A program made the translations under genes and the position numbers. Source: Methanomassiliicoccaceae archaeon (GTDB taxonomy: Archaea > Thermoplasmatota > Thermoplasmata > Methanomassiliicoccales > Methanomethylophilaceae). Taken from it: 49,186 bases of DNA. The stretch lies in contig JAEEOP010000024.1 of assembly GCA_016284295.1 (NCBI GenBank), forward strand, positions 1 through 49,186, given 5' to 3'. A model generated the notes under the pieces. It was not told the origin of the DNA. It saw nothing but the letters and a program-made list of their open reading frames with translations, and ran no database searches. Positions 1-49,186 of the stretch are shown here, one piece after another; the stretch's first letter is position 1, and every line of letters begins with the position of its first letter.

Positions 1-58
1 CCACGATCAGTGTGCATACGGCCGTTACGGCTAGCAGTACGAGATGGAGTTTTCTCAT
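1..58 (-). CDS. Secreted or membrane protein, N-terminus only (runs off the window)
   Basis: The minus strand opens with ATG at 58 and stays open to the window edge. The 19 visible residues begin M-R-K-L-H and continue into an uninterrupted hydrophobic run (LVLLAVTAVCTLIV). That is a typical Sec signal peptide or N-terminal anchor. Nothing of the mature protein is visible, so no function can be given. Upstream lies an AT-rich stretch and then the tRNA-Ser gene on the same strand. Confidence 0.55.
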   Translation of the reverse strand, partial: MRKLHLVLLAVTAVCTLIV

Positions 59-123
59 TAAGTGTTAAGAATGAACTCTATCAAATATATCCGTTACTTA
101 GAAAGAACTTGGATAATAAGTAA

Positions 124-212
124 TGGCGCCGAGAGGGAGATTTGAACTCCCGAGGGCAAAGGCGCCCACGAGCTTTCCAGGCTCGCGCCTTACCGGGCTG
201 GGCCATCTCGGC
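124..212 (-). tRNA. tRNA-Ser (GGA)
   Basis: Read on the minus strand, the 7-bp acceptor stem GCCGAGA/TCTCGGC closes a class II tRNA with a long variable arm (GGGCG...CGCCC type). The T-loop is TTCAAAT and the anticodon loop is CTGGAAA, giving anticodon GGA (codons UCC/UCU). The 3' CCA is encoded (124-126) after discriminator G. It decodes serine and would be charged by the SerRS encoded at 25614-26888. Confidence 0.95.
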
Positions 213-237
213 TTATGAACTGGGGGAACTGATAACG

Positions 238-245
238 ATATAAAA
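238..245 (-). promoter_or_regulatory. TATA box for tRNA-Ser
   Basis: The minus strand reads TTTTATAT about 27 nt before the tRNA 5' end, the usual archaeal TATA-to-start distance. The assignment rests on position and sequence only. Confidence 0.6.
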
Positions 246-523
246 TAATATTGGCGGTCCGGGTTGTTGGCTGCCAGATCGGTGCGATCCATGGATTTCC
301 TCCAGAACAGCCGCCTGATCTCCCCAACATGATTTGAGATGGTCGACGCATCGATGCCTATCTCGGGACGGATCCTTGCCGCAATCCGATCCAACCGACA
401 TTTCTTACGAAACACCGACAGCCCCAATCGCAGGGTCGGCACCATCGGGCAATGCTTCACACCCTCCTCTTCCGTTTGCAGTCCAGAACAATCGTTATAA
501 TCATACTGACCCATCCCAGAGCG
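246..523. other. Gap upstream of nadE; possible decayed gene
   Basis: No intact gene is visible here. On the minus strand a frame between about 230 and 480 reads like an eroded small protein. It has a cysteine-containing stretch followed by a helix-turn-helix-like segment (IDASTISNHVGEIRRLF), but no convincing start and poor neighbouring frames. It may be a gene relic or chance. The nadE promoter should lie near 495-505, where the sequence is ATCGTTATAATC. Confidence 0.3.
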
Positions 524-1309
524 ATGACGGAAACCAAGATCCCAAAGATCACGACCGAGGACGTAGGCAAGCTGAAGGCATTCATTTCTTCGACGGTGAC
601 CAAGGCGCACGCCAAAGGAGTCGTCATAGGTCTCAGCGGAGGGATCGATTCCGCAGTGGTCACCAAGCTCTGCGCGGATGCGCTGGGCCCGGAGAACGTT
701 CTGAACGTCTTCATGCCCTCCCGCGTTACGCCCCCGGAGGACTACAAGACAACCTCCGAGCTGTCATCGCTGTGGGGCACCGAGTTCAGGGTCGTCGACG
801 TGCAGCCCGCCGTGGATGCCCTGGCCGCAGTGCTCCTGTCGGATGCCGAGACCCCTCTGGAGAGAGGCAACATATCCGCCAGGTGCAGGATGATCGTCCT
901 GTACAATCTGGCCAAGAAGAGGCAGTACCTCGTCATGGGGACATCCAATCAGAGCGAGATCATGATGGGATACTTCACCAAGTTCGGGGACGGGGCATGC
1001 GATGCCACCCCTCTGGCGAATATGTACAAGACCAACGTCAGGCAGATCGCGAGGATCATCGGCGTCCCCCAGCCGATCATAGACAAGCCCCCGTCGGCCG
1101 GGCTGTGGGAAGGGCAGACCGACGAGTCCGAGATGGGGATCAAGTACGAGGACCTGGACGCCATCCTGTACGACATGGAGCAGGACATGACCGACTTCCA
1201 GATTGCCGCTGACACCGGGCTTCCGAAAGAGAAGGTCCAGGAGATCCGCCGCCAGGTCCAGTCCATGGAGCACAAGAGGCTCCCCGCGATGCGTCCGTCG
1301 GAGTACTGA
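524..1309 (+). CDS. nadE: NH3-dependent NAD+ synthetase
   Basis: This gene makes NAD+ from deamido-NAD+, ATP and ammonia, the last step of NAD synthesis in the cytoplasm. The 261-residue product has the PP-loop SGGIDSA at residues 38-44, the substrate-loop motif GTSNQSE near 139-145 and the KPPSAGLWEGQTDE segment typical of the family. There is no glutaminase (nitrilase) domain, so free ammonia is the likely nitrogen donor. The frame is open further upstream, but the ATG at 524 gives the normal family N-terminus and follows a TATA-like sequence (TTATAATC, about 495-502) at leaderless distance. The stop is TGA. The next gene on the strand is the broken 1409 locus. Confidence 0.93.
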   Translation: MTETKIPKITTEDVGKLKAFISSTVTKAHAKGVVIGLSGGIDSAVVTKLCADALGPENVLNVFMPSRVTPPEDYKTTSELSSLWGTEFRVVDVQPAVDALAAVLLSDAETPLERGNISARCRMIVLYNLAKKRQYLVMGTSNQSEIMMGYFTKFGDGACDATPLANMYKTNVRQIARIIGVPQPIIDKPPSAGLWEGQTDESEMGIKYEDLDAILYDMEQDMTDFQIAADTGLPKEKVQEIRRQVQSMEHKRLPAMRPSEY

Positions 1310-1408
1310 TGGCGATCTCCGCAGGACGTCCGGAGTCGGTGATGTCATTTCCGCGGACAAAGGTCAACGAACCTATATCTATGACCTGGCTCTCGTAAGA
1401 TCGATCCA

Positions 1409-1923
1409 ATGAGCATTTTCAAGACCAGGGAGAGAGGGCATCCATCAGATTCGACAAGGCGTCCGACCTGATAGCCCGGAAACAGTACGGCGAGGCCCTC
1501 AGTAATCTGAAAAGGGCCATAAGCCTCGGTCAGGTGACTCCCGAGGTCTTCGTCCTGAAGCGTCTGCTGGAGATGCGCTCAAATTACAAGGATCTCAGGG
1601 AACTGGAGCGCTCCATGAACCTCTTCGGCCAGTATCTGGAAGCTGGCCGGGATATCGTCTTAGTCGACCCTAGGAACACATCGCAGATGTGTTCCCGCTG
1701 CGGGGATATGGTGAATAAAGGCCTGGAGGACCGCATGCACGTCTGTCCGGGATGCGGTCTTGTCATGGACCGTGATCTTAACGCCGCGAAGAACATACTC
1801 AAACTCGCTTCGGTCAAGTGGATGGACCGGCCATCCCGTCCGGACCTAAACAGGACGAAAAGCCTCGCTTCTAGCAGAGGCACTATGATGGACGAATGTA
1901 ATGCTAATAATTTGTTTATCTGA
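1409..1923 (+). pseudogene. Chimeric relic: TPR-like 5' fragment joined to TnpB zinc-ribbon 3' end
   Basis: The ATG at 1409 begins MSIFKTRERG and then runs into TGA at 1469-1471. In the next frame coding resumes from about 1438 with IRFDKASDLIARKQYGEALS, a repeat-like helical segment of about 65 residues. The rest (from about 1640) reads AGRDIVLVDPRNTSQMCSRC, then CPGCGLVMDRDLNAAKNIL. That is the C-terminal RuvC/zinc-ribbon end of IS200/IS605-type TnpB, with C-x2-C...C-x2-C and the final catalytic Asp motif DRDLNAA. The upstream nine-tenths of TnpB is absent. The simplest reading is that an IS element inserted in a host gene and was then mostly deleted, with a frameshift near the start. Neither half is likely functional. 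Confidence 0.75.
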
Positions 1924-1968
1924 GGTTCAGTAATCTTTATCTACTACCTATATATGTTCTGGAATGTT

Positions 1969-2041
1969 GCTCCTGTGGTGTAGCGGCCAATCATGAAGCC
2001 CTCTCGAGGCTTCAACACGGGTTCGAATCCCGTCGGGAGCA
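1969..2041 (+). tRNA. tRNA-Glu (CTC)
   Basis: The acceptor arms GCTCCTG/CGGGAGC with discriminator A, the T arm ACGGG-TTCGAAT-CCCGT and the anticodon stem AAGCC/GGCTT enclose the loop CTCTCGA, giving anticodon CTC for codon GAG. The GTGTAGCGGCCAATCATG D-arm region matches archaeal tRNA-Glu. CCA is not encoded, unlike tRNA-Ser in this window. A collapsed copy of its ends lies 30 nt downstream. Confidence 0.93.
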
Positions 2042-2070
2042 CTATTTTTACTCTATCCAGATATCAATCA

Positions 2071-2100
2071 TGTTGCTCCTAGCGGGAGCACTACTATTTT
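2071..2100 (+). repeat. Collapsed copy of the tRNA-Glu ends (acceptor-stem remnant or att-like site)
   Basis: The sequence TGTTGCTCCT (2071-2080) repeats 1966-1975, the start of tRNA-Glu. It is followed almost at once by CGGGAGCACTA, a repeat of the tRNA 3' end and flank (2034-2044). The interior of the tRNA is missing, leaving a small hairpin GCTCC-TAGC-GGGAGC followed by CTACTATTTT. It could be a deletion remnant, a recombination scar from an element that used the tRNA 3' end, or a terminator formed from such a scar. Confidence 0.6.
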
Positions 2101-2164
2101 GCAAAACTGCGATGCAGGATGTTCGCATCAGTGACATTTCGCGGTAATCGCTATTATAGCAGAT

Positions 2165-3826
2165 ATGTTCCTGAAGAGCATGAGGGACGTCCCTATCGGC
2201 AACGACGATTTCAAGAGTATTCGTGAGAACGGCGGCTACTATGTGGACAAGACGAAGTTGATAGCGGAGATCCTATCGAAGAAGAACACGAAAGCGTTCC
2301 TGATCGCAAGGCCTCGCAGATTCGGCAAAACCCTTAACCTGAGCATGCTGGATGCATTCTTCAACCTGAGGTACAAAGGTAGGGGCGAGCATTGGTTCGA
2401 CGGTCTCAGGATAAGCAGCAACGAAGCTGTGATGTCGGCCGCTAACGGAAGTCCTGTGATATTCATGTCCATGAAGGACCTTGATGGCAACGATTTCACA
2501 GTTTTTCTGAACGATTTCAGATTGAAGATCAGGGATGCCTGCAGACAATTCGAGTATCTCCTGGATTGGGACACCAGATCAAACATGAAAGAGTCATTCA
2601 TCAGGCTATACAACGGTGTCGCAGATACTTCCGAACTCAAAAGGTCCATCAAGGACATCTCCACCGCTTTATGCGAATATCACGGAACCGGAGCGATAAT
2701 CCTCATAGACGAGTATGATAACCCGATCAACAGATCCTATGGGAAGGATGTCCAAGCAGAGATCATCGCATTCATGAGAGATCTGCTGTCCAACGCTCTC
2801 AAGTCCAACGATTCCCTCAGGTTCGGTGTGGTTACAGGCGTCATGCAGATCGCAAAGGAATCCATCTTCTCCGGATTGAACAACCTCTATACGAACAACG
2901 TCCTGAGTACGGATTTCGATGAGGAATACGGTTTCACGGAGTCCGAAGTAAAGGAGATGCTGGCCTACTACGGGCATCCGGAATCGTTCGCAGAGGTGAA
3001 GGACTGGTATGACGGGTACCGTTTCGGTGATGCCGAGATATACAATCCTTGGAGTCTCATCAACTATGTCGCCAACGGTTTCAAGCCTGCCCCGTACTGG
3101 GCGGGCACCAGCGGCAACGATATATTGGATACCTTGGTGGACAATGCCGATGAAGATGTCTGGCAGGAATTAACAGATCTGGGGAACGGTGCAGAGGTAA
3201 AGAAACGGATCGAGCCTACGGTGACGATGGATGATGTGGGCAGAGGATCCGCGATATACTCCGTTCTCGTGATGTCCGGGTATCTGAACGCCATACCTTC
3301 CGACGATTCATACGTGCTCAGGATCCCCAATAACGAGACGAGGGGCGTATATCTCAAGGCCATGTCAAAGAAACTGGCCTATGATTCGGGTTGGCATTTC
3401 GAGAGGGTCTTCACAGCGATGAGGTCCGGTGACACCGATAAGGTGGAGGCAGCACTATTCGATATGCTTTCGGAAAAGATACCGTTCTTCGCGATATCGA
3501 GGGAGTCGGATTATCAGAAGATACTCGCGATCGCCGCCATGTGCACACAGGGGAAATACATCACCACTATGGAATCCGAATCCGGCAACGGGCGCGTGGA
3601 CATCAAGATGACATCCAAGGATGCAGGATGCCCCCACATCATTATGGAATTGAAGAAGACGGACTCTCCGGATGCGTCAGTTTGGACCAGGGAGGCGGAT
3701 TCAGCGCTCAAACAGATCAGAGACAGGAAATATCACCACGGCCTCATCGGCAGGACGCTCCTGTACGGCATATGCTTCCATGGCAAGGAAGCCAAGGTCG
3801 CTATGGAAGAGGTCAGCCAATCGTAA
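2165..3826 (+). CDS. AAA-ATPase-like / PD-(D/E)XK nuclease family protein (PF09820 + PF08011 type)
   Basis: The 553-residue protein starts with the segment IGNDDFKSIRENGGYYVDKT typical of the AAA-ATPase-like family common in gut microbes. A P-loop RPRRFGKT lies at 49-56 and a Walker B-like IILIDEYDNPI near 178-188. The C-terminus (about 470-500) has GNGRVDI followed by IIMELKK, matching the D...E-x-K core of the PD-(D/E)XK nuclease domain usually fused to this ATPase. The cellular role of the family is unproven; defence or mobile-element-linked functions are guesses. It sits alone just downstream of tRNA-Glu and its remnant, so lateral acquisition is plausible. The stop is TAA, rare in this window. 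Confidence 0.82.
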   Translation: MFLKSMRDVPIGNDDFKSIRENGGYYVDKTKLIAEILSKKNTKAFLIARPRRFGKTLNLSMLDAFFNLRYKGRGEHWFDGLRISSNEAVMSAANGSPVIFMSMKDLDGNDFTVFLNDFRLKIRDACRQFEYLLDWDTRSNMKESFIRLYNGVADTSELKRSIKDISTALCEYHGTGAIILIDEYDNPINRSYGKDVQAEIIAFMRDLLSNALKSNDSLRFGVVTGVMQIAKESIFSGLNNLYTNNVLSTDFDEEYGFTESEVKEMLAYYGHPESFAEVKDWYDGYRFGDAEIYNPWSLINYVANGFKPAPYWAGTSGNDILDTLVDNADEDVWQELTDLGNGAEVKKRIEPTVTMDDVGRGSAIYSVLVMSGYLNAIPSDDSYVLRIPNNETRGVYLKAMSKKLAYDSGWHFERVFTAMRSGDTDKVEAALFDMLSEKIPFFAISRESDYQKILAIAAMCTQGKYITTMESESGNGRVDIKMTSKDAGCPHIIMELKKTDSPDASVWTREADSALKQIRDRKYHHGLIGRTLLYGICFHGKEAKVAMEEVSQS

Positions 3827-4131
3827 TCTCAAGGAATCGATTTTCCGTTCATCATGTCATGGAATCGACCCTGAATGAACCGACATCCAGCATGGGAGCA
3901 CGTATCATCTGAAGATGACTTTCACTGTCTTCATCCTTATGCCTATCCCAACGCATATGGCATCTTCGATTCCGGGTTCGTCAGCATAGGATTTCCTTTC
4001 GATTTGTCGTGACAACTTTCATGGCATTTTTGAATACATGTCGGTTTATCTTTGGATTTGAGCTTTTAATCGTATGAAAATTCAGTACATATATACATCA
4101 ATTTCATATATTTTACAGGAAATATAAGACC
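3827..4131. other. AT-rich gap between the two accessory ATPase genes
   Basis: I see no gene or RNA here. The composition is clearly richer in A+T than the flanking genes. The 3' end holds CATATATTTTAC (about 4106-4117), a TATA-like element 15-25 nt before the start of the next gene, consistent with a short-leader transcript. Confidence 0.5.
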
Positions 4132-5358
4132 ATGATCCCGCGTACCGTGATGCCGCTGATAGAGACATACCTCAGGAATAAACCCGTCACGCTGATAACC
4201 GGGGCCAGACAGACGGGCAAGACCTACCTGTGCAGGGAGATCGCCAGGAGCAAGGGATACAGGTACGTCACCCTGGCGGACAGGCAGGACCGTGCCCTTG
4301 CCAACTCCGACCCCGATGCGTTCCTTCAGATGCACGGATATCCGCTGATCATAGACGAGGTGCAGAAGGCGCCGGTCCTGTTCGATTCAATAGAATCGGT
4401 GGTGGACAAGACGATCTTCGAGGGCAAGGATTCCAAGGGTATGTTCATCCTGACCGGGAGCCAGAGCTACAGGCTGATGGAAGGTGTCAGCCAATCCATG
4501 TCGGGGAGGGTGGGGATCGTGAACGTGTCGCCGCTGAGCATCAGCGAGATAGCTGGGAGGGACGAGGTCCCCTTCGAGGCCGATCCCATCAAGTCGTCGG
4601 ATCGCATCGACGGCAGGGATGCGATCGCTGTCATGAACAGCATCGTCTTGGGAGGATACCCGGAACTGCATGATGGCAGCTCGCTGACTCCCTCGGAGTT
4701 CTACAGCGACTACGTCGATTCATATATCGCCAGGGATGTCATGGAGATAATCAATCTGAAGGATCAGCTGAAGTTCTTCAACTTCATGCAGGTCATGGCA
4801 TCGATGACTGGTCAGGAGCTCGTCAACGAGACCGTATGCAAGTCAGTGGGGATCAACGGCAGGACGTTCAACGAGTGGTTGAACGTTCTCGTAGCAGGCG
4901 ACATAATACATCTGCTCCAGCCGTACAGCGGTGTGTCCACCGTGAAAAGGGTGTCGAAAAGGCCCAAGATGTACTTCAGGGACACCGGTCTCGCATGCTA
5001 TCTGGCCAGGATCGCCGACGGTCCCACCCTGTTCTCCAGCTATCTGAAGGGTCCGATGGTGGAGACCTACATCATCAACGAGATAATGAAGTCCTATGAC
5101 AACAGGAAGGAGAATGCCGCATTCTATTACTATCGTGACTCGACAGGGAACGAGATAGATCTTCTCATACAGAAAGGAGGGATGCTGACCCTGGTAGAAT
5201 GCAAGCCAGGCATAGATATACCGTACGAGGACACCGGTTCCATGAGGAGGTTCGCGCCCAATGACGACAAGGTCTTTTCGAGGTGCGTGGTGTGCCTGAC
5301 GCCGAAACCATATGTCATGAAGGACGGTATCTGCGTTCTGCCCGTGACTTCCATATGA
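4132..5358 (+). CDS. ATPase with AAA_14 and DUF4143 domains
   Basis: The 408-residue protein has Walker A GARQTGKT at 24-31, Walker B LIIDEVQKAP near 70-79 and the sensor-like FILTGSQSYRL at about 104-114. Together these are the AAA_14 module. The C-terminal half carries FRDTGLACYLAR and DSTGNEIDLLI (about residue 340), hallmarks of DUF4143, a nuclease-like fold. Such proteins are abundant in host-associated anaerobes and often sit on islands; their role is unknown. It follows another accessory ATPase on the same strand, and the two may be part of one acquired segment beside tRNA-Glu. A short dyad CCGGAC...GTCCGG follows the stop. Confidence 0.85.
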   Translation: MIPRTVMPLIETYLRNKPVTLITGARQTGKTYLCREIARSKGYRYVTLADRQDRALANSDPDAFLQMHGYPLIIDEVQKAPVLFDSIESVVDKTIFEGKDSKGMFILTGSQSYRLMEGVSQSMSGRVGIVNVSPLSISEIAGRDEVPFEADPIKSSDRIDGRDAIAVMNSIVLGGYPELHDGSSLTPSEFYSDYVDSYIARDVMEIINLKDQLKFFNFMQVMASMTGQELVNETVCKSVGINGRTFNEWLNVLVAGDIIHLLQPYSGVSTVKRVSKRPKMYFRDTGLACYLARIADGPTLFSSYLKGPMVETYIINEIMKSYDNRKENAAFYYYRDSTGNEIDLLIQKGGMLTLVECKPGIDIPYEDTGSMRRFAPNDDKVFSRCVVCLTPKPYVMKDGICVLPVTSI

Positions 5359-5379
5359 CCGGACGGTCAGTAAGTCCGG
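5358..5379. terminator. Hairpin between convergent genes
   Basis: CCGGAC and GTCCGG are separated by 10 nt immediately after the DUF4143 gene and before the convergent PhzF gene. There is no T-run, so a role in termination is tentative. Confidence 0.35.
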
Positions 5380-5395
5380 GGCAGTATTGAACGGA

Positions 5396-6193
5396 TCACC
5401 GCATCAGGATGCCGTCGTCGACCTCGAAGGTGGCGAACAGGACCGCCTTGCCGGACAGCCTCACCCTGTCCCCGACGATCTCTATCCCCACGACGCCGCC
5501 GCGGGGCGATGCCTCATACGCCAGCATCTTGGTCTTGTTCAGTCTCTTCGACCAGAAGTCGGCCAGGCTGCAGTGCATGGAACCGCAGACAGGGTCCTCG
5601 GGGACGTTTATCTTTGGCCAGAACGCCCTCGACACGAAATCATACTCTCCGCTGCCGGGAGCCGTTACGAACAGTCCGAGGCCGTCCTTAAGATTCATGA
5701 GCTTGGTGATGTCGGGATGCAGGTCGATCACGTCCCTGTCGGTAGGAAGCAGGGCTATCGGGTCCCTGTAACCGATCGCACAGCACACAGGCTCGCATCC
5801 GATCGCATCCCTGATATCATCCTCCGGAGTATACTCTGAAGTCCTGATGAGGGGGAAATCCAGGATGTATTCGTCCCCCTCCCTGTCCACCCCGAGATGC
5901 CCGCTGGCGGTGTCGAAGTCCACATGGGCGATGCCGGGTTCGACATGGTTCATGATCGTGAACGCCGTGGCCAGGGTGGCATGCCCGCAGAGGTCTATCT
6001 CTCCGCCCGGCGTGAACCATCTGAGCCCGTACCTCCCATCACGGCCTACAGCGAAAGCGGTCTCCGACAGGTTGTTCTCGATGGCCAGCTTGAGCATGAT
6101 GTCATCCGACAGCCAGCTGTCCGATACGCAGACGGCCGCGGGATTGCCCTTGAAGACGGTGTCCGTGAAGGCATCCACTTGGTAGAATCTCAT
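5396..6193 (-). CDS. PhzF-family isomerase/epimerase
   Basis: This is a 265-residue protein of the PhzF/diaminopimelate-epimerase fold. The N-terminus MRFYQVDAFTDTVFKGNPAA is diagnostic. The general acid/base glutamate lies in NNLSETAF (Glu44). DLCGHATLA (about 70) and DPVCGSMHC (about 215) form the rest of the active site. Members catalyse isomerisations of small metabolites; the substrate cannot be read from sequence and phenazine synthesis is not implied. An in-frame upstream extension exists, but the ATG at 6193 gives the family N-terminus. It is a single gene on the minus strand, converging on the ATPase gene. Confidence 0.88.
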   Translation of the reverse strand: MRFYQVDAFTDTVFKGNPAAVCVSDSWLSDDIMLKLAIENNLSETAFAVGRDGRYGLRWFTPGGEIDLCGHATLATAFTIMNHVEPGIAHVDFDTASGHLGVDREGDEYILDFPLIRTSEYTPEDDIRDAIGCEPVCCAIGYRDPIALLPTDRDVIDLHPDITKLMNLKDGLGLFVTAPGSGEYDFVSRAFWPKINVPEDPVCGSMHCSLADFWSKRLNKTKMLAYEASPRGGVVGIEIVGDRVRLSGKAVLFATFEVDDGILMR

Positions 6194-6281
6194 GGCCGGA
6201 GCCAAGCATTGCCGAGTTAAAAATTGGTATGGAAGGGGTTTCGGGACGCCGGATGGCCGGCATCCCGTATGATCATGAGGA

Positions 6282-6836
6282 TCACTCTGCAGGTGCAGCG
6301 GTGTCCACGAAGCCGTCCTTCGCACCGACGATCATGAAGGTGACCATGATTCCGATGAAAAGTCCGAAGATAGACCAGAAGCACAGGACGGACGCGATCG
6401 CGCATGCGGCGACGGCGATGATCCAGTATTTCCTGAGGTAGACGCAGATGAAACTGATCAGAGCGCAGATACCGCTTGCGAGGGCGAGGCTTGCTCCGGT
6501 GGTGAAGTAGTTCTGGATGTCCATCTGGGTGAAGTGGTATCCGTGGCTGACGAGCCAGTCCTGGAACTCCGTGCTGGACCAGATCGCGCTGGCAGCAGCC
6601 GGTGCATCGGCCAACGCGATGGCTGCCGCGATGATCGCGGGGATCGCATATATTCCCAGGAAGAACAGGAGCCAGCTCCTCCTGACGTCCAGGAGGGCCT
6701 TTCCGAATTCCTTCGCTTCCTTCTTCATCTCCTCTTCGGTCTGTGATCCGCTCACGACCTTTCCGCACTGCGGACAGAATTGCATTCCGGGCTCTAGTGG
6801 TTTACCGCAACCCGTGCAGAATTTGTTGTCTTCCAT
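6282..6836 (-). CDS. Zinc-ribbon membrane protein, function unknown
   Basis: The 184-residue protein opens with a zinc ribbon (Cys7, Cys10, Cys21, Cys24; CTGCG...CPQCG). A charged linker rich in Glu and Lys follows, then three or four hydrophobic segments (about 52-75, 112-135 and 137-172) forming a membrane domain. Zinc-ribbon plus transmembrane proteins of this type are common in Thermoplasmata and have no agreed function. A TATA-like TTATTAAAATCG precedes the start on the minus strand (about 6858-6869). Confidence 0.72.
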   Translation of the reverse strand: MEDNKFCTGCGKPLEPGMQFCPQCGKVVSGSQTEEEMKKEAKEFGKALLDVRRSWLLFFLGIYAIPAIIAAAIALADAPAAASAIWSSTEFQDWLVSHGYHFTQMDIQNYFTTGASLALASGICALISFICVYLRKYWIIAVAACAIASVLCFWSIFGLFIGIMVTFMIVGAKDGFVDTAAPAE

Positions 6837-6886
6837 GTCTTTCTATCAAGATTAACGATTTTAATAAGTTGTCGATTGCCGACCGT

Positions 6887-7540
6887 TCATGAAGTACCGT
6901 ACCATCGTACGGAACGCAGTTGCTTGTGCGGTCGCGTATCCGGCTGACTTCGGAGGACGAGCTTGACTCCGATCAGGGATTTGTCGTCCTCGCGTATCCA
7001 TGCCAGTATCTTCTCGTGATGATCGGCGGTTATCCTCTCGAGGATCGCATCCAGCCTGGGCTGGGTGGACTTGATCATGTACCTCTTGTTCCTGGCGTCG
7101 TACCCCACCAAGCCCTTCTTCATGACCTTCGACAGCCGGGCATCGTCGAGGTTCACCACCAGGCCGCCGTATCTGATCTGCCTGAAACCTGGTTTGATAT
7201 CCGTCATGAAGGGCGATACGAGATCATCGATCCTTATCCGCTTGGTGCATTCGGCGATGTAGTCCACGTAGGTGTACCAATACCATCTCGTCATCATCCT
7301 TTCCAGGAACGATTCGAGCTCCGGGTCCCTGCAGAAATCGATGTGGAGTTCGCCTATGCCGTCGAAATATACCCTGATCCCGGCATGGAAGTCGTTGGGG
7401 GACATCCCGAACCTCGCTTTGTAGTCGGCGATCTGCTCGTTCTTCAGATACCTGATCCACCAGTCGTGGTAGTATCTGACGGTGCCGCCGCGTTCCCATC
7501 TGCGCAGCTTCGTCGAGATGACGTCCACATCGCCCTGCAT
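6887..7540 (-). CDS. Hypothetical protein, co-transcribed with the NikR-like regulator
   Basis: I do not recognise this 217-residue protein. It has no signal peptide or membrane segment and is rich in Arg, Tyr, Trp and Asp. It contains a WWIRYLKNEQIADYKARF segment and a YWYTYVDYIAECTKRIRIDD stretch. Its start (ATG at 7540) is one base past the stop of the NikR-like gene (7542-7544), so the two are almost certainly one operon with coupled translation. That suggests a role connected with metal-responsive control or with the same target pathway, but no motif confirms it. Confidence 0.6.
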   Translation of the reverse strand: MQGDVDVISTKLRRWERGGTVRYYHDWWIRYLKNEQIADYKARFGMSPNDFHAGIRVYFDGIGELHIDFCRDPELESFLERMMTRWYWYTYVDYIAECTKRIRIDDLVSPFMTDIKPGFRQIRYGGLVVNLDDARLSKVMKKGLVGYDARNKRYMIKSTQPRLDAILERITADHHEKILAWIREDDKSLIGVKLVLRSQPDTRPHKQLRSVRWYGTS

Positions 7541-7541
7541 C

Positions 7542-7925
7542 TCAGCCTCTTACGAATCTCACGTACTCGGCCTTCCTCTGGGCCTTGATCTCCGATATCA
7601 TGTCCTTCAGGACTTCGGCGTCGCAGGACACCACCATGACCTCCAGGCATTTGTGGTCGCGGATGTGGGAGTGCATCTGCGTCTTGATGTACTCCTGGTA
7701 TTTCGCCTGGACCTGTATCATCCAGGGGTCCGCATGGTTGGAACGCACGATTATTAGAACGCCTTCCACCGGCCCTTCAAGGGTCTCCATCTTCTTGATC
7801 TCGTCCATGGCGGAATCGATCGAGGCCCTGATCGCATCCGACCTGCCCTTCAGGTCGTACGTCCTCTGGATGGTGTCCAGGCACTCGGTGTATTCGTCAT
7901 TCAGTGAAACGCTGATTATGGTCAT
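7542..7925 (-). CDS. NikR-like ribbon-helix-helix metal regulator
   Basis: The 127-residue protein has an N-terminal ribbon-helix-helix DNA-binding domain (1-45; MTIISVSLNDEY...GRSDAIRASI) and a C-terminal ACT-like metal-sensing domain. The sensing motif is HSHIRDHKC (His85, His87, Cys93), matching His87, His89 and Cys95 of E. coli NikR. The position corresponding to E. coli His76 (near 73-74 here) is Gln/Ala, so the high-affinity nickel site looks incomplete and metal specificity may differ. It is divergent from a ZIP transporter gene, with repeated TTAATAAT elements between them. It likely controls itself and that transporter (inference). Confidence 0.85.
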   Translation of the reverse strand: MTIISVSLNDEYTECLDTIQRTYDLKGRSDAIRASIDSAMDEIKKMETLEGPVEGVLIIVRSNHADPWMIQVQAKYQEYIKTQMHSHIRDHKCLEVMVVSCDAEVLKDMISEIKAQRKAEYVRFVRG

Positions 7926-7932
7926 GCTATCG

Positions 7933-7994
7933 TTAATAATTCCCGGGGGTTTCAGACGCCCTTATTATTAATCAATGATAAACGTTTTAATAAT
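7933..7994. promoter_or_regulatory. Three symmetric TTAATAAT elements: probable operators in the nikR/ZIP divergent promoter
   Basis: TTAATAAT occurs at 7933-7940 and 7987-7994, with its reverse complement ATTATTAA at 7964-7971. The last two are separated by 15 nt, close to the 16-nt spacing of the E. coli NikR operator half-sites, although the half-site sequence differs. The outer copies coincide with likely TATA boxes for the divergent genes, so a bound repressor would block TBP. Function is inferred. Confidence 0.5.
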
Positions 7995-8014
7995 GATTTG
8001 CAGAGAGGGATGGT

Positions 8015-8857
8015 ATGGAGCCAATAGTGCTATTCCTGCTGTTCTCTGGACTGCTGATCATAGTGTCCATGGTCGCGGCGTACATCCCGATCGTGAGCAG
8101 TCTCAAGGACGGGGGAACCCACATGATGATCGCCGTCAGCACCGGTATCTTCATCGGTCTGCTGATGTTCATGCTGCTGCCCGAAGGCATCGAAGAGGCG
8201 GAAGAGGGCGGAATCGACGTGCATTACGGCATGATGGTCCTCGTCGCCGGATTCCTCGTGATAATGGTCATCGATCAGTTCATGAAGCAGAGGCATCTGA
8301 AGATGTGCGGATGCGATGCCGTGGAGCACCGTCATGACCACGACGATCACGACCACGACCATGAACATCATCACGACGAGAAGGAGAGCGACACCCACGG
8401 CCACAGGATCGTGTCCATGTCGTCCTTTGTCGGCCTTTCCATCCACGCCGCGTGCGACGGTCTCGCCCTGGCGGCGATGTTCATGGCCGGAGAAGAGATC
8501 GGTATCCTGGCCGCCATCGGGTTCTGCATACACAAGTTTGCCGAGCTCTTCACGCTGTCCTCGACCATGCTCCTGTCTGATATAGGGAAGAAGAGGTCCC
8601 TGACCTATCTGGGGCTGTTCTCACTGATCACCCCTATCGCCGGTATCATATTCTTCCTGCTGTTCGGTCAGATGGAGGTCGAAGGTATGCTCGGAGTGCC
8701 TCTGCTCTTCGCATCGGGTACCCTGCTGTACGTGGTCGCATGCAACATGATCCCGGAGTCCTTCCACAGGACGCACGGATGGAAGAGCACCGCGCTGGTG
8801 CTGGTCGGAGTCGCACTGATGTTCGCATTCGCGTTGCTGTTCCCTCACGCGCATTGA
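8015..8857 (+). CDS. ZIP-family divalent metal transporter
   Basis: The 280-residue protein has about eight hydrophobic helices. Between helices 3 and 4 (about 105-132) lies a cytoplasmic-type loop with about a dozen histidines alternating with aspartates (HRHDHDDHDHDHEHHHDE), a classic metal-binding loop. The metal-path motifs appear as SIHAACDGLALAA in helix 4 and IHKFAEL in helix 5. It likely imports Zn2+ or another divalent metal such as Ni2+, Fe2+ or Mn2+. The divergent NikR-like gene suggests metal-dependent control. The ATG is about 23 nt after a TATA-like TTTTAATAAT, implying a leaderless message. Confidence 0.9.
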   Translation: MEPIVLFLLFSGLLIIVSMVAAYIPIVSSLKDGGTHMMIAVSTGIFIGLLMFMLLPEGIEEAEEGGIDVHYGMMVLVAGFLVIMVIDQFMKQRHLKMCGCDAVEHRHDHDDHDHDHEHHHDEKESDTHGHRIVSMSSFVGLSIHAACDGLALAAMFMAGEEIGILAAIGFCIHKFAELFTLSSTMLLSDIGKKRSLTYLGLFSLITPIAGIIFFLLFGQMEVEGMLGVPLLFASGTLLYVVACNMIPESFHRTHGWKSTALVLVGVALMFAFALLFPHAH

Positions 8858-8897
8858 ACCCCGTAAATACTATGGATGGGTTGTCGGAGCAGGGATC

Positions 8898-9251
8898 ATG
8901 ATGAAGATCGCAGTGACTTACGAGAACGGAGAGGTCTTCCAGCATTTCGGAAGGACGCAGTACTTCAAAGTGTACGAAGCGGAGGACGGCAAGATAACAT
9001 CCTCCAAGGTCATCGGCAACGACGGATTGTCGCACGGTGCCCTCGGCGAGATCCTCATGAGGGAGAAGGTCGACGTCTTCATCTGCGGAGGCATCGGCGG
9101 AGGCGCCAGGGACATGATTACGTCGCGCGGTATCAAGCTGTTCCCGGGAGTGTCCGGGGATGCGGACAGGGCCGTCGAGGCCTACCTCGCAGGGAACCTG
9201 GATTACGATCCGGACGCCTCATGCAAGGACCACGGCAGCTGCCACCACTAA
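8898..9251 (+). CDS. NifX/NafY-like (dinitrogenase Fe-Mo cofactor family) protein
   Basis: The 117-residue single-domain protein of the NifB/NifX cofactor-binding family (PF02579) starts KIAVTYENGEVFQHFGRTQY and has the conserved CGGIGGGARD loop. The C-terminus adds a Cys/His tail (CKDHGSCHH) that could bind metal or an Fe-S cluster. Methanogens carry several such proteins without nitrogenase; they are thought to carry metal clusters. It follows the ZIP gene by 40 nt, so a joint metal-handling role is plausible. Two ATG codons in tandem (8898, 8901) could serve as the start. Confidence 0.85.
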   Translation: MMKIAVTYENGEVFQHFGRTQYFKVYEAEDGKITSSKVIGNDGLSHGALGEILMREKVDVFICGGIGGGARDMITSRGIKLFPGVSGDADRAVEAYLAGNLDYDPDASCKDHGSCHH

Positions 9252-9366
9252 ACGATTGACACGGCCGTGCCCTGTTCAGGGGTGCGGCCATCCTTCTTGA
9301 TATCCTTCGGACGGCGGTCCGGGCCGTTCAATGGGTAATTATAGATCCCTCGGGATACGATCGGTC

Positions 9367-10116
9367 ATGGGTTTGGAACCGGTTCTCAGGGACCATCTGG
9401 TCATGACGGCGGTGGCCGTCATCATCGCTGTCATCATATCCGTCGCGGCCTGGGCCGTCATGGATGACGATTACACCGCGGAGATAGTGGCCGTGGTCGG
9501 GATGGCCGTTGGGATGGCCGCAGGCATCCTGGCGATGCTTTTGGTCAGGAGACGCGACATCTTCCGCACGAGAGGTTCCTCCATCTGCTACAAGCTCAGG
9601 GAGGTATGTTCAGTTCTGTCCTTCCTGGCCGTCGTCCCGACGGCGGTGTTCTTCGTCATCACCTTGCTCCATCCCGATTCGGATGTCTCCGACATGCCCC
9701 TGATATCCGCGATCATGGTCCTCGTGTCGATGCTGATACAGGCATACTACTGGAGGGTCGCTCAGAACATCGGGAGCATGTCCGGTCTCAACGTGATCAC
9801 GATGGTTATAGCATTGATACTGCTGAATATTTCCGCGATCCTCGGGATCGATCACGACAGCATCATCCTCACCGCAGTCAGCATGTTCACGCCTATAGCC
9901 GCCGTCCTGCTGATGTACGACTGGGCATGGAGCGCAGACCTGGGATTCCTGATATCGCTGGTATGCACCGTCGTGGCGACGGTGGCGATCGTGATGGACG
10001 ATTGGATGCAGTTCGGACTTCTGCTGTCGTTCTGGATTTCCACCGTGTTCCTGTTCTTCGACCGTCACAGCATGAAGAACACATTCCTGATGTGCGACGG
10101 AGAGAAGCTCTACTGA
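9367..10116 (+). CDS. Polytopic membrane protein, function unknown
   Basis: The 249-residue protein has about seven or eight predicted membrane helices and a short polar end (DRHSMKNTFLMCDGEKLY). I recognise no family. The frame extends to an ATG at 9331, but TAATTATAGATC (about 9335-9346) looks like the TATA box, placing transcription at or near the ATG at 9367. The first hydrophobic helix begins about 10 residues after that start. The gene converges on the MFS gene with only 3 nt between stops. Confidence 0.6.
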   Translation: MGLEPVLRDHLVMTAVAVIIAVIISVAAWAVMDDDYTAEIVAVVGMAVGMAAGILAMLLVRRRDIFRTRGSSICYKLREVCSVLSFLAVVPTAVFFVITLLHPDSDVSDMPLISAIMVLVSMLIQAYYWRVAQNIGSMSGLNVITMVIALILLNISAILGIDHDSIILTAVSMFTPIAAVLLMYDWAWSADLGFLISLVCTVVATVAIVMDDWMQFGLLLSFWISTVFLFFDRHSMKNTFLMCDGEKLY

Positions 10117-10119
10117 GGC

Positions 10120-11454
10120 TCATTCCGAGATATCCTTCAGTCCGACGCCCTTCGTCTCCTTCCCGAATATCAGTATCACTGCAGCTACCGCTGCGAATGC
10201 CGCGGAGAGGATGAGGAAGACCATCATGAATCCGTCCGATCCGAATGCAGAATACATTGCAGGGACGATGAACGGTGCGATGAATGCCCCGATCCTTCCG
10301 AAGGCCGATGCCCATCCGGTACCGGACCCGCGGACGTCCGTGGGGTACACCTCGGGCGTGTAGGAGTAGACGCATCCCCAGGCGCCGAGGGCGAAGAAGT
10401 ACAGAAGGCACCCGGCAGCTAGGATGGCCTCGTCCGAACCGGATTGTCCGAACAGCCATGATGCGACGGCGGTCCCTGCGAAGTAGATGACCAATGTCGG
10501 TTTGCGGCCGATCCTTTCTATCAGATAGGCGGCGCTGAAGTATCCCGGCAGCTGCGCCAGGCACATGATGACGGTGAATCCGAAGCTCTTGACGATGTCG
10601 AATCCCTGCTCCATGAGCAGGCTGGGGGTCCAGAGGACGAATCCGTAGTATCCGAAGTTGATGCCGAACCATATGATCCAAAGAACTGCCGTCGAGCGGA
10701 GGTTCTCCTTGATCCAGAGCATCCTGAACTCCTCGTACCACGGCCTCTTCTTTACTTCCGCTTTGGAATACTCGGATGCCACCGGTTCGACGCCGGCGGC
10801 CCTCTCCAGGTCGGATACGATCTTCTCGGCCTCTTCATACCTCCCGTTGACCTCCAGATACCTGGGGGATTCCGGCACCCTGAAACGGAGGACGGCCGCG
10901 AACAGCGCGGGGATCGCACCGACGAAGAAGGCCATGCGCCATCCGTATACGGGGATGAGCAGGTAGGCCACCAGGGCGGAGGCGATCCATCCCCATGCCC
11001 AGAAGCTCTCCAGGATGACGACGTTCCTTCCCCTGGATTTCAGGGGGGACAGTTCGCTGACGAGCGTGGATGCCGCCGGAAGCTCCCCACCGAGACCGAA
11101 TCCGGTGATGAAACGGAACACCATGAGCATCCAATAGTCGGTGGACACACCGCACATGAAACTTCCTATGCTGTAGATGAGAAGGGTGAGAAGTATGACC
11201 GAACGCCTTCCGAAACGGTCGGACATCGCCCCCGAAAGGGCGGCACCGACGATCATCCCCAGGAGGCCGGAGCTGGTGAGCCAGCTGCGCTCGTACATGG
11301 TGAGGTCCCAATCGGAGCCTATGGCGGCGATCACGCCGCTGACCATGCCCTGGTCCATCGCATCGAACGTCCAGCCTATTCCGACAAGGAAGAGTATGGC
11401 CCATGTGGCCTTGGTCATTGGCAGTGATTCGATACGTTGGGAGATCGATGTCAT
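10120..11454 (-). CDS. MFS transporter (sugar-porter-like)
   Basis: The 444-residue major facilitator has 12 predicted helices. The loop 2-3 motif SGAMSDRFGRRSVI, the ERIGRKPT motif after helix 8 and the RGRNV segment in the central region fit the sugar/organic-acid porter (SP-like) branch. The substrate is not readable from sequence. The frame extends upstream to 11511, but the ATG at 11454 (MTSISQRIE) gives a normal short cytoplasmic N-terminus. A TATA-like ACTTTTATATCG lies upstream on the minus strand (about 11485-11496). Confidence 0.85.
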   Translation of the reverse strand: MTSISQRIESLPMTKATWAILFLVGIGWTFDAMDQGMVSGVIAAIGSDWDLTMYERSWLTSSGLLGMIVGAALSGAMSDRFGRRSVILLTLLIYSIGSFMCGVSTDYWMLMVFRFITGFGLGGELPAASTLVSELSPLKSRGRNVVILESFWAWGWIASALVAYLLIPVYGWRMAFFVGAIPALFAAVLRFRVPESPRYLEVNGRYEEAEKIVSDLERAAGVEPVASEYSKAEVKKRPWYEEFRMLWIKENLRSTAVLWIIWFGINFGYYGFVLWTPSLLMEQGFDIVKSFGFTVIMCLAQLPGYFSAAYLIERIGRKPTLVIYFAGTAVASWLFGQSGSDEAILAAGCLLYFFALGAWGCVYSYTPEVYPTDVRGSGTGWASAFGRIGAFIAPFIVPAMYSAFGSDGFMMVFLILSAAFAAVAAVILIFGKETKGVGLKDISE

Positions 11455-11643
11455 CGTGGTCGATAATCGGGATTGATGATCCCGATATAAAAGTGGGCAT
11501 ACTCCAACCAATTCGGGAATACCTGTCCGGATCCTGGCGGCCCTGTCGTTTGGAGACGAATTCCAGCAGGGATGTCCTAAATGTCATCGATGATGCATCG
11601 AATCGTGTATCAGTTGCTTATAGTCAAAGCCCGATGACCCGGT

Positions 11644-13017
11644 ATGGCAGAGGAGACCGGGAGGGCATCTTTCACCAGCAAGCTGGGGTTCGTCATGGCC
11701 ACATCCGCTTCGGCGGTGGGTCTGGGGAACCTGTGGAGGTTCCCTTATGAGACCGCCCACTACGGCGGAGGAATATTCGTCCTTGTGTATGTGATACTGG
11801 CATTCTCATTCGGAATGTGTCTGATGATGATGGAGGTCTCGCTTGGACGCAGGACCGGTAAGTCCACGATCAAGGCTTTCTCGGATCTCAGCAAGAAGCA
11901 CAGGTTCATCGGCTACATGGGTGCCATAATTCCGATCATAATAGTGTCGTATTATTGCGTCATAGGCGGCTGGGTGACCAAATGGCTGTTCGAATCATCG
12001 ATAGGGAACCTATCCATGCTCTCCGCCGACGAAGGGTCGTTCTGGTGGGATTTCATCACCGGCATCACCGGCGAAGGGTTCGCGGGTCCGACGCTCTGGT
12101 TCATAATCTTCCTGTTCCTGACCATACTGTGCATCTTCATCGGTGTGGACAAGGGTATCGAGAAGATGAGCAAGGTCCTGATGCCCGCCCTGCTGATTAT
12201 GATCATAGGCATCATATGTTACGAGTTCACGCTCCCGGGATTCTGGGACGGGGTGGTGTTCTACCTCAATCCGGATATCAGCGAGCTGAGTGCAGATACG
12301 TTCCTGGGCGCCGTGAGCCAGATCTTCTATTCGATGTCGATATCCATGGGTATCCTCATAACATACGGGTCCTACGCGAAGAAGGACGTCGACCTGGAGA
12401 GGTCGTCATTCAGCGTCGGGGCCATAGACACCATTGTCGCCCTGCTCGCCGGTCTCATCATCATCCCCGCCGCGTTCTCCTTCGGATTCTCGGACTCCCA
12501 GGGAATGGGCCTGATGTTCGTCGCCCTGCCCCAGGTCTTCTCCATCATGCCCGGCGGTGCCATAGTCGCACCCATATTCTATCTTCTGGTGCTGTTCGCC
12601 GCGCTCACATCCGCAGTGGCCCTTGCGGAGACATCTGCATCGCTCTTCATCGACGGCGCCAATATGGAAAGGAAAAAGTCCGTAGGGCTCTCCGCGCTGC
12701 TGATCGTGATAATTGGTGCGATATGCGTGCTCGGTTTCCCCGGCGGCCCTCTGGCGATGGACACTCCCCTCAACCAGGGTGCCGGCTGGCTAGGGTTCTT
12801 CGATACGATAACGAACAGCATCATGATGCCGATAGTGGCGATCCTGACCTGCATATTCGTCGGTTACGTGGTCAAGATCACCTTCCTGGAGGATGAGATC
12901 GCCCAATCGAGCCCGTTCAAGACCAGGAAGCTGTTCAGGGTCATGATAAAGTATGTATGCCCAGTGCTCCTGGTGGTCATCCTCGTCGCAGGACTGTACG
13001 GGCTGTTCACCAATTGA
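11644..13017 (+). CDS. Sodium-dependent transporter, SNF/NSS family
   Basis: This 457-residue member of the neurotransmitter:sodium symporter family has about 11-12 helices. The first helix carries SAVGLGNLWRFPYETAHYGG, the unwound segment that binds substrate and both sodium ions in LeuT-like proteins. Helix 6 (about residue 225) reads FYSMSISMGILITYGSYAKK, also typical. It likely imports an amino acid or small amine with Na+. Upstream is TTGCTTATAGTC (about 11614-11625), a reasonable TATA box at leaderless distance. It converges on terC with a strong shared hairpin. Confidence 0.92.
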   Translation: MAEETGRASFTSKLGFVMATSASAVGLGNLWRFPYETAHYGGGIFVLVYVILAFSFGMCLMMMEVSLGRRTGKSTIKAFSDLSKKHRFIGYMGAIIPIIIVSYYCVIGGWVTKWLFESSIGNLSMLSADEGSFWWDFITGITGEGFAGPTLWFIIFLFLTILCIFIGVDKGIEKMSKVLMPALLIMIIGIICYEFTLPGFWDGVVFYLNPDISELSADTFLGAVSQIFYSMSISMGILITYGSYAKKDVDLERSSFSVGAIDTIVALLAGLIIIPAAFSFGFSDSQGMGLMFVALPQVFSIMPGGAIVAPIFYLLVLFAALTSAVALAETSASLFIDGANMERKKSVGLSALLIVIIGAICVLGFPGGPLAMDTPLNQGAGWLGFFDTITNSIMMPIVAILTCIFVGYVVKITFLEDEIAQSSPFKTRKLFRVMIKYVCPVLLVVILVAGLYGLFTN

Positions 13018-13034
13018 TAACAACAAAGAAGTTT

Positions 13035-13063
13035 GGGGGCCGGCCGTTCAGGCCGGGGTCCCC
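13035..13063. terminator. GC-rich hairpin between convergent SNF and TerC genes
   Basis: GGGGGCCGGCC and GGCCGGGGTCCCC pair across a 5-nt loop, followed by CTTTCT. It overlaps the end of the TerC gene and could end transcription from both sides. Confidence 0.5.
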
Positions 13064-13962
13064 TTTCTAGCCGCCAACAATGATGCGACTATGGTTATAA
13101 GCAGCACTCCGAGGATGATCCCAAGGGAGACCACGATCGGAACTTCAATGAAGTCCACCAGGAGCAGCTTCGCTGCTATGAACAGGAGGATCGCTCCGAG
13201 ACCGTATTTCAGGAATCTCAGGCTGTTCAGTCCGCCCTTGATCGCGAAGTACAGGGACCTGAGTCCGAGGATCGCGAAGATGTTTGATGTGTAGATCACG
13301 AGCAGGTCCGTCGACAGGGCGAGCACCGCGGGGATGGAATCCAATGCGAACACCAGGTCCGAGAGCTCTATGATTATGACGCACATGAGCAGCGGCGTGA
13401 TCATCTTCTTCCCGTTGTACACGGTGAAGAATCTATCCCCGTCCAGCTCCGGCGAGGTCTTGAGGTGCTTGGTCATGAACTTCGCTATCTTGTTGTCGCC
13501 GCTGTCGCCCTTGTCGAAGATGGTCTTGATCGCGGCATAGGCCAGCAGGATTCCGAAGATGTACATCACGGCATGGAACTTCATCAGCTCCACGCCTATG
13601 AGCATGAATATCAGACGGAATATGACCGCCCCGAAGATACCGTAGAAGAGCGCTTTGTGCTGATACTCGTCCGGTATCGAGAACATGGAGAATATGATGA
13701 TGAACACGAAAAGGTTGTCGATGCTCATCGACTCCTCCATGACGTAGGCCGTGAAGAACTCTATACCTTTCTGGTCCCCGTAGGCGTAATAGATGAACGC
13801 GCCGTACACCAGGGCCACCCCGATCCAGACCGCTGTCTCGAGGAGCGCGCGCTTGGTCGGTATGTGCTCCGCCTTTCTGTGCAGGATCAGGTCTGCCAGA
13901 ACAAGAGCCAGCGCTACGACGATGAACACTATCCACGCTATGCTTTCATCGATTTCCAACAA
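13048..13962 (-). CDS. TerC-family integral membrane protein
   Basis: This 304-residue protein has about eight or nine helices. It carries the family acidic-membrane motifs EESMSIDNLFVFIIIF (about 78-93) and ELSDLVFALDSIPAVLAL (about 195-212), whose Asp/Glu residues are thought to bind metal. TerC-family proteins have been linked to tellurite resistance and, more recently, to metal (Mn2+) export or to metal loading of secreted proteins. Which applies here is unknown. Its length matches the family. It is a single gene divergent from the repeat-protein gene. Confidence 0.9.
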   Translation of the reverse strand: MLEIDESIAWIVFIVVALALVLADLILHRKAEHIPTKRALLETAVWIGVALVYGAFIYYAYGDQKGIEFFTAYVMEESMSIDNLFVFIIIFSMFSIPDEYQHKALFYGIFGAVIFRLIFMLIGVELMKFHAVMYIFGILLAYAAIKTIFDKGDSGDNKIAKFMTKHLKTSPELDGDRFFTVYNGKKMITPLLMCVIIIELSDLVFALDSIPAVLALSTDLLVIYTSNIFAILGLRSLYFAIKGGLNSLRFLKYGLGAILLFIAAKLLLVDFIEVPIVVSLGIILGVLLITIVASLLAARKGTPA

Positions 13963-14076
13963 TGATTCTACCTCCGTCTTTCCGGACGTGATGCTCAGGC
14001 CTATCCTATCATCTTTTAACCGTTTTTCCCCTCGCGGAACCGTCCCGGCCGCGCCCCTCCTTTTAAAGGCGAGACC

Positions 14077-14090
14077 TTTATATTTCTGGA
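14077..14090 (+). promoter_or_regulatory. TATA box for the repeat-protein gene
   Basis: CCTTTATATTTCTG lies about 30-40 nt before the ATG at 14119, implying a short leader of about 10 nt. It is preceded by an AT-rich stretch shared with the divergent terC promoter. Confidence 0.5.
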
Positions 14091-14118
14091 GAACATCTGA
14101 TTCCTCGGATGGGATAGC

Positions 14119-16830
14119 ATGGGTTTAAGCTCACGCAAGGTTAGCGGGAGCTCTAAACGCAGCAGTTTGAAGGGTCAATTAGTGATACCGAAATTGAACT
14201 CTGTGGGATGGGCTGGCGCTTTAAAGAAAGGGATGGAGGGCTTCTCCGACATGGTGTCGACGTTCAAGAGCGATCTTAGCGACACCGTGAAGTACAACAT
14301 GAAGACACTTGAGGAGTCCGCACAGAAGATCGACAATATCCGTAACCTCGAGGATTACGGCTACCAGCCAACGAGCGTGCCGGACGCAGGGAAGGTCTAC
14401 ACCGCACCTGTCTCCAAGAAAGAGATATTCAAGGAGGAGGCACCCGTTGTCGAGGAGAAGAAGCCCGATGAGAAGGTCGAGGCCGATGTTCAGGTCAAGA
14501 CCATGTCCCCGAATGAGCTCTTCAAGGGCATCAGGCGCGGTACGCAGCCCGATTTCGGCACCCAGGTCGGTACCGTGGTCGACGGTGTCATCATAGGCGT
14601 GCCGGACGATGCCGAGGATACGGAGAAGGTCATCGAGGAGACGCCTGTCGTCGAGGAGATCGTCGCCGAGGAACCGAAGGCACCGATCGAGACTGTGGAG
14701 GTAATTTCCGAGGTCGAAGTGGACGCAGCGGAGCCCGCAGAGGACATCCCTGAAGTTATTGAAGTCGTAGAGCAGCCCGTCGCAGAGGAGGTAAAGGCCC
14801 CTGTAGAGGAGGAGATCCCCTCGACATTGAGGAAGTTCCTCCGTTCGGACGTACACGGGGTGGAGCGCCAGGAGGCTGAAGCACCCGTTCAGGAAGTTCC
14901 CGTTGCAGAGGAGCCTGCTCCCGTCGAGGAGGTCCAGAGCATCGAAGTCAGGCCTGTCCTGACCAAGATCGAGCTCGAGGACCCGATTGAGGGACACTTC
15001 TCGGATGATTCCAATGTCCAGGTGTTCGGAGACGACGAATCGGATATCATCATCGTCTCGAAATCCGATGACATGCTCGAGACCGAGGAGGAGCCGATGC
15101 AGGCATCCGACGAACCCGAGGAGGTCGTCGCAGAGCCCGAGCCCATCACTGACGTGGCAGATATCCCCGTCATCGATGTCCCTGAGGACATCGCGGTGCA
15201 GAGCACAGAATCAGACGTCCCGGCGACAGCCGGAGTTGATCCTATCATGGACGAAGATGTCATGGGCCCTGTAGCCATCTATAGCGAGAACAATTCATAT
15301 GTCGACGGGGAAGCGCCCATCGGATCGGAGCTTATGGAAACTTCCGAAGCCGAGGGATCGATGCCCATCCAGGAAGCACAGCCCGAGATCCCCGTCGCAG
15401 AGTCCGAGGAGCGCATCTGCATCGGTCCGGTCAAGGTGAAGCCCAGCCAGACCGAGATCGTAGGGCTCTTCGGCACACTTGTCAAGGATGCAGGTATGGA
15501 GCAGCCTGTGACGGCAATAGTGGACACGGTCCAGGATATCGAGGCCCCCATCAGCGATGACGTCCCGGCAGTCGAGCCCATAGAGATACTCGTCCCCGAA
15601 GTGGAACCCGTCGATGTCGTCATCGACGAACAGCCCATCGCCGAGGCACCGTCCTTCGACATAGGCGAGTCCGCTGGGGAAGCATACGTCGCATTCACAG
15701 GTATCGAACCCGAGTTCGGACCATCCAACATCATCACGCCCGACTGGATCGTCACCGACGATGCTGTCGACGCCTACAACGCATTCAACACCATCGAACC
15801 CGAGTACATCCGCGCCCCCGCCATCCAGAGGGAATGGGACATGGACGAGGCCACCGCTCTCTGCTTCATGGGCTACCAGGCCATCGAGCCCGAGTTCGGA
15901 CCCTCCAATATCATCACTCCCGACTGGGTCGTCACCGATGACGCGGTGGATGCATTCAACGCATACCAGACCATCAGGCCCCAGTACATCCGTGCTCCCG
16001 TCATCCAGAGGGAGTGGGACATCACCGAGGACGCCTCCGCCGCACTGGCAGGGTTCCAGTCTCTGGTCTCCCAGCAGGAGAGCAGCGTGTACATGTCCTC
16101 GCTGCCCAAGACCATGCAGTTTAGGCACATCGATGCAGCGCCCCTCACATCCGAGACGTTCGATGCCGTATCCGGCACCCCCGCAAAGGAGGATGCGTTC
16201 GGAGTCAGCTCCACCGAGGTCAAGGGCCACGTCGACTTCAGCGACGTCATCGAGCTCAACGAGCCCCGCAAACTGGACAATGACAGGATGGTCCGTGTGA
16301 CTCGCTTCGAGTTCAAGAACGGAAAGCTTCAGAAGGTCCAGTCCGAGCCTGAGGCCCCCAAGCGCAAGGAATGCAGGCTCCGCATCAGGGAGGTCGAGGA
16401 GGAGGTTGCAGAGACCGTCACCGAGACCGTCACCGCAGCGGCAGAGCCCGCCGAGGAGATCATGCGTCTCCCCAGCGCCAAGCCTGTAGAGGTCCCCGTA
16501 GTCGAGGAATCCGTTCCCGCAGAGGACAGTTACGAGGTCCTCCCCGCAGCAGCGCAGTTCGATGCGCTCCCCGCCGCAGCCGCGGCGATCCCGCTGCCCG
16601 CAGCGAGCGATGTCATCACACTGCCCGCAGCAGGATGCGCCATCACGCTCCCCGCAGCGGAGGGCTACATCGCGCTCCCCGAGGCAAGCCCCGTGGCAGC
16701 GGCTGAGGAAGTTCCCGAGGAAGTGCCTGAGATCATCCCCGAAGAGCCCGTTGTGGAGCAGAAGGGAGGGGTCGTGTTCTCCTTCGGCGGCCTTACCGAT
16801 TACTACGGATCTGTCAGATTCATCTTCTGA
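14119..16830 (+). CDS. Large acidic repeat protein, function unknown
   Basis: The 903-residue protein has no signal peptide or membrane helix. Residues 1-85 are basic and amphipathic (KKGMEGFSDMVSTFKSDL...), like a binding or coiled segment. Residues about 90-525 are very acidic Val/Glu/Pro-rich linker. Residues 529-648 hold four 30-residue repeats in A-B-A'-B' order; A begins IEPEFGPSNIITPDW and B begins IEPEYIRAPAIQREW. Residues 808-861 are six exact 9-residue repeats beginning LPAA or LPEA. The last residues (VVFSFGGLTDYYGSVRFIF) are hydrophobic and aromatic. It resembles an intracellular scaffold. GC-rich codon use matches the neighbours, so it is probably native. I recognise no family. 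Confidence 0.75.
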   Translation: MGLSSRKVSGSSKRSSLKGQLVIPKLNSVGWAGALKKGMEGFSDMVSTFKSDLSDTVKYNMKTLEESAQKIDNIRNLEDYGYQPTSVPDAGKVYTAPVSKKEIFKEEAPVVEEKKPDEKVEADVQVKTMSPNELFKGIRRGTQPDFGTQVGTVVDGVIIGVPDDAEDTEKVIEETPVVEEIVAEEPKAPIETVEVISEVEVDAAEPAEDIPEVIEVVEQPVAEEVKAPVEEEIPSTLRKFLRSDVHGVERQEAEAPVQEVPVAEEPAPVEEVQSIEVRPVLTKIELEDPIEGHFSDDSNVQVFGDDESDIIIVSKSDDMLETEEEPMQASDEPEEVVAEPEPITDVADIPVIDVPEDIAVQSTESDVPATAGVDPIMDEDVMGPVAIYSENNSYVDGEAPIGSELMETSEAEGSMPIQEAQPEIPVAESEERICIGPVKVKPSQTEIVGLFGTLVKDAGMEQPVTAIVDTVQDIEAPISDDVPAVEPIEILVPEVEPVDVVIDEQPIAEAPSFDIGESAGEAYVAFTGIEPEFGPSNIITPDWIVTDDAVDAYNAFNTIEPEYIRAPAIQREWDMDEATALCFMGYQAIEPEFGPSNIITPDWVVTDDAVDAFNAYQTIRPQYIRAPVIQREWDITEDASAALAGFQSLVSQQESSVYMSSLPKTMQFRHIDAAPLTSETFDAVSGTPAKEDAFGVSSTEVKGHVDFSDVIELNEPRKLDNDRMVRVTRFEFKNGKLQKVQSEPEAPKRKECRLRIREVEEEVAETVTETVTAAAEPAEEIMRLPSAKPVEVPVVEESVPAEDSYEVLPAAAQFDALPAAAAAIPLPAASDVITLPAAGCAITLPAAEGYIALPEASPVAAAEEVPEEVPEIIPEEPVVEQKGGVVFSFGGLTDYYGSVRFIF
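15703..16062 (+). repeat. Tandem 180-bp coding repeats (two units, each two 30-residue half repeats)
   Basis: Unit 1 (15703-15882) and unit 2 (15883-16062) encode nearly identical 60-residue blocks. Each block contains an A half (GPSNIITPDW, VTDDAVDA) and a B half (YIRAP.IQREWD). All four halves begin I-E/R-P-E/Q. A degenerate earlier half ends AYVAFTG just before unit 1. Confidence 0.9.
16540..16701 (+). repeat. Six 27-bp coding repeats (LPAA 9-mers)
   Basis: Six consecutive 9-residue units start LPAA, LPAA, LPAA, LPAA, LPAA, LPEA with exact 27-bp spacing. The remaining five residues of each unit vary (AQFDA, AAAIP, SDVIT, GCAIT, EGYIA, SPVAA). Confidence 0.9.
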
Positions 16831-16905
16831 ATCAGTAAAGAAACCATTTCCACAAACTCTCCTTCTATCTCATTTTATTAATATGGCGATTGGGTTACGA
16901 GTGCC

Positions 16906-18186
16906 ATGGAGTTCTTCGTGCAGGTCCTATTCACGATGGCCGTAATCTTCGCATTGGCACGTCTGGGATCTATTGTGTTCGGTAAATTGGGATTGCCAGG
17001 CCTCATCGGTGAGATCTTGATCGGAATCCTCATTGCGAATATCGCAGGAGGGGCTTTCATGGAGGATGTGCTCGACATCACCCTACACGGAGAGTGGAGC
17101 GACACCTACAACGTCATATATTCGCTGGCCGAGCTCGGAGTGATATTCCTTCTGTTCTCGGTCGGTCTGGAGACCAAGGTCAAGGACCTCCTGGGATCCG
17201 GTAAGGCCGCCATGCTGTGCGCCGTGCTCGGAGTCGTGCTGCCGTTCGTCGCGGGAGCCGCACTGATCATAGGCCTCGGCGGATACGACATGAACTGCGC
17301 CATGTTCATGGGTGCGGCGATGGTCGCCACCTCGGTCGGTATCACCGCTCGTATCATCAAGGATATGAGGCTGATGGATGTCAAGGAATCCCGTATCATC
17401 ATCGCGGCCGCCGTCATAGACGATGTCCTCGGTATGGTGGTCCTGGCGATCGTGGAAGGCATGTCCGAATCTGCCGGTGGGATCAACATGGTCGATCTCG
17501 CCATTATTATAATCAAGGCCGTGGCGTTCGTCCTTATCGCAATAGGCATTGCGAAGTACATCGTCCCCAGGATTTATGACTTCATGGATGCGAGGAACAG
17601 GAGGATTAAGGCCCAAGGCAAATCGCCCTATACCTTCAACAAGCTGATCTTCGCCATCATCGTATGTCTCTTCATGGCCTACCTCGCGGAGTACATCGGA
17701 CTTGCGGCCATCATCGGAGCGTTCCTCGCAGGAATGATGTTCGCGGAGCACGCATGGGAGTGGGGACTCGAGACCAAGGCGGAGTCCATCACCTCGTTCC
17801 TGATCTCGTTCTTCTTCGTGAACGTCGGTCTTCAGGTGGACATCTCCTCGCTGACCTCGATGGACACCGTCATCCTCATCGGAGCGGTCATCGTCCTGGC
17901 GATGCTGACCAAGTACATCGGATGCGGACTCGGTGCCAAGCTCGGGGACAGGACCATAGACAAGTCCTCCTTCAGCATTATCGGAGTCGGAATGATGCCT
18001 AGGGGAGAGGTCGGTATCATCATTGCATCGATCGGACTCAACGCAGGCGTCCTCTCAGGGGACCTGTACACCGTGGTGGTCATGATGTCCGTGCTCACCA
18101 CCATCATAGCGCCTCCCATACTGTCCTCGCTGTTCAAGCGGAAGTACAAGGATGAATACGCGATCATGCCCGAGGACGAACTCTGA
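16906..18186 (+). CDS. Cation/proton antiporter (CPA2/Kef or NhaS type)
   Basis: The 426-residue protein has 12-13 membrane helices and the CPA fold. It has GLPGLIGEILIGILIANI in helix 2, the GAAMVATSVGITARI helix, and the ion-binding acidic pair in AAVIDDVLGM (helix 5). A conserved RGEVGIIIASIG lies near the C-terminus. There is no cytoplasmic TrkA-N domain, so it looks like a plain Na+/H+ (or K+/H+) exchanger. It lies downstream of the repeat-protein gene by 75 nt with its own TATA-like TTTTATTAATATGG (about 16872-16885). Confidence 0.9.
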   Translation: MEFFVQVLFTMAVIFALARLGSIVFGKLGLPGLIGEILIGILIANIAGGAFMEDVLDITLHGEWSDTYNVIYSLAELGVIFLLFSVGLETKVKDLLGSGKAAMLCAVLGVVLPFVAGAALIIGLGGYDMNCAMFMGAAMVATSVGITARIIKDMRLMDVKESRIIIAAAVIDDVLGMVVLAIVEGMSESAGGINMVDLAIIIIKAVAFVLIAIGIAKYIVPRIYDFMDARNRRIKAQGKSPYTFNKLIFAIIVCLFMAYLAEYIGLAAIIGAFLAGMMFAEHAWEWGLETKAESITSFLISFFFVNVGLQVDISSLTSMDTVILIGAVIVLAMLTKYIGCGLGAKLGDRTIDKSSFSIIGVGMMPRGEVGIIIASIGLNAGVLSGDLYTVVVMMSVLTTIIAPPILSSLFKRKYKDEYAIMPEDEL

Positions 18187-18318
18187 TCCCGGGCGGTCCA
18201 AACCATTTCCCTTTTTATCCATATAATGTACACTTATGTGCATGAAACACTGTTAGTTTATGAATTCGAACCAAATCCTCTGCCCTATTATTTATCGGAC
18301 GTTGACAATCGAAGGATC

Positions 18319-19737
18319 ATGACAACTGTAGAGGAATTCATGGACTTGGTCTGGGAATTCGACGACTACCTATGGTTCGTACCGTTCGTCCTCATCGTCT
18401 TCGTGGGGATAATGGCGACCATCAAACTCAAGGCGATACAGTTCACCGGCATCAAGGAGATGGTCAAGATCACCTTCTCCAGGGAGAGCAACAAGAGCGG
18501 TGTCACCCCGTTCCAGGTATTCTGTGTCAGTATGGGGAACCGTATCGGTGTCGGCAACATCGTGGGTCCCACGACAGCCATCATAATGGGAGGTCCCGGG
18601 GCTATATTCTGGATGTGGATCTTCGCCACCCTGGGAGGGGCCACAAGCTTCCTCGAGACAACCATCGGTCAGATATTCAAGAGCGATGACGGCGAGGGAG
18701 GGTACATCGGAGGTCCTGCCCACAACGTCGCGAAGGGCCTAAGGTCCAGGAAGCTTGGGATGATCGTGGCCGGGCTGATGATCGCCGTCTACATCGGGGG
18801 ATACGTCCTGTCAGAGATCTCCACCATATCGACATCGTTCACGGCCGCATACGACTTCCAGTACAACACGCTGGCGATCGCTATCTTCCTGGCGATCATT
18901 GCCGTTCTCGTGGCGCTGGGAGGCTTCAAGCGTGTCGCACAGGCATCCGTGCTCATCGTCCCCTTCATGGCCGTCGCCTGGGTGATCATCTGCCTTGTGG
19001 TGATCCTCGTGAACATCGACGGCGTGCCACAGGCGATATCATCGATATTCACGTGCGCTTTCAACGTGCCCGCCACCGTCGGAGGCGGAGTGGGAGCGAT
19101 GCTGACCATCGCCCTCAGGAGAGGTATCTGGTCCAACGAGGCCGGAGAGGGTACCATCACCAACATCTCCTCGTCCGCCGATGTCCCGCACCCGGTCAAG
19201 CAGGGCATGTCTCAGTCCCTGGGAGTCCTCGTGGACACCTTGGTCTGCACCATGGTCGCCCTGGTCGTCCTCAGCTTCGGAAGCTACGATGATCTCATGG
19301 CCCTCGGATACGATGATTCCATGGCGCTCCTGGAGCACATAATCGCTACCACGCTGGGAGGGGACTTGACCAAATCCGTCGTGTTCTTCTTCCTGTTCCT
19401 GTTCGCCATCACCTGCTTCATGGGAGATTACGTCATTGGGGAGAACAACCTCAAGTTCATCACCAAGAAGAGATCCGCCAAGATAGGGCTGATGGTGTTC
19501 ACCGTTGCGGTGGTGTTCTTCTCCGCGTATTTCGGATCGGACGGACTCTATGCCATAATGGACGTCCTGCTGGCAATCTGCGGAGTGGTGAACTGTCTGG
19601 TGATCTTCAAGCTGAGCAAATACGGCTGGGAGGCCTATCAGGACTACCGCAGGCAGAAGGCGGAGGGTGTGGAGGATCCGGTCTTCCACAAGAACGTCCT
19701 GTCGGACCCGTCGCCGGTCACCGAATGGAACGATTGA
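18319..19737 (+). CDS. Alanine/glycine:cation symporter (AGCS family)
   Basis: The 472-residue transporter has about 10-11 helices. It carries the AGCS signature GNRIGVGNIVGPTTAIIMGG followed by PGAIFWMW. The segments GIWSNEAGEGTITNIS and HPVKQGMSQ are also family hallmarks. It imports alanine or glycine with Na+ (family knowledge). The frame is open from 18226, but the ATG at 18319 (MTTVEEFMDLVWEFDDYLWF) gives the family N-terminus. A TATA-like CTATTATTTATC (about 18284-18295) precedes it by about 25 nt. It is the third Na+-coupled carrier in this 8-kb stretch. Confidence 0.92.
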   Translation: MTTVEEFMDLVWEFDDYLWFVPFVLIVFVGIMATIKLKAIQFTGIKEMVKITFSRESNKSGVTPFQVFCVSMGNRIGVGNIVGPTTAIIMGGPGAIFWMWIFATLGGATSFLETTIGQIFKSDDGEGGYIGGPAHNVAKGLRSRKLGMIVAGLMIAVYIGGYVLSEISTISTSFTAAYDFQYNTLAIAIFLAIIAVLVALGGFKRVAQASVLIVPFMAVAWVIICLVVILVNIDGVPQAISSIFTCAFNVPATVGGGVGAMLTIALRRGIWSNEAGEGTITNISSSADVPHPVKQGMSQSLGVLVDTLVCTMVALVVLSFGSYDDLMALGYDDSMALLEHIIATTLGGDLTKSVVFFFLFLFAITCFMGDYVIGENNLKFITKKRSAKIGLMVFTVAVVFFSAYFGSDGLYAIMDVLLAICGVVNCLVIFKLSKYGWEAYQDYRRQKAEGVEDPVFHKNVLSDPSPVTEWND

Positions 19738-19746
19738 AACTCCTTC

Positions 19747-19776
19747 GGGGCGGCCGTCCTTACGACGGTCGTCCCA
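19747..19776. terminator. Hairpin after the AGCS gene
   Basis: GGGCGGCCGTC and GACGGTCGTCCC pair across a short TTAC loop 10 nt after the stop codon. There is no long T-run. It is the first of several hairpins in this gap. Confidence 0.5.
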
Positions 19777-19781
19777 ATCCT

Positions 19782-19856
19782 TCTAGAACATAATATGCAG
19801 CCGGATGCGGAGCATCGGCTGAATGGAACGATACGACGACACAGGGTCGTTCTAGA
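19782..19856. ncRNA. Candidate structured RNA (three-way junction)
   Basis: An outer 8-bp stem TCTAGAAC (19782-19789)/GTTCTAGA (19849-19856) encloses two hairpins. One is CAGCC-GATGC/GCATC-GGCTG (about 19798-19821). The other is ACGAC/GTCGT (about 19834-19850), which can only form by sharing one or two bases with the outer stem. The arrangement suggests an RNA, but no clear promoter is seen on either strand. It lies between convergent genes and may simply be part of a double terminator. Confidence 0.3.
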
Positions 19857-19902
19857 TTGCTCTGAAACATAGTGAATCAGAGGCTTGCTGGACAATCCGA
19901 AA

Positions 19903-20067
19903 TCACAGGGAGAAGAATATGGATGCGACCTCGACGATGACGATTACAGCAATAGCGATCCCGATGACCGCGTAGGGGCTGACCTTGATACCTTTCTCGT
20001 TCTCGACATCGAAGTATCTCATCAGACCTGCGGAAGACTGGAAACCGCTGTCGTTTTTCTTTGCCAT
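19903..20067 (-). CDS. Preprotein translocase subunit Sec61-beta (SecG-like)
   Basis: This short gene encodes 54 residues: a polar N-terminus, then GLMRYFDVENEKGIKVSP, then one membrane helix (YAVIGIAIAVIVIVEVASIF). The GLMRYFD...KVSP motif followed by a single tail helix is the archaeal Sec61-beta pattern. It is the small non-essential partner of SecYE in the membrane. TATA box CTTTTTATAG lies about 23-33 nt before the ATG (20090-20099), so the message is essentially leaderless. It is divergent from the flavodiiron gene. Confidence 0.88.
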   Translation of the reverse strand: MAKKNDSGFQSSAGLMRYFDVENEKGIKVSPYAVIGIAIAVIVIVEVASIFFSL

Positions 20068-20204
20068 AGCCCAGCGAATCAAGGATAACTATAAAAAGGC
20101 TGTCATGGACGGAAAACGGGCATTTCTCCCGTATCCCCTACCACGGATGGGCCATCGTCCATAAGTTTCTTTATCGTGCCCCGCCATACGGCTAACAGGG
20201 TAAC

Positions 20205-21563
20205 ATGCGCAAACTTGTGAAGGGGAACGTGAGCTGGGTAGGCTACATGGATTGGGAACTCGATAACTTCCGCGGAGACCTGTATTCCGTGGAGAACGGA
20301 TCGTCTCAGAACGCCTATCTGATCGAAGAGGAGAAGACGGTTCTGATTGACACGGTCTGGACCCCGCACAGGTTCGATTTCGTGGAGAACCTGAAGAACG
20401 AGGTAGACATCCACAGCATCGACCTCGTCGTGATCAATCACGGGGAATGCGACCATTCCGGCGCCCTCCTCGCACTTCTGGAGGAGATTCCGGACGTACC
20501 CATCTATTGCACATCCAACGCCGTCAAGAGCCTGGAGGGCCAGTATGGCAAGAGGGGATGGAACTACCACGTGGTGAAGACCGGCGATTCCGTCGACATC
20601 GGGAACGGGAAGGAACTCGTGTTCATCGAGATGAAGATGCTCTCCTGGCCCGATTCCATGGCCACGTACATGACCGGCGACAACATCCTGTTCTCCGCCG
20701 ACACCTTCGGACAGCATTGCGCCTCTGGAGAACTTTTCGCCGACATGGGCGATCAGACGGTCCTCTGCAGGGAGGCCATGAAGTACTACGCGAACATCCT
20801 CAACCCCTTCGCACCCGTGATGCTCAAGAAGCTCAGATACATGAAGGAGATCAACCTCGAGATCGAGATGATCGCACCCTCCCATGGAGCGATCTGGCGC
20901 AACGACCCCATGCAGATTTTCGACAAGTATATGGAGTGGGCGGACGCCTACAAGGAGGACCAGGTCACCATCGTCTACGACACGATGTGGGGCGGCACTG
21001 CTAAGGTAGCTCATGCCATCGCATCCGAGATCCTCTCGCTGAGCCCCAACACCGTGGTGAAGGTGTTCTGCATATCGAAGGCCGACAAGAACGAGATCAT
21101 GACCGAGGTGTTCAAGTCCAAGGCGGTCTGCGTAGGTTCTCCGACGGTCAACGGAAGGGTCATGTCCAGCGTCGCAGGCTGGCTCGAGATGCTGATGCAG
21201 CTCAAGTTCAAGGGAAAGAGGGCCGCGGCCTTCGGATGCTACGGATGGAGCGGAGAATCCGCACAGATCATCCAGGACAGGCTCAGGGAGGCCGGATTCG
21301 AGGTCATCAACGAGACCGTCCGTCCTAACTACAACCCCGAGCAGCTAGACTTCATGGAGGTCAAGTCGCTTGTCAACGCGCTCATCCCCAGGCAGGAGTT
21401 CTCCAGATACGTCTGCACCATCTGCGGAGAGATCTACGATCCCGCTGTCGGCGACCCTGAATCGGGCATTCCCGCTGGGACGCCGTTCGAGTTCCTTCCC
21501 GACGACTGGTCATGCCCCGTGTGCGGTGTGACCAAGGACAAGTTCGTCAGGATGGACGACTGA
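20205..21563 (+). CDS. Flavodiiron protein with fused rubredoxin (flavorubredoxin)
   Basis: This 452-residue, three-domain protein reduces O2 (or NO) to water using a di-iron centre, FMN and rubredoxin iron. The metallo-beta-lactamase domain (1-250) has the ligand motif NHGECDHSG (His79, Glu81, Asp83, His84), then the ADTFGQH and PSHGAIWR segments. The flavodoxin domain (about 255-395) has the FMN loop [10 protein letters not shown]. The C-terminal rubredoxin (about 400-450) has CTICG and CPVCG knuckles. Methanogen FprA usually lacks rubredoxin and uses F420H2, so the fusion suggests a different electron route. It likely protects against oxygen. Confidence 0.93.
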
Positions 21564-21648
21564 ACTCCCAACCGGTTTCAATATCAAGGTCGGGCACGGC
21601 CCGACCAAACCTATTTTTATTATTCCTTTATAGCGAGGCTCGATTAGT

Positions 21649-23199
21649 ATGCATTGGGCAGATGTAATCGCAAAGGAAGTGGCAGAGACCTGCGAGCACC
21701 CGCTGATCGCAACAGGCATCAGTCCTACAGGTATCATCCACGTGGGCAGTCTGAGAGAGGCGATCACCGGAGAATCCATCCGCAGCGCCGTCGCCTCCAA
21801 AGGCAAGGATGTGAGACTGGTTTACCTCATCGATTCGTTCGATCCCCTCAGGAAGAGATACGAGTTCCTCCCGGAGGAGTACGAGAAGTACACCGGCATG
21901 CCGATATGCATGATTCCCTGCCCCTGCGGAGGACACAAAAATTACGCCCATCACTTCATCCAGCCCTTCCTGGATGCCGTCGATTCCCTTGAGGTCCACT
22001 GCGAGATCGTCTGGACCCACGAGCTCTATGCCAAGGGAGAGTTCGCCAAGTGGATCGACCTGGCCATCACCAAGAGGCAGGAGGTCATCCAGATCCTCCA
22101 TGAGGTCACAGGAAAGGATGCGGACCCCAACTTCTCGCCCTACGATCCGCTCTGCCCGGATTGCGGACGCTTCTGCAAGCCCAAGTTCGACGAGTACGAG
22201 TTCCCCTACCTCGGATACGAGTGCAAGTGCGGATCCACCGGAAAGGTCGACATACGCAAGATGGAGGGAAAGCTCAAGTGGAGGCTCGAGTGGCCTGCCA
22301 AGTGGATGATCTTCGGAACATCCGCCGAGCCCTTCGGAAAGGACCACGCTGCCGCCGGAGGATCATACGATTCCGGAAAGAGGATCGTGTCCGAGATCTT
22401 CGGAGGCAAGGCACCCTACCCCATCTCATACGAGTTCGTCCAGCTGAAGTCCGGAGGACAGATCGTGCAGATGCACAAGTCCCTCGGAAGCGCGGTCACA
22501 GGACTGGACGCAATCCACATGACTCCGCCGGAGGTCCTCAACTACCTGTTCCTCAGGTCCCAGCCCAACAGGGCCATCGACTACGATTACGGAATGGGCC
22601 TGCTGGACATGACCGACGAGTACGACAGGATGGAGAAGGCATACTTCGCCAACGAGTTCACCGAGGCGGAGGAGAACAATGTCAGCGCATACGTCATCGC
22701 GCAGCACAACCATGTCCCCGAGAGCCTGCCCCTGCAGATCTCCTACAGGCACCTGGTCAACGTGGTGCAGATGGCCAAGGACTTCGACAACGTGCTGGAG
22801 ATCCTCGGAAGGACCGAGGACATGTCCAAGGCCACCGATTTCGACATCAAGAGGCTCGAGACCAGGGTCGGATGCATCAGGTTCTGGCTGGACAACTTCG
22901 CTCCTGACAACGTCAAGTTCTCCATCCAGCCGAAAGTCCCCGAGGGGATCGAGATCACCGCCGACGAGAAGTCCTACTTCAAGGCCCTGGCGGCAAGGCT
23001 CGCGGACGACGCCTGGACAGCTGATTCGATCAACGCAGCGGTGACCGATGTCGCCAAGGATTCCATCGGCAACAAGGCCGCTTTCAAGGCGATGTACAGG
23101 ATCCTCATCGGCAAGAACATGGGTCCGAGGCTCGGGCCGTTCCTCGCCAGCATGGACAGGGGATTCGTAGTAGAGAGGCTGCAGCAGGCCTCGCAGTGA
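21649..23199 (+). CDS. lysS: Lysyl-tRNA synthetase, class I
   Basis: The 516-residue class I enzyme charges tRNA-Lys. The HIGH-like motif is HVGS (31-34) after GISPTGII. The KMSKS-like motif is MHKSLGSA near 275-282. A zinc-binding insert holds CPDCGRFC and CKCG. The C-terminus is the helical anticodon-binding cage. Class I LysRS is typical of Archaea. It is also notable because class I and class II LysRS together can charge tRNA-Pyl in some methanogens, although PylS is the main enzyme. TATA-like TATTTTTATTATTCC (about 21610-21624) precedes the gene. A textbook terminator follows. Confidence 0.95.
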   Translation: MHWADVIAKEVAETCEHPLIATGISPTGIIHVGSLREAITGESIRSAVASKGKDVRLVYLIDSFDPLRKRYEFLPEEYEKYTGMPICMIPCPCGGHKNYAHHFIQPFLDAVDSLEVHCEIVWTHELYAKGEFAKWIDLAITKRQEVIQILHEVTGKDADPNFSPYDPLCPDCGRFCKPKFDEYEFPYLGYECKCGSTGKVDIRKMEGKLKWRLEWPAKWMIFGTSAEPFGKDHAAAGGSYDSGKRIVSEIFGGKAPYPISYEFVQLKSGGQIVQMHKSLGSAVTGLDAIHMTPPEVLNYLFLRSQPNRAIDYDYGMGLLDMTDEYDRMEKAYFANEFTEAEENNVSAYVIAQHNHVPESLPLQISYRHLVNVVQMAKDFDNVLEILGRTEDMSKATDFDIKRLETRVGCIRFWLDNFAPDNVKFSIQPKVPEGIEITADEKSYFKALAARLADDAWTADSINAAVTDVAKDSIGNKAAFKAMYRILIGKNMGPRLGPFLASMDRGFVVERLQQASQ

Positions 23200-23205
23200 A
23201 AACAG

Positions 23206-23227
23206 CGGTGGCATCGCCACCGTTTTT
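23206..23227 (+). terminator. Terminator after lysS
   Basis: A 7-bp stem CGGTGGC/GCCACCG with loop ATC is followed directly by TTTTT. The T-rich tail also merges with the TATA box (GTTTTTATCG) of the next gene. Confidence 0.75.
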
Positions 23228-23251
23228 ATCGTGGTAAGGGTTACAGGTATC

Positions 23252-23824
23252 ATGGATTGGGACGAGATGGTTTCGCATTTGGCGTGGGTCGGCGCATTGA
23301 TCACCGTCATCTCATTCATCATCTACATGTTCTATCCGGAGACGGTATTCTTCGCCCTCTTCATCGTCGGGGTCATCATCCTGGTCGGCGGATACACCGT
23401 GACGGGATTGAGGATCAGGTCCCTCAACAGGAGCATCGAGGATGTGGAGGAAGCGCTGGACGAGCGCGACGAAGGCGGAATCCTGTCCCTGGACGGCCCT
23501 TACATTCCCGAGAACGACGACGCCAGGATCGAGAGCCTGGTCGGCAAGTACTACTCCAGATTCGATGATGTCGCCGACGGCGCTCAGGATGAGGTCGCTG
23601 TCGAGGCCCAGGGCGATGCCGCCGAGGTTCCCGCGGACGATGCGGCAGCCGAACCCGAAGGCGAGGCCGTAGAGACTTCCGAGGAACCTGTTGAGATTAC
23701 GGACGCTCCGGCCGAGGTCCGTGACGAAAGGCGCTATTCGGGATTCGAGATCGACGAGGGCAACATCCAGTACGATTCCAAAGAACCCGAGAGCGTCAAT
23801 ACCGATAAAGAGGCCAAGGAGTGA
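23252..23824 (+). CDS. Membrane protein with acidic cytoplasmic tail, function unknown
   Basis: The 190-residue protein has two hydrophobic helices (about 10-30 and 35-55), then a coiled segment (RSLNRSIEDVEEALDERDEG). A long, disordered Ala/Glu/Pro-rich tail (about 110-160) ends in a conserved-looking DERRYSGFEIDEGNIQYDSK. A GTG at 23231 is in frame, but TATA-like GTTTTTATCG at 23222-23231 points to the ATG at 23252. It is followed directly by the HD-domain gene, with the ribosome site for that gene overlapping this stop. The two form an operon. Confidence 0.6.
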   Translation: MDWDEMVSHLAWVGALITVISFIIYMFYPETVFFALFIVGVIILVGGYTVTGLRIRSLNRSIEDVEEALDERDEGGILSLDGPYIPENDDARIESLVGKYYSRFDDVADGAQDEVAVEAQGDAAEVPADDAAAEPEGEAVETSEEPVEITDAPAEVRDERRYSGFEIDEGNIQYDSKEPESVNTDKEAKE

Positions 23825-23829
23825 GGCGT

Positions 23830-24975
23830 ATGCCCGCACTCAACGCTCATATTCTGTATCTTTTCTTCGATTCCGCCAACATGCACAGGTGGAACGATCA
23901 TCTCAGACCAGTGGATCTGACGGAGATGGACAAGCAGGCGCATAAGGCGGCAATTTCCTGGCTCCTCGGCAAGTACGAGGAGAAGAACGGGAGGAAGGTC
24001 GATTGGAGGCGTCTGATCGAGCATCAGATGTTCTCGTTTATCCAGCGTTCGGTGATGACCGACCTGAAGCCGCAGGTGTTCCACAAGATCGTCCAGGACA
24101 GGAAGGCGGAGGTCAACGCATTCGTCATATCCGAGTTCGACAGGCTCGTCCCGGATTCCGATCCCGGGTTCAGGGACAGACTGGTATCGTATCTGGATTC
24201 GGACAGCAGGTCCCTGGAGGACGAGATCGTCCGTGCGGCGCACTATCTTGCGACACGCTGGGAGTTCAATCTCATCTATGATTCCAACAGGTCCCTCTAC
24301 GGCATCGACGTCACCCGCCAGGAGATCGACGAGCAGATCGACCAGCACAGGGATCTGGCAGGGGTCTCGGAGATCACGACGGAGAGGAGCAATGCGTTCA
24401 ACTTCGTCGATCTCATAGGGCAGCTCAGATTCCAGCAGCGCTGGGCGAGGACACCCCGCATCCCCAAGACCACCGTCCTGGGGCATTCGCTCCTGGTGGC
24501 TAATGCGATGTACCTTCATGATATCGATTCAGGCGCATCGGACAGGCAGATCTACAACGATTACTACACCGGGCTGTTCCACGACCTCCCCGAGGTGCTG
24601 ACGAAGGATGTCATCACCCCCATCAAGGTCAACGTTTCCGGCCTGGCATCCGTTCTGGAGGAGTACGAGAGGATACTCGTCGAGGAGAAGATCCTCCCGC
24701 TCATCGATCCAGACTGGCACGACGAGTTCAGGTTCATGGTCCTCGACCCCTTCTCCGACGAGGATGACGAGAGGTTCGGCATCCGCAACGGATACGATCT
24801 GAAGACATGCGACAACCTGGCTGCGTACATGGAAGCCTTCATCTCCATCCGCTACGGCGTATCCTCCACGACACTCAGGGACGGCGTCGCCGACACCCGT
24901 CAGAGGCTCTCGCAGAGGAAGAAGGGCATAGACGCTTCGGGCATAATGGCGGAACTCGATGCGATGCATATATGA
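23830..24975 (+). CDS. HD-domain metal-dependent hydrolase
   Basis: The 381-residue protein has an HD domain in its C-terminal half: GHSLLVANAMYLHD (about 218-231), the central FHDLPEVLTKD (about 250-260) and a distal Asp in KTCDNLAAYME (about 325). This YfbR-like pattern suggests a nucleotide or phosphate-ester phosphohydrolase. The N-terminal 180 residues form a second helical region with its own H/D residues. A GTG at 23821 overlaps the upstream stop, but AAGGAG (23816-23821) is ideally placed for the ATG at 23830. Confidence 0.78.
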   Translation: MPALNAHILYLFFDSANMHRWNDHLRPVDLTEMDKQAHKAAISWLLGKYEEKNGRKVDWRRLIEHQMFSFIQRSVMTDLKPQVFHKIVQDRKAEVNAFVISEFDRLVPDSDPGFRDRLVSYLDSDSRSLEDEIVRAAHYLATRWEFNLIYDSNRSLYGIDVTRQEIDEQIDQHRDLAGVSEITTERSNAFNFVDLIGQLRFQQRWARTPRIPKTTVLGHSLLVANAMYLHDIDSGASDRQIYNDYYTGLFHDLPEVLTKDVITPIKVNVSGLASVLEEYERILVEEKILPLIDPDWHDEFRFMVLDPFSDEDDERFGIRNGYDLKTCDNLAAYMEAFISIRYGVSSTTLRDGVADTRQRLSQRKKGIDASGIMAELDAMHI

Positions 24976-24996
24976 GAGGATGCTCTACCCTTCTTC

Positions 24997-25554
24997 ATGA
25001 GGAAGGATTTCGGAGCGAAACCCACGATCTATCCCGAACCGGTTCTGATCGTGGCCACGTACGACGATGACGGCACCCCCAACGCGATGAACGCGGCATG
25101 GGGAGGCATCCATGAGGACACGGAGATAGGGCTTTGCCTGTCGCCGGAGCACAAGACCGTGGAGAACATCCTGAAGCGCAAGGCATTCACAGTGGCGTTC
25201 GCCACGAAGGAGACCCTCGTCGGTTCCGATTACGTAGGCATCGTATCTGGCAACGACGTGCCCGACAAGTTCGAGAGGGCAGGATTCCACGCGGAGAAGA
25301 GCGACAAGGTCGATGCGCCCATTATCAAGGAGCTCCCGCTCTGTCTCGAATGCGAGCTGAAGAGCTATACGGAGAAGAACTGCGAGTGCATAGGCGAGAT
25401 CATCAACCTGAGCATCGACGAATCCGTCCTCACGGACGGCAAGGTGGATCTGAGGAAGTTCCACCCCATAATCTACGACGGCCTCAACCATGACTACCTC
25501 GCATACGGCGAGAAGGTCGGTAAGGCATTCAGTGACGGTAAGAAGCTGAAGTGA
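24997..25554 (+). CDS. Flavin reductase-like FMN-binding protein (flavoredoxin family)
   Basis: The 185-residue protein is of the flavin reductase-like split-barrel family. It begins with PTIYPEPVLIVATYDDDGTP and has NAMNAAWGGIHEDTEIGLCL, the FMN-contacting strand pattern, followed by HKTVENILKRKAFTVAFA. Such proteins bind FMN and pass electrons between ferredoxin-, F420- or NAD(P)H-linked partners. It is preceded by the HD gene by 21 nt and may be in the same transcript. A small GGGCC-GAA-GGCCC hairpin follows the stop. Confidence 0.88.
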   Translation: MRKDFGAKPTIYPEPVLIVATYDDDGTPNAMNAAWGGIHEDTEIGLCLSPEHKTVENILKRKAFTVAFATKETLVGSDYVGIVSGNDVPDKFERAGFHAEKSDKVDAPIIKELPLCLECELKSYTEKNCECIGEIINLSIDESVLTDGKVDLRKFHPIIYDGLNHDYLAYGEKVGKAFSDGKKLK

Positions 25555-25558
25555 TCTT

Positions 25559-25571
25559 GGGCCGAAGGCCC
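25559..25571 (+). terminator. Small hairpin after the flavin reductase gene
   Basis: GGGCC and GGCCC with a GAA loop lie 5 nt after the stop. It is followed by AT-rich sequence (GATATAAAC). Confidence 0.4.
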
Positions 25572-25583
25572 GATATAAACATC

Positions 25584-25605
25584 AAAAGGCGGGGTTACCC
25601 CCGCC
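25584..25605 (-). terminator. Terminator of serS
   Basis: On the minus strand GGCGGGGG-TAA-CCCCGCC is followed by TTTT, 9 nt after the serS stop. It has both stem and U-run. Confidence 0.6.
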
Positions 25606-25613
25606 AAGGTTTC

Positions 25614-26888
25614 TCAGTGTTTCCTGTCGATGACTTCCTGTCCTCTCATGTAGGGTCTCAGGACCTCGGGGATGGTGATGGTACCATCCTTGTTCTGGTA
25701 GTTCTCCATGATCGCGACGATCGTCCTGGGGAGCGCCAGACCGGATCCGTTCAGGGTGTGCACGAACTCGCTCTTCATGTGGGGTTCGGGCCTGTACTTG
25801 ATCCTGGCCCTCCTGGCCTGGAAGTCCGTGAAGTTGGAGCAGGACGATGCCTCGAGCCATGCGTCCTTTCCTGGAGCGTAGAGCTCCAGGTCGTAGCACT
25901 TGGAGCATGAGAAGCTCATGTCCCCGGTGCATAGGAGCAGGACCCTGTAGGGCAGCTGGAGGCCGTTGATGAGGTCCTCCGCGTTCTTCCTCAGCTCCTC
26001 GAGCCTCTCATATGATTTGCTGGGCTCTACGAAGTTGACCATCTCGGTCTTCCTGAACTCGTGGACACGGATGATTCCCTTCGTGTCCGCGTGCTTTCCG
26101 ACCTCGCGCCTGTAGGATGTCAGGTTCGCGGTGTAGTAGATCGGGAGCTGTGATCTGTCGAGGATCTCGTCCTGGAGCAGGTTGGTGATGGGGACCTCCG
26201 CCGTGGGGTTGAGGTACATGTCGTCCCTCTGGAGGTAGTACATGTCGTCCTTCAGGTTGGGGTACTGACCGGTTCCGATGACTGCCGCCTTGTTGATCAC
26301 TGCAGGAACGACGAGCTCGGTGTAGCCCTGGTCCTTGTGGACGTCGAGGAAGTAGTTGATCAGGGCGCGCTCGAGCCTTGCTCCGTCGCCCTTCATGACG
26401 TAGAATCCGCTTCCGGCGACCTTCGTTCCCCTGTCGAAATCGATGATGTCCAGGTCCTCAGCGAGCTCCCAGTGCTCCTTGGGCTTGAAGTCGAACTTCC
26501 TCTTCTCCCCAGCCTCGTAGACCACTACGTTCTCGGTGTCGTCCTTTCCGATGGGGACGGACTCGTGGGGGATGTTGGGGATGTTCAGGACGCAGTCCTG
26601 CCTGATCTCCTCGAGCTGGGCCATCCTCTCGTCGTTGGCCTTGATCTTGTCCCCGACCTCGCGCATCTCCGCGATCTTCGCGTCCTTCTCGGCGCCCTTG
26701 GCCATCTTGGAGATCTCGAGGGAGACCTCGTTCCTGATCTTCCTGAGGCCGTTGTTCTCATCGGTGAGCGCCCTCCATTCGGAGTCTGCCTCGAGGAATC
26801 TGTCCAGAATCGATTCGTCCCTGTTCCTGTTCCTGATCATCGTCCTGATCATGTCAGGGTTCGATCTGATCACGTTGACATCTAGCAT
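25614..26888 (-). CDS. serS: Seryl-tRNA synthetase (bacterial/standard type)
   Basis: The 424-residue class II enzyme charges tRNA-Ser. It has the N-terminal coiled-coil arm (about 30-100; RKIRNEVSLEISKMAKGAEKDAKI...) that reads the long variable arm. The motif 2 region is VHEFRKTEMVNFVEPSKSYE and motif 3 is GSGLALPRTIVAIMENY (about 388-404). This is the common SerRS, not the rare methanogen type with a zinc ion and no coiled-coil arm. The N-terminus MLDVNVIRSNPDMIR is canonical. It lies just downstream of the YhbY/RNase P pair on the same strand with a 9-nt gap, so it is probably in one operon. Confidence 0.95.
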   Translation of the reverse strand: MLDVNVIRSNPDMIRTMIRNRNRDESILDRFLEADSEWRALTDENNGLRKIRNEVSLEISKMAKGAEKDAKIAEMREVGDKIKANDERMAQLEEIRQDCVLNIPNIPHESVPIGKDDTENVVVYEAGEKRKFDFKPKEHWELAEDLDIIDFDRGTKVAGSGFYVMKGDGARLERALINYFLDVHKDQGYTELVVPAVINKAAVIGTGQYPNLKDDMYYLQRDDMYLNPTAEVPITNLLQDEILDRSQLPIYYTANLTSYRREVGKHADTKGIIRVHEFRKTEMVNFVEPSKSYERLEELRKNAEDLINGLQLPYRVLLLCTGDMSFSCSKCYDLELYAPGKDAWLEASSCSNFTDFQARRARIKYRPEPHMKSEFVHTLNGSGLALPRTIVAIMENYQNKDGTITIPEVLRPYMRGQEVIDRKH

Positions 26889-26897
26889 TTCATTACC

Positions 26898-27191
26898 TCA
26901 GAATTTCTTTTGGGAGAGGGAGGTCCACGTCCTCTTGTCGGTGACTATCATGACGCCTCCGCGGACATCCACGATCACAGCACCGGTGGCCTCCTCGATG
27001 GCTGCCGCCGTCTCCTTGGCGCCGTCCTCCGAATTGGACAGCACCTTGATCTTGATCAGACGGTTCTTCTTCAGCTGAGCGGTGATCTCATCGAAGATGC
27101 CCTGATCCAGCCCGTCCTTGCCGATGTGGACGGTAGGGCTGAGTTCGTTCGCACGCCTGATGAGTTCCTTCCTGGCATCCTTTTCCGTCAT
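26898..27191 (-). CDS. YhbY/CRM-domain RNA-binding protein
   Basis: The 97-residue protein is a stand-alone CRM (CRS1-YhbY) domain: ELIRRANELSPTVHIGKDGL at the N-terminus and KIKVLSNSEDGAKETAAAIE in the middle. These proteins bind structured RNA, and bacterial YhbY associates with pre-50S ribosomes. The ATG at 27191 overlaps the stop of the RNase P gene (ATGA), which fixes both the start and the operon. An upstream in-frame extension (to 27254) would run through the RNase P gene and is unlikely. Confidence 0.88.
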   Translation of the reverse strand: MTEKDARKELIRRANELSPTVHIGKDGLDQGIFDEITAQLKKNRLIKIKVLSNSEDGAKETAAAIEEATGAVIVDVRGGVMIVTDKRTWTSLSQKKF

Positions 27192-27505
27192 GTTCTCTGC
27201 TCCCTTATGTACGGTATGCGCCGCACTTCGCCGCACGCATCGCATCTCATGCATACCTTGTGGTTGGACAGGCGCACGGTGCAGTTGACCCCCGGCATCA
27301 TCGGGATGTGGCAGTTCTTGCAGTACTTCCTGTCCTTCGGTATCTTGACGCGCGTCTTGCCGCTCACGGCCCTGGCGATATCGACATACCTCCTGGCCCT
27401 GTCCTCTCTGCCGATCCTTACGGCCTCCTCGGACATGGTCAGCAGCCTGTCGATGCGCTCCGCTCCGATCTCATGGATTGTAGCGTTCGGTGGGCGGCGT
27501 GACAT
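27188..27505 (-). CDS. rnp4: RNase P protein component 4 (Rpp21/Rnp4)
   Basis: The 105-residue zinc-ribbon subunit of archaeal RNase P helps trim tRNA 5' leaders. The family core is visible: a helical N-terminus (IDRLLTMSEEAVRIGREDRA, RYVDIARAV), then KYCKNCHIPMMPGVNCTVR and CMRCDACGEVRRIP, giving two C-x2-C zinc pairs. The ATG at 27505 (MSRRPPN) gives the usual length; an upstream start at 27529 adds eight unlike residues. It forms an operon with the YhbY gene by a 4-nt overlap. Confidence 0.9.
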   Translation of the reverse strand: MSRRPPNATIHEIGAERIDRLLTMSEEAVRIGREDRARRYVDIARAVSGKTRVKIPKDRKYCKNCHIPMMPGVNCTVRLSNHKVCMRCDACGEVRRIPYIREQRT

Positions 27506-27567
27506 GTGTGCACCTGCCCATTCCCACATCCGCAGTCCTATAATAATGATTGCACGCGTGTGTGCAT

Positions 27568-28569
27568 TCAGATGACCGGGAGCAGCGACTGGAGGAATTC
27601 GGAGATCTCCTTCTCCTCCCCCTCGAACTCCTTGCCGGAATCCACGTAGCTCTCGAAGAGGAACTGCGCATAATCATGGAAGGCTATGATGCACTCGTCC
27701 CAGGACGGCTTGGTGACGTTCATGCCGATGATGTCGTTCCTGAGGGACCAGGCGTCCTTCTCCTCGTCGTAGCTGGGTATGGCGATGAGAGGGTTCAGGA
27801 GGCTCCTGTCGCCGTTGGATGTGATGATCCTGTAGAATTTGACCTCGGGGAGCGTGTAGCATCCTTTGACGCGCTCGATGCTCACGATGTGGCCCTCGTC
27901 GTTCCTTCTGACCTCTCCCATGACGATGACGGGCCCGGCCTTGGCGAAAGAGGGTATGTCGGATGCTGCTATGTTCTTGGCGAAGCTCAGCGCCACGAGG
28001 TACTGGTCGTTGGTGAAGTTCCAGTGGTTCTTCTTGACGCTGTCCTTGACGACTACGCCTATTGCCGCCGAGACCCAGTCGCTGTTGTACGTGTACCTGA
28101 GGATCTTCTCCTTGTCCAGGTTGTGGAACCTCTTCACATCGTCGCCGATGCCGTATTCCAGCGTGTATCCTGCCAGATGGTCGTTCAGGGCGATGAGGTC
28201 CTGGGCTATCTGGCACCTGGATTCGTCGTCCTCGAATTTGTCGGTCATCCAGTTGCCGACCGCTCCCTTGCCGAGGAAGTCCAGGGTCTCGCATAGTGTC
28301 GTGAGCGCGTTCTCCATCGCTTCGTCATTTCCTTCGGAAGGTCCGGAGCTCATGCCGGACGGGCCGCTGCCGCCGATGGTCAGGTCGAACTTCTTCCTGA
28401 TCCCCTCGGGTATCTCGTTCTGGAGCCTCAGGGCAATCCTCACGTCAGACGTGCCGATGTCCGTTATTATCTTCTGGACGTCGACCATGACCTGTCCTGC
28501 AACAGCTACTGGCACACCCGACCTGTCGTCGGGGTCTGAAGGGATAACCCTGAATCCGAATGAGCGCAT
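27568..28569 (-). CDS. Conserved-looking hypothetical protein
   Basis: I do not recognise this 333-residue soluble protein. It is acidic, and a flexible Gly/Ser patch (GGSGPSGMSSGPSEGN, about 65-81) separates an N-terminal region of about 65 residues from the main domain. The main domain mixes helices with strands (VSAAIGVVVKD, AGPVIVMGEVRRNDEG, VKFYRIITSNGD), suggesting a globular fold. No catalytic motif stands out. It has its own promoter, with AATTTATTATCT upstream, inside a 7+7 dyad. It lies upstream of the RNase P operon on the same strand. Confidence 0.6.
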   Translation of the reverse strand: MRSFGFRVIPSDPDDRSGVPVAVAGQVMVDVQKIITDIGTSDVRIALRLQNEIPEGIRKKFDLTIGGSGPSGMSSGPSEGNDEAMENALTTLCETLDFLGKGAVGNWMTDKFEDDESRCQIAQDLIALNDHLAGYTLEYGIGDDVKRFHNLDKEKILRYTYNSDWVSAAIGVVVKDSVKKNHWNFTNDQYLVALSFAKNIAASDIPSFAKAGPVIVMGEVRRNDEGHIVSIERVKGCYTLPEVKFYRIITSNGDRSLLNPLIAIPSYDEEKDAWSLRNDIIGMNVTKPSWDECIIAFHDYAQFLFESYVDSGKEFEGEEKEISEFLQSLLPVI

Positions 28570-28589
28570 CGATACTACATGGGGGCGAC

Positions 28590-28605
28590 AGATAATAAAT
28601 TATCT
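28590..28605 (-). promoter_or_regulatory. TATA box embedded in a 7-bp inverted repeat
   Basis: AGATAAT (28590-28596) and ATTATCT (28599-28605) form a dyad around AA. On the minus strand it contains TTTATTAT, about 25 nt before the ATG at 28569. The symmetry could bind a dimeric regulator or be a side effect of the AT-rich TATA box. Confidence 0.4.
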
Positions 28606-28732
28606 TTACCGCTTTCGGGGACCCCGTCCAGATGCCGCGGAGCGGTCGTCCGGGACGTGGATGATCGACGGAGGCTATTCTGTCAGGGGTCTTCTGTCCG
28701 TTCTTAATAAAACGCCTTAACATTGGCATAAG

Positions 28733-28795
28733 GTTTATATGGGCGTTGTTAATCGTCCGAGACAGAGTACAGGATGTCGACCTAGTCGTTATATA
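28733..28795 (+). promoter_or_regulatory. Two candidate TATA boxes for the rpl10e gene
   Basis: GTTTATAT (28733-28740) and GTTATATAC (28788-28796) lie 104 and 48 nt before the ATG at 28844. The second sits in a CGTT-ATATAC-AACG dyad. Use of the first would give a leader of about 80 nt, long for this genome and possibly regulatory. Confidence 0.45.
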
Positions 28796-28843
28796 CAACG
28801 TCTGGATACTCGAGTCCTATCACAATCACAATTGGTGGTTTCA

Positions 28844-29362
28844 ATGGTAAGAAAGCCAGCATCGATGTACAGAGAGATCAAAGGACAGGCATACACTCGC
28901 CGCGAGTACATGGGAGGAGTGCCTGCAAGCCGTGTGAGTCAGTACGAGATGGGCAACACCAGGCAGGAGTTCCCCGTCACACTGACACTGAAAGTCAAGA
29001 ACCGCGTGCAGATCAGGCACACCTCGATCGAGGCAGGCCGTATCGCTGCAAACAAGGTTCTCACCTCCCAGGCAGGAGTGGCAAACTACCACATGACTGT
29101 CAGGGCGTACCCCCACATCGTCCTCAGGGAGAACAAGCTCGCGACCGGAGCAGGAGCTGACCGTGTCTCGAGTGGAATGCGTCAGGGATTCGGAAAGGCG
29201 GTCGGAACAGCTGCAAGGCTCGAGCGCAACCAGGCAATCCTGACGGTCAGGGTCAACCCTGATAAGGTCGCAGTTGCGAAGGACGCTCTCTGGAGAGCAT
29301 CCATGAAATTCCCCTCCCCCTGCTACGTCGACGTAGAGAAGGGACAGGAATTCGTAAACTGA
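28844..29362 (+). CDS. rpl10e: 50S ribosomal protein L10e (uL16)
   Basis: The 172-residue protein of the large ribosomal subunit contacts the tRNA-binding region. The start MVRKPASMYREIKGQAYTRR is the family N-terminus, and IRHTSIEAGRIAANK and MRAYPHIVLRENK-like stretches follow. The ATG at 28844 is chosen on this N-terminus; an upstream in-frame ATG (28739) would add 35 unlike residues. The gene is followed by dph2 after 8 nt, so both are likely translated from one message. Confidence 0.96.
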   Translation: MVRKPASMYREIKGQAYTRREYMGGVPASRVSQYEMGNTRQEFPVTLTLKVKNRVQIRHTSIEAGRIAANKVLTSQAGVANYHMTVRAYPHIVLRENKLATGAGADRVSSGMRQGFGKAVGTAARLERNQAILTVRVNPDKVAVAKDALWRASMKFPSPCYVDVEKGQEFVN

Positions 29363-29370
29363 TTTCCAAG

Positions 29371-30354
29371 ATGTTCGATTTCCAACTGGATCGCATCGTT
29401 GCTTGGATTCGCGACGGAGGGTACTCCTCCGTCGCCCTCCAATTGCCCGAGGGTCTCAAGATCAGGGCAACGGAGATTTCTGATTTTATCATCGATTCCA
29501 CAGGTGTCGATATCCTTGTCGTAGGATACCCGTGCTACGGTGCTTGCGACCTTTATGACTACAAGGGGAAGACGGATGCTCTCGTCCATTTCGGGCATTC
29601 CCGCATACCTTCCCAAGGGGATGATCCGAACGTCCTGTACATCGAGTCGCGCTCGGATGCAACTATGGATGCTTCCGTCATGGATGTCCTCGGGGACCTT
29701 CCCCAGAGGATCGGACTTCTGGCCACAATTCAGTACATCGATCTGATCCCTGCCATGAGATCCATCCTCGAATCGACCGGAAGGACGGCCCTCGTTGGCG
29801 AAGGCGACAGGAGGATAGCGTATCCCGGGCAGGTCCTGGGATGCAACTGCAGTTCGGCAGAATCCGTGATAGACGATGTGGATGCGTTCCTGTTCCTTGG
29901 CGAGGGGGACTTCCACCCGCTTGCAGCTGCATTCGGTGTGAAGAAGGACGTCATCGTCCTCAACCCCATCACGAAGGAGGTCAGGGACATGGCGGAGACA
30001 CGCGACAGGATCCTCAGGAAGAGGTTCGCTGCCACCCAATCGGCCAAGGGTGCGCAGAGCTTCCTGGTCATAGTCTGCAGCAAGGTCGGTCAGAACCGTT
30101 CGGCAGAGGCGGACGGGGTCATATCCAAGATAAGGTCCCACGGCCTCAAGGCATACAAGGCCGTCATGGAGGAGATCACTCCGATGTCTCTGATGGCCTA
30201 CCGCGTGGATGCGTATGTCAACACGGCATGCCCCCGTGTCGCCATGGATGACTCCGCGAGGTACGAGCGCCCCATGCTCACGATCCCGGAGCTGGACATC
30301 GTGCTGGGCGATTCCGAATGGGCCGATTACAGGTTCGATCAGATAAGGCCGTGA
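29371..30354 (+). CDS. dph2: Diphthamide synthase, Dph2 (radical SAM-like Fe-S enzyme)
   Basis: The 327-residue enzyme transfers the 3-amino-3-carboxypropyl group of SAM to a histidine of elongation factor 2, the first step of diphthamide synthesis. The 4Fe-4S cluster is held by three cysteines from separate domains: Cys59 in CYGACDLYD, Cys158 or Cys160 in LGCNCSSAES, and Cys287 in NTACPRVAMDD. The N-terminal ALQLPEGLK is typical. It follows rpl10e by 8 nt, a sensible grouping of translation genes. Confidence 0.93.
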   Translation: MFDFQLDRIVAWIRDGGYSSVALQLPEGLKIRATEISDFIIDSTGVDILVVGYPCYGACDLYDYKGKTDALVHFGHSRIPSQGDDPNVLYIESRSDATMDASVMDVLGDLPQRIGLLATIQYIDLIPAMRSILESTGRTALVGEGDRRIAYPGQVLGCNCSSAESVIDDVDAFLFLGEGDFHPLAAAFGVKKDVIVLNPITKEVRDMAETRDRILRKRFAATQSAKGAQSFLVIVCSKVGQNRSAEADGVISKIRSHGLKAYKAVMEEITPMSLMAYRVDAYVNTACPRVAMDDSARYERPMLTIPELDIVLGDSEWADYRFDQIRP

Positions 30355-30426
30355 TGCTGCCGTCCGAACGTGCCATCCGCAGCGTTTCTATTCTTCTTTT
30401 TATAAATGAAGTATATTGGTGGTAGT

Positions 30427-31170
30427 ATGTTCACTACAGAGGCATTGCTCGCCAGTGATTTGCCGAAGGCCCGTGTCGGAATCGGGCGCGGCACGGATGC
30501 GGGCAACGTCGAGAGGAGCGTGGAGGCGATGGCCCAGTACGACGTCGTCATCTACGATGATCCTGAGAAGCTCGCCGACGATCTCGCCGAAGGCAGGATC
30601 GATGCGGCCATCCGCGGGGACATGTCCTCGTCCGTTCTGCTGCCCATCCTCAAGAAGAAGCTTGGGATGAAGGCGCTGGAGAGGGTAGTGTTCCTCGAGC
30701 TCCTCAACGGTAAGATGATTCTCATGGCCCCGGTCGGTATCGACGAGGGCTGGACCGATGCGCAGAGGGAGGAGCTCGCCAGGAAGTGCGTCGAGACCGC
30801 CAAGAGGGTCGGACTCGGAACGAAGATCGCTGTAATGTCCGGCGGAAGGTGTGAGGATGTCGGAAGGTGCAAGGCCGTCGACAGGTCCATCGAGAGTGCC
30901 CGCAACATCGCCAGGCAGTTAAAGAGCGAGGGGTATGATGCATACCACTGCCAGATCCTCATCGAGGATGCCGTGAACCAGGCGGACATCCTGATCGCTC
31001 CGGAGGGCATCACAGGGAACATAATCTTCAGGACATTGCATTTCATCGGGGGCGCCAAGGCTCTGGGAGCGCCCGTAGTCAACTCGGACAAGGTCTTCAT
31101 AGACACGTCCAGGGTCAAAACCGACTACAGGGACTCCATCGCACTCGCCCTCAGACTCACGGAGGAATGA
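30427..31170 (+). CDS. mtxX: Methanogenesis marker protein 4 (MtxX family)
   Basis: The 247-residue protein belongs to the MtxX family, found essentially only in methanogens. It is distantly related to phosphate acetyltransferase/PlsX-like enzymes. Seen here are RVGIGRGTDAGNVERSVEAM, AAIRGDMSSS, IAVMSGGRCEDVGR and APEGITGNIIFRTLHFIGGA. The molecular function is unproven; the old name is methyltransferase subunit X. A longer start (30406) exists, but GGTGGT five bases before the ATG at 30427 and TATA-like CTTTTTATAAATG (30391-30403) support this one. It leads directly into queD-queC-queE. Confidence 0.9.
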   Translation: MFTTEALLASDLPKARVGIGRGTDAGNVERSVEAMAQYDVVIYDDPEKLADDLAEGRIDAAIRGDMSSSVLLPILKKKLGMKALERVVFLELLNGKMILMAPVGIDEGWTDAQREELARKCVETAKRVGLGTKIAVMSGGRCEDVGRCKAVDRSIESARNIARQLKSEGYDAYHCQILIEDAVNQADILIAPEGITGNIIFRTLHFIGGAKALGAPVVNSDKVFIDTSRVKTDYRDSIALALRLTEE

Positions 31171-31173
31171 GAC

Positions 31174-31647
31174 ATGATGCTAGAGATCGACGGAGGATAC
31201 GGGGGGATAAGGTTCTCCGCTTGCCATTTCATCCCCAGGCATGAGAAGTGTTCCAGGCTGCACGGCCATTCTTACATAGTCCGCCTCAGGCTCGAGGGGG
31301 ACATCGGCGCAGAGGGCATGATCATGGACTTCGTCGTCCTCAAGAGGAAGCTCAAGGAGATGATCGACGAAGTCGACCACAAGACCCTCCTCCCTACGAA
31401 GTCGGAGATCGTCCACCTGACCATCACCGACGAATCGGTGGAGGCGATCTGCGACGGCAAGAGGTACGTCTTCCCCAGGATCGACGTGACCCTTTTAGAC
31501 ATCCCCACGACCACCGCGGAGGAGATGTCCAAGATGATGGCCGAGCGCATGGTCTCGGAGCTGGATCTCCCCGACAACGTCAGGTCCTTGTCAATAGGGC
31601 TGGACGAGGAGCGCGGCCAGACCGCGTGGTACACGAAGGTGCTCTGA
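31174..31647 (+). CDS. queD: 6-carboxytetrahydropterin synthase, archaeal QueD
   Basis: The 157-residue enzyme turns dihydroneopterin triphosphate into 6-carboxytetrahydropterin on the way to preQ0. Zinc ligands are His18 (ACHFIPRH) and the HGH pair His30/His32, with Cys26 (EKCSRLHGHS) as the catalytic cysteine. DFVVLKRKLKEMIDEVDHKTLL is the family helix with the catalytic Asp-His. It starts 3 nt after mtxX stops and is followed after 1 nt by queC. The C-terminal part lacks the usual compact E...R ending, but the core is complete. Confidence 0.92.
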   Translation: MMLEIDGGYGGIRFSACHFIPRHEKCSRLHGHSYIVRLRLEGDIGAEGMIMDFVVLKRKLKEMIDEVDHKTLLPTKSEIVHLTITDESVEAICDGKRYVFPRIDVTLLDIPTTTAEEMSKMMAERMVSELDLPDNVRSLSIGLDEERGQTAWYTKVL

Positions 31648-31648
31648 C

Positions 31649-32323
31649 ATGCCCAAGGCAGTGGTCCTGCTCTCGGGAGGACTCGACTCCACAACATGCC
31701 TCGCACAGGCTATAGCCGACGGATGCGAACCCACGGCAATCAGCTTCAGGTACGGCCAGAGGCACACCAAGGAGTTGCAGTCCGCGGCCAACGTGTGCGA
31801 GTTCTACAAGGTCCCCCATGTCATCATCGACCTGAACCTGAGTTCGTTCAAGTCTGCGCTCACCAGGAAGGACATCGATGTCCCTCTGGACCGCGAGGGC
31901 GAGCTGGACCAGGAGATCCCGATCACCTACGTTCCCGCTAGGAACATCGTTTTCCTCAGCATAGCGGCAGGGCTCTGCGAATCGATAGATGCCGACAGGA
32001 TCTACATCGGCGTCAACGCCGTGGACTATTCCGGATACCCCGATTGCACGCCGGAGTTCATCCAGGCTTTCCAGCATACTCTGGAAGTAGGTACCAAGGC
32101 AGGCAAGGAAGGCCATCCTATTAAGATCGTGACTCCCATCGGCATGGATTCCAAGGCGGACATTGTCAGGAGGGGCAAGAGGCTCGGAGCCCCGCTCCAC
32201 CTGACCTGGTCATGCTACAACGGAGGGGAGAAGGCCTGCGGCCACTGCGACTCATGCAGGCTGAGGCTGGCCGGATTCGTGGAAGCCGGATACAAGGACG
32301 AGATCCCCTATGAAGATCTGTGA
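31649..32323 (+). CDS. queC: 7-cyano-7-deazaguanine (preQ0) synthase
   Basis: The 224-residue ATP-dependent enzyme makes preQ0 from 7-carboxy-7-deazaguanine and ammonia. The PP-loop is LLSGGLDSTT (7-16). The zinc site is in CYNGGEKACGHCDSCRLR near the C-terminus, with the family spacing of one distant Cys and C-x2-C-x2-C. TYVPARNIVFLSIA is also a family motif. It is the middle gene of queD-queC-queE, overlapping queE by 14 nt. In Archaea, preQ0 goes on to archaeosine at position 15 of tRNA. Confidence 0.95.
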   Translation: MPKAVVLLSGGLDSTTCLAQAIADGCEPTAISFRYGQRHTKELQSAANVCEFYKVPHVIIDLNLSSFKSALTRKDIDVPLDREGELDQEIPITYVPARNIVFLSIAAGLCESIDADRIYIGVNAVDYSGYPDCTPEFIQAFQHTLEVGTKAGKEGHPIKIVTPIGMDSKADIVRRGKRLGAPLHLTWSCYNGGEKACGHCDSCRLRLAGFVEAGYKDEIPYEDL

Positions 32324-32936
32324 GATATTCAAGTCCATACAGGGGGAAGGGCTCACCATGGGCGTCCCCACGGTGTTCGTCAGGGCAGTCGGATGCAATC
32401 TGAGATGCTCCTGGTGCGACACAATGTACTCCATGACCGGCGGTACGGACATGACCGTGCCTGAGATCATGGATGCAGTGGGCGGATGCAGGACGGTCTG
32501 CGTCACAGGCGGGGAGCCGATGCTCCAGGAGGACATCGGGGAACTGCTGGATGCGCTCATATCTGCAGGAAAGAAGGTCGTTCTGGAGACCAACGGGTCG
32601 ATAGACCTCTCCACGGTCCCGAAGGATCCGCTCATCATGATCAGTATGGACATCAAGTGCCCGTCGTCAGGCATGACCGACCACATGCTCGCATCCAATC
32701 TTTCTCTGCTGTCCAGGAAGGACCAGCTGAAGTTCATCATCAAGGATCAGGCGGATTACGATTTCGCGGTATCTTACCTGAAGGAGCATCCGGTGGACAC
32801 GAACGTCATATTCGGTCCTGTAGGCGGAACGGACAAACTTGAATGGCTAGTAGAATCGGTTCTCAGGGACGACGTCGATGCCAGGGTCCTGCCCCAGCTC
32901 CACAAGATAATATGGGGAGATAAGAAAGGGGTTTGA
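32310..32936 (+). CDS. queE: 7-carboxy-7-deazaguanine synthase (radical SAM)
   Basis: The 208-residue radical SAM enzyme contracts 6-carboxytetrahydropterin to 7-carboxy-7-deazaguanine. The cluster motif CNLRCSWCD (Cys29, Cys33, Cys36) follows SIQGEGLTMGVPTVFVRAVG. The CVTGGEPMLQED segment is the SAM-binding GGE motif. It is one of the short QueE forms. It overlaps queC, so translation is coupled. The gene closes the preQ0 cluster that begins after mtxX. Confidence 0.94.
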   Translation: MKICEIFKSIQGEGLTMGVPTVFVRAVGCNLRCSWCDTMYSMTGGTDMTVPEIMDAVGGCRTVCVTGGEPMLQEDIGELLDALISAGKKVVLETNGSIDLSTVPKDPLIMISMDIKCPSSGMTDHMLASNLSLLSRKDQLKFIIKDQADYDFAVSYLKEHPVDTNVIFGPVGGTDKLEWLVESVLRDDVDARVLPQLHKIIWGDKKGV

Positions 32937-32944
32937 AGGGACGG

Positions 32945-33289
32945 TCAGGCGGCCCTCCTGTTGGCGTGTCTCCTCACGAAGTCGAACACGCAGTTGTAGA
33001 CGGTGCCCTCCTCGTCGTACGAGACGAAGATGTTGGCCTTCCTGAGGATGTCCAGCCCGTGAGTGCCGATCCCTCCTGCGAGGACCGCGTCCGGTTCCAA
33101 GGTCGTGATCGCCTTGGCGACCGCCACGCCAGCTCCCTCCGGCGAATCGGCGAATTCGTTCTCTATGACGTGGTAGTCGTAGGTATCGGTATCCACCACG
33201 AGGATGAACGGGGCGTGTCCGAAATCATCGGACACATCGGAATCTATCGATTCCCCTTCGGCTGTGACGACCACTCTCATGTCACTCAA
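32945..33289 (-). CDS. NifX-like (dinitrogenase Fe-Mo cofactor family) protein
   Basis: The 114-residue single-domain protein is of the same family as the one at 8898-9251. It begins MRVVVTAEGESIDSDVSDDF and has the FGHAPFILVVD and LAGGIGTHGLDIL motifs. It lacks the Cys/His tail of the other copy. It overlaps the end of the Mrp gene by 8 nt, making a two-gene operon. A NifX-like domain next to Mrp/NBP35 is a common archaeal pair, thought to handle Fe-S clusters or related cofactors. Confidence 0.87.
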   Translation of the reverse strand: MSDMRVVVTAEGESIDSDVSDDFGHAPFILVVDTDTYDYHVIENEFADSPEGAGVAVAKAITTLEPDAVLAGGIGTHGLDILRKANIFVSYDEEGTVYNCVFDFVRRHANRRAA

Positions 33290-34109
33290 CTGTCTTGATG
33301 ATCTTGTCGATGATCGATTCGAAGGCCTTCGCGGATGCGGACTTCGGGTCCTTGAGGACGATGGGTGTTCCCGCGTCTCCGCTCTCGACGACGGCCGTTT
33401 CGATCGGGACCTTTCCGAGGAACTGGATGTTCAACTCCTTAGCCGCATCCTCTCCTCCGCCGGACTTGAAGATGTCCGTGACCTCTCCGCAGTGGGGGCA
33501 GACGAATCCGCTCATGTTCTCGATGATACCGATGATGGGAATGTTGGTCTGAGCCGCGAATCCGACGGACTTCCTGCTGTCGAGGAGGGCCACCTGCTGG
33601 GGGGTGGTGACGATGACCATTCCGTCGGCCTTGGGGATCAGCTGCACGATTGACAGCGCCTCGTCCCCTGTTCCGGGAGGCATGTCGATGACGAGGTAGT
33701 CGAGCTTGCCCCACCTGACATCCTCGATGAACTGCTGCACGGCGGACATCTTGACGGGTCCGCGCCACATGACGGGGACATCCTTGCTGGGGAGCAGGAA
33801 GGCCATGGACATGATCTTCAGGGAAGGCGGGACTATGATCGGGATGAGCATCTTCTCCTCGTCGGCCATCAGCTGCTCGTCCTCGATGCCGAACATCTTG
33901 GGGATGTTGGGCCCGGTGATGTCGATATCCATGAGTCCTGTGCTGTAGCCTTTCATTGCGAGGGACATGGCGAGATTGGAGGAAACGGTGCTCTTTCCGA
34001 CCCCTCCCTTTCCGCTTATGACGATGATGACATGTTTGATCTGTGAGAGGGCGTCGTGGAGCCTTGTCTCCTGTTCGATCGCTTCTCCTGTAAGAACTGG
34101 TCCGCTCAT
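33282..34109 (-). CDS. Mrp/NBP35-type P-loop ATPase, Fe-S cluster carrier
   Basis: The 275-residue protein has the deviant Walker A GKGGVGKST at 33-41, DIDITGPNIPKMFG and the VIDMPPGTGDEALS switch. Near residue 208 the CPHC motif in GFVCPHCGE bridges an Fe-S cluster in dimers. It likely carries clusters to apo-proteins in the cytoplasm. It is first in the operon with the NifX-like gene. A TATA-like CTTAAAAAGTGG lies upstream on the minus strand (about 34140-34151). Confidence 0.93.
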   Translation of the reverse strand: MSGPVLTGEAIEQETRLHDALSQIKHVIIVISGKGGVGKSTVSSNLAMSLAMKGYSTGLMDIDITGPNIPKMFGIEDEQLMADEEKMLIPIIVPPSLKIMSMAFLLPSKDVPVMWRGPVKMSAVQQFIEDVRWGKLDYLVIDMPPGTGDEALSIVQLIPKADGMVIVTTPQQVALLDSRKSVGFAAQTNIPIIGIIENMSGFVCPHCGEVTDIFKSGGGEDAAKELNIQFLGKVPIETAVVESGDAGTPIVLKDPKSASAKAFESIIDKIIKTVE

Positions 34110-34204
34110 AGTAAACCTCTGTCCATGGGATTATGTGACCACTTTTTAAGATGTTGGGTATCTATTTTGGAGCAAATCGAAGGTTTCTATCATTTCTGAC
34201 AATC

Positions 34205-34230
34205 ATTCAACGGCGTTTAAATAGTTGAAT
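34205..34230. promoter_or_regulatory. Perfect inverted repeat around a TATA box
   Basis: ATTCAAC (34205-34211) and GTTGAAT (34224-34230) flank GGCGTTTAAATA, which contains the likely TATA box of the gene starting at 34246. A dimeric regulator binding here would control access to the TATA box. No regulator is identified. Confidence 0.5.
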
Positions 34231-34245
34231 TATCACCCCAGGTCA

Positions 34246-35136
34246 ATGTCATCCAAGACGATGCTCCTATTGTTCGCAGCGGTCCTAGTGGTCGCTATGG
34301 CGGGCGTTTTCGCATCCGATGATGACACATGTGACGCTCTCACAGTCTTAGACGACCAGGATTTGAACAGATCCTTTTCGGAGAGGGCGTCATCGACCCA
34401 TACCATCCCCTCTATGACCGGTCCCGGGGCGGTTCAGCCCGCCATGAAGGGCCAGAGGTCCGATGCGCCCGACAGGGCGTTCCAGGCCATGCCCGGATCC
34501 GCAATCCCTCCCCAGCCGCCTATGGCAGGCCAGGGTCACGGACCGCAGATGATGGGCGGCCCCCAGATGCCCGGCTTCGGAGCCCATGCTCCCAAGGCCG
34601 TAGAGATCCCGAAGAAGGATGTCCCCTCGAAGACGGAGGAGATCATCGAGGAATACGAGAAGGCATTCAAGGAAAAGAAGGACCAGAAGAAGGACGGCAA
34701 CCCCGTGATCGTCATCGATCATAACGTGTACTCCGGCGAGGAGGCGGTCATCGTCTCCGCCATGCAGGAGGTCCTGGACCGTCAGCTCTTCGAGGCAGAT
34801 TTCCTTGTACAGGTTATAGACGTGCTCGAATCCAAGGGAGAGGTCAAGGCGGCGGACACCGTCAGGGCCGTACTCGATTCGAGATTCGTCGAGGTCAGCG
34901 CAGTCGTCGGCATGCAGCAGTCCGGGAACAGCAAATCCAGGGACGGCTCCGACGACGATGAGGATGATATGAACGACCCCGTATCCGTAGAGGATGCGGA
35001 GGATGAAGAGGAGGAGTCCTCGATGGTTTTCGATTCTCCTTCCGATAACGGTGTCGGCGTTCTCGCTGATTCCATGTCCGCAGACATGAACTTCTGTGTC
35101 TGCTACGACGACCGTGGCCGTTCGGCCGCAATCTGA
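34246..35136 (+). CDS. Secreted protein, function unknown
   Basis: The 296-residue protein has a clear signal peptide (MSSKTMLLLFAAVLVVAMAG) with likely cleavage near AGVFAS. The mature part has a Met/Pro/Gln/Gly-rich linker (about 60-120, GQGHGPQMMGGPQMPGFGAH). A charged helical region (about 125-220, KTEEIIEEYEKAFKEKKDQK) and an acidic Asp/Glu tail follow. It has no recognised domain. Its neighbour at 35353 shares the Met-Pro-Gly linker style, so the two may act together at the cell surface. A TTG seven codons upstream is less likely as the start. Confidence 0.6.
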   Translation: MSSKTMLLLFAAVLVVAMAGVFASDDDTCDALTVLDDQDLNRSFSERASSTHTIPSMTGPGAVQPAMKGQRSDAPDRAFQAMPGSAIPPQPPMAGQGHGPQMMGGPQMPGFGAHAPKAVEIPKKDVPSKTEEIIEEYEKAFKEKKDQKKDGNPVIVIDHNVYSGEEAVIVSAMQEVLDRQLFEADFLVQVIDVLESKGEVKAADTVRAVLDSRFVEVSAVVGMQQSGNSKSRDGSDDDEDDMNDPVSVEDAEDEEEESSMVFDSPSDNGVGVLADSMSADMNFCVCYDDRGRSAAI

Positions 35137-35352
35137 ACGTAACGTACGGTACGTTCGGATTCACTACTGTGTAACGATCAGACAGCGGATGTCAATCCCT
35201 GCGTATCGTTCGTTCCCATGAGATGGGGAGGATGTCCCGATCATGTGCGATCGGCCATTCTCATGAGCTGTAGATCACCTGCTTGGCGGATACCAAGACT
35301 ATCGAAACCACTTACACAAGAAGAAACAACGATACACAGGAGAGTTTAGACG
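35137..35352. promoter_or_regulatory. Intergenic leader between two secreted-protein genes, with one strong dyad
   Basis: AACGTA-CGG-TACGTT at 35141-35155 is a perfect 6+6 dyad beginning 4 nt after the stop. It is a possible terminator stem or operator. No good TATA box is seen before the next gene. A ribosome site (CAGGAGAG, about 35336-35343) lies 9 nt before its ATG. So the second gene may have a long leader or be co-transcribed with the first. Confidence 0.4.
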
Positions 35353-36990
35353 ATGTCTAGCATGAACATGTACTCGATCATGGCCATCCTGGCCGCGATC
35401 TGCCTCAGCTTAGCCGGTGCGACGGCTCTGCAGGGAGACTCCCAGGATGACTCCGGGGCTGCTGTGGAGCAGCCCGTCATCACGGTCCCCGAATTCGAAG
35501 AAGCAGACGCACAGGTCTCCCAGCAGGATACAACCGTCCCTGCGATGCCTGGACAGAACACGACCGCACCCACAATGCCTGAACAGAACACAATGATGCC
35601 TCCCATGCCTTCCCAGGATGGAACAATGCCTGCAATGCCCGGAAACGGATTCCCCCAGAACGATCAGAACACAACCATGCCTACAATGCCTGGACAGAAC
35701 ACAACCATGCCTACAATGCCTGGACAGAACAACACCATGCCTGGATTCCCTGGACAGGGAACCATACCCTCCATGCCTTCCCAGGACGGAACTACACCTA
35801 CGATTCCATCCCAGGATGGAACAATGCCTGCAATGCCCGGTCAGGGAACCATGCCCGGATTCCCCGGTCAGCAGAACGGAACCGCCATCTCCGGAACCTC
35901 CGATATGGCGGGAACCATCGTTACGACCGATGTCGTAAGCACCGCATCCGATCTCACCGCAGACACAGCCAACGCACAGACCATCGTCATGAGCGACGAG
36001 AACAACCAGGTCAAGATCACTGAGGCCGGAACGTACATCGTCACAGGAACCTGCAGCGACGGAAACATCGTCGTCAAGAAGGGAACGACCGGTGTCGTCC
36101 TCATCCTCAAGGACCTGAACCTCACCAGCACCACCGGGGCCACCGTGTCCGTCAACAAGGGCGCAGAGGCCAAGATCATCATCGAGGGAACCGTCACCTT
36201 TACGGACAACGAGGATCCCGCGGACGAGGAGTCCACCGATGCAGAGGTTGCCGACGCCTTCGACGGAGCGGCTATCAAGGTAAAGGACGGAGCCAACGTC
36301 GTCCTCACCGGAACTGGAACGCTCAACATCAACGGAAACGCGAAGAACGGAATCAAGATCGGGGATGCAGACACCCCTTCCTTCGTCATCGACGGGGAGC
36401 TCACGATCAACATCACCGCAGCCAACGACGGTATCAACGGCGGATACGATGTCACGATCCTCTCCGGAACCCTGAACATCTCCGTCGGGGACGATGCGAT
36501 CCACGCCGACCGCATCCTGACCATCGGTAACGACGGCGTCGGACCCACCATCGACGTGAAGAAGTCCGTAGAGGGGCTCGAGGGAACCGTTGTCAACCTC
36601 TTCGGAGGAAGCGCGACCCTCGTCACCAGCGATGACGCGATCAACGCTGCGAACAGCGACGGCACCTTCGCCAGCCTTGGATACTCCGTCAACATCACTG
36701 CAGGCACCTGGACCATCAGGTCCGGCGGGGACGGTATCGATTCCAACGGCAACGTGAACATCGTCGGAGGAAAGGTCACCATCACCAGCTCAGTCGGCGC
36801 AGGAGAGGCAGGGATCGATTACGACGGAGCGTTCTTCGTCTCCTCCGAGGCCAATGTCACCAACAACAGCGGAGTCTCCGGACCCGACATGATGCCTGGT
36901 ATGGGCGGAATGACCATGCCCGGACAGATGGGAGGAAAGGCCTTCCCCGGACAGATGGGCGGATTCGGAGTTCAGACCTCCACGGCCTGA
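35353..36990 (+). CDS. Secreted protein with Cthe_2159-type beta-helix (carbohydrate-binding) domain
   Basis: The 545-residue protein has a signal peptide (about 1-27) and a Met-Pro-Gly linker of imperfect decapeptides (TMPTMPGQNT, TMPAMPGQGT and similar) at about 55-177. The C-terminal domain (about 215-515) has repeated short strands with TGTCSDGNIVVKKG, NGIKIGD, NDGINGGYDVTIL and SGGDGIDSNGNVNIVGG. This is the right-handed beta-helix pattern of the Cthe_2159 family (PF14262), known to bind acidic plant polysaccharide and calcium. A role in host or plant fibre adhesion is inferred. Confidence 0.8.
   Translation: MSSMNMYSIMAILAAICLSLAGATALQGDSQDDSGAAVEQPVITVPEFEEADAQVSQQDTTVPAMPGQNTTAPTMPEQNTMMPPMPSQDGTMPAMPGNGFPQNDQNTTMPTMPGQNTTMPTMPGQNNTMPGFPGQGTIPSMPSQDGTTPTIPSQDGTMPAMPGQGTMPGFPGQQNGTAISGTSDMAGTIVTTDVVSTASDLTADTANAQTIVMSDENNQVKITEAGTYIVTGTCSDGNIVVKKGTTGVVLILKDLNLTSTTGATVSVNKGAEAKIIIEGTVTFTDNEDPADEESTDAEVADAFDGAAIKVKDGANVVLTGTGTLNINGNAKNGIKIGDADTPSFVIDGELTINITAANDGINGGYDVTILSGTLNISVGDDAIHADRILTIGNDGVGPTIDVKKSVEGLEGTVVNLFGGSATLVTSDDAINAANSDGTFASLGYSVNITAGTWTIRSGGDGIDSNGNVNIVGGKVTITSSVGAGEAGIDYDGAFFVSSEANVTNNSGVSGPDMMPGMGGMTMPGQMGGKAFPGQMGGFGVQTSTA
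35545..35870 (+). repeat. Coding repeats of a Met-Pro-rich linker
   Basis: ACAATGCCT followed by variable bases recurs about every 30 bp, encoding TMP-x-MP-x-Q units. Two copies are nearly identical (35675-35734). Replication slippage probably varies the copy number between strains. Confidence 0.8.
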
Positions 36991-37013
36991 ACCCGTGACT
37001 ATCCCTTCAAGCT

Positions 37014-37036
37014 GGGGTCGGCGCAAGCCGATCCCC
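37014..37036 (+). terminator. Hairpin after the beta-helix gene
   Basis: GGGGTCGGC and GCCGATCCCC pair with one bulged base across a GCAA-type loop, 24 nt after the stop. TTTC follows about 10 nt later. Confidence 0.45.
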
Positions 37037-37088
37037 CAAACCATTTCGGTCAATCTTTTCGAACATTATCGAATCTGATAAATCCATC

Positions 37089-38015
37089 ATGGCATTGTGG
37101 GTTCTCATGAGGAATGTGATCACGCCCAGTAACGCCAGGCTGATGACGGTCATAGCCATGACCCTGTTCGGCACATTGGGCCTGTTCACCCGTTTCGTGG
37201 ACCTTCCGGCCAGCGTGATCGTCATTTCCAGGGGCTTCTTCGGGGCCGGTTTCCTACTAATCATCGTGTATCTCATGAGGACGAGGCTCTCGAAGGACGA
37301 CATCTCGTCGAACCTGTTCACCCTGATACTCTCCGGTACATGCCTGGGGATAAACTGGTTGTTCCTCTTCGAGGCGTACAAATCCATCGAGATCTCGATC
37401 GCCACTGTCCTGAACTATATGACACCGGTGATAATCATCCTGATTTCCCCGCTGGTGTTCAGGACCAGGCTCACGGTGACCAAGCTGGTCTGCGCCCTCG
37501 TGGCAATTCTCGGACTGGTCCTGGTCACAGGGATACTGGACGGCAAGTCGCTGGAGGCTAACTCCTACGGACTGACCTGCGGTATAATGGCCGCCGTGTT
37601 CTACACGGGACTGGTCGTCTTCAACAAGCAGCTCAAGAGCATAGGGGCCCTGGACAGGACTTTCATGCAGCTTCTCATCGCCGCCACCGTCGTGCTGATA
37701 TACTCGCTCTTCACCGTGGACTACGGAAGTCTGACTGTCGATGCGACCACCATGGTCCTGCTGCTGGTCATGGCCCTGTTCCCGACGGCCATCGCCTTCA
37801 CCCTCTATTTCGGGTCCCTGGCCCATCTGGAGGCATCCACCTCGGCGATCTACAGCTACATCGAACCGGTCCTGGGGATAATCCTGGGCGTGATCTTCCT
37901 CGGGGAGGATCTGGGCCTGTTCGGATGGATCGGCGCTGGCCTGATCCTGGGTTCGACTCTGGTGTGCGAGATACTCGAGCAGAGGAAGGCAAAGGCGGCC
38001 TTGGCAGGAAGCTGA
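37089..38015 (+). CDS. EamA/DMT-family transporter
   Basis: The 308-residue carrier has ten helices formed by two EamA repeats. The first repeat has FVDLPASVIVISRGFFGAG and NWLFLFEAYKSIEISIATVL. The second has AFTLYFGSLAHLEASTSAIY and IEPVLGIILGVIFLGEDLG, both with the family S-x-A/S...EP pattern. It probably exports or imports a small metabolite; the substrate is unknown. An ATG at 37107 (MRNVITPSN) is an alternative start that removes six residues. Confidence 0.9.
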   Translation: MALWVLMRNVITPSNARLMTVIAMTLFGTLGLFTRFVDLPASVIVISRGFFGAGFLLIIVYLMRTRLSKDDISSNLFTLILSGTCLGINWLFLFEAYKSIEISIATVLNYMTPVIIILISPLVFRTRLTVTKLVCALVAILGLVLVTGILDGKSLEANSYGLTCGIMAAVFYTGLVVFNKQLKSIGALDRTFMQLLIAATVVLIYSLFTVDYGSLTVDATTMVLLLVMALFPTAIAFTLYFGSLAHLEASTSAIYSYIEPVLGIILGVIFLGEDLGLFGWIGAGLILGSTLVCEILEQRKAKAALAGS

Positions 38016-38040
38016 TGTCTTTTCGGACAGGTTCGTACCC

Positions 38041-38059
38041 GATAGCGTAATACGCTATC
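38041..38059. promoter_or_regulatory. Perfect 19-bp palindrome
   Basis: GATAGCGTA-A-TACGCTATC is symmetrical at every position around a central A. It lies 25 nt after the EamA stop and just before the tandem repeats. It could be a terminator stem (no T-run) or an operator for a dimeric regulator, perhaps the AlbA_2 protein downstream. Confidence 0.5.
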
Positions 38060-38060
38060 C

Positions 38061-38179
38061 ATTTGGCGTGGATGGCGTGGATTTTGGCGTGGATTTAACA
38101 TGATTTGGCGTGGATGGCGTGGATTTTGGCGTGGATTTAACATGATTTGGCGTGGATGGCGTGGATTTTGGCGTGGATT
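38061..38179 (+). repeat. 42-bp tandem repeats, 2.8 copies
   Basis: Units at 38061-38102, 38103-38144 and 38145-38179 are identical over their shared length. Each contains GGCGTGGAT three times and ends in TTTAACATG. They are non-coding and lie upstream of the AlbA_2 gene. They may serve as a multi-site operator or be slippage products. Confidence 0.9.
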
Positions 38180-38229
38180 GACGACAATTCAAAAAATAGA
38201 CTAAATATGATAATGTCGCTTGATTGTTT

Positions 38230-39654
38230 ATGACCTCATCAGACGATTTCCTCCAAAGATACGGGCCGGAAGGAGAACGTGTTGAGTATAAGTCAGCGCG
38301 TAAGAACGTCCCTCGTGATTTCTGGGAGACCTATTCCTCTTTTGCGAATACATCTGGAGGAACAATCATCCTTGGTGTGGAAGAGGATCAGATTGCCGGA
38401 ACTTACGAGGTAACCGGTGTTGAGAACCCTCAACATGAGATGAAGGTCATATGGGATACTTTGAACAATCCTGCTAAAATAAGCGCCAATCTGCTCGATA
38501 CCAAGGACGTCTATGTCGAGAATGTCGACGGTTTTGATGTAATCATAGTGGAGGTCCCGCGTGCGGATAGGAGGTCCAGGCCAGTATATCTCAATGGAAA
38601 TATGCTTCTTGAGACTTACAAGAGGAATCATGAGGGGGATTACAGGTGCAGGCAAGAAGCTGTTCATTCTATGCTCAGGGATTCGTTCGATGATAGATCA
38701 GATGGAGAAACAGTTGATTCCCTGGAAGGCTACGATTGTCTGGTCATGGAGGATATAGAGAGATTCGTCTCTATGCTCGGCCCCACCGGACATAGGAACA
38801 AGTGGGCAAGTCAGAGTGTGGAGGAAGTTCTGTTCACCATCGGGGCCATCAAGTCGAAGAATGGAATCATCCATCCCACCCGCGCCGGCCTTTTGATGTT
38901 CGGAAGGATCTCGAACATCCTCGACGAATTCCCTAACTTCCATCTGGATTACAGGGAGGTGATGAATGATGAGAGGTGGAGCTTCCGGATCAATTCCGAT
39001 TCCTTCAACGTGGATTACAACGTGTTCTCGTTCATGATGGCCGTCATCGGCAAGCTTTCCGAAAAGATAGGTTCACCATTCAAGCTAGAGGGAATGAGGC
39101 GTCAGGACGAATCGGAGGCTTTCATCGCTATAAGGGAGGCCGTCGTCAACGCATTGGTCCATGCAGATTATTACGGTCGCGGAGGAATATCCATCATTTA
39201 CGACGGCGACCGTGTCGCTGTGACTAACCCGGGCTCTTTGCGCATCCCTCTCGAGAATGCGATACGGGGCGGAACGAGCGACCCCAGGAACAGTAACATG
39301 ATGCGCATGATGCTGGGAATCGGTCTTGTCGAGGAGATCGGCGCAGGGATACATTCCATGTTCCTCTCGAAGGACGATGGGTCCCTTCTGAACGTATCCA
39401 TCGAGGAATTGGCCGATCCCGAGAGGGTGAGAGTGGTCCTCACACTTCCCATCCAGCAGATATCCCTGACTGAGTCCGAATCTAGGATCCTCAGGTATGT
39501 GTCGGACAATCCGCACACGACCATGAAGGAATTGTCGGAAGCGGTCGGGCTGTCGAGCAGGACTGTCTCCCGTATAGTCTCGGAACTCATAGACAGAGGC
39601 GTGATCGTCCGCACGGGGACGTTCAAGAACATGACCTGGATGATAAAGAGGTGA
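38230..39654 (+). CDS. Schlafen AlbA_2 DNA-binding domain protein with HATPase_c_4 and winged helix
   Basis: The 474-residue protein has three parts. The N-terminal AlbA_2 domain begins RYGPEGERVEYKSARKNVPR and contains FANTSGGTIILGVEED. The central/C-terminal HATPase_c_4-like region has AIREAVVNALVHADYYGRGG and NPGSLRIPLENAI. The last part is a winged helix (LSEAVGLSSRTVSRIVSELI). This layout is a common helicase- or transcription-regulator-like family on mobile or defence islands. Its codon use is more A+T-rich than its neighbours. The ATG at 38230 gives the family N-terminus. Confidence 0.85.
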   Translation: MTSSDDFLQRYGPEGERVEYKSARKNVPRDFWETYSSFANTSGGTIILGVEEDQIAGTYEVTGVENPQHEMKVIWDTLNNPAKISANLLDTKDVYVENVDGFDVIIVEVPRADRRSRPVYLNGNMLLETYKRNHEGDYRCRQEAVHSMLRDSFDDRSDGETVDSLEGYDCLVMEDIERFVSMLGPTGHRNKWASQSVEEVLFTIGAIKSKNGIIHPTRAGLLMFGRISNILDEFPNFHLDYREVMNDERWSFRINSDSFNVDYNVFSFMMAVIGKLSEKIGSPFKLEGMRRQDESEAFIAIREAVVNALVHADYYGRGGISIIYDGDRVAVTNPGSLRIPLENAIRGGTSDPRNSNMMRMMLGIGLVEEIGAGIHSMFLSKDDGSLLNVSIEELADPERVRVVLTLPIQQISLTESESRILRYVSDNPHTTMKELSEAVGLSSRTVSRIVSELIDRGVIVRTGTFKNMTWMIKR

Positions 39655-39764
39655 ACCGGACAGCCCCGCACGCTATCCCCTTTGGCGGATAAATGCAGCA
39701 TATCATGCAGGGATGCCACATCCATGGACCAGACTATTAAATCTGAATCGTAGATACGCACCCC

Positions 39765-40610
39765 ATGTCAGAAGAGAAGCCATTGGTCGGAGAGTTCATG
39801 GTCCGCAACGTCCAGACCATAGATCCGAACATGACCGTCAAGCAAGCCGTGGACCAGGTGATAAACTCCGAGTTCCACGGATTCCCCGTGGCGGAGAACG
39901 GCTATCTTCTGGGTTTTGTGACTGCGAAGGAGCTGCTGCGCTATGTGGACAGCCCCAACGCAAAGATACGCAACGTGATGAAGAAGGGTACTTTCTGCGC
40001 CATCCCTTCCATGACCATCTCCGACGCGACCCGCATCCTCTTCAGATACGGTCTCAGGAACCTCCCGGTCATCGACGAGGACAGGAAGCTCATCGGCATC
40101 ATATCCAACCTGGACATCGTCAGGTCGCAGATCGAGAAGTCCCGCCCCAACAAGGTCATGACGGTCAAGAAGTTCCTCGAGGAGACCAACGGTATCAAGA
40201 TGAAGGTCGTCAACAAGGAGATCGACGTGGACAGGGTAGTCCCCACTCAGAAGGAGGTCTACATGGACGAGCTCGTCGGCCGCCAGTACGAGATCAAGAG
40301 GGGAATGGTCGAGCCTCTGATCGTCGTCGAGAGGCGCAACGGGTTCCTCGTCGTCGACGGCCACCACAGGATCCTCGCGGCGAAGAAGATGGGCATGAAG
40401 ACCTACAAGGCCATCGTCCTGATCCCCAACGATTATGATGTCAAGTTAGGTCTCGAGAAGACCGCCGAGAAATGGAACCTCAGATCCCTTGACGATGTGA
40501 AGATCATCGAGGGCACGAAGCATCCGTTCATGGAGGTCACCACCATGCTCCTCCCCAGCGAGGAGACCGAGGCCCTCACCAAGAAGCTCATAGACCGTGA
40601 TGTTCACTGA
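39765..40610 (+). CDS. CBS-domain protein with ParB-like domain
   Basis: The 281-residue protein has a pair of CBS domains (about 8-125; MVRNVQTIDPNMTVKQAVDQ and RNLPVIDEDRKLIGIISNLD). A ParB/sulfiredoxin-like domain (about 145-245) has RGMVEPLIVVERRNGF and VDGHHRILAAKKMGMKTYKA. CBS pairs bind adenosyl ligands. This ParB-type fold can hydrolyse or bind nucleotides. The combination is found in Thermoplasmata and other Archaea, and the role is unknown. It has its own TATA-like ACTATTAAATC (about 39731-39741). Its stop overlaps the convergent TIGR04076 gene by 7 nt. Confidence 0.82.
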   Translation: MSEEKPLVGEFMVRNVQTIDPNMTVKQAVDQVINSEFHGFPVAENGYLLGFVTAKELLRYVDSPNAKIRNVMKKGTFCAIPSMTISDATRILFRYGLRNLPVIDEDRKLIGIISNLDIVRSQIEKSRPNKVMTVKKFLEETNGIKMKVVNKEIDVDRVVPTQKEVYMDELVGRQYEIKRGMVEPLIVVERRNGFLVVDGHHRILAAKKMGMKTYKAIVLIPNDYDVKLGLEKTAEKWNLRSLDDVKIIEGTKHPFMEVTTMLLPSEETEALTKKLIDRDVH

Positions 40611-40912
40611 TCGTCGATCGCTTCGATGTAGAAGCTGACGGGCCTGAACCCGTCGTTGCATGAGATCATCGCGGACCTGGGATTCTTCATCCATCCGTCG
40701 AAGAAGTTCCCGCCGCCGTTGGTCAGCTCCCTGACGAAGTACTCCATGGACTCCCATGCGCTGTCGCACAGCCCTTCCGGCTTCCGGCCATTCTCGGATA
40801 TGAAGGTCTGACCCTCGCAGATGTCGCAAGTATGTTCTATAGGGTTCTCGTAGATCTCCATAAGGTCCCTGTACTCGGTCCTCCGGACAGCGGTGATCTT
40901 TATCCTGGTCAT
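40604..40912 (-). CDS. TIGR04076-family small protein
   Basis: The 102-residue protein starts TRIKITAVRRTEYRDLMEIY and has CDICEGQTFI, MEYFVRELTNGGGNF and a final MISCNDGFRPVSFYIEA. These match the TIGR04076 family of about 90-110 residues, widespread in anaerobic bacteria and Archaea. It has conserved cysteines, two in C-x2-C and one near the end, and may bind metal. No function is known. It lies downstream of ppsA on the same strand, 40 nt after its stop. Confidence 0.75.
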   Translation of the reverse strand: MTRIKITAVRRTEYRDLMEIYENPIEHTCDICEGQTFISENGRKPEGLCDSAWESMEYFVRELTNGGGNFFDGWMKNPRSAMISCNDGFRPVSFYIEAIDDQ

Positions 40913-40928
40913 GAAAAAGAGAAAGATG

Positions 40929-40946
40929 ACGGGGGACGGGCCCCCA
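40929..40946 (-). terminator. Terminator after ppsA
   Basis: On the minus strand GGGGG-CCCGT-CCCCC is followed within 15 nt by CTCTTTTTCATG. The T-run overlaps the start of the next gene, so it may also weaken read-through into it. Confidence 0.45.
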
Positions 40947-40952
40947 TCGTTT

Positions 40953-43277
40953 TCAGAGTCTGTTCCTGAGCTCCCTCAGGTCCCTGAGCATGATCTTCTG
41001 CTCGGCGGACGCGATGATCCTCTTGGTCTTGTAGAACGTGTCGGGGTTCAGGGAGATTCCGTCGATTCCCTCCTCTACGAGGAATTCGGTGAACTCGGGG
41101 TACACGGAGGGGCCCTGTCCGCAGATGCTCACGTACTTGCCGTTCTCGTGGGCGACCTTGATCAGGTGGCTGATCGCTCTCTTGACTCCTTCGTTCCTCT
41201 CGTCGAAGTATCCCATGTGTCCGAGGATATCGGAATCCCTGTCGCATCCCATGGTCAGCTGGGTGAGGTCGTTGGATCCGATGGAGAACGCGTCGCAGTA
41301 CTTGCAGAACTCGTCGGCCATGAAGATGATGACCGGGACCTCCGCCATGAAGTAGAGCTTGAAGTCCTTGCTCCTCCTGAGTCCGATGGACTCCATCATG
41401 CGGGTGATCTCCTTGACCTCGTCGATGGTCCTGACGAAGGGCAGCATCATGTTGAGGTTCTTGAATCCCATCTCGTCCCTGACCTTCTTGATCGCCTTGA
41501 GCTCGCACATGAACGCGTCGCGGTAGCTGTCTGAGACGTACCTGGAGCATCCCCTCCATCCGATCATGGGGTTGTCCTCGTTGGGCTCGTAGTCCGCTCC
41601 GCCCTTCATGTCGTGGTACTCGTTGGTCTTGAAGTCCGATGTCCTGAGGACGATCGGGCGGGGGTAGAAGGCCCTGGTGACCTTGGAGATACCGTCGGCG
41701 AGCTTGTCGATGAGCTCCTGCTCCCTTCCCTCCGCGAGGAACGCGCAGGGGTGCTCCCCGACGTAGTTGGTGAAGAGGAACTCGATCCTCATGAGTCCGA
41801 CTCCGTCGCAGGGCAGCTTGGAGATCTCGTCCGCCTTCGCGGGCATGGACATGTTGACCATGACCTTCGTCCCGGTGATGGGGACGAACTCTGCGCAGAC
41901 GTTTCCGCCAGTGGATTCTCCGGAGGCTCCGGAATCGCCGCCCTTCTTGGCGATGATCCCCTTGTAGACGTTACCTGTGGTACCGTCGACGGTGACCTCC
42001 ATTCCGTTGGTGAGGCACTCGGTGGCGTTGCCGGTTCCGACGACGCAGGGTGTTCCGAGCTCCCTTGAGATGATCGCGGCGTGGCAGGTCATTCCTCCCT
42101 CGTCGGTGATGATTCCGGCGGCCCTGCTCATCGCGGGGACCATGTCGGGCATGGTCATCTTTGTGACCAGGACATCGCCTTCCTTGATGACGTCAAGGCT
42201 CATGGACGTGTCGTAGATGATGACCTTTCCGGTGGCGAGTCCGGGGCTGGCGCCCAGTCCGGATGCGACGATGGCATCGCTGGACACCGAATCTCCGACT
42301 GTCTCGTTGGTGGACGAGTTACCGGTGGCCGTGATGGGCCTTGCCTGGACGATGTACGCCTTGTTGTCCTCGATGCACCACTCCATGTCCATGGGCTTGT
42401 TGTAGTGGATTTCGATCTGGCGTCCGATCTCGGCGATCTCGAGGACGCGGTCGTCAGCGATCTTCTGGCTCTTGACCATGTCCTTGGGCATGTCCTTCTT
42501 CTCGACACCGCCGTTCTTTCCGCGGACGTACTTCCATGTCTGTGTGGATATCCTCTTCTTGAGGATCTCCATCTTCTGCTTGTCGATGACGTAGGTATCG
42601 GGTGTGACCTCTCCTCCCACGATCGCCTCTCCGAGTCCGTATCCGCCCTCGATGACGATCTGCTTCGCACCGCTGTTGGGGTCCACGGTGAACATGATAC
42701 CGGAGAACTCCGAGTTGACCATCCTCTGGACGACGACGGCGAGCTTGACGTCCTCGTGGGCGTAGCCCTGCTTCTCGCGGTACGCTATCGCTCTTGCGGT
42801 GAAGAGGGACGACCAGCACTTCCTGATCTTGTCGAAGAGGTCCTCCTCGTCCTTGACGTTGAGGTACGTCTCCTGCTGTCCTGCGAAGCTTGCATCGGGG
42901 AGGTCCTCGGCGGTCGCGCTGGACCTGACTGCGACGAATCCTGTCTTTCCCTTGGGGAAGAGCATCTTGTACTTCGAGACGATCTCCTTCTTCAGGTCGG
43001 ACGGGATCTCGCATTGGTCGAAAAGCGCCCTTATCTTGTCGGAGGCCGCGACCAGGGAATCGTCCGAGTTCCTGTCTATGGCCTTCAGCTCCTTGTTGAT
43101 CTTGGAGAATATCTTGCTCTTGGAGAGGAAGTAGTCGTATGCCACTGTGGTGAGGACGAAGGCCTCAGGCACAGGGAATCCGGCGTTCGTAAGCTCTCCG
43201 AGGTTGGCACCCTTGCCACCCACGAAGGGCACGTCTTCGACATGCAGCTCGTTTACATCGACAATTTTCTTATCCAT
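40953..43277 (-). CDS. ppsA: Phosphoenolpyruvate synthase
   Basis: The 774-residue enzyme makes PEP from pyruvate and ATP, the entry to gluconeogenesis. The N-terminal ATP-grasp domain starts ELHVEDVPFVGGKGANLGEL and has VAVRSSATAEDLPDASFAGQ. The central phosphohistidine domain has GGMTCHAAIISRELGTPCVV with the active-site His. The C-terminal PEP-binding barrel has the CGQGPSVYPEF cysteine loop. Length is usual for archaeal PpsA. It is divergent from the porCDAB operon, which supplies pyruvate. Confidence 0.96.
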   Translation of the reverse strand: MDKKIVDVNELHVEDVPFVGGKGANLGELTNAGFPVPEAFVLTTVAYDYFLSKSKIFSKINKELKAIDRNSDDSLVAASDKIRALFDQCEIPSDLKKEIVSKYKMLFPKGKTGFVAVRSSATAEDLPDASFAGQQETYLNVKDEEDLFDKIRKCWSSLFTARAIAYREKQGYAHEDVKLAVVVQRMVNSEFSGIMFTVDPNSGAKQIVIEGGYGLGEAIVGGEVTPDTYVIDKQKMEILKKRISTQTWKYVRGKNGGVEKKDMPKDMVKSQKIADDRVLEIAEIGRQIEIHYNKPMDMEWCIEDNKAYIVQARPITATGNSSTNETVGDSVSSDAIVASGLGASPGLATGKVIIYDTSMSLDVIKEGDVLVTKMTMPDMVPAMSRAAGIITDEGGMTCHAAIISRELGTPCVVGTGNATECLTNGMEVTVDGTTGNVYKGIIAKKGGDSGASGESTGGNVCAEFVPITGTKVMVNMSMPAKADEISKLPCDGVGLMRIEFLFTNYVGEHPCAFLAEGREQELIDKLADGISKVTRAFYPRPIVLRTSDFKTNEYHDMKGGADYEPNEDNPMIGWRGCSRYVSDSYRDAFMCELKAIKKVRDEMGFKNLNMMLPFVRTIDEVKEITRMMESIGLRRSKDFKLYFMAEVPVIIFMADEFCKYCDAFSIGSNDLTQLTMGCDRDSDILGHMGYFDERNEGVKRAISHLIKVAHENGKYVSICGQGPSVYPEFTEFLVEEGIDGISLNPDTFYKTKRIIASAEQKIMLRDLRELRNRL

Positions 43278-43617
43278 TGGGAGTCCCCGCTGTGTTAACG
43301 CAGTTTGGAATTTTGACGGCCTTGGCCGTCCACGATTGCTATAAGACGGATACCAAATTATAAGGTATCGGTCAATTACTTACTATTTTTTATTCAAAAA
43401 TAGTAGAAAGACGTAATCGGAGTGAGTTGGATGGATAATTCGTATGAAATACGAGTTATGATAATCATTCTAATATTATTCGTAATAATATTGCTTATAA
43501 TCGTAGAAATTGAAATGCAATAATCTGCTATCAGTAGCATAAATTGGCATTTTTCGTTTTTGAAACAGTCCAAACCTTTTAATGTGTCGCAAAGTATGTG
43601 GAGGTCAGTGGTACCAA
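43278..43617. promoter_or_regulatory. Divergent ppsA/por control region
   Basis: This is the most A+T-rich stretch of the window. It holds a 10-bp inverted repeat TACTATTTTT (43381-43390)/AAAAATAGTA (43396-43405) with a 5-nt loop, and a 30-residue ORF (43431-43523). The ppsA promoter probably uses TATAATTTGG on the minus strand (about 43356-43365). The por operon has GGAGGT at 43601-43606, 11 nt before its ATG. Confidence 0.55.
43431..43523 (+). CDS. Putative 30-residue membrane microprotein
   Basis: The ATG at 43431 follows CGGAGTGAG, a fair ribosome site at 5-8 nt. It encodes a short polar start (MDNSYEIR), a single run of about 18 hydrophobic residues (VMIIILILFVIILLIIV) and an acidic end (EIEMQ), then TAA. 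That is a perfect single-pass membrane layout. Codon use is A+T-rich, unlike neighbouring genes. It could be a chance ORF in AT-rich sequence. No family is known to me. Confidence 0.4.
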   Translation: MDNSYEIRVMIIILILFVIILLIIVEIEMQ

Positions 43618-44175
43618 ATGGATATCGAAATTTGTTGGCACGGCAGAGGCGGCCAGGGTGTCGTCACTGCCAACGAGATCCTAGCCGAGACCGCTATACT
43701 TGCAGGGAAGTACGTCAAGGCCTTCCCCGAGTTCGGCCCGGAGAGGATGGGAGCACCCATCAGAGCATTCACCAGGATATCTGAGAACCCTATCAGGATT
43801 CACAGCCAGGTATACGAGCCCGACATCGTCGTCATCATGGACGGGACCCTCGTCGGAAAGGTGGATGTCACAAGGGGAATCAAGAAGGACACGAAGATCG
43901 TGGCCAACTACGCAGGATCCCCCAAGGAGCTCCAGGAAGCGCTGATGACTGAGGCGGAATGCCACACTCTCGACGCACAGAAGATCGCCATCGAGGAGAT
44001 CGGTAAACCCATGGTAAACACAGTCATGCTCGGAGCGATAATCAAATGCTCCCCTCTGGTTGGATACGACCATCTGGAGGATCAGATCACGACCAAGTTC
44101 ACAGGCAAGCTGCCTGAGAAGGTCATTCTCAAGAACCTCTCCGCCCTTAAGAGAGGATACCAGGAGGTGCAGTGA
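43618..44175 (+). CDS. porC: Pyruvate:ferredoxin oxidoreductase, gamma subunit
   Basis: This is the 185-residue gamma subunit of the CoA-dependent 2-oxoacid:ferredoxin oxidoreductase. The signature HGRGGQGVVTANEILAETAI lies at the N-terminus, and FPEFGPERMGAPIRAFTRIS follows. It is the first gene of gamma-delta-alpha-beta order, the four-subunit archaeal arrangement. The ATG at 43618 is chosen over an upstream start (43582) because it gives the normal family N-terminus and has GGAGGT upstream. Pyruvate is the likely substrate because the complex is next to ppsA. Confidence 0.95.
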   Translation: MDIEICWHGRGGQGVVTANEILAETAILAGKYVKAFPEFGPERMGAPIRAFTRISENPIRIHSQVYEPDIVVIMDGTLVGKVDVTRGIKKDTKIVANYAGSPKELQEALMTEAECHTLDAQKIAIEEIGKPMVNTVMLGAIIKCSPLVGYDHLEDQITTKFTGKLPEKVILKNLSALKRGYQEVQ

Positions 44176-44176
44176 A

Positions 44177-44452
44177 ATGGTAATGGCAAGCATCAGCGAC
44201 CTCGTGGTAGGAGGACGCATAATCAAACCCGGGAACTCCGAACAGTTCAACACCGGTGACTGGAGAACGTACGTCCCCGTCGTGGACCAGGACAAGTGCA
44301 TCGACTGCGGTCAGTGCTGGATCTACTGCCCCGACAACAGCGTCGTGTTCAGGGACGGGCACATGAGCGGATTCAAGCTCACCCACTGCAAGGGATGCGG
44401 TATCTGCTCCAAGGTGTGCCCCAGGGACGCCATCGTCATGAAGGAGGAGTGA
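44177..44452 (+). CDS. porD: Pyruvate:ferredoxin oxidoreductase, delta (ferredoxin) subunit
   Basis: This 91-residue ferredoxin-type subunit holds two 4Fe-4S clusters: CIDCGQCWIYCP (about 44-55) and CKGCGICSKVCP (about 73-84), each C-x2-C-x2-C-x3-C. It carries electrons from the thiamine site to external ferredoxin. The ATG at 44177 is 1 nt after the porC stop. A strong GGAGGTG lies 7 nt before it. An alternative ATG two codons later is possible. Confidence 0.95.
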   Translation: MVMASISDLVVGGRIIKPGNSEQFNTGDWRTYVPVVDQDKCIDCGQCWIYCPDNSVVFRDGHMSGFKLTHCKGCGICSKVCPRDAIVMKEE

Positions 44453-44454
44453 AG

Positions 44455-45618
44455 ATGCCTCAGGATATCGCAATCAACGGAGACAATGCAGTAGCGCTCG
44501 CATGGAAGCAGATCGACCCTGACGTATGCGCGGCATACCCCATCACGCCCCAGACCATCATCGTGGAGAAGTTCGCAGAGTACGTGGCGAACGCAGAGGT
44601 GTCCACCGAGTTCGTCTGCGTGGAGTCCGAGCACTCCGCGCTCACGCTGTGCACCTCGTCCGCATCCGCGGGTGCCAGGACCTTCACCGCGACGGCATCG
44701 CAGGGTCTTGCGTACATGTGGGAGATGCTCCCCATCACAGCTGCTATGAGGGTCCCCCTCATCATGGCCGTCGCCAACAGGGCCGTGAGCGGACCCATCA
44801 ACATCAACAACGATCACGGTGACGCCATGGCCGCCCGCGACTGCGGATGGCTCATGCTGTTTTCCGAGAACGTCCAGGAGGCATACGACATGTCCATCGT
44901 CGCACCCAGGATCGCGGAGCACCACTCGGTCCAGCTGCCCTGCATGGTCAACCTGGACGGTTTCGTGCTGACACACGCCATCGAGAGGATGACCATGGTC
45001 GACACGCAGGACGTCAAGAACTTCGTCGGCGAGCACCAGCCCCTGTATCCCCTGCTGGATACCAAGCACCCGGTCTCCCACGGAAACATGGACGGTCCCG
45101 ATTACTACTATCCCCACAAGTACCAGTCCGTCCAGGCCATGCTGAAGGCCCTGGAGGTCACGAGGGAGGTCTTCAAGGAGTTCAAGGACCTCACCGGAAG
45201 GGAGTACCACCTCGTCGAGGAGTACAGGTGCGACGATGCAGAGTACGTAGTTGTCGTCCTCGGATCCTCGTTCGGTACCATGAAGGCGACCGTCGACATG
45301 CTCCGCGAGAGCGGAATCAAGGTCGGCTGCGCCATGCCCCGCATCTTCAGGCCCTGGCCCATGGAGGACCTGGCCAAGATGATGGAAGGGAAGAAGGCCG
45401 TCATCGTCTTCGACAAGCACCTCAGCATCGGTTCCTACGGACCCATGTTCCCCGAGGTCGTCGCGGCGGCCTCCGACCTGGAGAAGCTTCCCAAGATGTA
45501 CAATGTCATTTACGGTCTCGGAGGTGCCGACGCCACTGTAGCAGGGTTCGAGAAGTCCCTGAAGGCGGTGGTCGACGGCAAGGCCGAGAAGATTCACTAT
45601 CTGGGGGTGAGGCTTTGA
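44455..45618 (+). CDS. porA: Pyruvate:ferredoxin oxidoreductase, alpha subunit
   Basis: The 387-residue alpha subunit has the conserved CAAYPITPQTIIVEKFAEYV near 22-41 and the EHSALTLCTSSASAGARTFT stretch. The substrate-domain segment ANRAVSGPININNDHGDAM follows. The C-terminal part carries AMPRIFRPWPMEDLAKMMEG and the DKHLSIGSYGPMFPEV stretch. It starts 2 nt after porD and ends in TGA that overlaps the TTG start of porB. Confidence 0.95.
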   Translation: MPQDIAINGDNAVALAWKQIDPDVCAAYPITPQTIIVEKFAEYVANAEVSTEFVCVESEHSALTLCTSSASAGARTFTATASQGLAYMWEMLPITAAMRVPLIMAVANRAVSGPININNDHGDAMAARDCGWLMLFSENVQEAYDMSIVAPRIAEHHSVQLPCMVNLDGFVLTHAIERMTMVDTQDVKNFVGEHQPLYPLLDTKHPVSHGNMDGPDYYYPHKYQSVQAMLKALEVTREVFKEFKDLTGREYHLVEEYRCDDAEYVVVVLGSSFGTMKATVDMLRESGIKVGCAMPRIFRPWPMEDLAKMMEGKKAVIVFDKHLSIGSYGPMFPEVVAAASDLEKLPKMYNVIYGLGGADATVAGFEKSLKAVVDGKAEKIHYLGVRL

Positions 45619-46562
45619 CCTCTCTTGCATTGAAGGACTTGCAGAAACTGCCGGTAAGGCTCACCAGCGGTCACAGGCTCTGCGCCGGATGCGCTGAATC
45701 GATAATCGCAAAGCAGATCCTTATGGGATCCGAGGACGAGGTCGCAGTGTCCCTGTCCACCGGATGCTTCGAGGTATCCACCACGGTGTTCCCCTACACC
45801 TCTTGGAACACCCCGTACATCCACACCGCCTTCGGTAACGGAGCGGCCACCTGCGCAGGTCTCGAGACCGCGTACAACGCCCTCCACAAGAAGGGGAAGA
45901 TCCAGGAGAACATCAACTTCGTCAACTTCGCGGGAGATGGAGCCACCTACGACATCGGTCTTCAGGCGCTGTCCGGTGCCATGGAGAGGGGCCACAGGAT
46001 GCTCTACGTGTGTCTCAACAACGAGGCGTACATGAACACCGGTATCCAGAGGTCGTCAGCCACCACCATCGGTGCGCAGACCACCACCTCCTGGCCCGGT
46101 TCCGTGTCGTCCGGTAAGAAGGAGTTCTCCAAGGACCTGACGCAGATCATGGTCGCCCACAACATCCCGTACGTCGCACAGGTGTCCCCTCACAACTGGA
46201 GGGATACCGTGACGAAGGCCCAGAAGGCCTTCAACTGCGGTGGACCCGCGTTCATCAACGCGCTGTCGCCCTGCCCCAGGGGATGGAGGTTCGCATCGGA
46301 CCAGACCATCGCGATGGCCAAGCTGGGTGTCGAGACCTGCGTATGGCCTCTCTTCGAGGTCGTCGACGGCAAGTACGAGTTGACCGGAGAGAGCGCAAGG
46401 ATCGCCGACGGAAAGGCCCAGAAGAAGCCTGTCATGGATTGGATCACCTCCCAGGGAAGGTACAAGCACCTTCTCCAGGACAAGTGGGAGCCTGTCATCG
46501 AGCAGATGCAGGCAGAGGTCGACAGGAGATGGAACAAGCTCATCAAGCTGTCCGAACTCTGA
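45615..46562 (+). CDS. porB: Pyruvate:ferredoxin oxidoreductase, beta subunit
   Basis: The 315-residue thiamine-diphosphate subunit has GHRLCAGCAESIIAKQIL near the N-terminus, the ThDP-binding GDGATYDIGLQALSGAMERG and the NNEAYMNTGIQRSSAT motif, and SPCPRGW further on. The cluster cysteines fit the family (Cys23, Cys26, Cys51 and a later Cys). The likely start is TTG at 45615, which overlaps the porA stop as TTGA; no ATG gives a better N-terminus. It is the last gene of the operon, followed by a strong terminator. Confidence 0.93.
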   Translation: MTSLALKDLQKLPVRLTSGHRLCAGCAESIIAKQILMGSEDEVAVSLSTGCFEVSTTVFPYTSWNTPYIHTAFGNGAATCAGLETAYNALHKKGKIQENINFVNFAGDGATYDIGLQALSGAMERGHRMLYVCLNNEAYMNTGIQRSSATTIGAQTTTSWPGSVSSGKKEFSKDLTQIMVAHNIPYVAQVSPHNWRDTVTKAQKAFNCGGPAFINALSPCPRGWRFASDQTIAMAKLGVETCVWPLFEVVDGKYELTGESARIADGKAQKKPVMDWITSQGRYKHLLQDKWEPVIEQMQAEVDRRWNKLIKLSEL

Positions 46563-46590
46563 TCCCGGGAAAGCACAAACCACAATAACC

Positions 46591-46632
46591 GGCGGGACGG
46601 CCGTTCGCACGGCCATCCTGCCTTCTCTTTTA
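46591..46632 (+). terminator. Terminator of the por operon
   Basis: GGCGGGACGGCCGT and ACGGCCATCCTGCC form a long stem with a short loop, followed by TTCTCTTTTAT. It is 29 nt after the porB stop. Confidence 0.75.
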
Positions 46633-46665
46633 TAGAATTAATATACGGGACTCGGCCCGAAGGGT

Positions 46666-47457
46666 TCAGATGTCCCTCACGATCGTGACGGGGCATGAAG
46701 CGTTGGTCATGACACGCTCTGCTATGCTTCCGTTGAGGATCTTCGTGAGGGTTCCACGACGAACGGTCCCCATGATGACGAGGTCGTACATCCCCGAGCG
46801 TCCGACGATGGACTCGACGATGTCCCCCTCCCCGATCTCCTTGTTGACCTTCAGCCCTTCGGCCTCGCATTTGGATGCGACCTTGTTCACAAGAGATTCC
46901 GCATCTAGGTTCTTGCCTTTGACAGAGAACACGGTGATGCTACCGTTGATGCGCTTGCAGGTCTCGATGGCCACATCGATGGCCGCCATGTTCTCGTTCT
47001 CCACCGGCAGGAGGATGCTTTCGATCTTCCTGGATCCGGATTTCAAGGTCAGCACGGGGCAGAAGCTGTTCTCGATGACCTTCTCGGCCGTGCTTCCGAT
47101 ACGTCCGGAGCCTATGCCCGATTTCCCGGTGACGGCCATGATGATCATGTCCATCTCCTTGGACATGTCGGTGATCTTCTCCCAGGGGGCACCCTCGCAG
47201 AGTATCATGTCATAAGGGATCCCGGCCTTCTCGGCCATCTTGACTGCACGCTCCAGGGCGAGCTTGCCCTCGGTCCTGGACTTGTACAGCTCCATCTGCG
47301 GATCCACGGTGCCGAACTTGCGACATTCGTTCACATCCACCACGTACACGAACGTCAGATGCGTGGCGAACACGCCGGCGGAATTGACCGCTAGATCCAC
47401 GGATATGTCTGAGAGCAGGCTTCCATCGACCGGTACCAGTACCTTATCGAACTTCAT
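46666..47457 (-). CDS. Tandem universal stress protein (UspA family)
   Basis: The 263-residue protein has two Usp domains. The first begins FDKVLVPVDGSLLSDISVDL; its nucleotide loop appears as GKSGIGSGRIGSTAEKVI. The second begins RKIESILLPVENENMAAIDV, and its loop is GTVRRGTLTKILNGSIAERV. The G-x2-G-x9-G-S type ATP site is best kept in the second. It is a general stress factor in the cytoplasm. The ATG at 47457 is preferred because AAGGTG lies six bases before it. TATA-like CGTTATATCG is upstream on the minus strand (about 47497-47506). Confidence 0.88.
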   Translation of the reverse strand: MKFDKVLVPVDGSLLSDISVDLAVNSAGVFATHLTFVYVVDVNECRKFGTVDPQMELYKSRTEGKLALERAVKMAEKAGIPYDMILCEGAPWEKITDMSKEMDMIIMAVTGKSGIGSGRIGSTAEKVIENSFCPVLTLKSGSRKIESILLPVENENMAAIDVAIETCKRINGSITVFSVKGKNLDAESLVNKVASKCEAEGLKVNKEIGEGDIVESIVGRSGMYDLVIMGTVRRGTLTKILNGSIAERVMTNASCPVTIVRDI

Positions 47458-47559
47458 CTTCATCACCTTAAATGCGCTAAACGAATCGCTGTGATGACGA
47501 TATAACGCTTGGCTGAGTTGGATTGGGCACTGGTAACAGTAGACGGACCTTGGATCCCG

Positions 47560-48726
47560 TCAGAGGCTCTCCTTCAGGATTGTAACGACATCCTCGCGGT
47601 CAAGCACCCTGTATCCTCTTCCCGTGAGGATGGTGCTGTCCGCGATGCCTTCGATCATGTCCTCGGTAACGCCCAGCTCCCTGAGGTTCATGGTCACTCC
47701 TAGGTCCCTCATCCAGGATTCCAGCCTTCTCAGGCCCTCGTCGGCCACCTCCGCATCGGTCCTGCCCTCGGCATCCACCTTCCAGACCTCGGTGGCGAAG
47801 CGGACGAACCTCTTCTATCCGTACGGGCAGATGTACCTGTAGTAAGGGATGGAGACAGCAGAGAGCGTCATCCCGTGGGTCTCGTCCGTATAGGCGCCGA
47901 CACCCTTGCCGATCATGTGGACCATCCAGTCCGTGGACTTTCCCCTGGAGATCAGGGTGTTGAGCGCCCACGTGGCCGACCACATCAGATTGGAACGCGC
48001 CTCGTAGTCCTGAGGGTCGTTGAGTGCTTTGTAGGAGTTCGTGATGACGGACCTCATCAATCCCTCGGAGATGTAGTCGCTGGTGCAGTCGTCCTCGCCG
48101 GAGAAGTACTGCTCGCAGATGTGGTTGAAGATGTCGTAGATCCCGGCCACCATCTGCCTCCTGGGCACGGTGAAAGTGAATCTTGGGTTCAGTATTGAGA
48201 ACCTGGGCATCACAGAGGGTCCGAATGTATGCGTGATCTTCATCTTTACCGATTCGTTGGTGATGACGGTCCCGCCGTTCATCTCCGATCCGGTACCGAC
48301 CATGGTGAGGATGCATCCTATGGGTATCACCTTGCAATCCGGCTGGAGGTGCCTGACGAAGTATCTGTCCCACGGGTCGTCCTCGAGGTACACGGAGGCT
48401 GCCAGCGCCTTGGCATAATCGCACACGGATCCTCCGCCGACCGCCAGGATCAGATCGATGTCATTCTTCCTGGCGATGGCAATGCCCTGATTCAGCTTCT
48501 CCAGCGTGGGGTTGGGCATCACACCTGGATCCTCGACCACTTCCTTGCCGCATTCGCGGAGTATCGAAAGGACGTTGTCGTAGATTCCGTTGGACTTGAT
48601 GGATCCGCCTCCGTAGACCATCATGACGGTCCTGCCGCAGGTGCCCAGTTCGTCCTTCAGGTTGTCCAGTGCGTTCTCTCCGAAATAGATCTTGGTCGGA
48701 TTGTGATAGATAAAGTCCCCAAGCAT
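47560..48726 (-). CDS. Iron-containing alcohol dehydrogenase with in-frame TAG (possible pyrrolysine)
   Basis: Read through the TAG at 47815-47817 (codon 304), this gene encodes 388 residues, the usual length for BDH/YqhD-type Fe-ADHs. The N-terminal NAD(P) domain has FGENALDNLKDEL, VYGGGS, and GGGSVCDYAKALAA; TGSEMNGGTVI is also typical. The metal ligands are Asp and His in IYDIFNHICEQ, and two His in MVHMIGKG and DETHGMTLSA, all before the TAG. After the TAG the same frame continues KRFVRFATEVWKVDAEGRTD and runs 84 residues to TGA, matching the family's helical C-terminus. With no frameshift, this is either UAG decoded as pyrrolysine or a fresh nonsense mutation. Confidence 0.8.
47815..47817 (-). 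other. In-frame UAG codon of the Fe-ADH (codon 304)
   Basis: The only in-frame stop inside an otherwise complete 388-codon frame. It aligns in the family with a variable, solvent-exposed start of a helix (before KRFVRFATEVW), where a large residue would be tolerated. No TAG ends any assigned gene in the window. Confidence 0.8.
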
Positions 48727-48814
48727 ATGATCAGCGTGAAGCCCACCTATCTCGGGATAGATAATCGTTATCGGCGATATGTAGACTCCCGTCCACCGGA
48801 TGAGAATGAAGAAG

Positions 48815-48940
48815 TGGTTGACAGCGTGCCTGAGTTCCCGTACGCTTGCGCAATACAGTACAGACAGGTACGCGGGAGGGCTTTACTGCCGGGTTCGGAA
48901 TGGGACCGGGTGTGACTCCTCCGCTATGGCCGTCATACCA
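48815..48940 (-). rRNA. 5S ribosomal RNA
   Basis: On the minus strand the sequence has the universal 5S core, CACACCCGGTCCCATTCCGA, followed by ACCCGGCAGTAAAGCCCTCC. The ends (GGTATGACGG and GCTGTCAACC) can pair as helix I. Length is about 126 nt. No 23S or 16S is next to it; a TnpB relic and a protein gene flank it. Solitary 5S genes are known in Thermoplasmata. End positions are good to a few bases. Confidence 0.9.
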
Positions 48941-48960
48941 AGACATAGCATACCAGACAG

Positions 48961-48970
48961 ATATATAAAA
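48961..48970 (-). promoter_or_regulatory. TATA box for 5S rRNA
   Basis: On the minus strand TTTTATATAT lies about 25 nt before the 5S 5' end, preceded by an A-rich BRE-like stretch. It supports independent transcription of the 5S gene. Confidence 0.65.
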
Positions 48971-49029
48971 GTTACTTTTCATAGGATTTCATAAGATTCA
49001 TGCTGCGCATCATACCACTTCTGTTTCGA

Positions 49030-49186
49030 TGCGGTTGAAGCTATAAACTTGACTTGGACAGTTCGATCCTGTCTGGATGACAGAATAGACCGCCCAGGTA
49101 CGTGCCTGTCCGCTCATGCGGTAGGCGATTCGTCCCTTGCGGGAACGGGGTTGCCAGTCAACCCCTTGAGGAGGATGTTGATCGCC
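49030..49186 (-). ncRNA. Structured 3' tail of a TnpB gene: candidate omega-RNA (partial)
   Basis: On the minus strand, from inside the TnpB 3' end outward, there are four hairpins. They are GGGGTTG/CAACCCC (49147-49165), TCCC/GGGA (49133-49144), GCCT-CCGC/GCGG-AGGC (49104-49126) and GACAG/CTGTC (49057-49073). The sequence ends with TTTATAGCTTCAACC at 49033-49047. Dense stems overlapping and following a TnpB 3' end are what is expected of an omega-RNA scaffold at an IS200/IS605 right end. The exact end and the guide are not established. Confidence 0.4.
49114..49186 (-). CDS. C-terminal end of a probable TnpB (IS200/IS605 OrfB), partial
   Basis: The minus frame entering from the window edge encodes AINILLKGLTGNPVPARDES, then PTA and TGA. 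The start fits the AAxNIL ending after the last catalytic Asp of TnpB (compare DLNAAKNIL in the relic at 1409), followed by the usual loose tail. Only 23 residues are seen, so the call depends on this motif and the structured RNA downstream. The element ends near the 5S promoter. Confidence 0.45.
   Translation of the reverse strand, partial: AINILLKGLTGNPVPARDESPTA

Follow-up and report, generated by a model that had tools for sequence, protein, structure and literature searches.

An in-frame amber codon, probably read as pyrrolysine, in an iron-containing alcohol dehydrogenase gene of a Methanomassiliicoccaceae archaeon

Pyrrolysine is a catalytic and conserved residue of the methylamine methyltransferases. 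Within the order Methanomassiliicoccales it has already been predicted outside methylamine metabolism, and the alcohol dehydrogenase discussed below is an added member of that predicted set. The pyl system of the order has been described (PMC3941956), and pylCD together with pylS are reported in both Methanomassiliicoccales and Methanosarcinales (PMC10804542). For "Candidatus Methanomethylophilus alvus", 16 pyrrolysine proteins are predicted besides the methyltransferases, and TAG makes up 1.6% of the stops, a rarity which is taken as an argument for constant decoding of UAG (PMC4153887). In ISO4-H5 an amber codon lies in frame in 46 genes, methylamine genes included (PMC5011839). The initial annotation of the present locus had treated pyrrolysine outside the methylamine methyltransferases as a novelty, a claim which these predictions for the order overtake (PMC4153887, PMC5011839).

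The dehydrogenase gene and its amber codon

The window, by which we mean the whole stretch of DNA analysed (49,186 nucleotides), contains a gene for an iron-containing alcohol dehydrogenase on its minus strand. The features of the locus are as follows.

47560..48726, minus strand: iron-containing alcohol dehydrogenase gene, 388 codons including one TAG, with a TGA stop at 47560-47562
47818..48726, minus strand: N-terminal 303 codons, comprising the nucleotide-binding part (GGGS at 97-100) and the start of the metal-binding domain
47815..47817, minus strand: codon 304, an in-frame TAG; all of 83 close homologs have Leu, Ile, Val or Met here
47560..47814, minus strand: 84-codon tail and TGA; ADH_Fe_C 122-193 of 194, no decay
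48816..48937, minus strand: 5S rRNA gene, upstream of the dehydrogenase with 89 bases between it and the start codon; a neighbour, outside the proposed mechanism

Read from 48726 to 47560, the frame runs from ATG through 303 codons, the TAG and a further 84 codons to the TGA, and minus-strand translation revealed neither a second stop nor a frameshift within it; the 388-residue frame originally described is borne out. A plus-strand reading of 47560-48726 in frame 1 contained two stops and was dropped. The contig ends close beyond the 5S rRNA gene that precedes the dehydrogenase.

Pfam analysis of the 303-residue part returned a complete PF00465 and ADH_Fe_C only from 2 to 97 of 194 (46.9 bits), while the read-through product matched ADH_Fe_C from 2 to 193 of 194 (88.4 bits) and the 84-residue tail by itself matched 122-193 (35.5 bits; cut-off 27). 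The tail had been assigned to the family, and truncation at 303 had been said to cost the C-terminal domain; both statements hold, the latter in that about half of the domain profile is gone. PF00465 and a complete C-terminal domain PF25137, which together serve as the family criterion, are present, the domain being complete in the read-through product only. Family sequence in frame on the 3′ side of a TAG would not be expected by chance.

An AlphaFold model of the read-through protein (mean pLDDT 90.3) has the family fold over its full length, with a TM-score of 0.93 against Bacillus subtilis YugJ. Codon 304 falls within a helix predicted at 284-314 and three more helices follow in the model, so that a stop at this point would break the helix and remove the three behind it. 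Residues Asp198, His202, His270 and His284, which we take to be the metal ligands of the family, are invariant in a 31-row alignment and are all N-terminal to the TAG. On sequence and model, the product is predicted to be a group III iron-containing alcohol/aldehyde oxidoreductase.

The site itself had been called variable, which is wrong for close relatives: residue 304 is aliphatic in all 83 close homologs (Leu 63, Ile 9, Val 6 and Met 5), a set made up of the best 80 of 577 bacterial matches and three archaeal copies. All of the 80 best-matching bacterial homologs have a sense codon for one of these four residues, and TTG, one base removed from TAG, is the commonest codon at the position (24 of the 83 rows). 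Structure-search alignments place Pro opposite this residue in three solved relatives that are more distant. Because the site is aliphatic in close homologs, a catalytic pyrrolysine was judged unlikely; a long side chain at this conserved position may even reduce stability. The four other copies in the genus have no stop; one of them is a fragment that ends short of codon 304, and the remaining three all carry Leu there. Comparison with sister species thus shows that the TAG is not shared, and it is observed in the source lineage only: no TAG at codon 304 was found among the best 80 of 577 bacterial homologs or the archaeal copies from the genus (31 genomes).

Before the TAG the dehydrogenase agrees with the other rows at a mean identity of 0.688, and after it at 0.587, a ratio of 0.854. 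The same ratio averages 0.827 in 81 homologs (the 83-homolog set minus L121 and L126, which have an internal TAA but were kept in the count of residue 304), and 60 of these 81 fall below the value for the dehydrogenase. Of columns conserved at 95% or more, 19/175 are changed before the TAG and 2/24 after it. A pseudogene with a decaying tail was rejected: the tail shows no decay in comparison with the 81 homologs, and conserved residues are not altered in excess. The intact tail is compatible either with translation or with a young mutation. No relative exceeds about 65-69% identity among the best 80 of 577 bacterial matches and the genus copies, so the intact state of the tail might reflect nothing more than a young TAG. 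No unusual RNA structure was detected 3′ of the dehydrogenase TAG (z -0.14) or of that in mtmB (z -0.89); structure signals at pyrrolysine codons are not obligatory (PMC4153887).

The gene was found in 5 of the 31 genus genomes at E<=1e-40, its own included, one of the five being the fragment. Its nearest relatives, among the best 80 of 577 bacterial matches, are genes of bacteria from the gut and rumen, for the most part Clostridia/Ruminococcus, with approximately 65-69% identity over the full length. In the tree the four archaeal copies do not form one clade; since the branches are long, we claim only that the dehydrogenase gene has likely been exchanged with gut bacteria, the tree leaving direction and number of events unsettled. 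The bacterial homologs L121 and L126 contain one internal TAA each, at codons 160 and 264, which means that assemblies of this kind do contain in-frame stops produced by error or decay.

Pyrrolysine genes and TAG usage in the genome and the genus

The source organism is a methanogen, probably from a gut lineage; its genome encodes the marker protein McrA (898 bits, with the cut-off at 768). On its contig C36 mtmB, which has an in-frame TAG, stands in one row with tRNA-Pyl (anticodon CTA), pylS, pylB, pylC and pylD; the pyl genes, whose presence the initial annotation had named as a check on the proposed decoding, were all found. PylS, PylB, PylC and PylD score above their NCBIfam cut-offs. No NCBIfam model matched the mtmB product at the threshold applied, but its parts on either side of the TAG match Pfam MtmB at 1-195 and 197-450. 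The closest structure to PylS is PDB entry 8IFJ, presumably the PylS of the rumen methanogen ISO4-G1, which belongs to the Methanomassiliicoccales. PylS and the pyl operon thus suggest that the source organism is a member of this order too. A scan of the window and 33 further stretches, about 38% of the genome, found no CTA tRNA other than tRNA-Pyl. A pylS match over the cut-off is present in 73 of 100 sampled genomes of the family.

A sample of 701 kb, or 38% of the source genome (G000), yielded 606 gene calls with our own standard-code gene caller, 17 of which end at TAG. Nine of these 17 TAGs, in eight genes, were judged from Pfam matches and a script rule (a coding continuation of at least 40 codons scoring at least 30) to sit within a longer protein.

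CobN, G000:C38:9414-13166 (L141): internal TAG; Pfam match 2-447, then 450-1089
Citrate synthase: internal TAG; Pfam match 3-229, then 231-357
SfsA: internal TAG; Pfam match 1-88, then 93-137
Periplasmic binding protein: internal TAG; 51.1 bits after the TAG, no match for the part before it alone, 70.8 bits when read through
UvrD-type helicase, G000:C34:40600-43494 (L173): two TAGs; terminal PD-(D/E)XK nuclease match on read-through only
TPR protein: internal TAG; the weakest case, the first part alone being without a Pfam match
Dehydrogenase and mtmB: one internal TAG each; Pfam match on both sides

Genes outside methylamine metabolism are therefore among those with an in-frame TAG, CobN, citrate synthase and SfsA for instance. 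By the script rule a coding continuation follows 8/17 TAG, 9/52 TAA and 31/537 TGA ends; SfsA fell short of this rule and was counted from its Pfam match, and we read the continuations behind TAA and TGA as adjacent genes in the same frame. The remaining 8 of the 606 calls resemble true TAG ends, three of them low-scoring, from which we surmise that UAG can probably also terminate translation. In the sampled part of the genome internal TAGs (9) at least equal the real TAG ends (at most 8). In the sister genome G036 (160 kb) a TAG ends 1/159 calls, with continuations behind no TAG, 3/11 TAA and 12/147 TGA; in G006 (120 kb), where no pylS match passed the cut-off, TAG ends 9/98 calls and continuations follow 0/9 TAG, 1/8 TAA and 3/81 TGA. 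The source genome has two citrate synthase genes, G000:C36:23360-24709 (L175) and G000:C21:26649-27968 (L216), with one TAG each at different codons.

The 31 genomes of the genus were surveyed for CobN at E<=1e-100 (102 rows) and citrate synthase at E<=1e-60 (37 rows). In-frame stops occur in six of the CobN rows (nine stops) and nine of the citrate synthase rows (nine stops), and every one of them is TAG. Their positions mostly differ between rows. One TAG, at codon 58 of citrate synthase (query numbering), is common to five species (G089, G094, G065, G074 and G090; L211-L215), and G026 and G043 share a TAG at citrate synthase codon 13 and at two CobN positions. The codon-58 TAG is long-lived: over the 391 codons behind it, dN is 0.026-0.151 and dS 0.50-2.19, with dN/dS of 0.05-0.13 in 10/10 pairs. 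Selection has thus acted on this region during the divergence of the species, which requires that the TAG be translated or else bypassed by a downstream start, the latter being an alternative that may apply. One of the five genomes, G090, has no pylS over the cut-off and is 82% complete. Relatives carry unrelated residues at the CobN and citrate synthase TAGs (Lys, Arg, Met, Trp, Glu and Asn among them), a pattern that would fit drift.

With respect to CobN L141, the residue at the TAG site is Lys in 17 of 19 genus rows, the other two being misframed, and Asp or Ser in three more distant paralogs; the CobN copies of sister species have TAGs at other positions. CobN-like matches number five in the source genome and up to 11 in G097, a fragmented assembly in which some may be pieces.

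Readings of codon 304

We consider it very probable that UAG 304 is read as pyrrolysine by tRNA-Pyl, giving a full-length dehydrogenase, and that it is a near-neutral, lineage-specific amber codon; that the codon is decoded, which residue is inserted and that the change is near-neutral are what we infer from the sequences. The product would be a 388-residue iron-type enzyme of the YugJ/butanol-dehydrogenase kind. The codon would have originated in the source lineage by a single base change, most simply from TTG (Leu) to TAG, and would be tolerated because the genus generally translates internal UAG and rarely uses it as a stop. Pyrrolysine 304 probably has no catalytic role and would replace an aliphatic residue 20 positions past the last metal ligand.

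Were the TAG a recent nonsense mutation, UAG would terminate translation and the gene would be in the course of being lost. The patchy occurrence of the gene in the genus suggests that the dehydrogenase can be dispensed with, its TAG takes the place of a conserved aliphatic codon, and there is no close relative by which to date it; a few genes of the source genome apparently do end at TAG. The same genome, however, encodes an amber tRNA and its synthetase, TAGs also interrupt the core genes for CobN and citrate synthase, with selection evident behind the TAG shared by sister species, and the dehydrogenase frame has acquired no second stop, no frameshift and no excess of altered conserved residues, which together render gene loss unlikely. 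A functional or regulatory UAG, in which the supply of pyrrolysine (methylamine growth) would set the level of full-length protein or the residue would add chemistry, is less likely still. Full-length protein would indeed require charged tRNA-Pyl, and the pyl genes adjoin mtmB, but Leu occupies the site in the three sister copies that cover it, the unrelated residues found at the CobN and citrate synthase TAGs fit drift, and the rarity of terminal TAG suggests constant decoding, following the argument of PMC4153887.

We give the least credence to an assembly or sequencing error, with TTG or another sense codon as the true codon. Such errors should produce TAA and TGA as well, yet the in-frame stops of the archaeal rows are all TAG (dehydrogenase, 1 in 29 rows; CobN, 9 in 102; citrate synthase, 9 in 37). 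Speaking for error are the division of the genome into 45 contigs, the single base between the Leu codon TTG and TAG, and the internal TAA of L121 and L126, two bacterial homologs among the 80, in which amber decoding is not involved.

Under decoding by tRNA-Pyl, the pyrrolysine at codon 304 is probably one of several near-neutral ambers and not a new redox use of this amino acid. We lean towards the wider view that UAG is in effect a coding word in the genus, the core enzymes and the dehydrogenase being made at full length only with pyrrolysine if tRNA-Pyl is its sole reader. If this is true, general metabolism (CobN, both citrate synthase copies and the dehydrogenase) would need a supply of pyrrolysine, and one citrate synthase amber codon would have been retained as five species diverged. 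With the dehydrogenase, a soluble redox enzyme would join the pyrrolysine proteins predicted for methanogens of this kind. Comparison across the genus, above all the five-species citrate synthase TAG, opens the routine translation of UAG to direct testing. For annotation the consequence is that gene callers using the standard code split such genes in two.

Comparison with known systems

The dehydrogenase most resembles YugJ of B. subtilis (7W9X) and TM0820 of Thermotoga maritima (1VLJ), which are near-full-length top matches with a TM-score of about 0.9 and 37-39% identity; unlike the archaeal protein, they have Pro where it has residue 304. With MtmB and the other methylamine methyltransferases it has the in-frame TAG in common, as seen in mtmB of the source genome, but the TAG of the dehydrogenase is observed in one lineage only. 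In some archaea a "Pyl code", in which all TAG codons are read as pyrrolysine, was reportedly described in Science in 2025. The source genome is similar in that many proteins use TAG as a coding word, and differs in that 8 of 606 calls, three with low scores, resemble TAG ends, which stops short of demonstrating complete reassignment.

No report of an amber or pyrrolysine alcohol dehydrogenase was found by full-text literature search. An alcohol dehydrogenase is absent from the table of predicted pyrrolysine proteins for Ca. M. alvus (PMC4153887) and from the main text on ISO4-H5, to which the comparison is limited (PMC5011839). In its general features the source genome nevertheless resembles both of these methanogens, in which, likewise, ordinary genes with an in-frame TAG accompany a complete pyl cassette (PMC4153887, PMC5011839).
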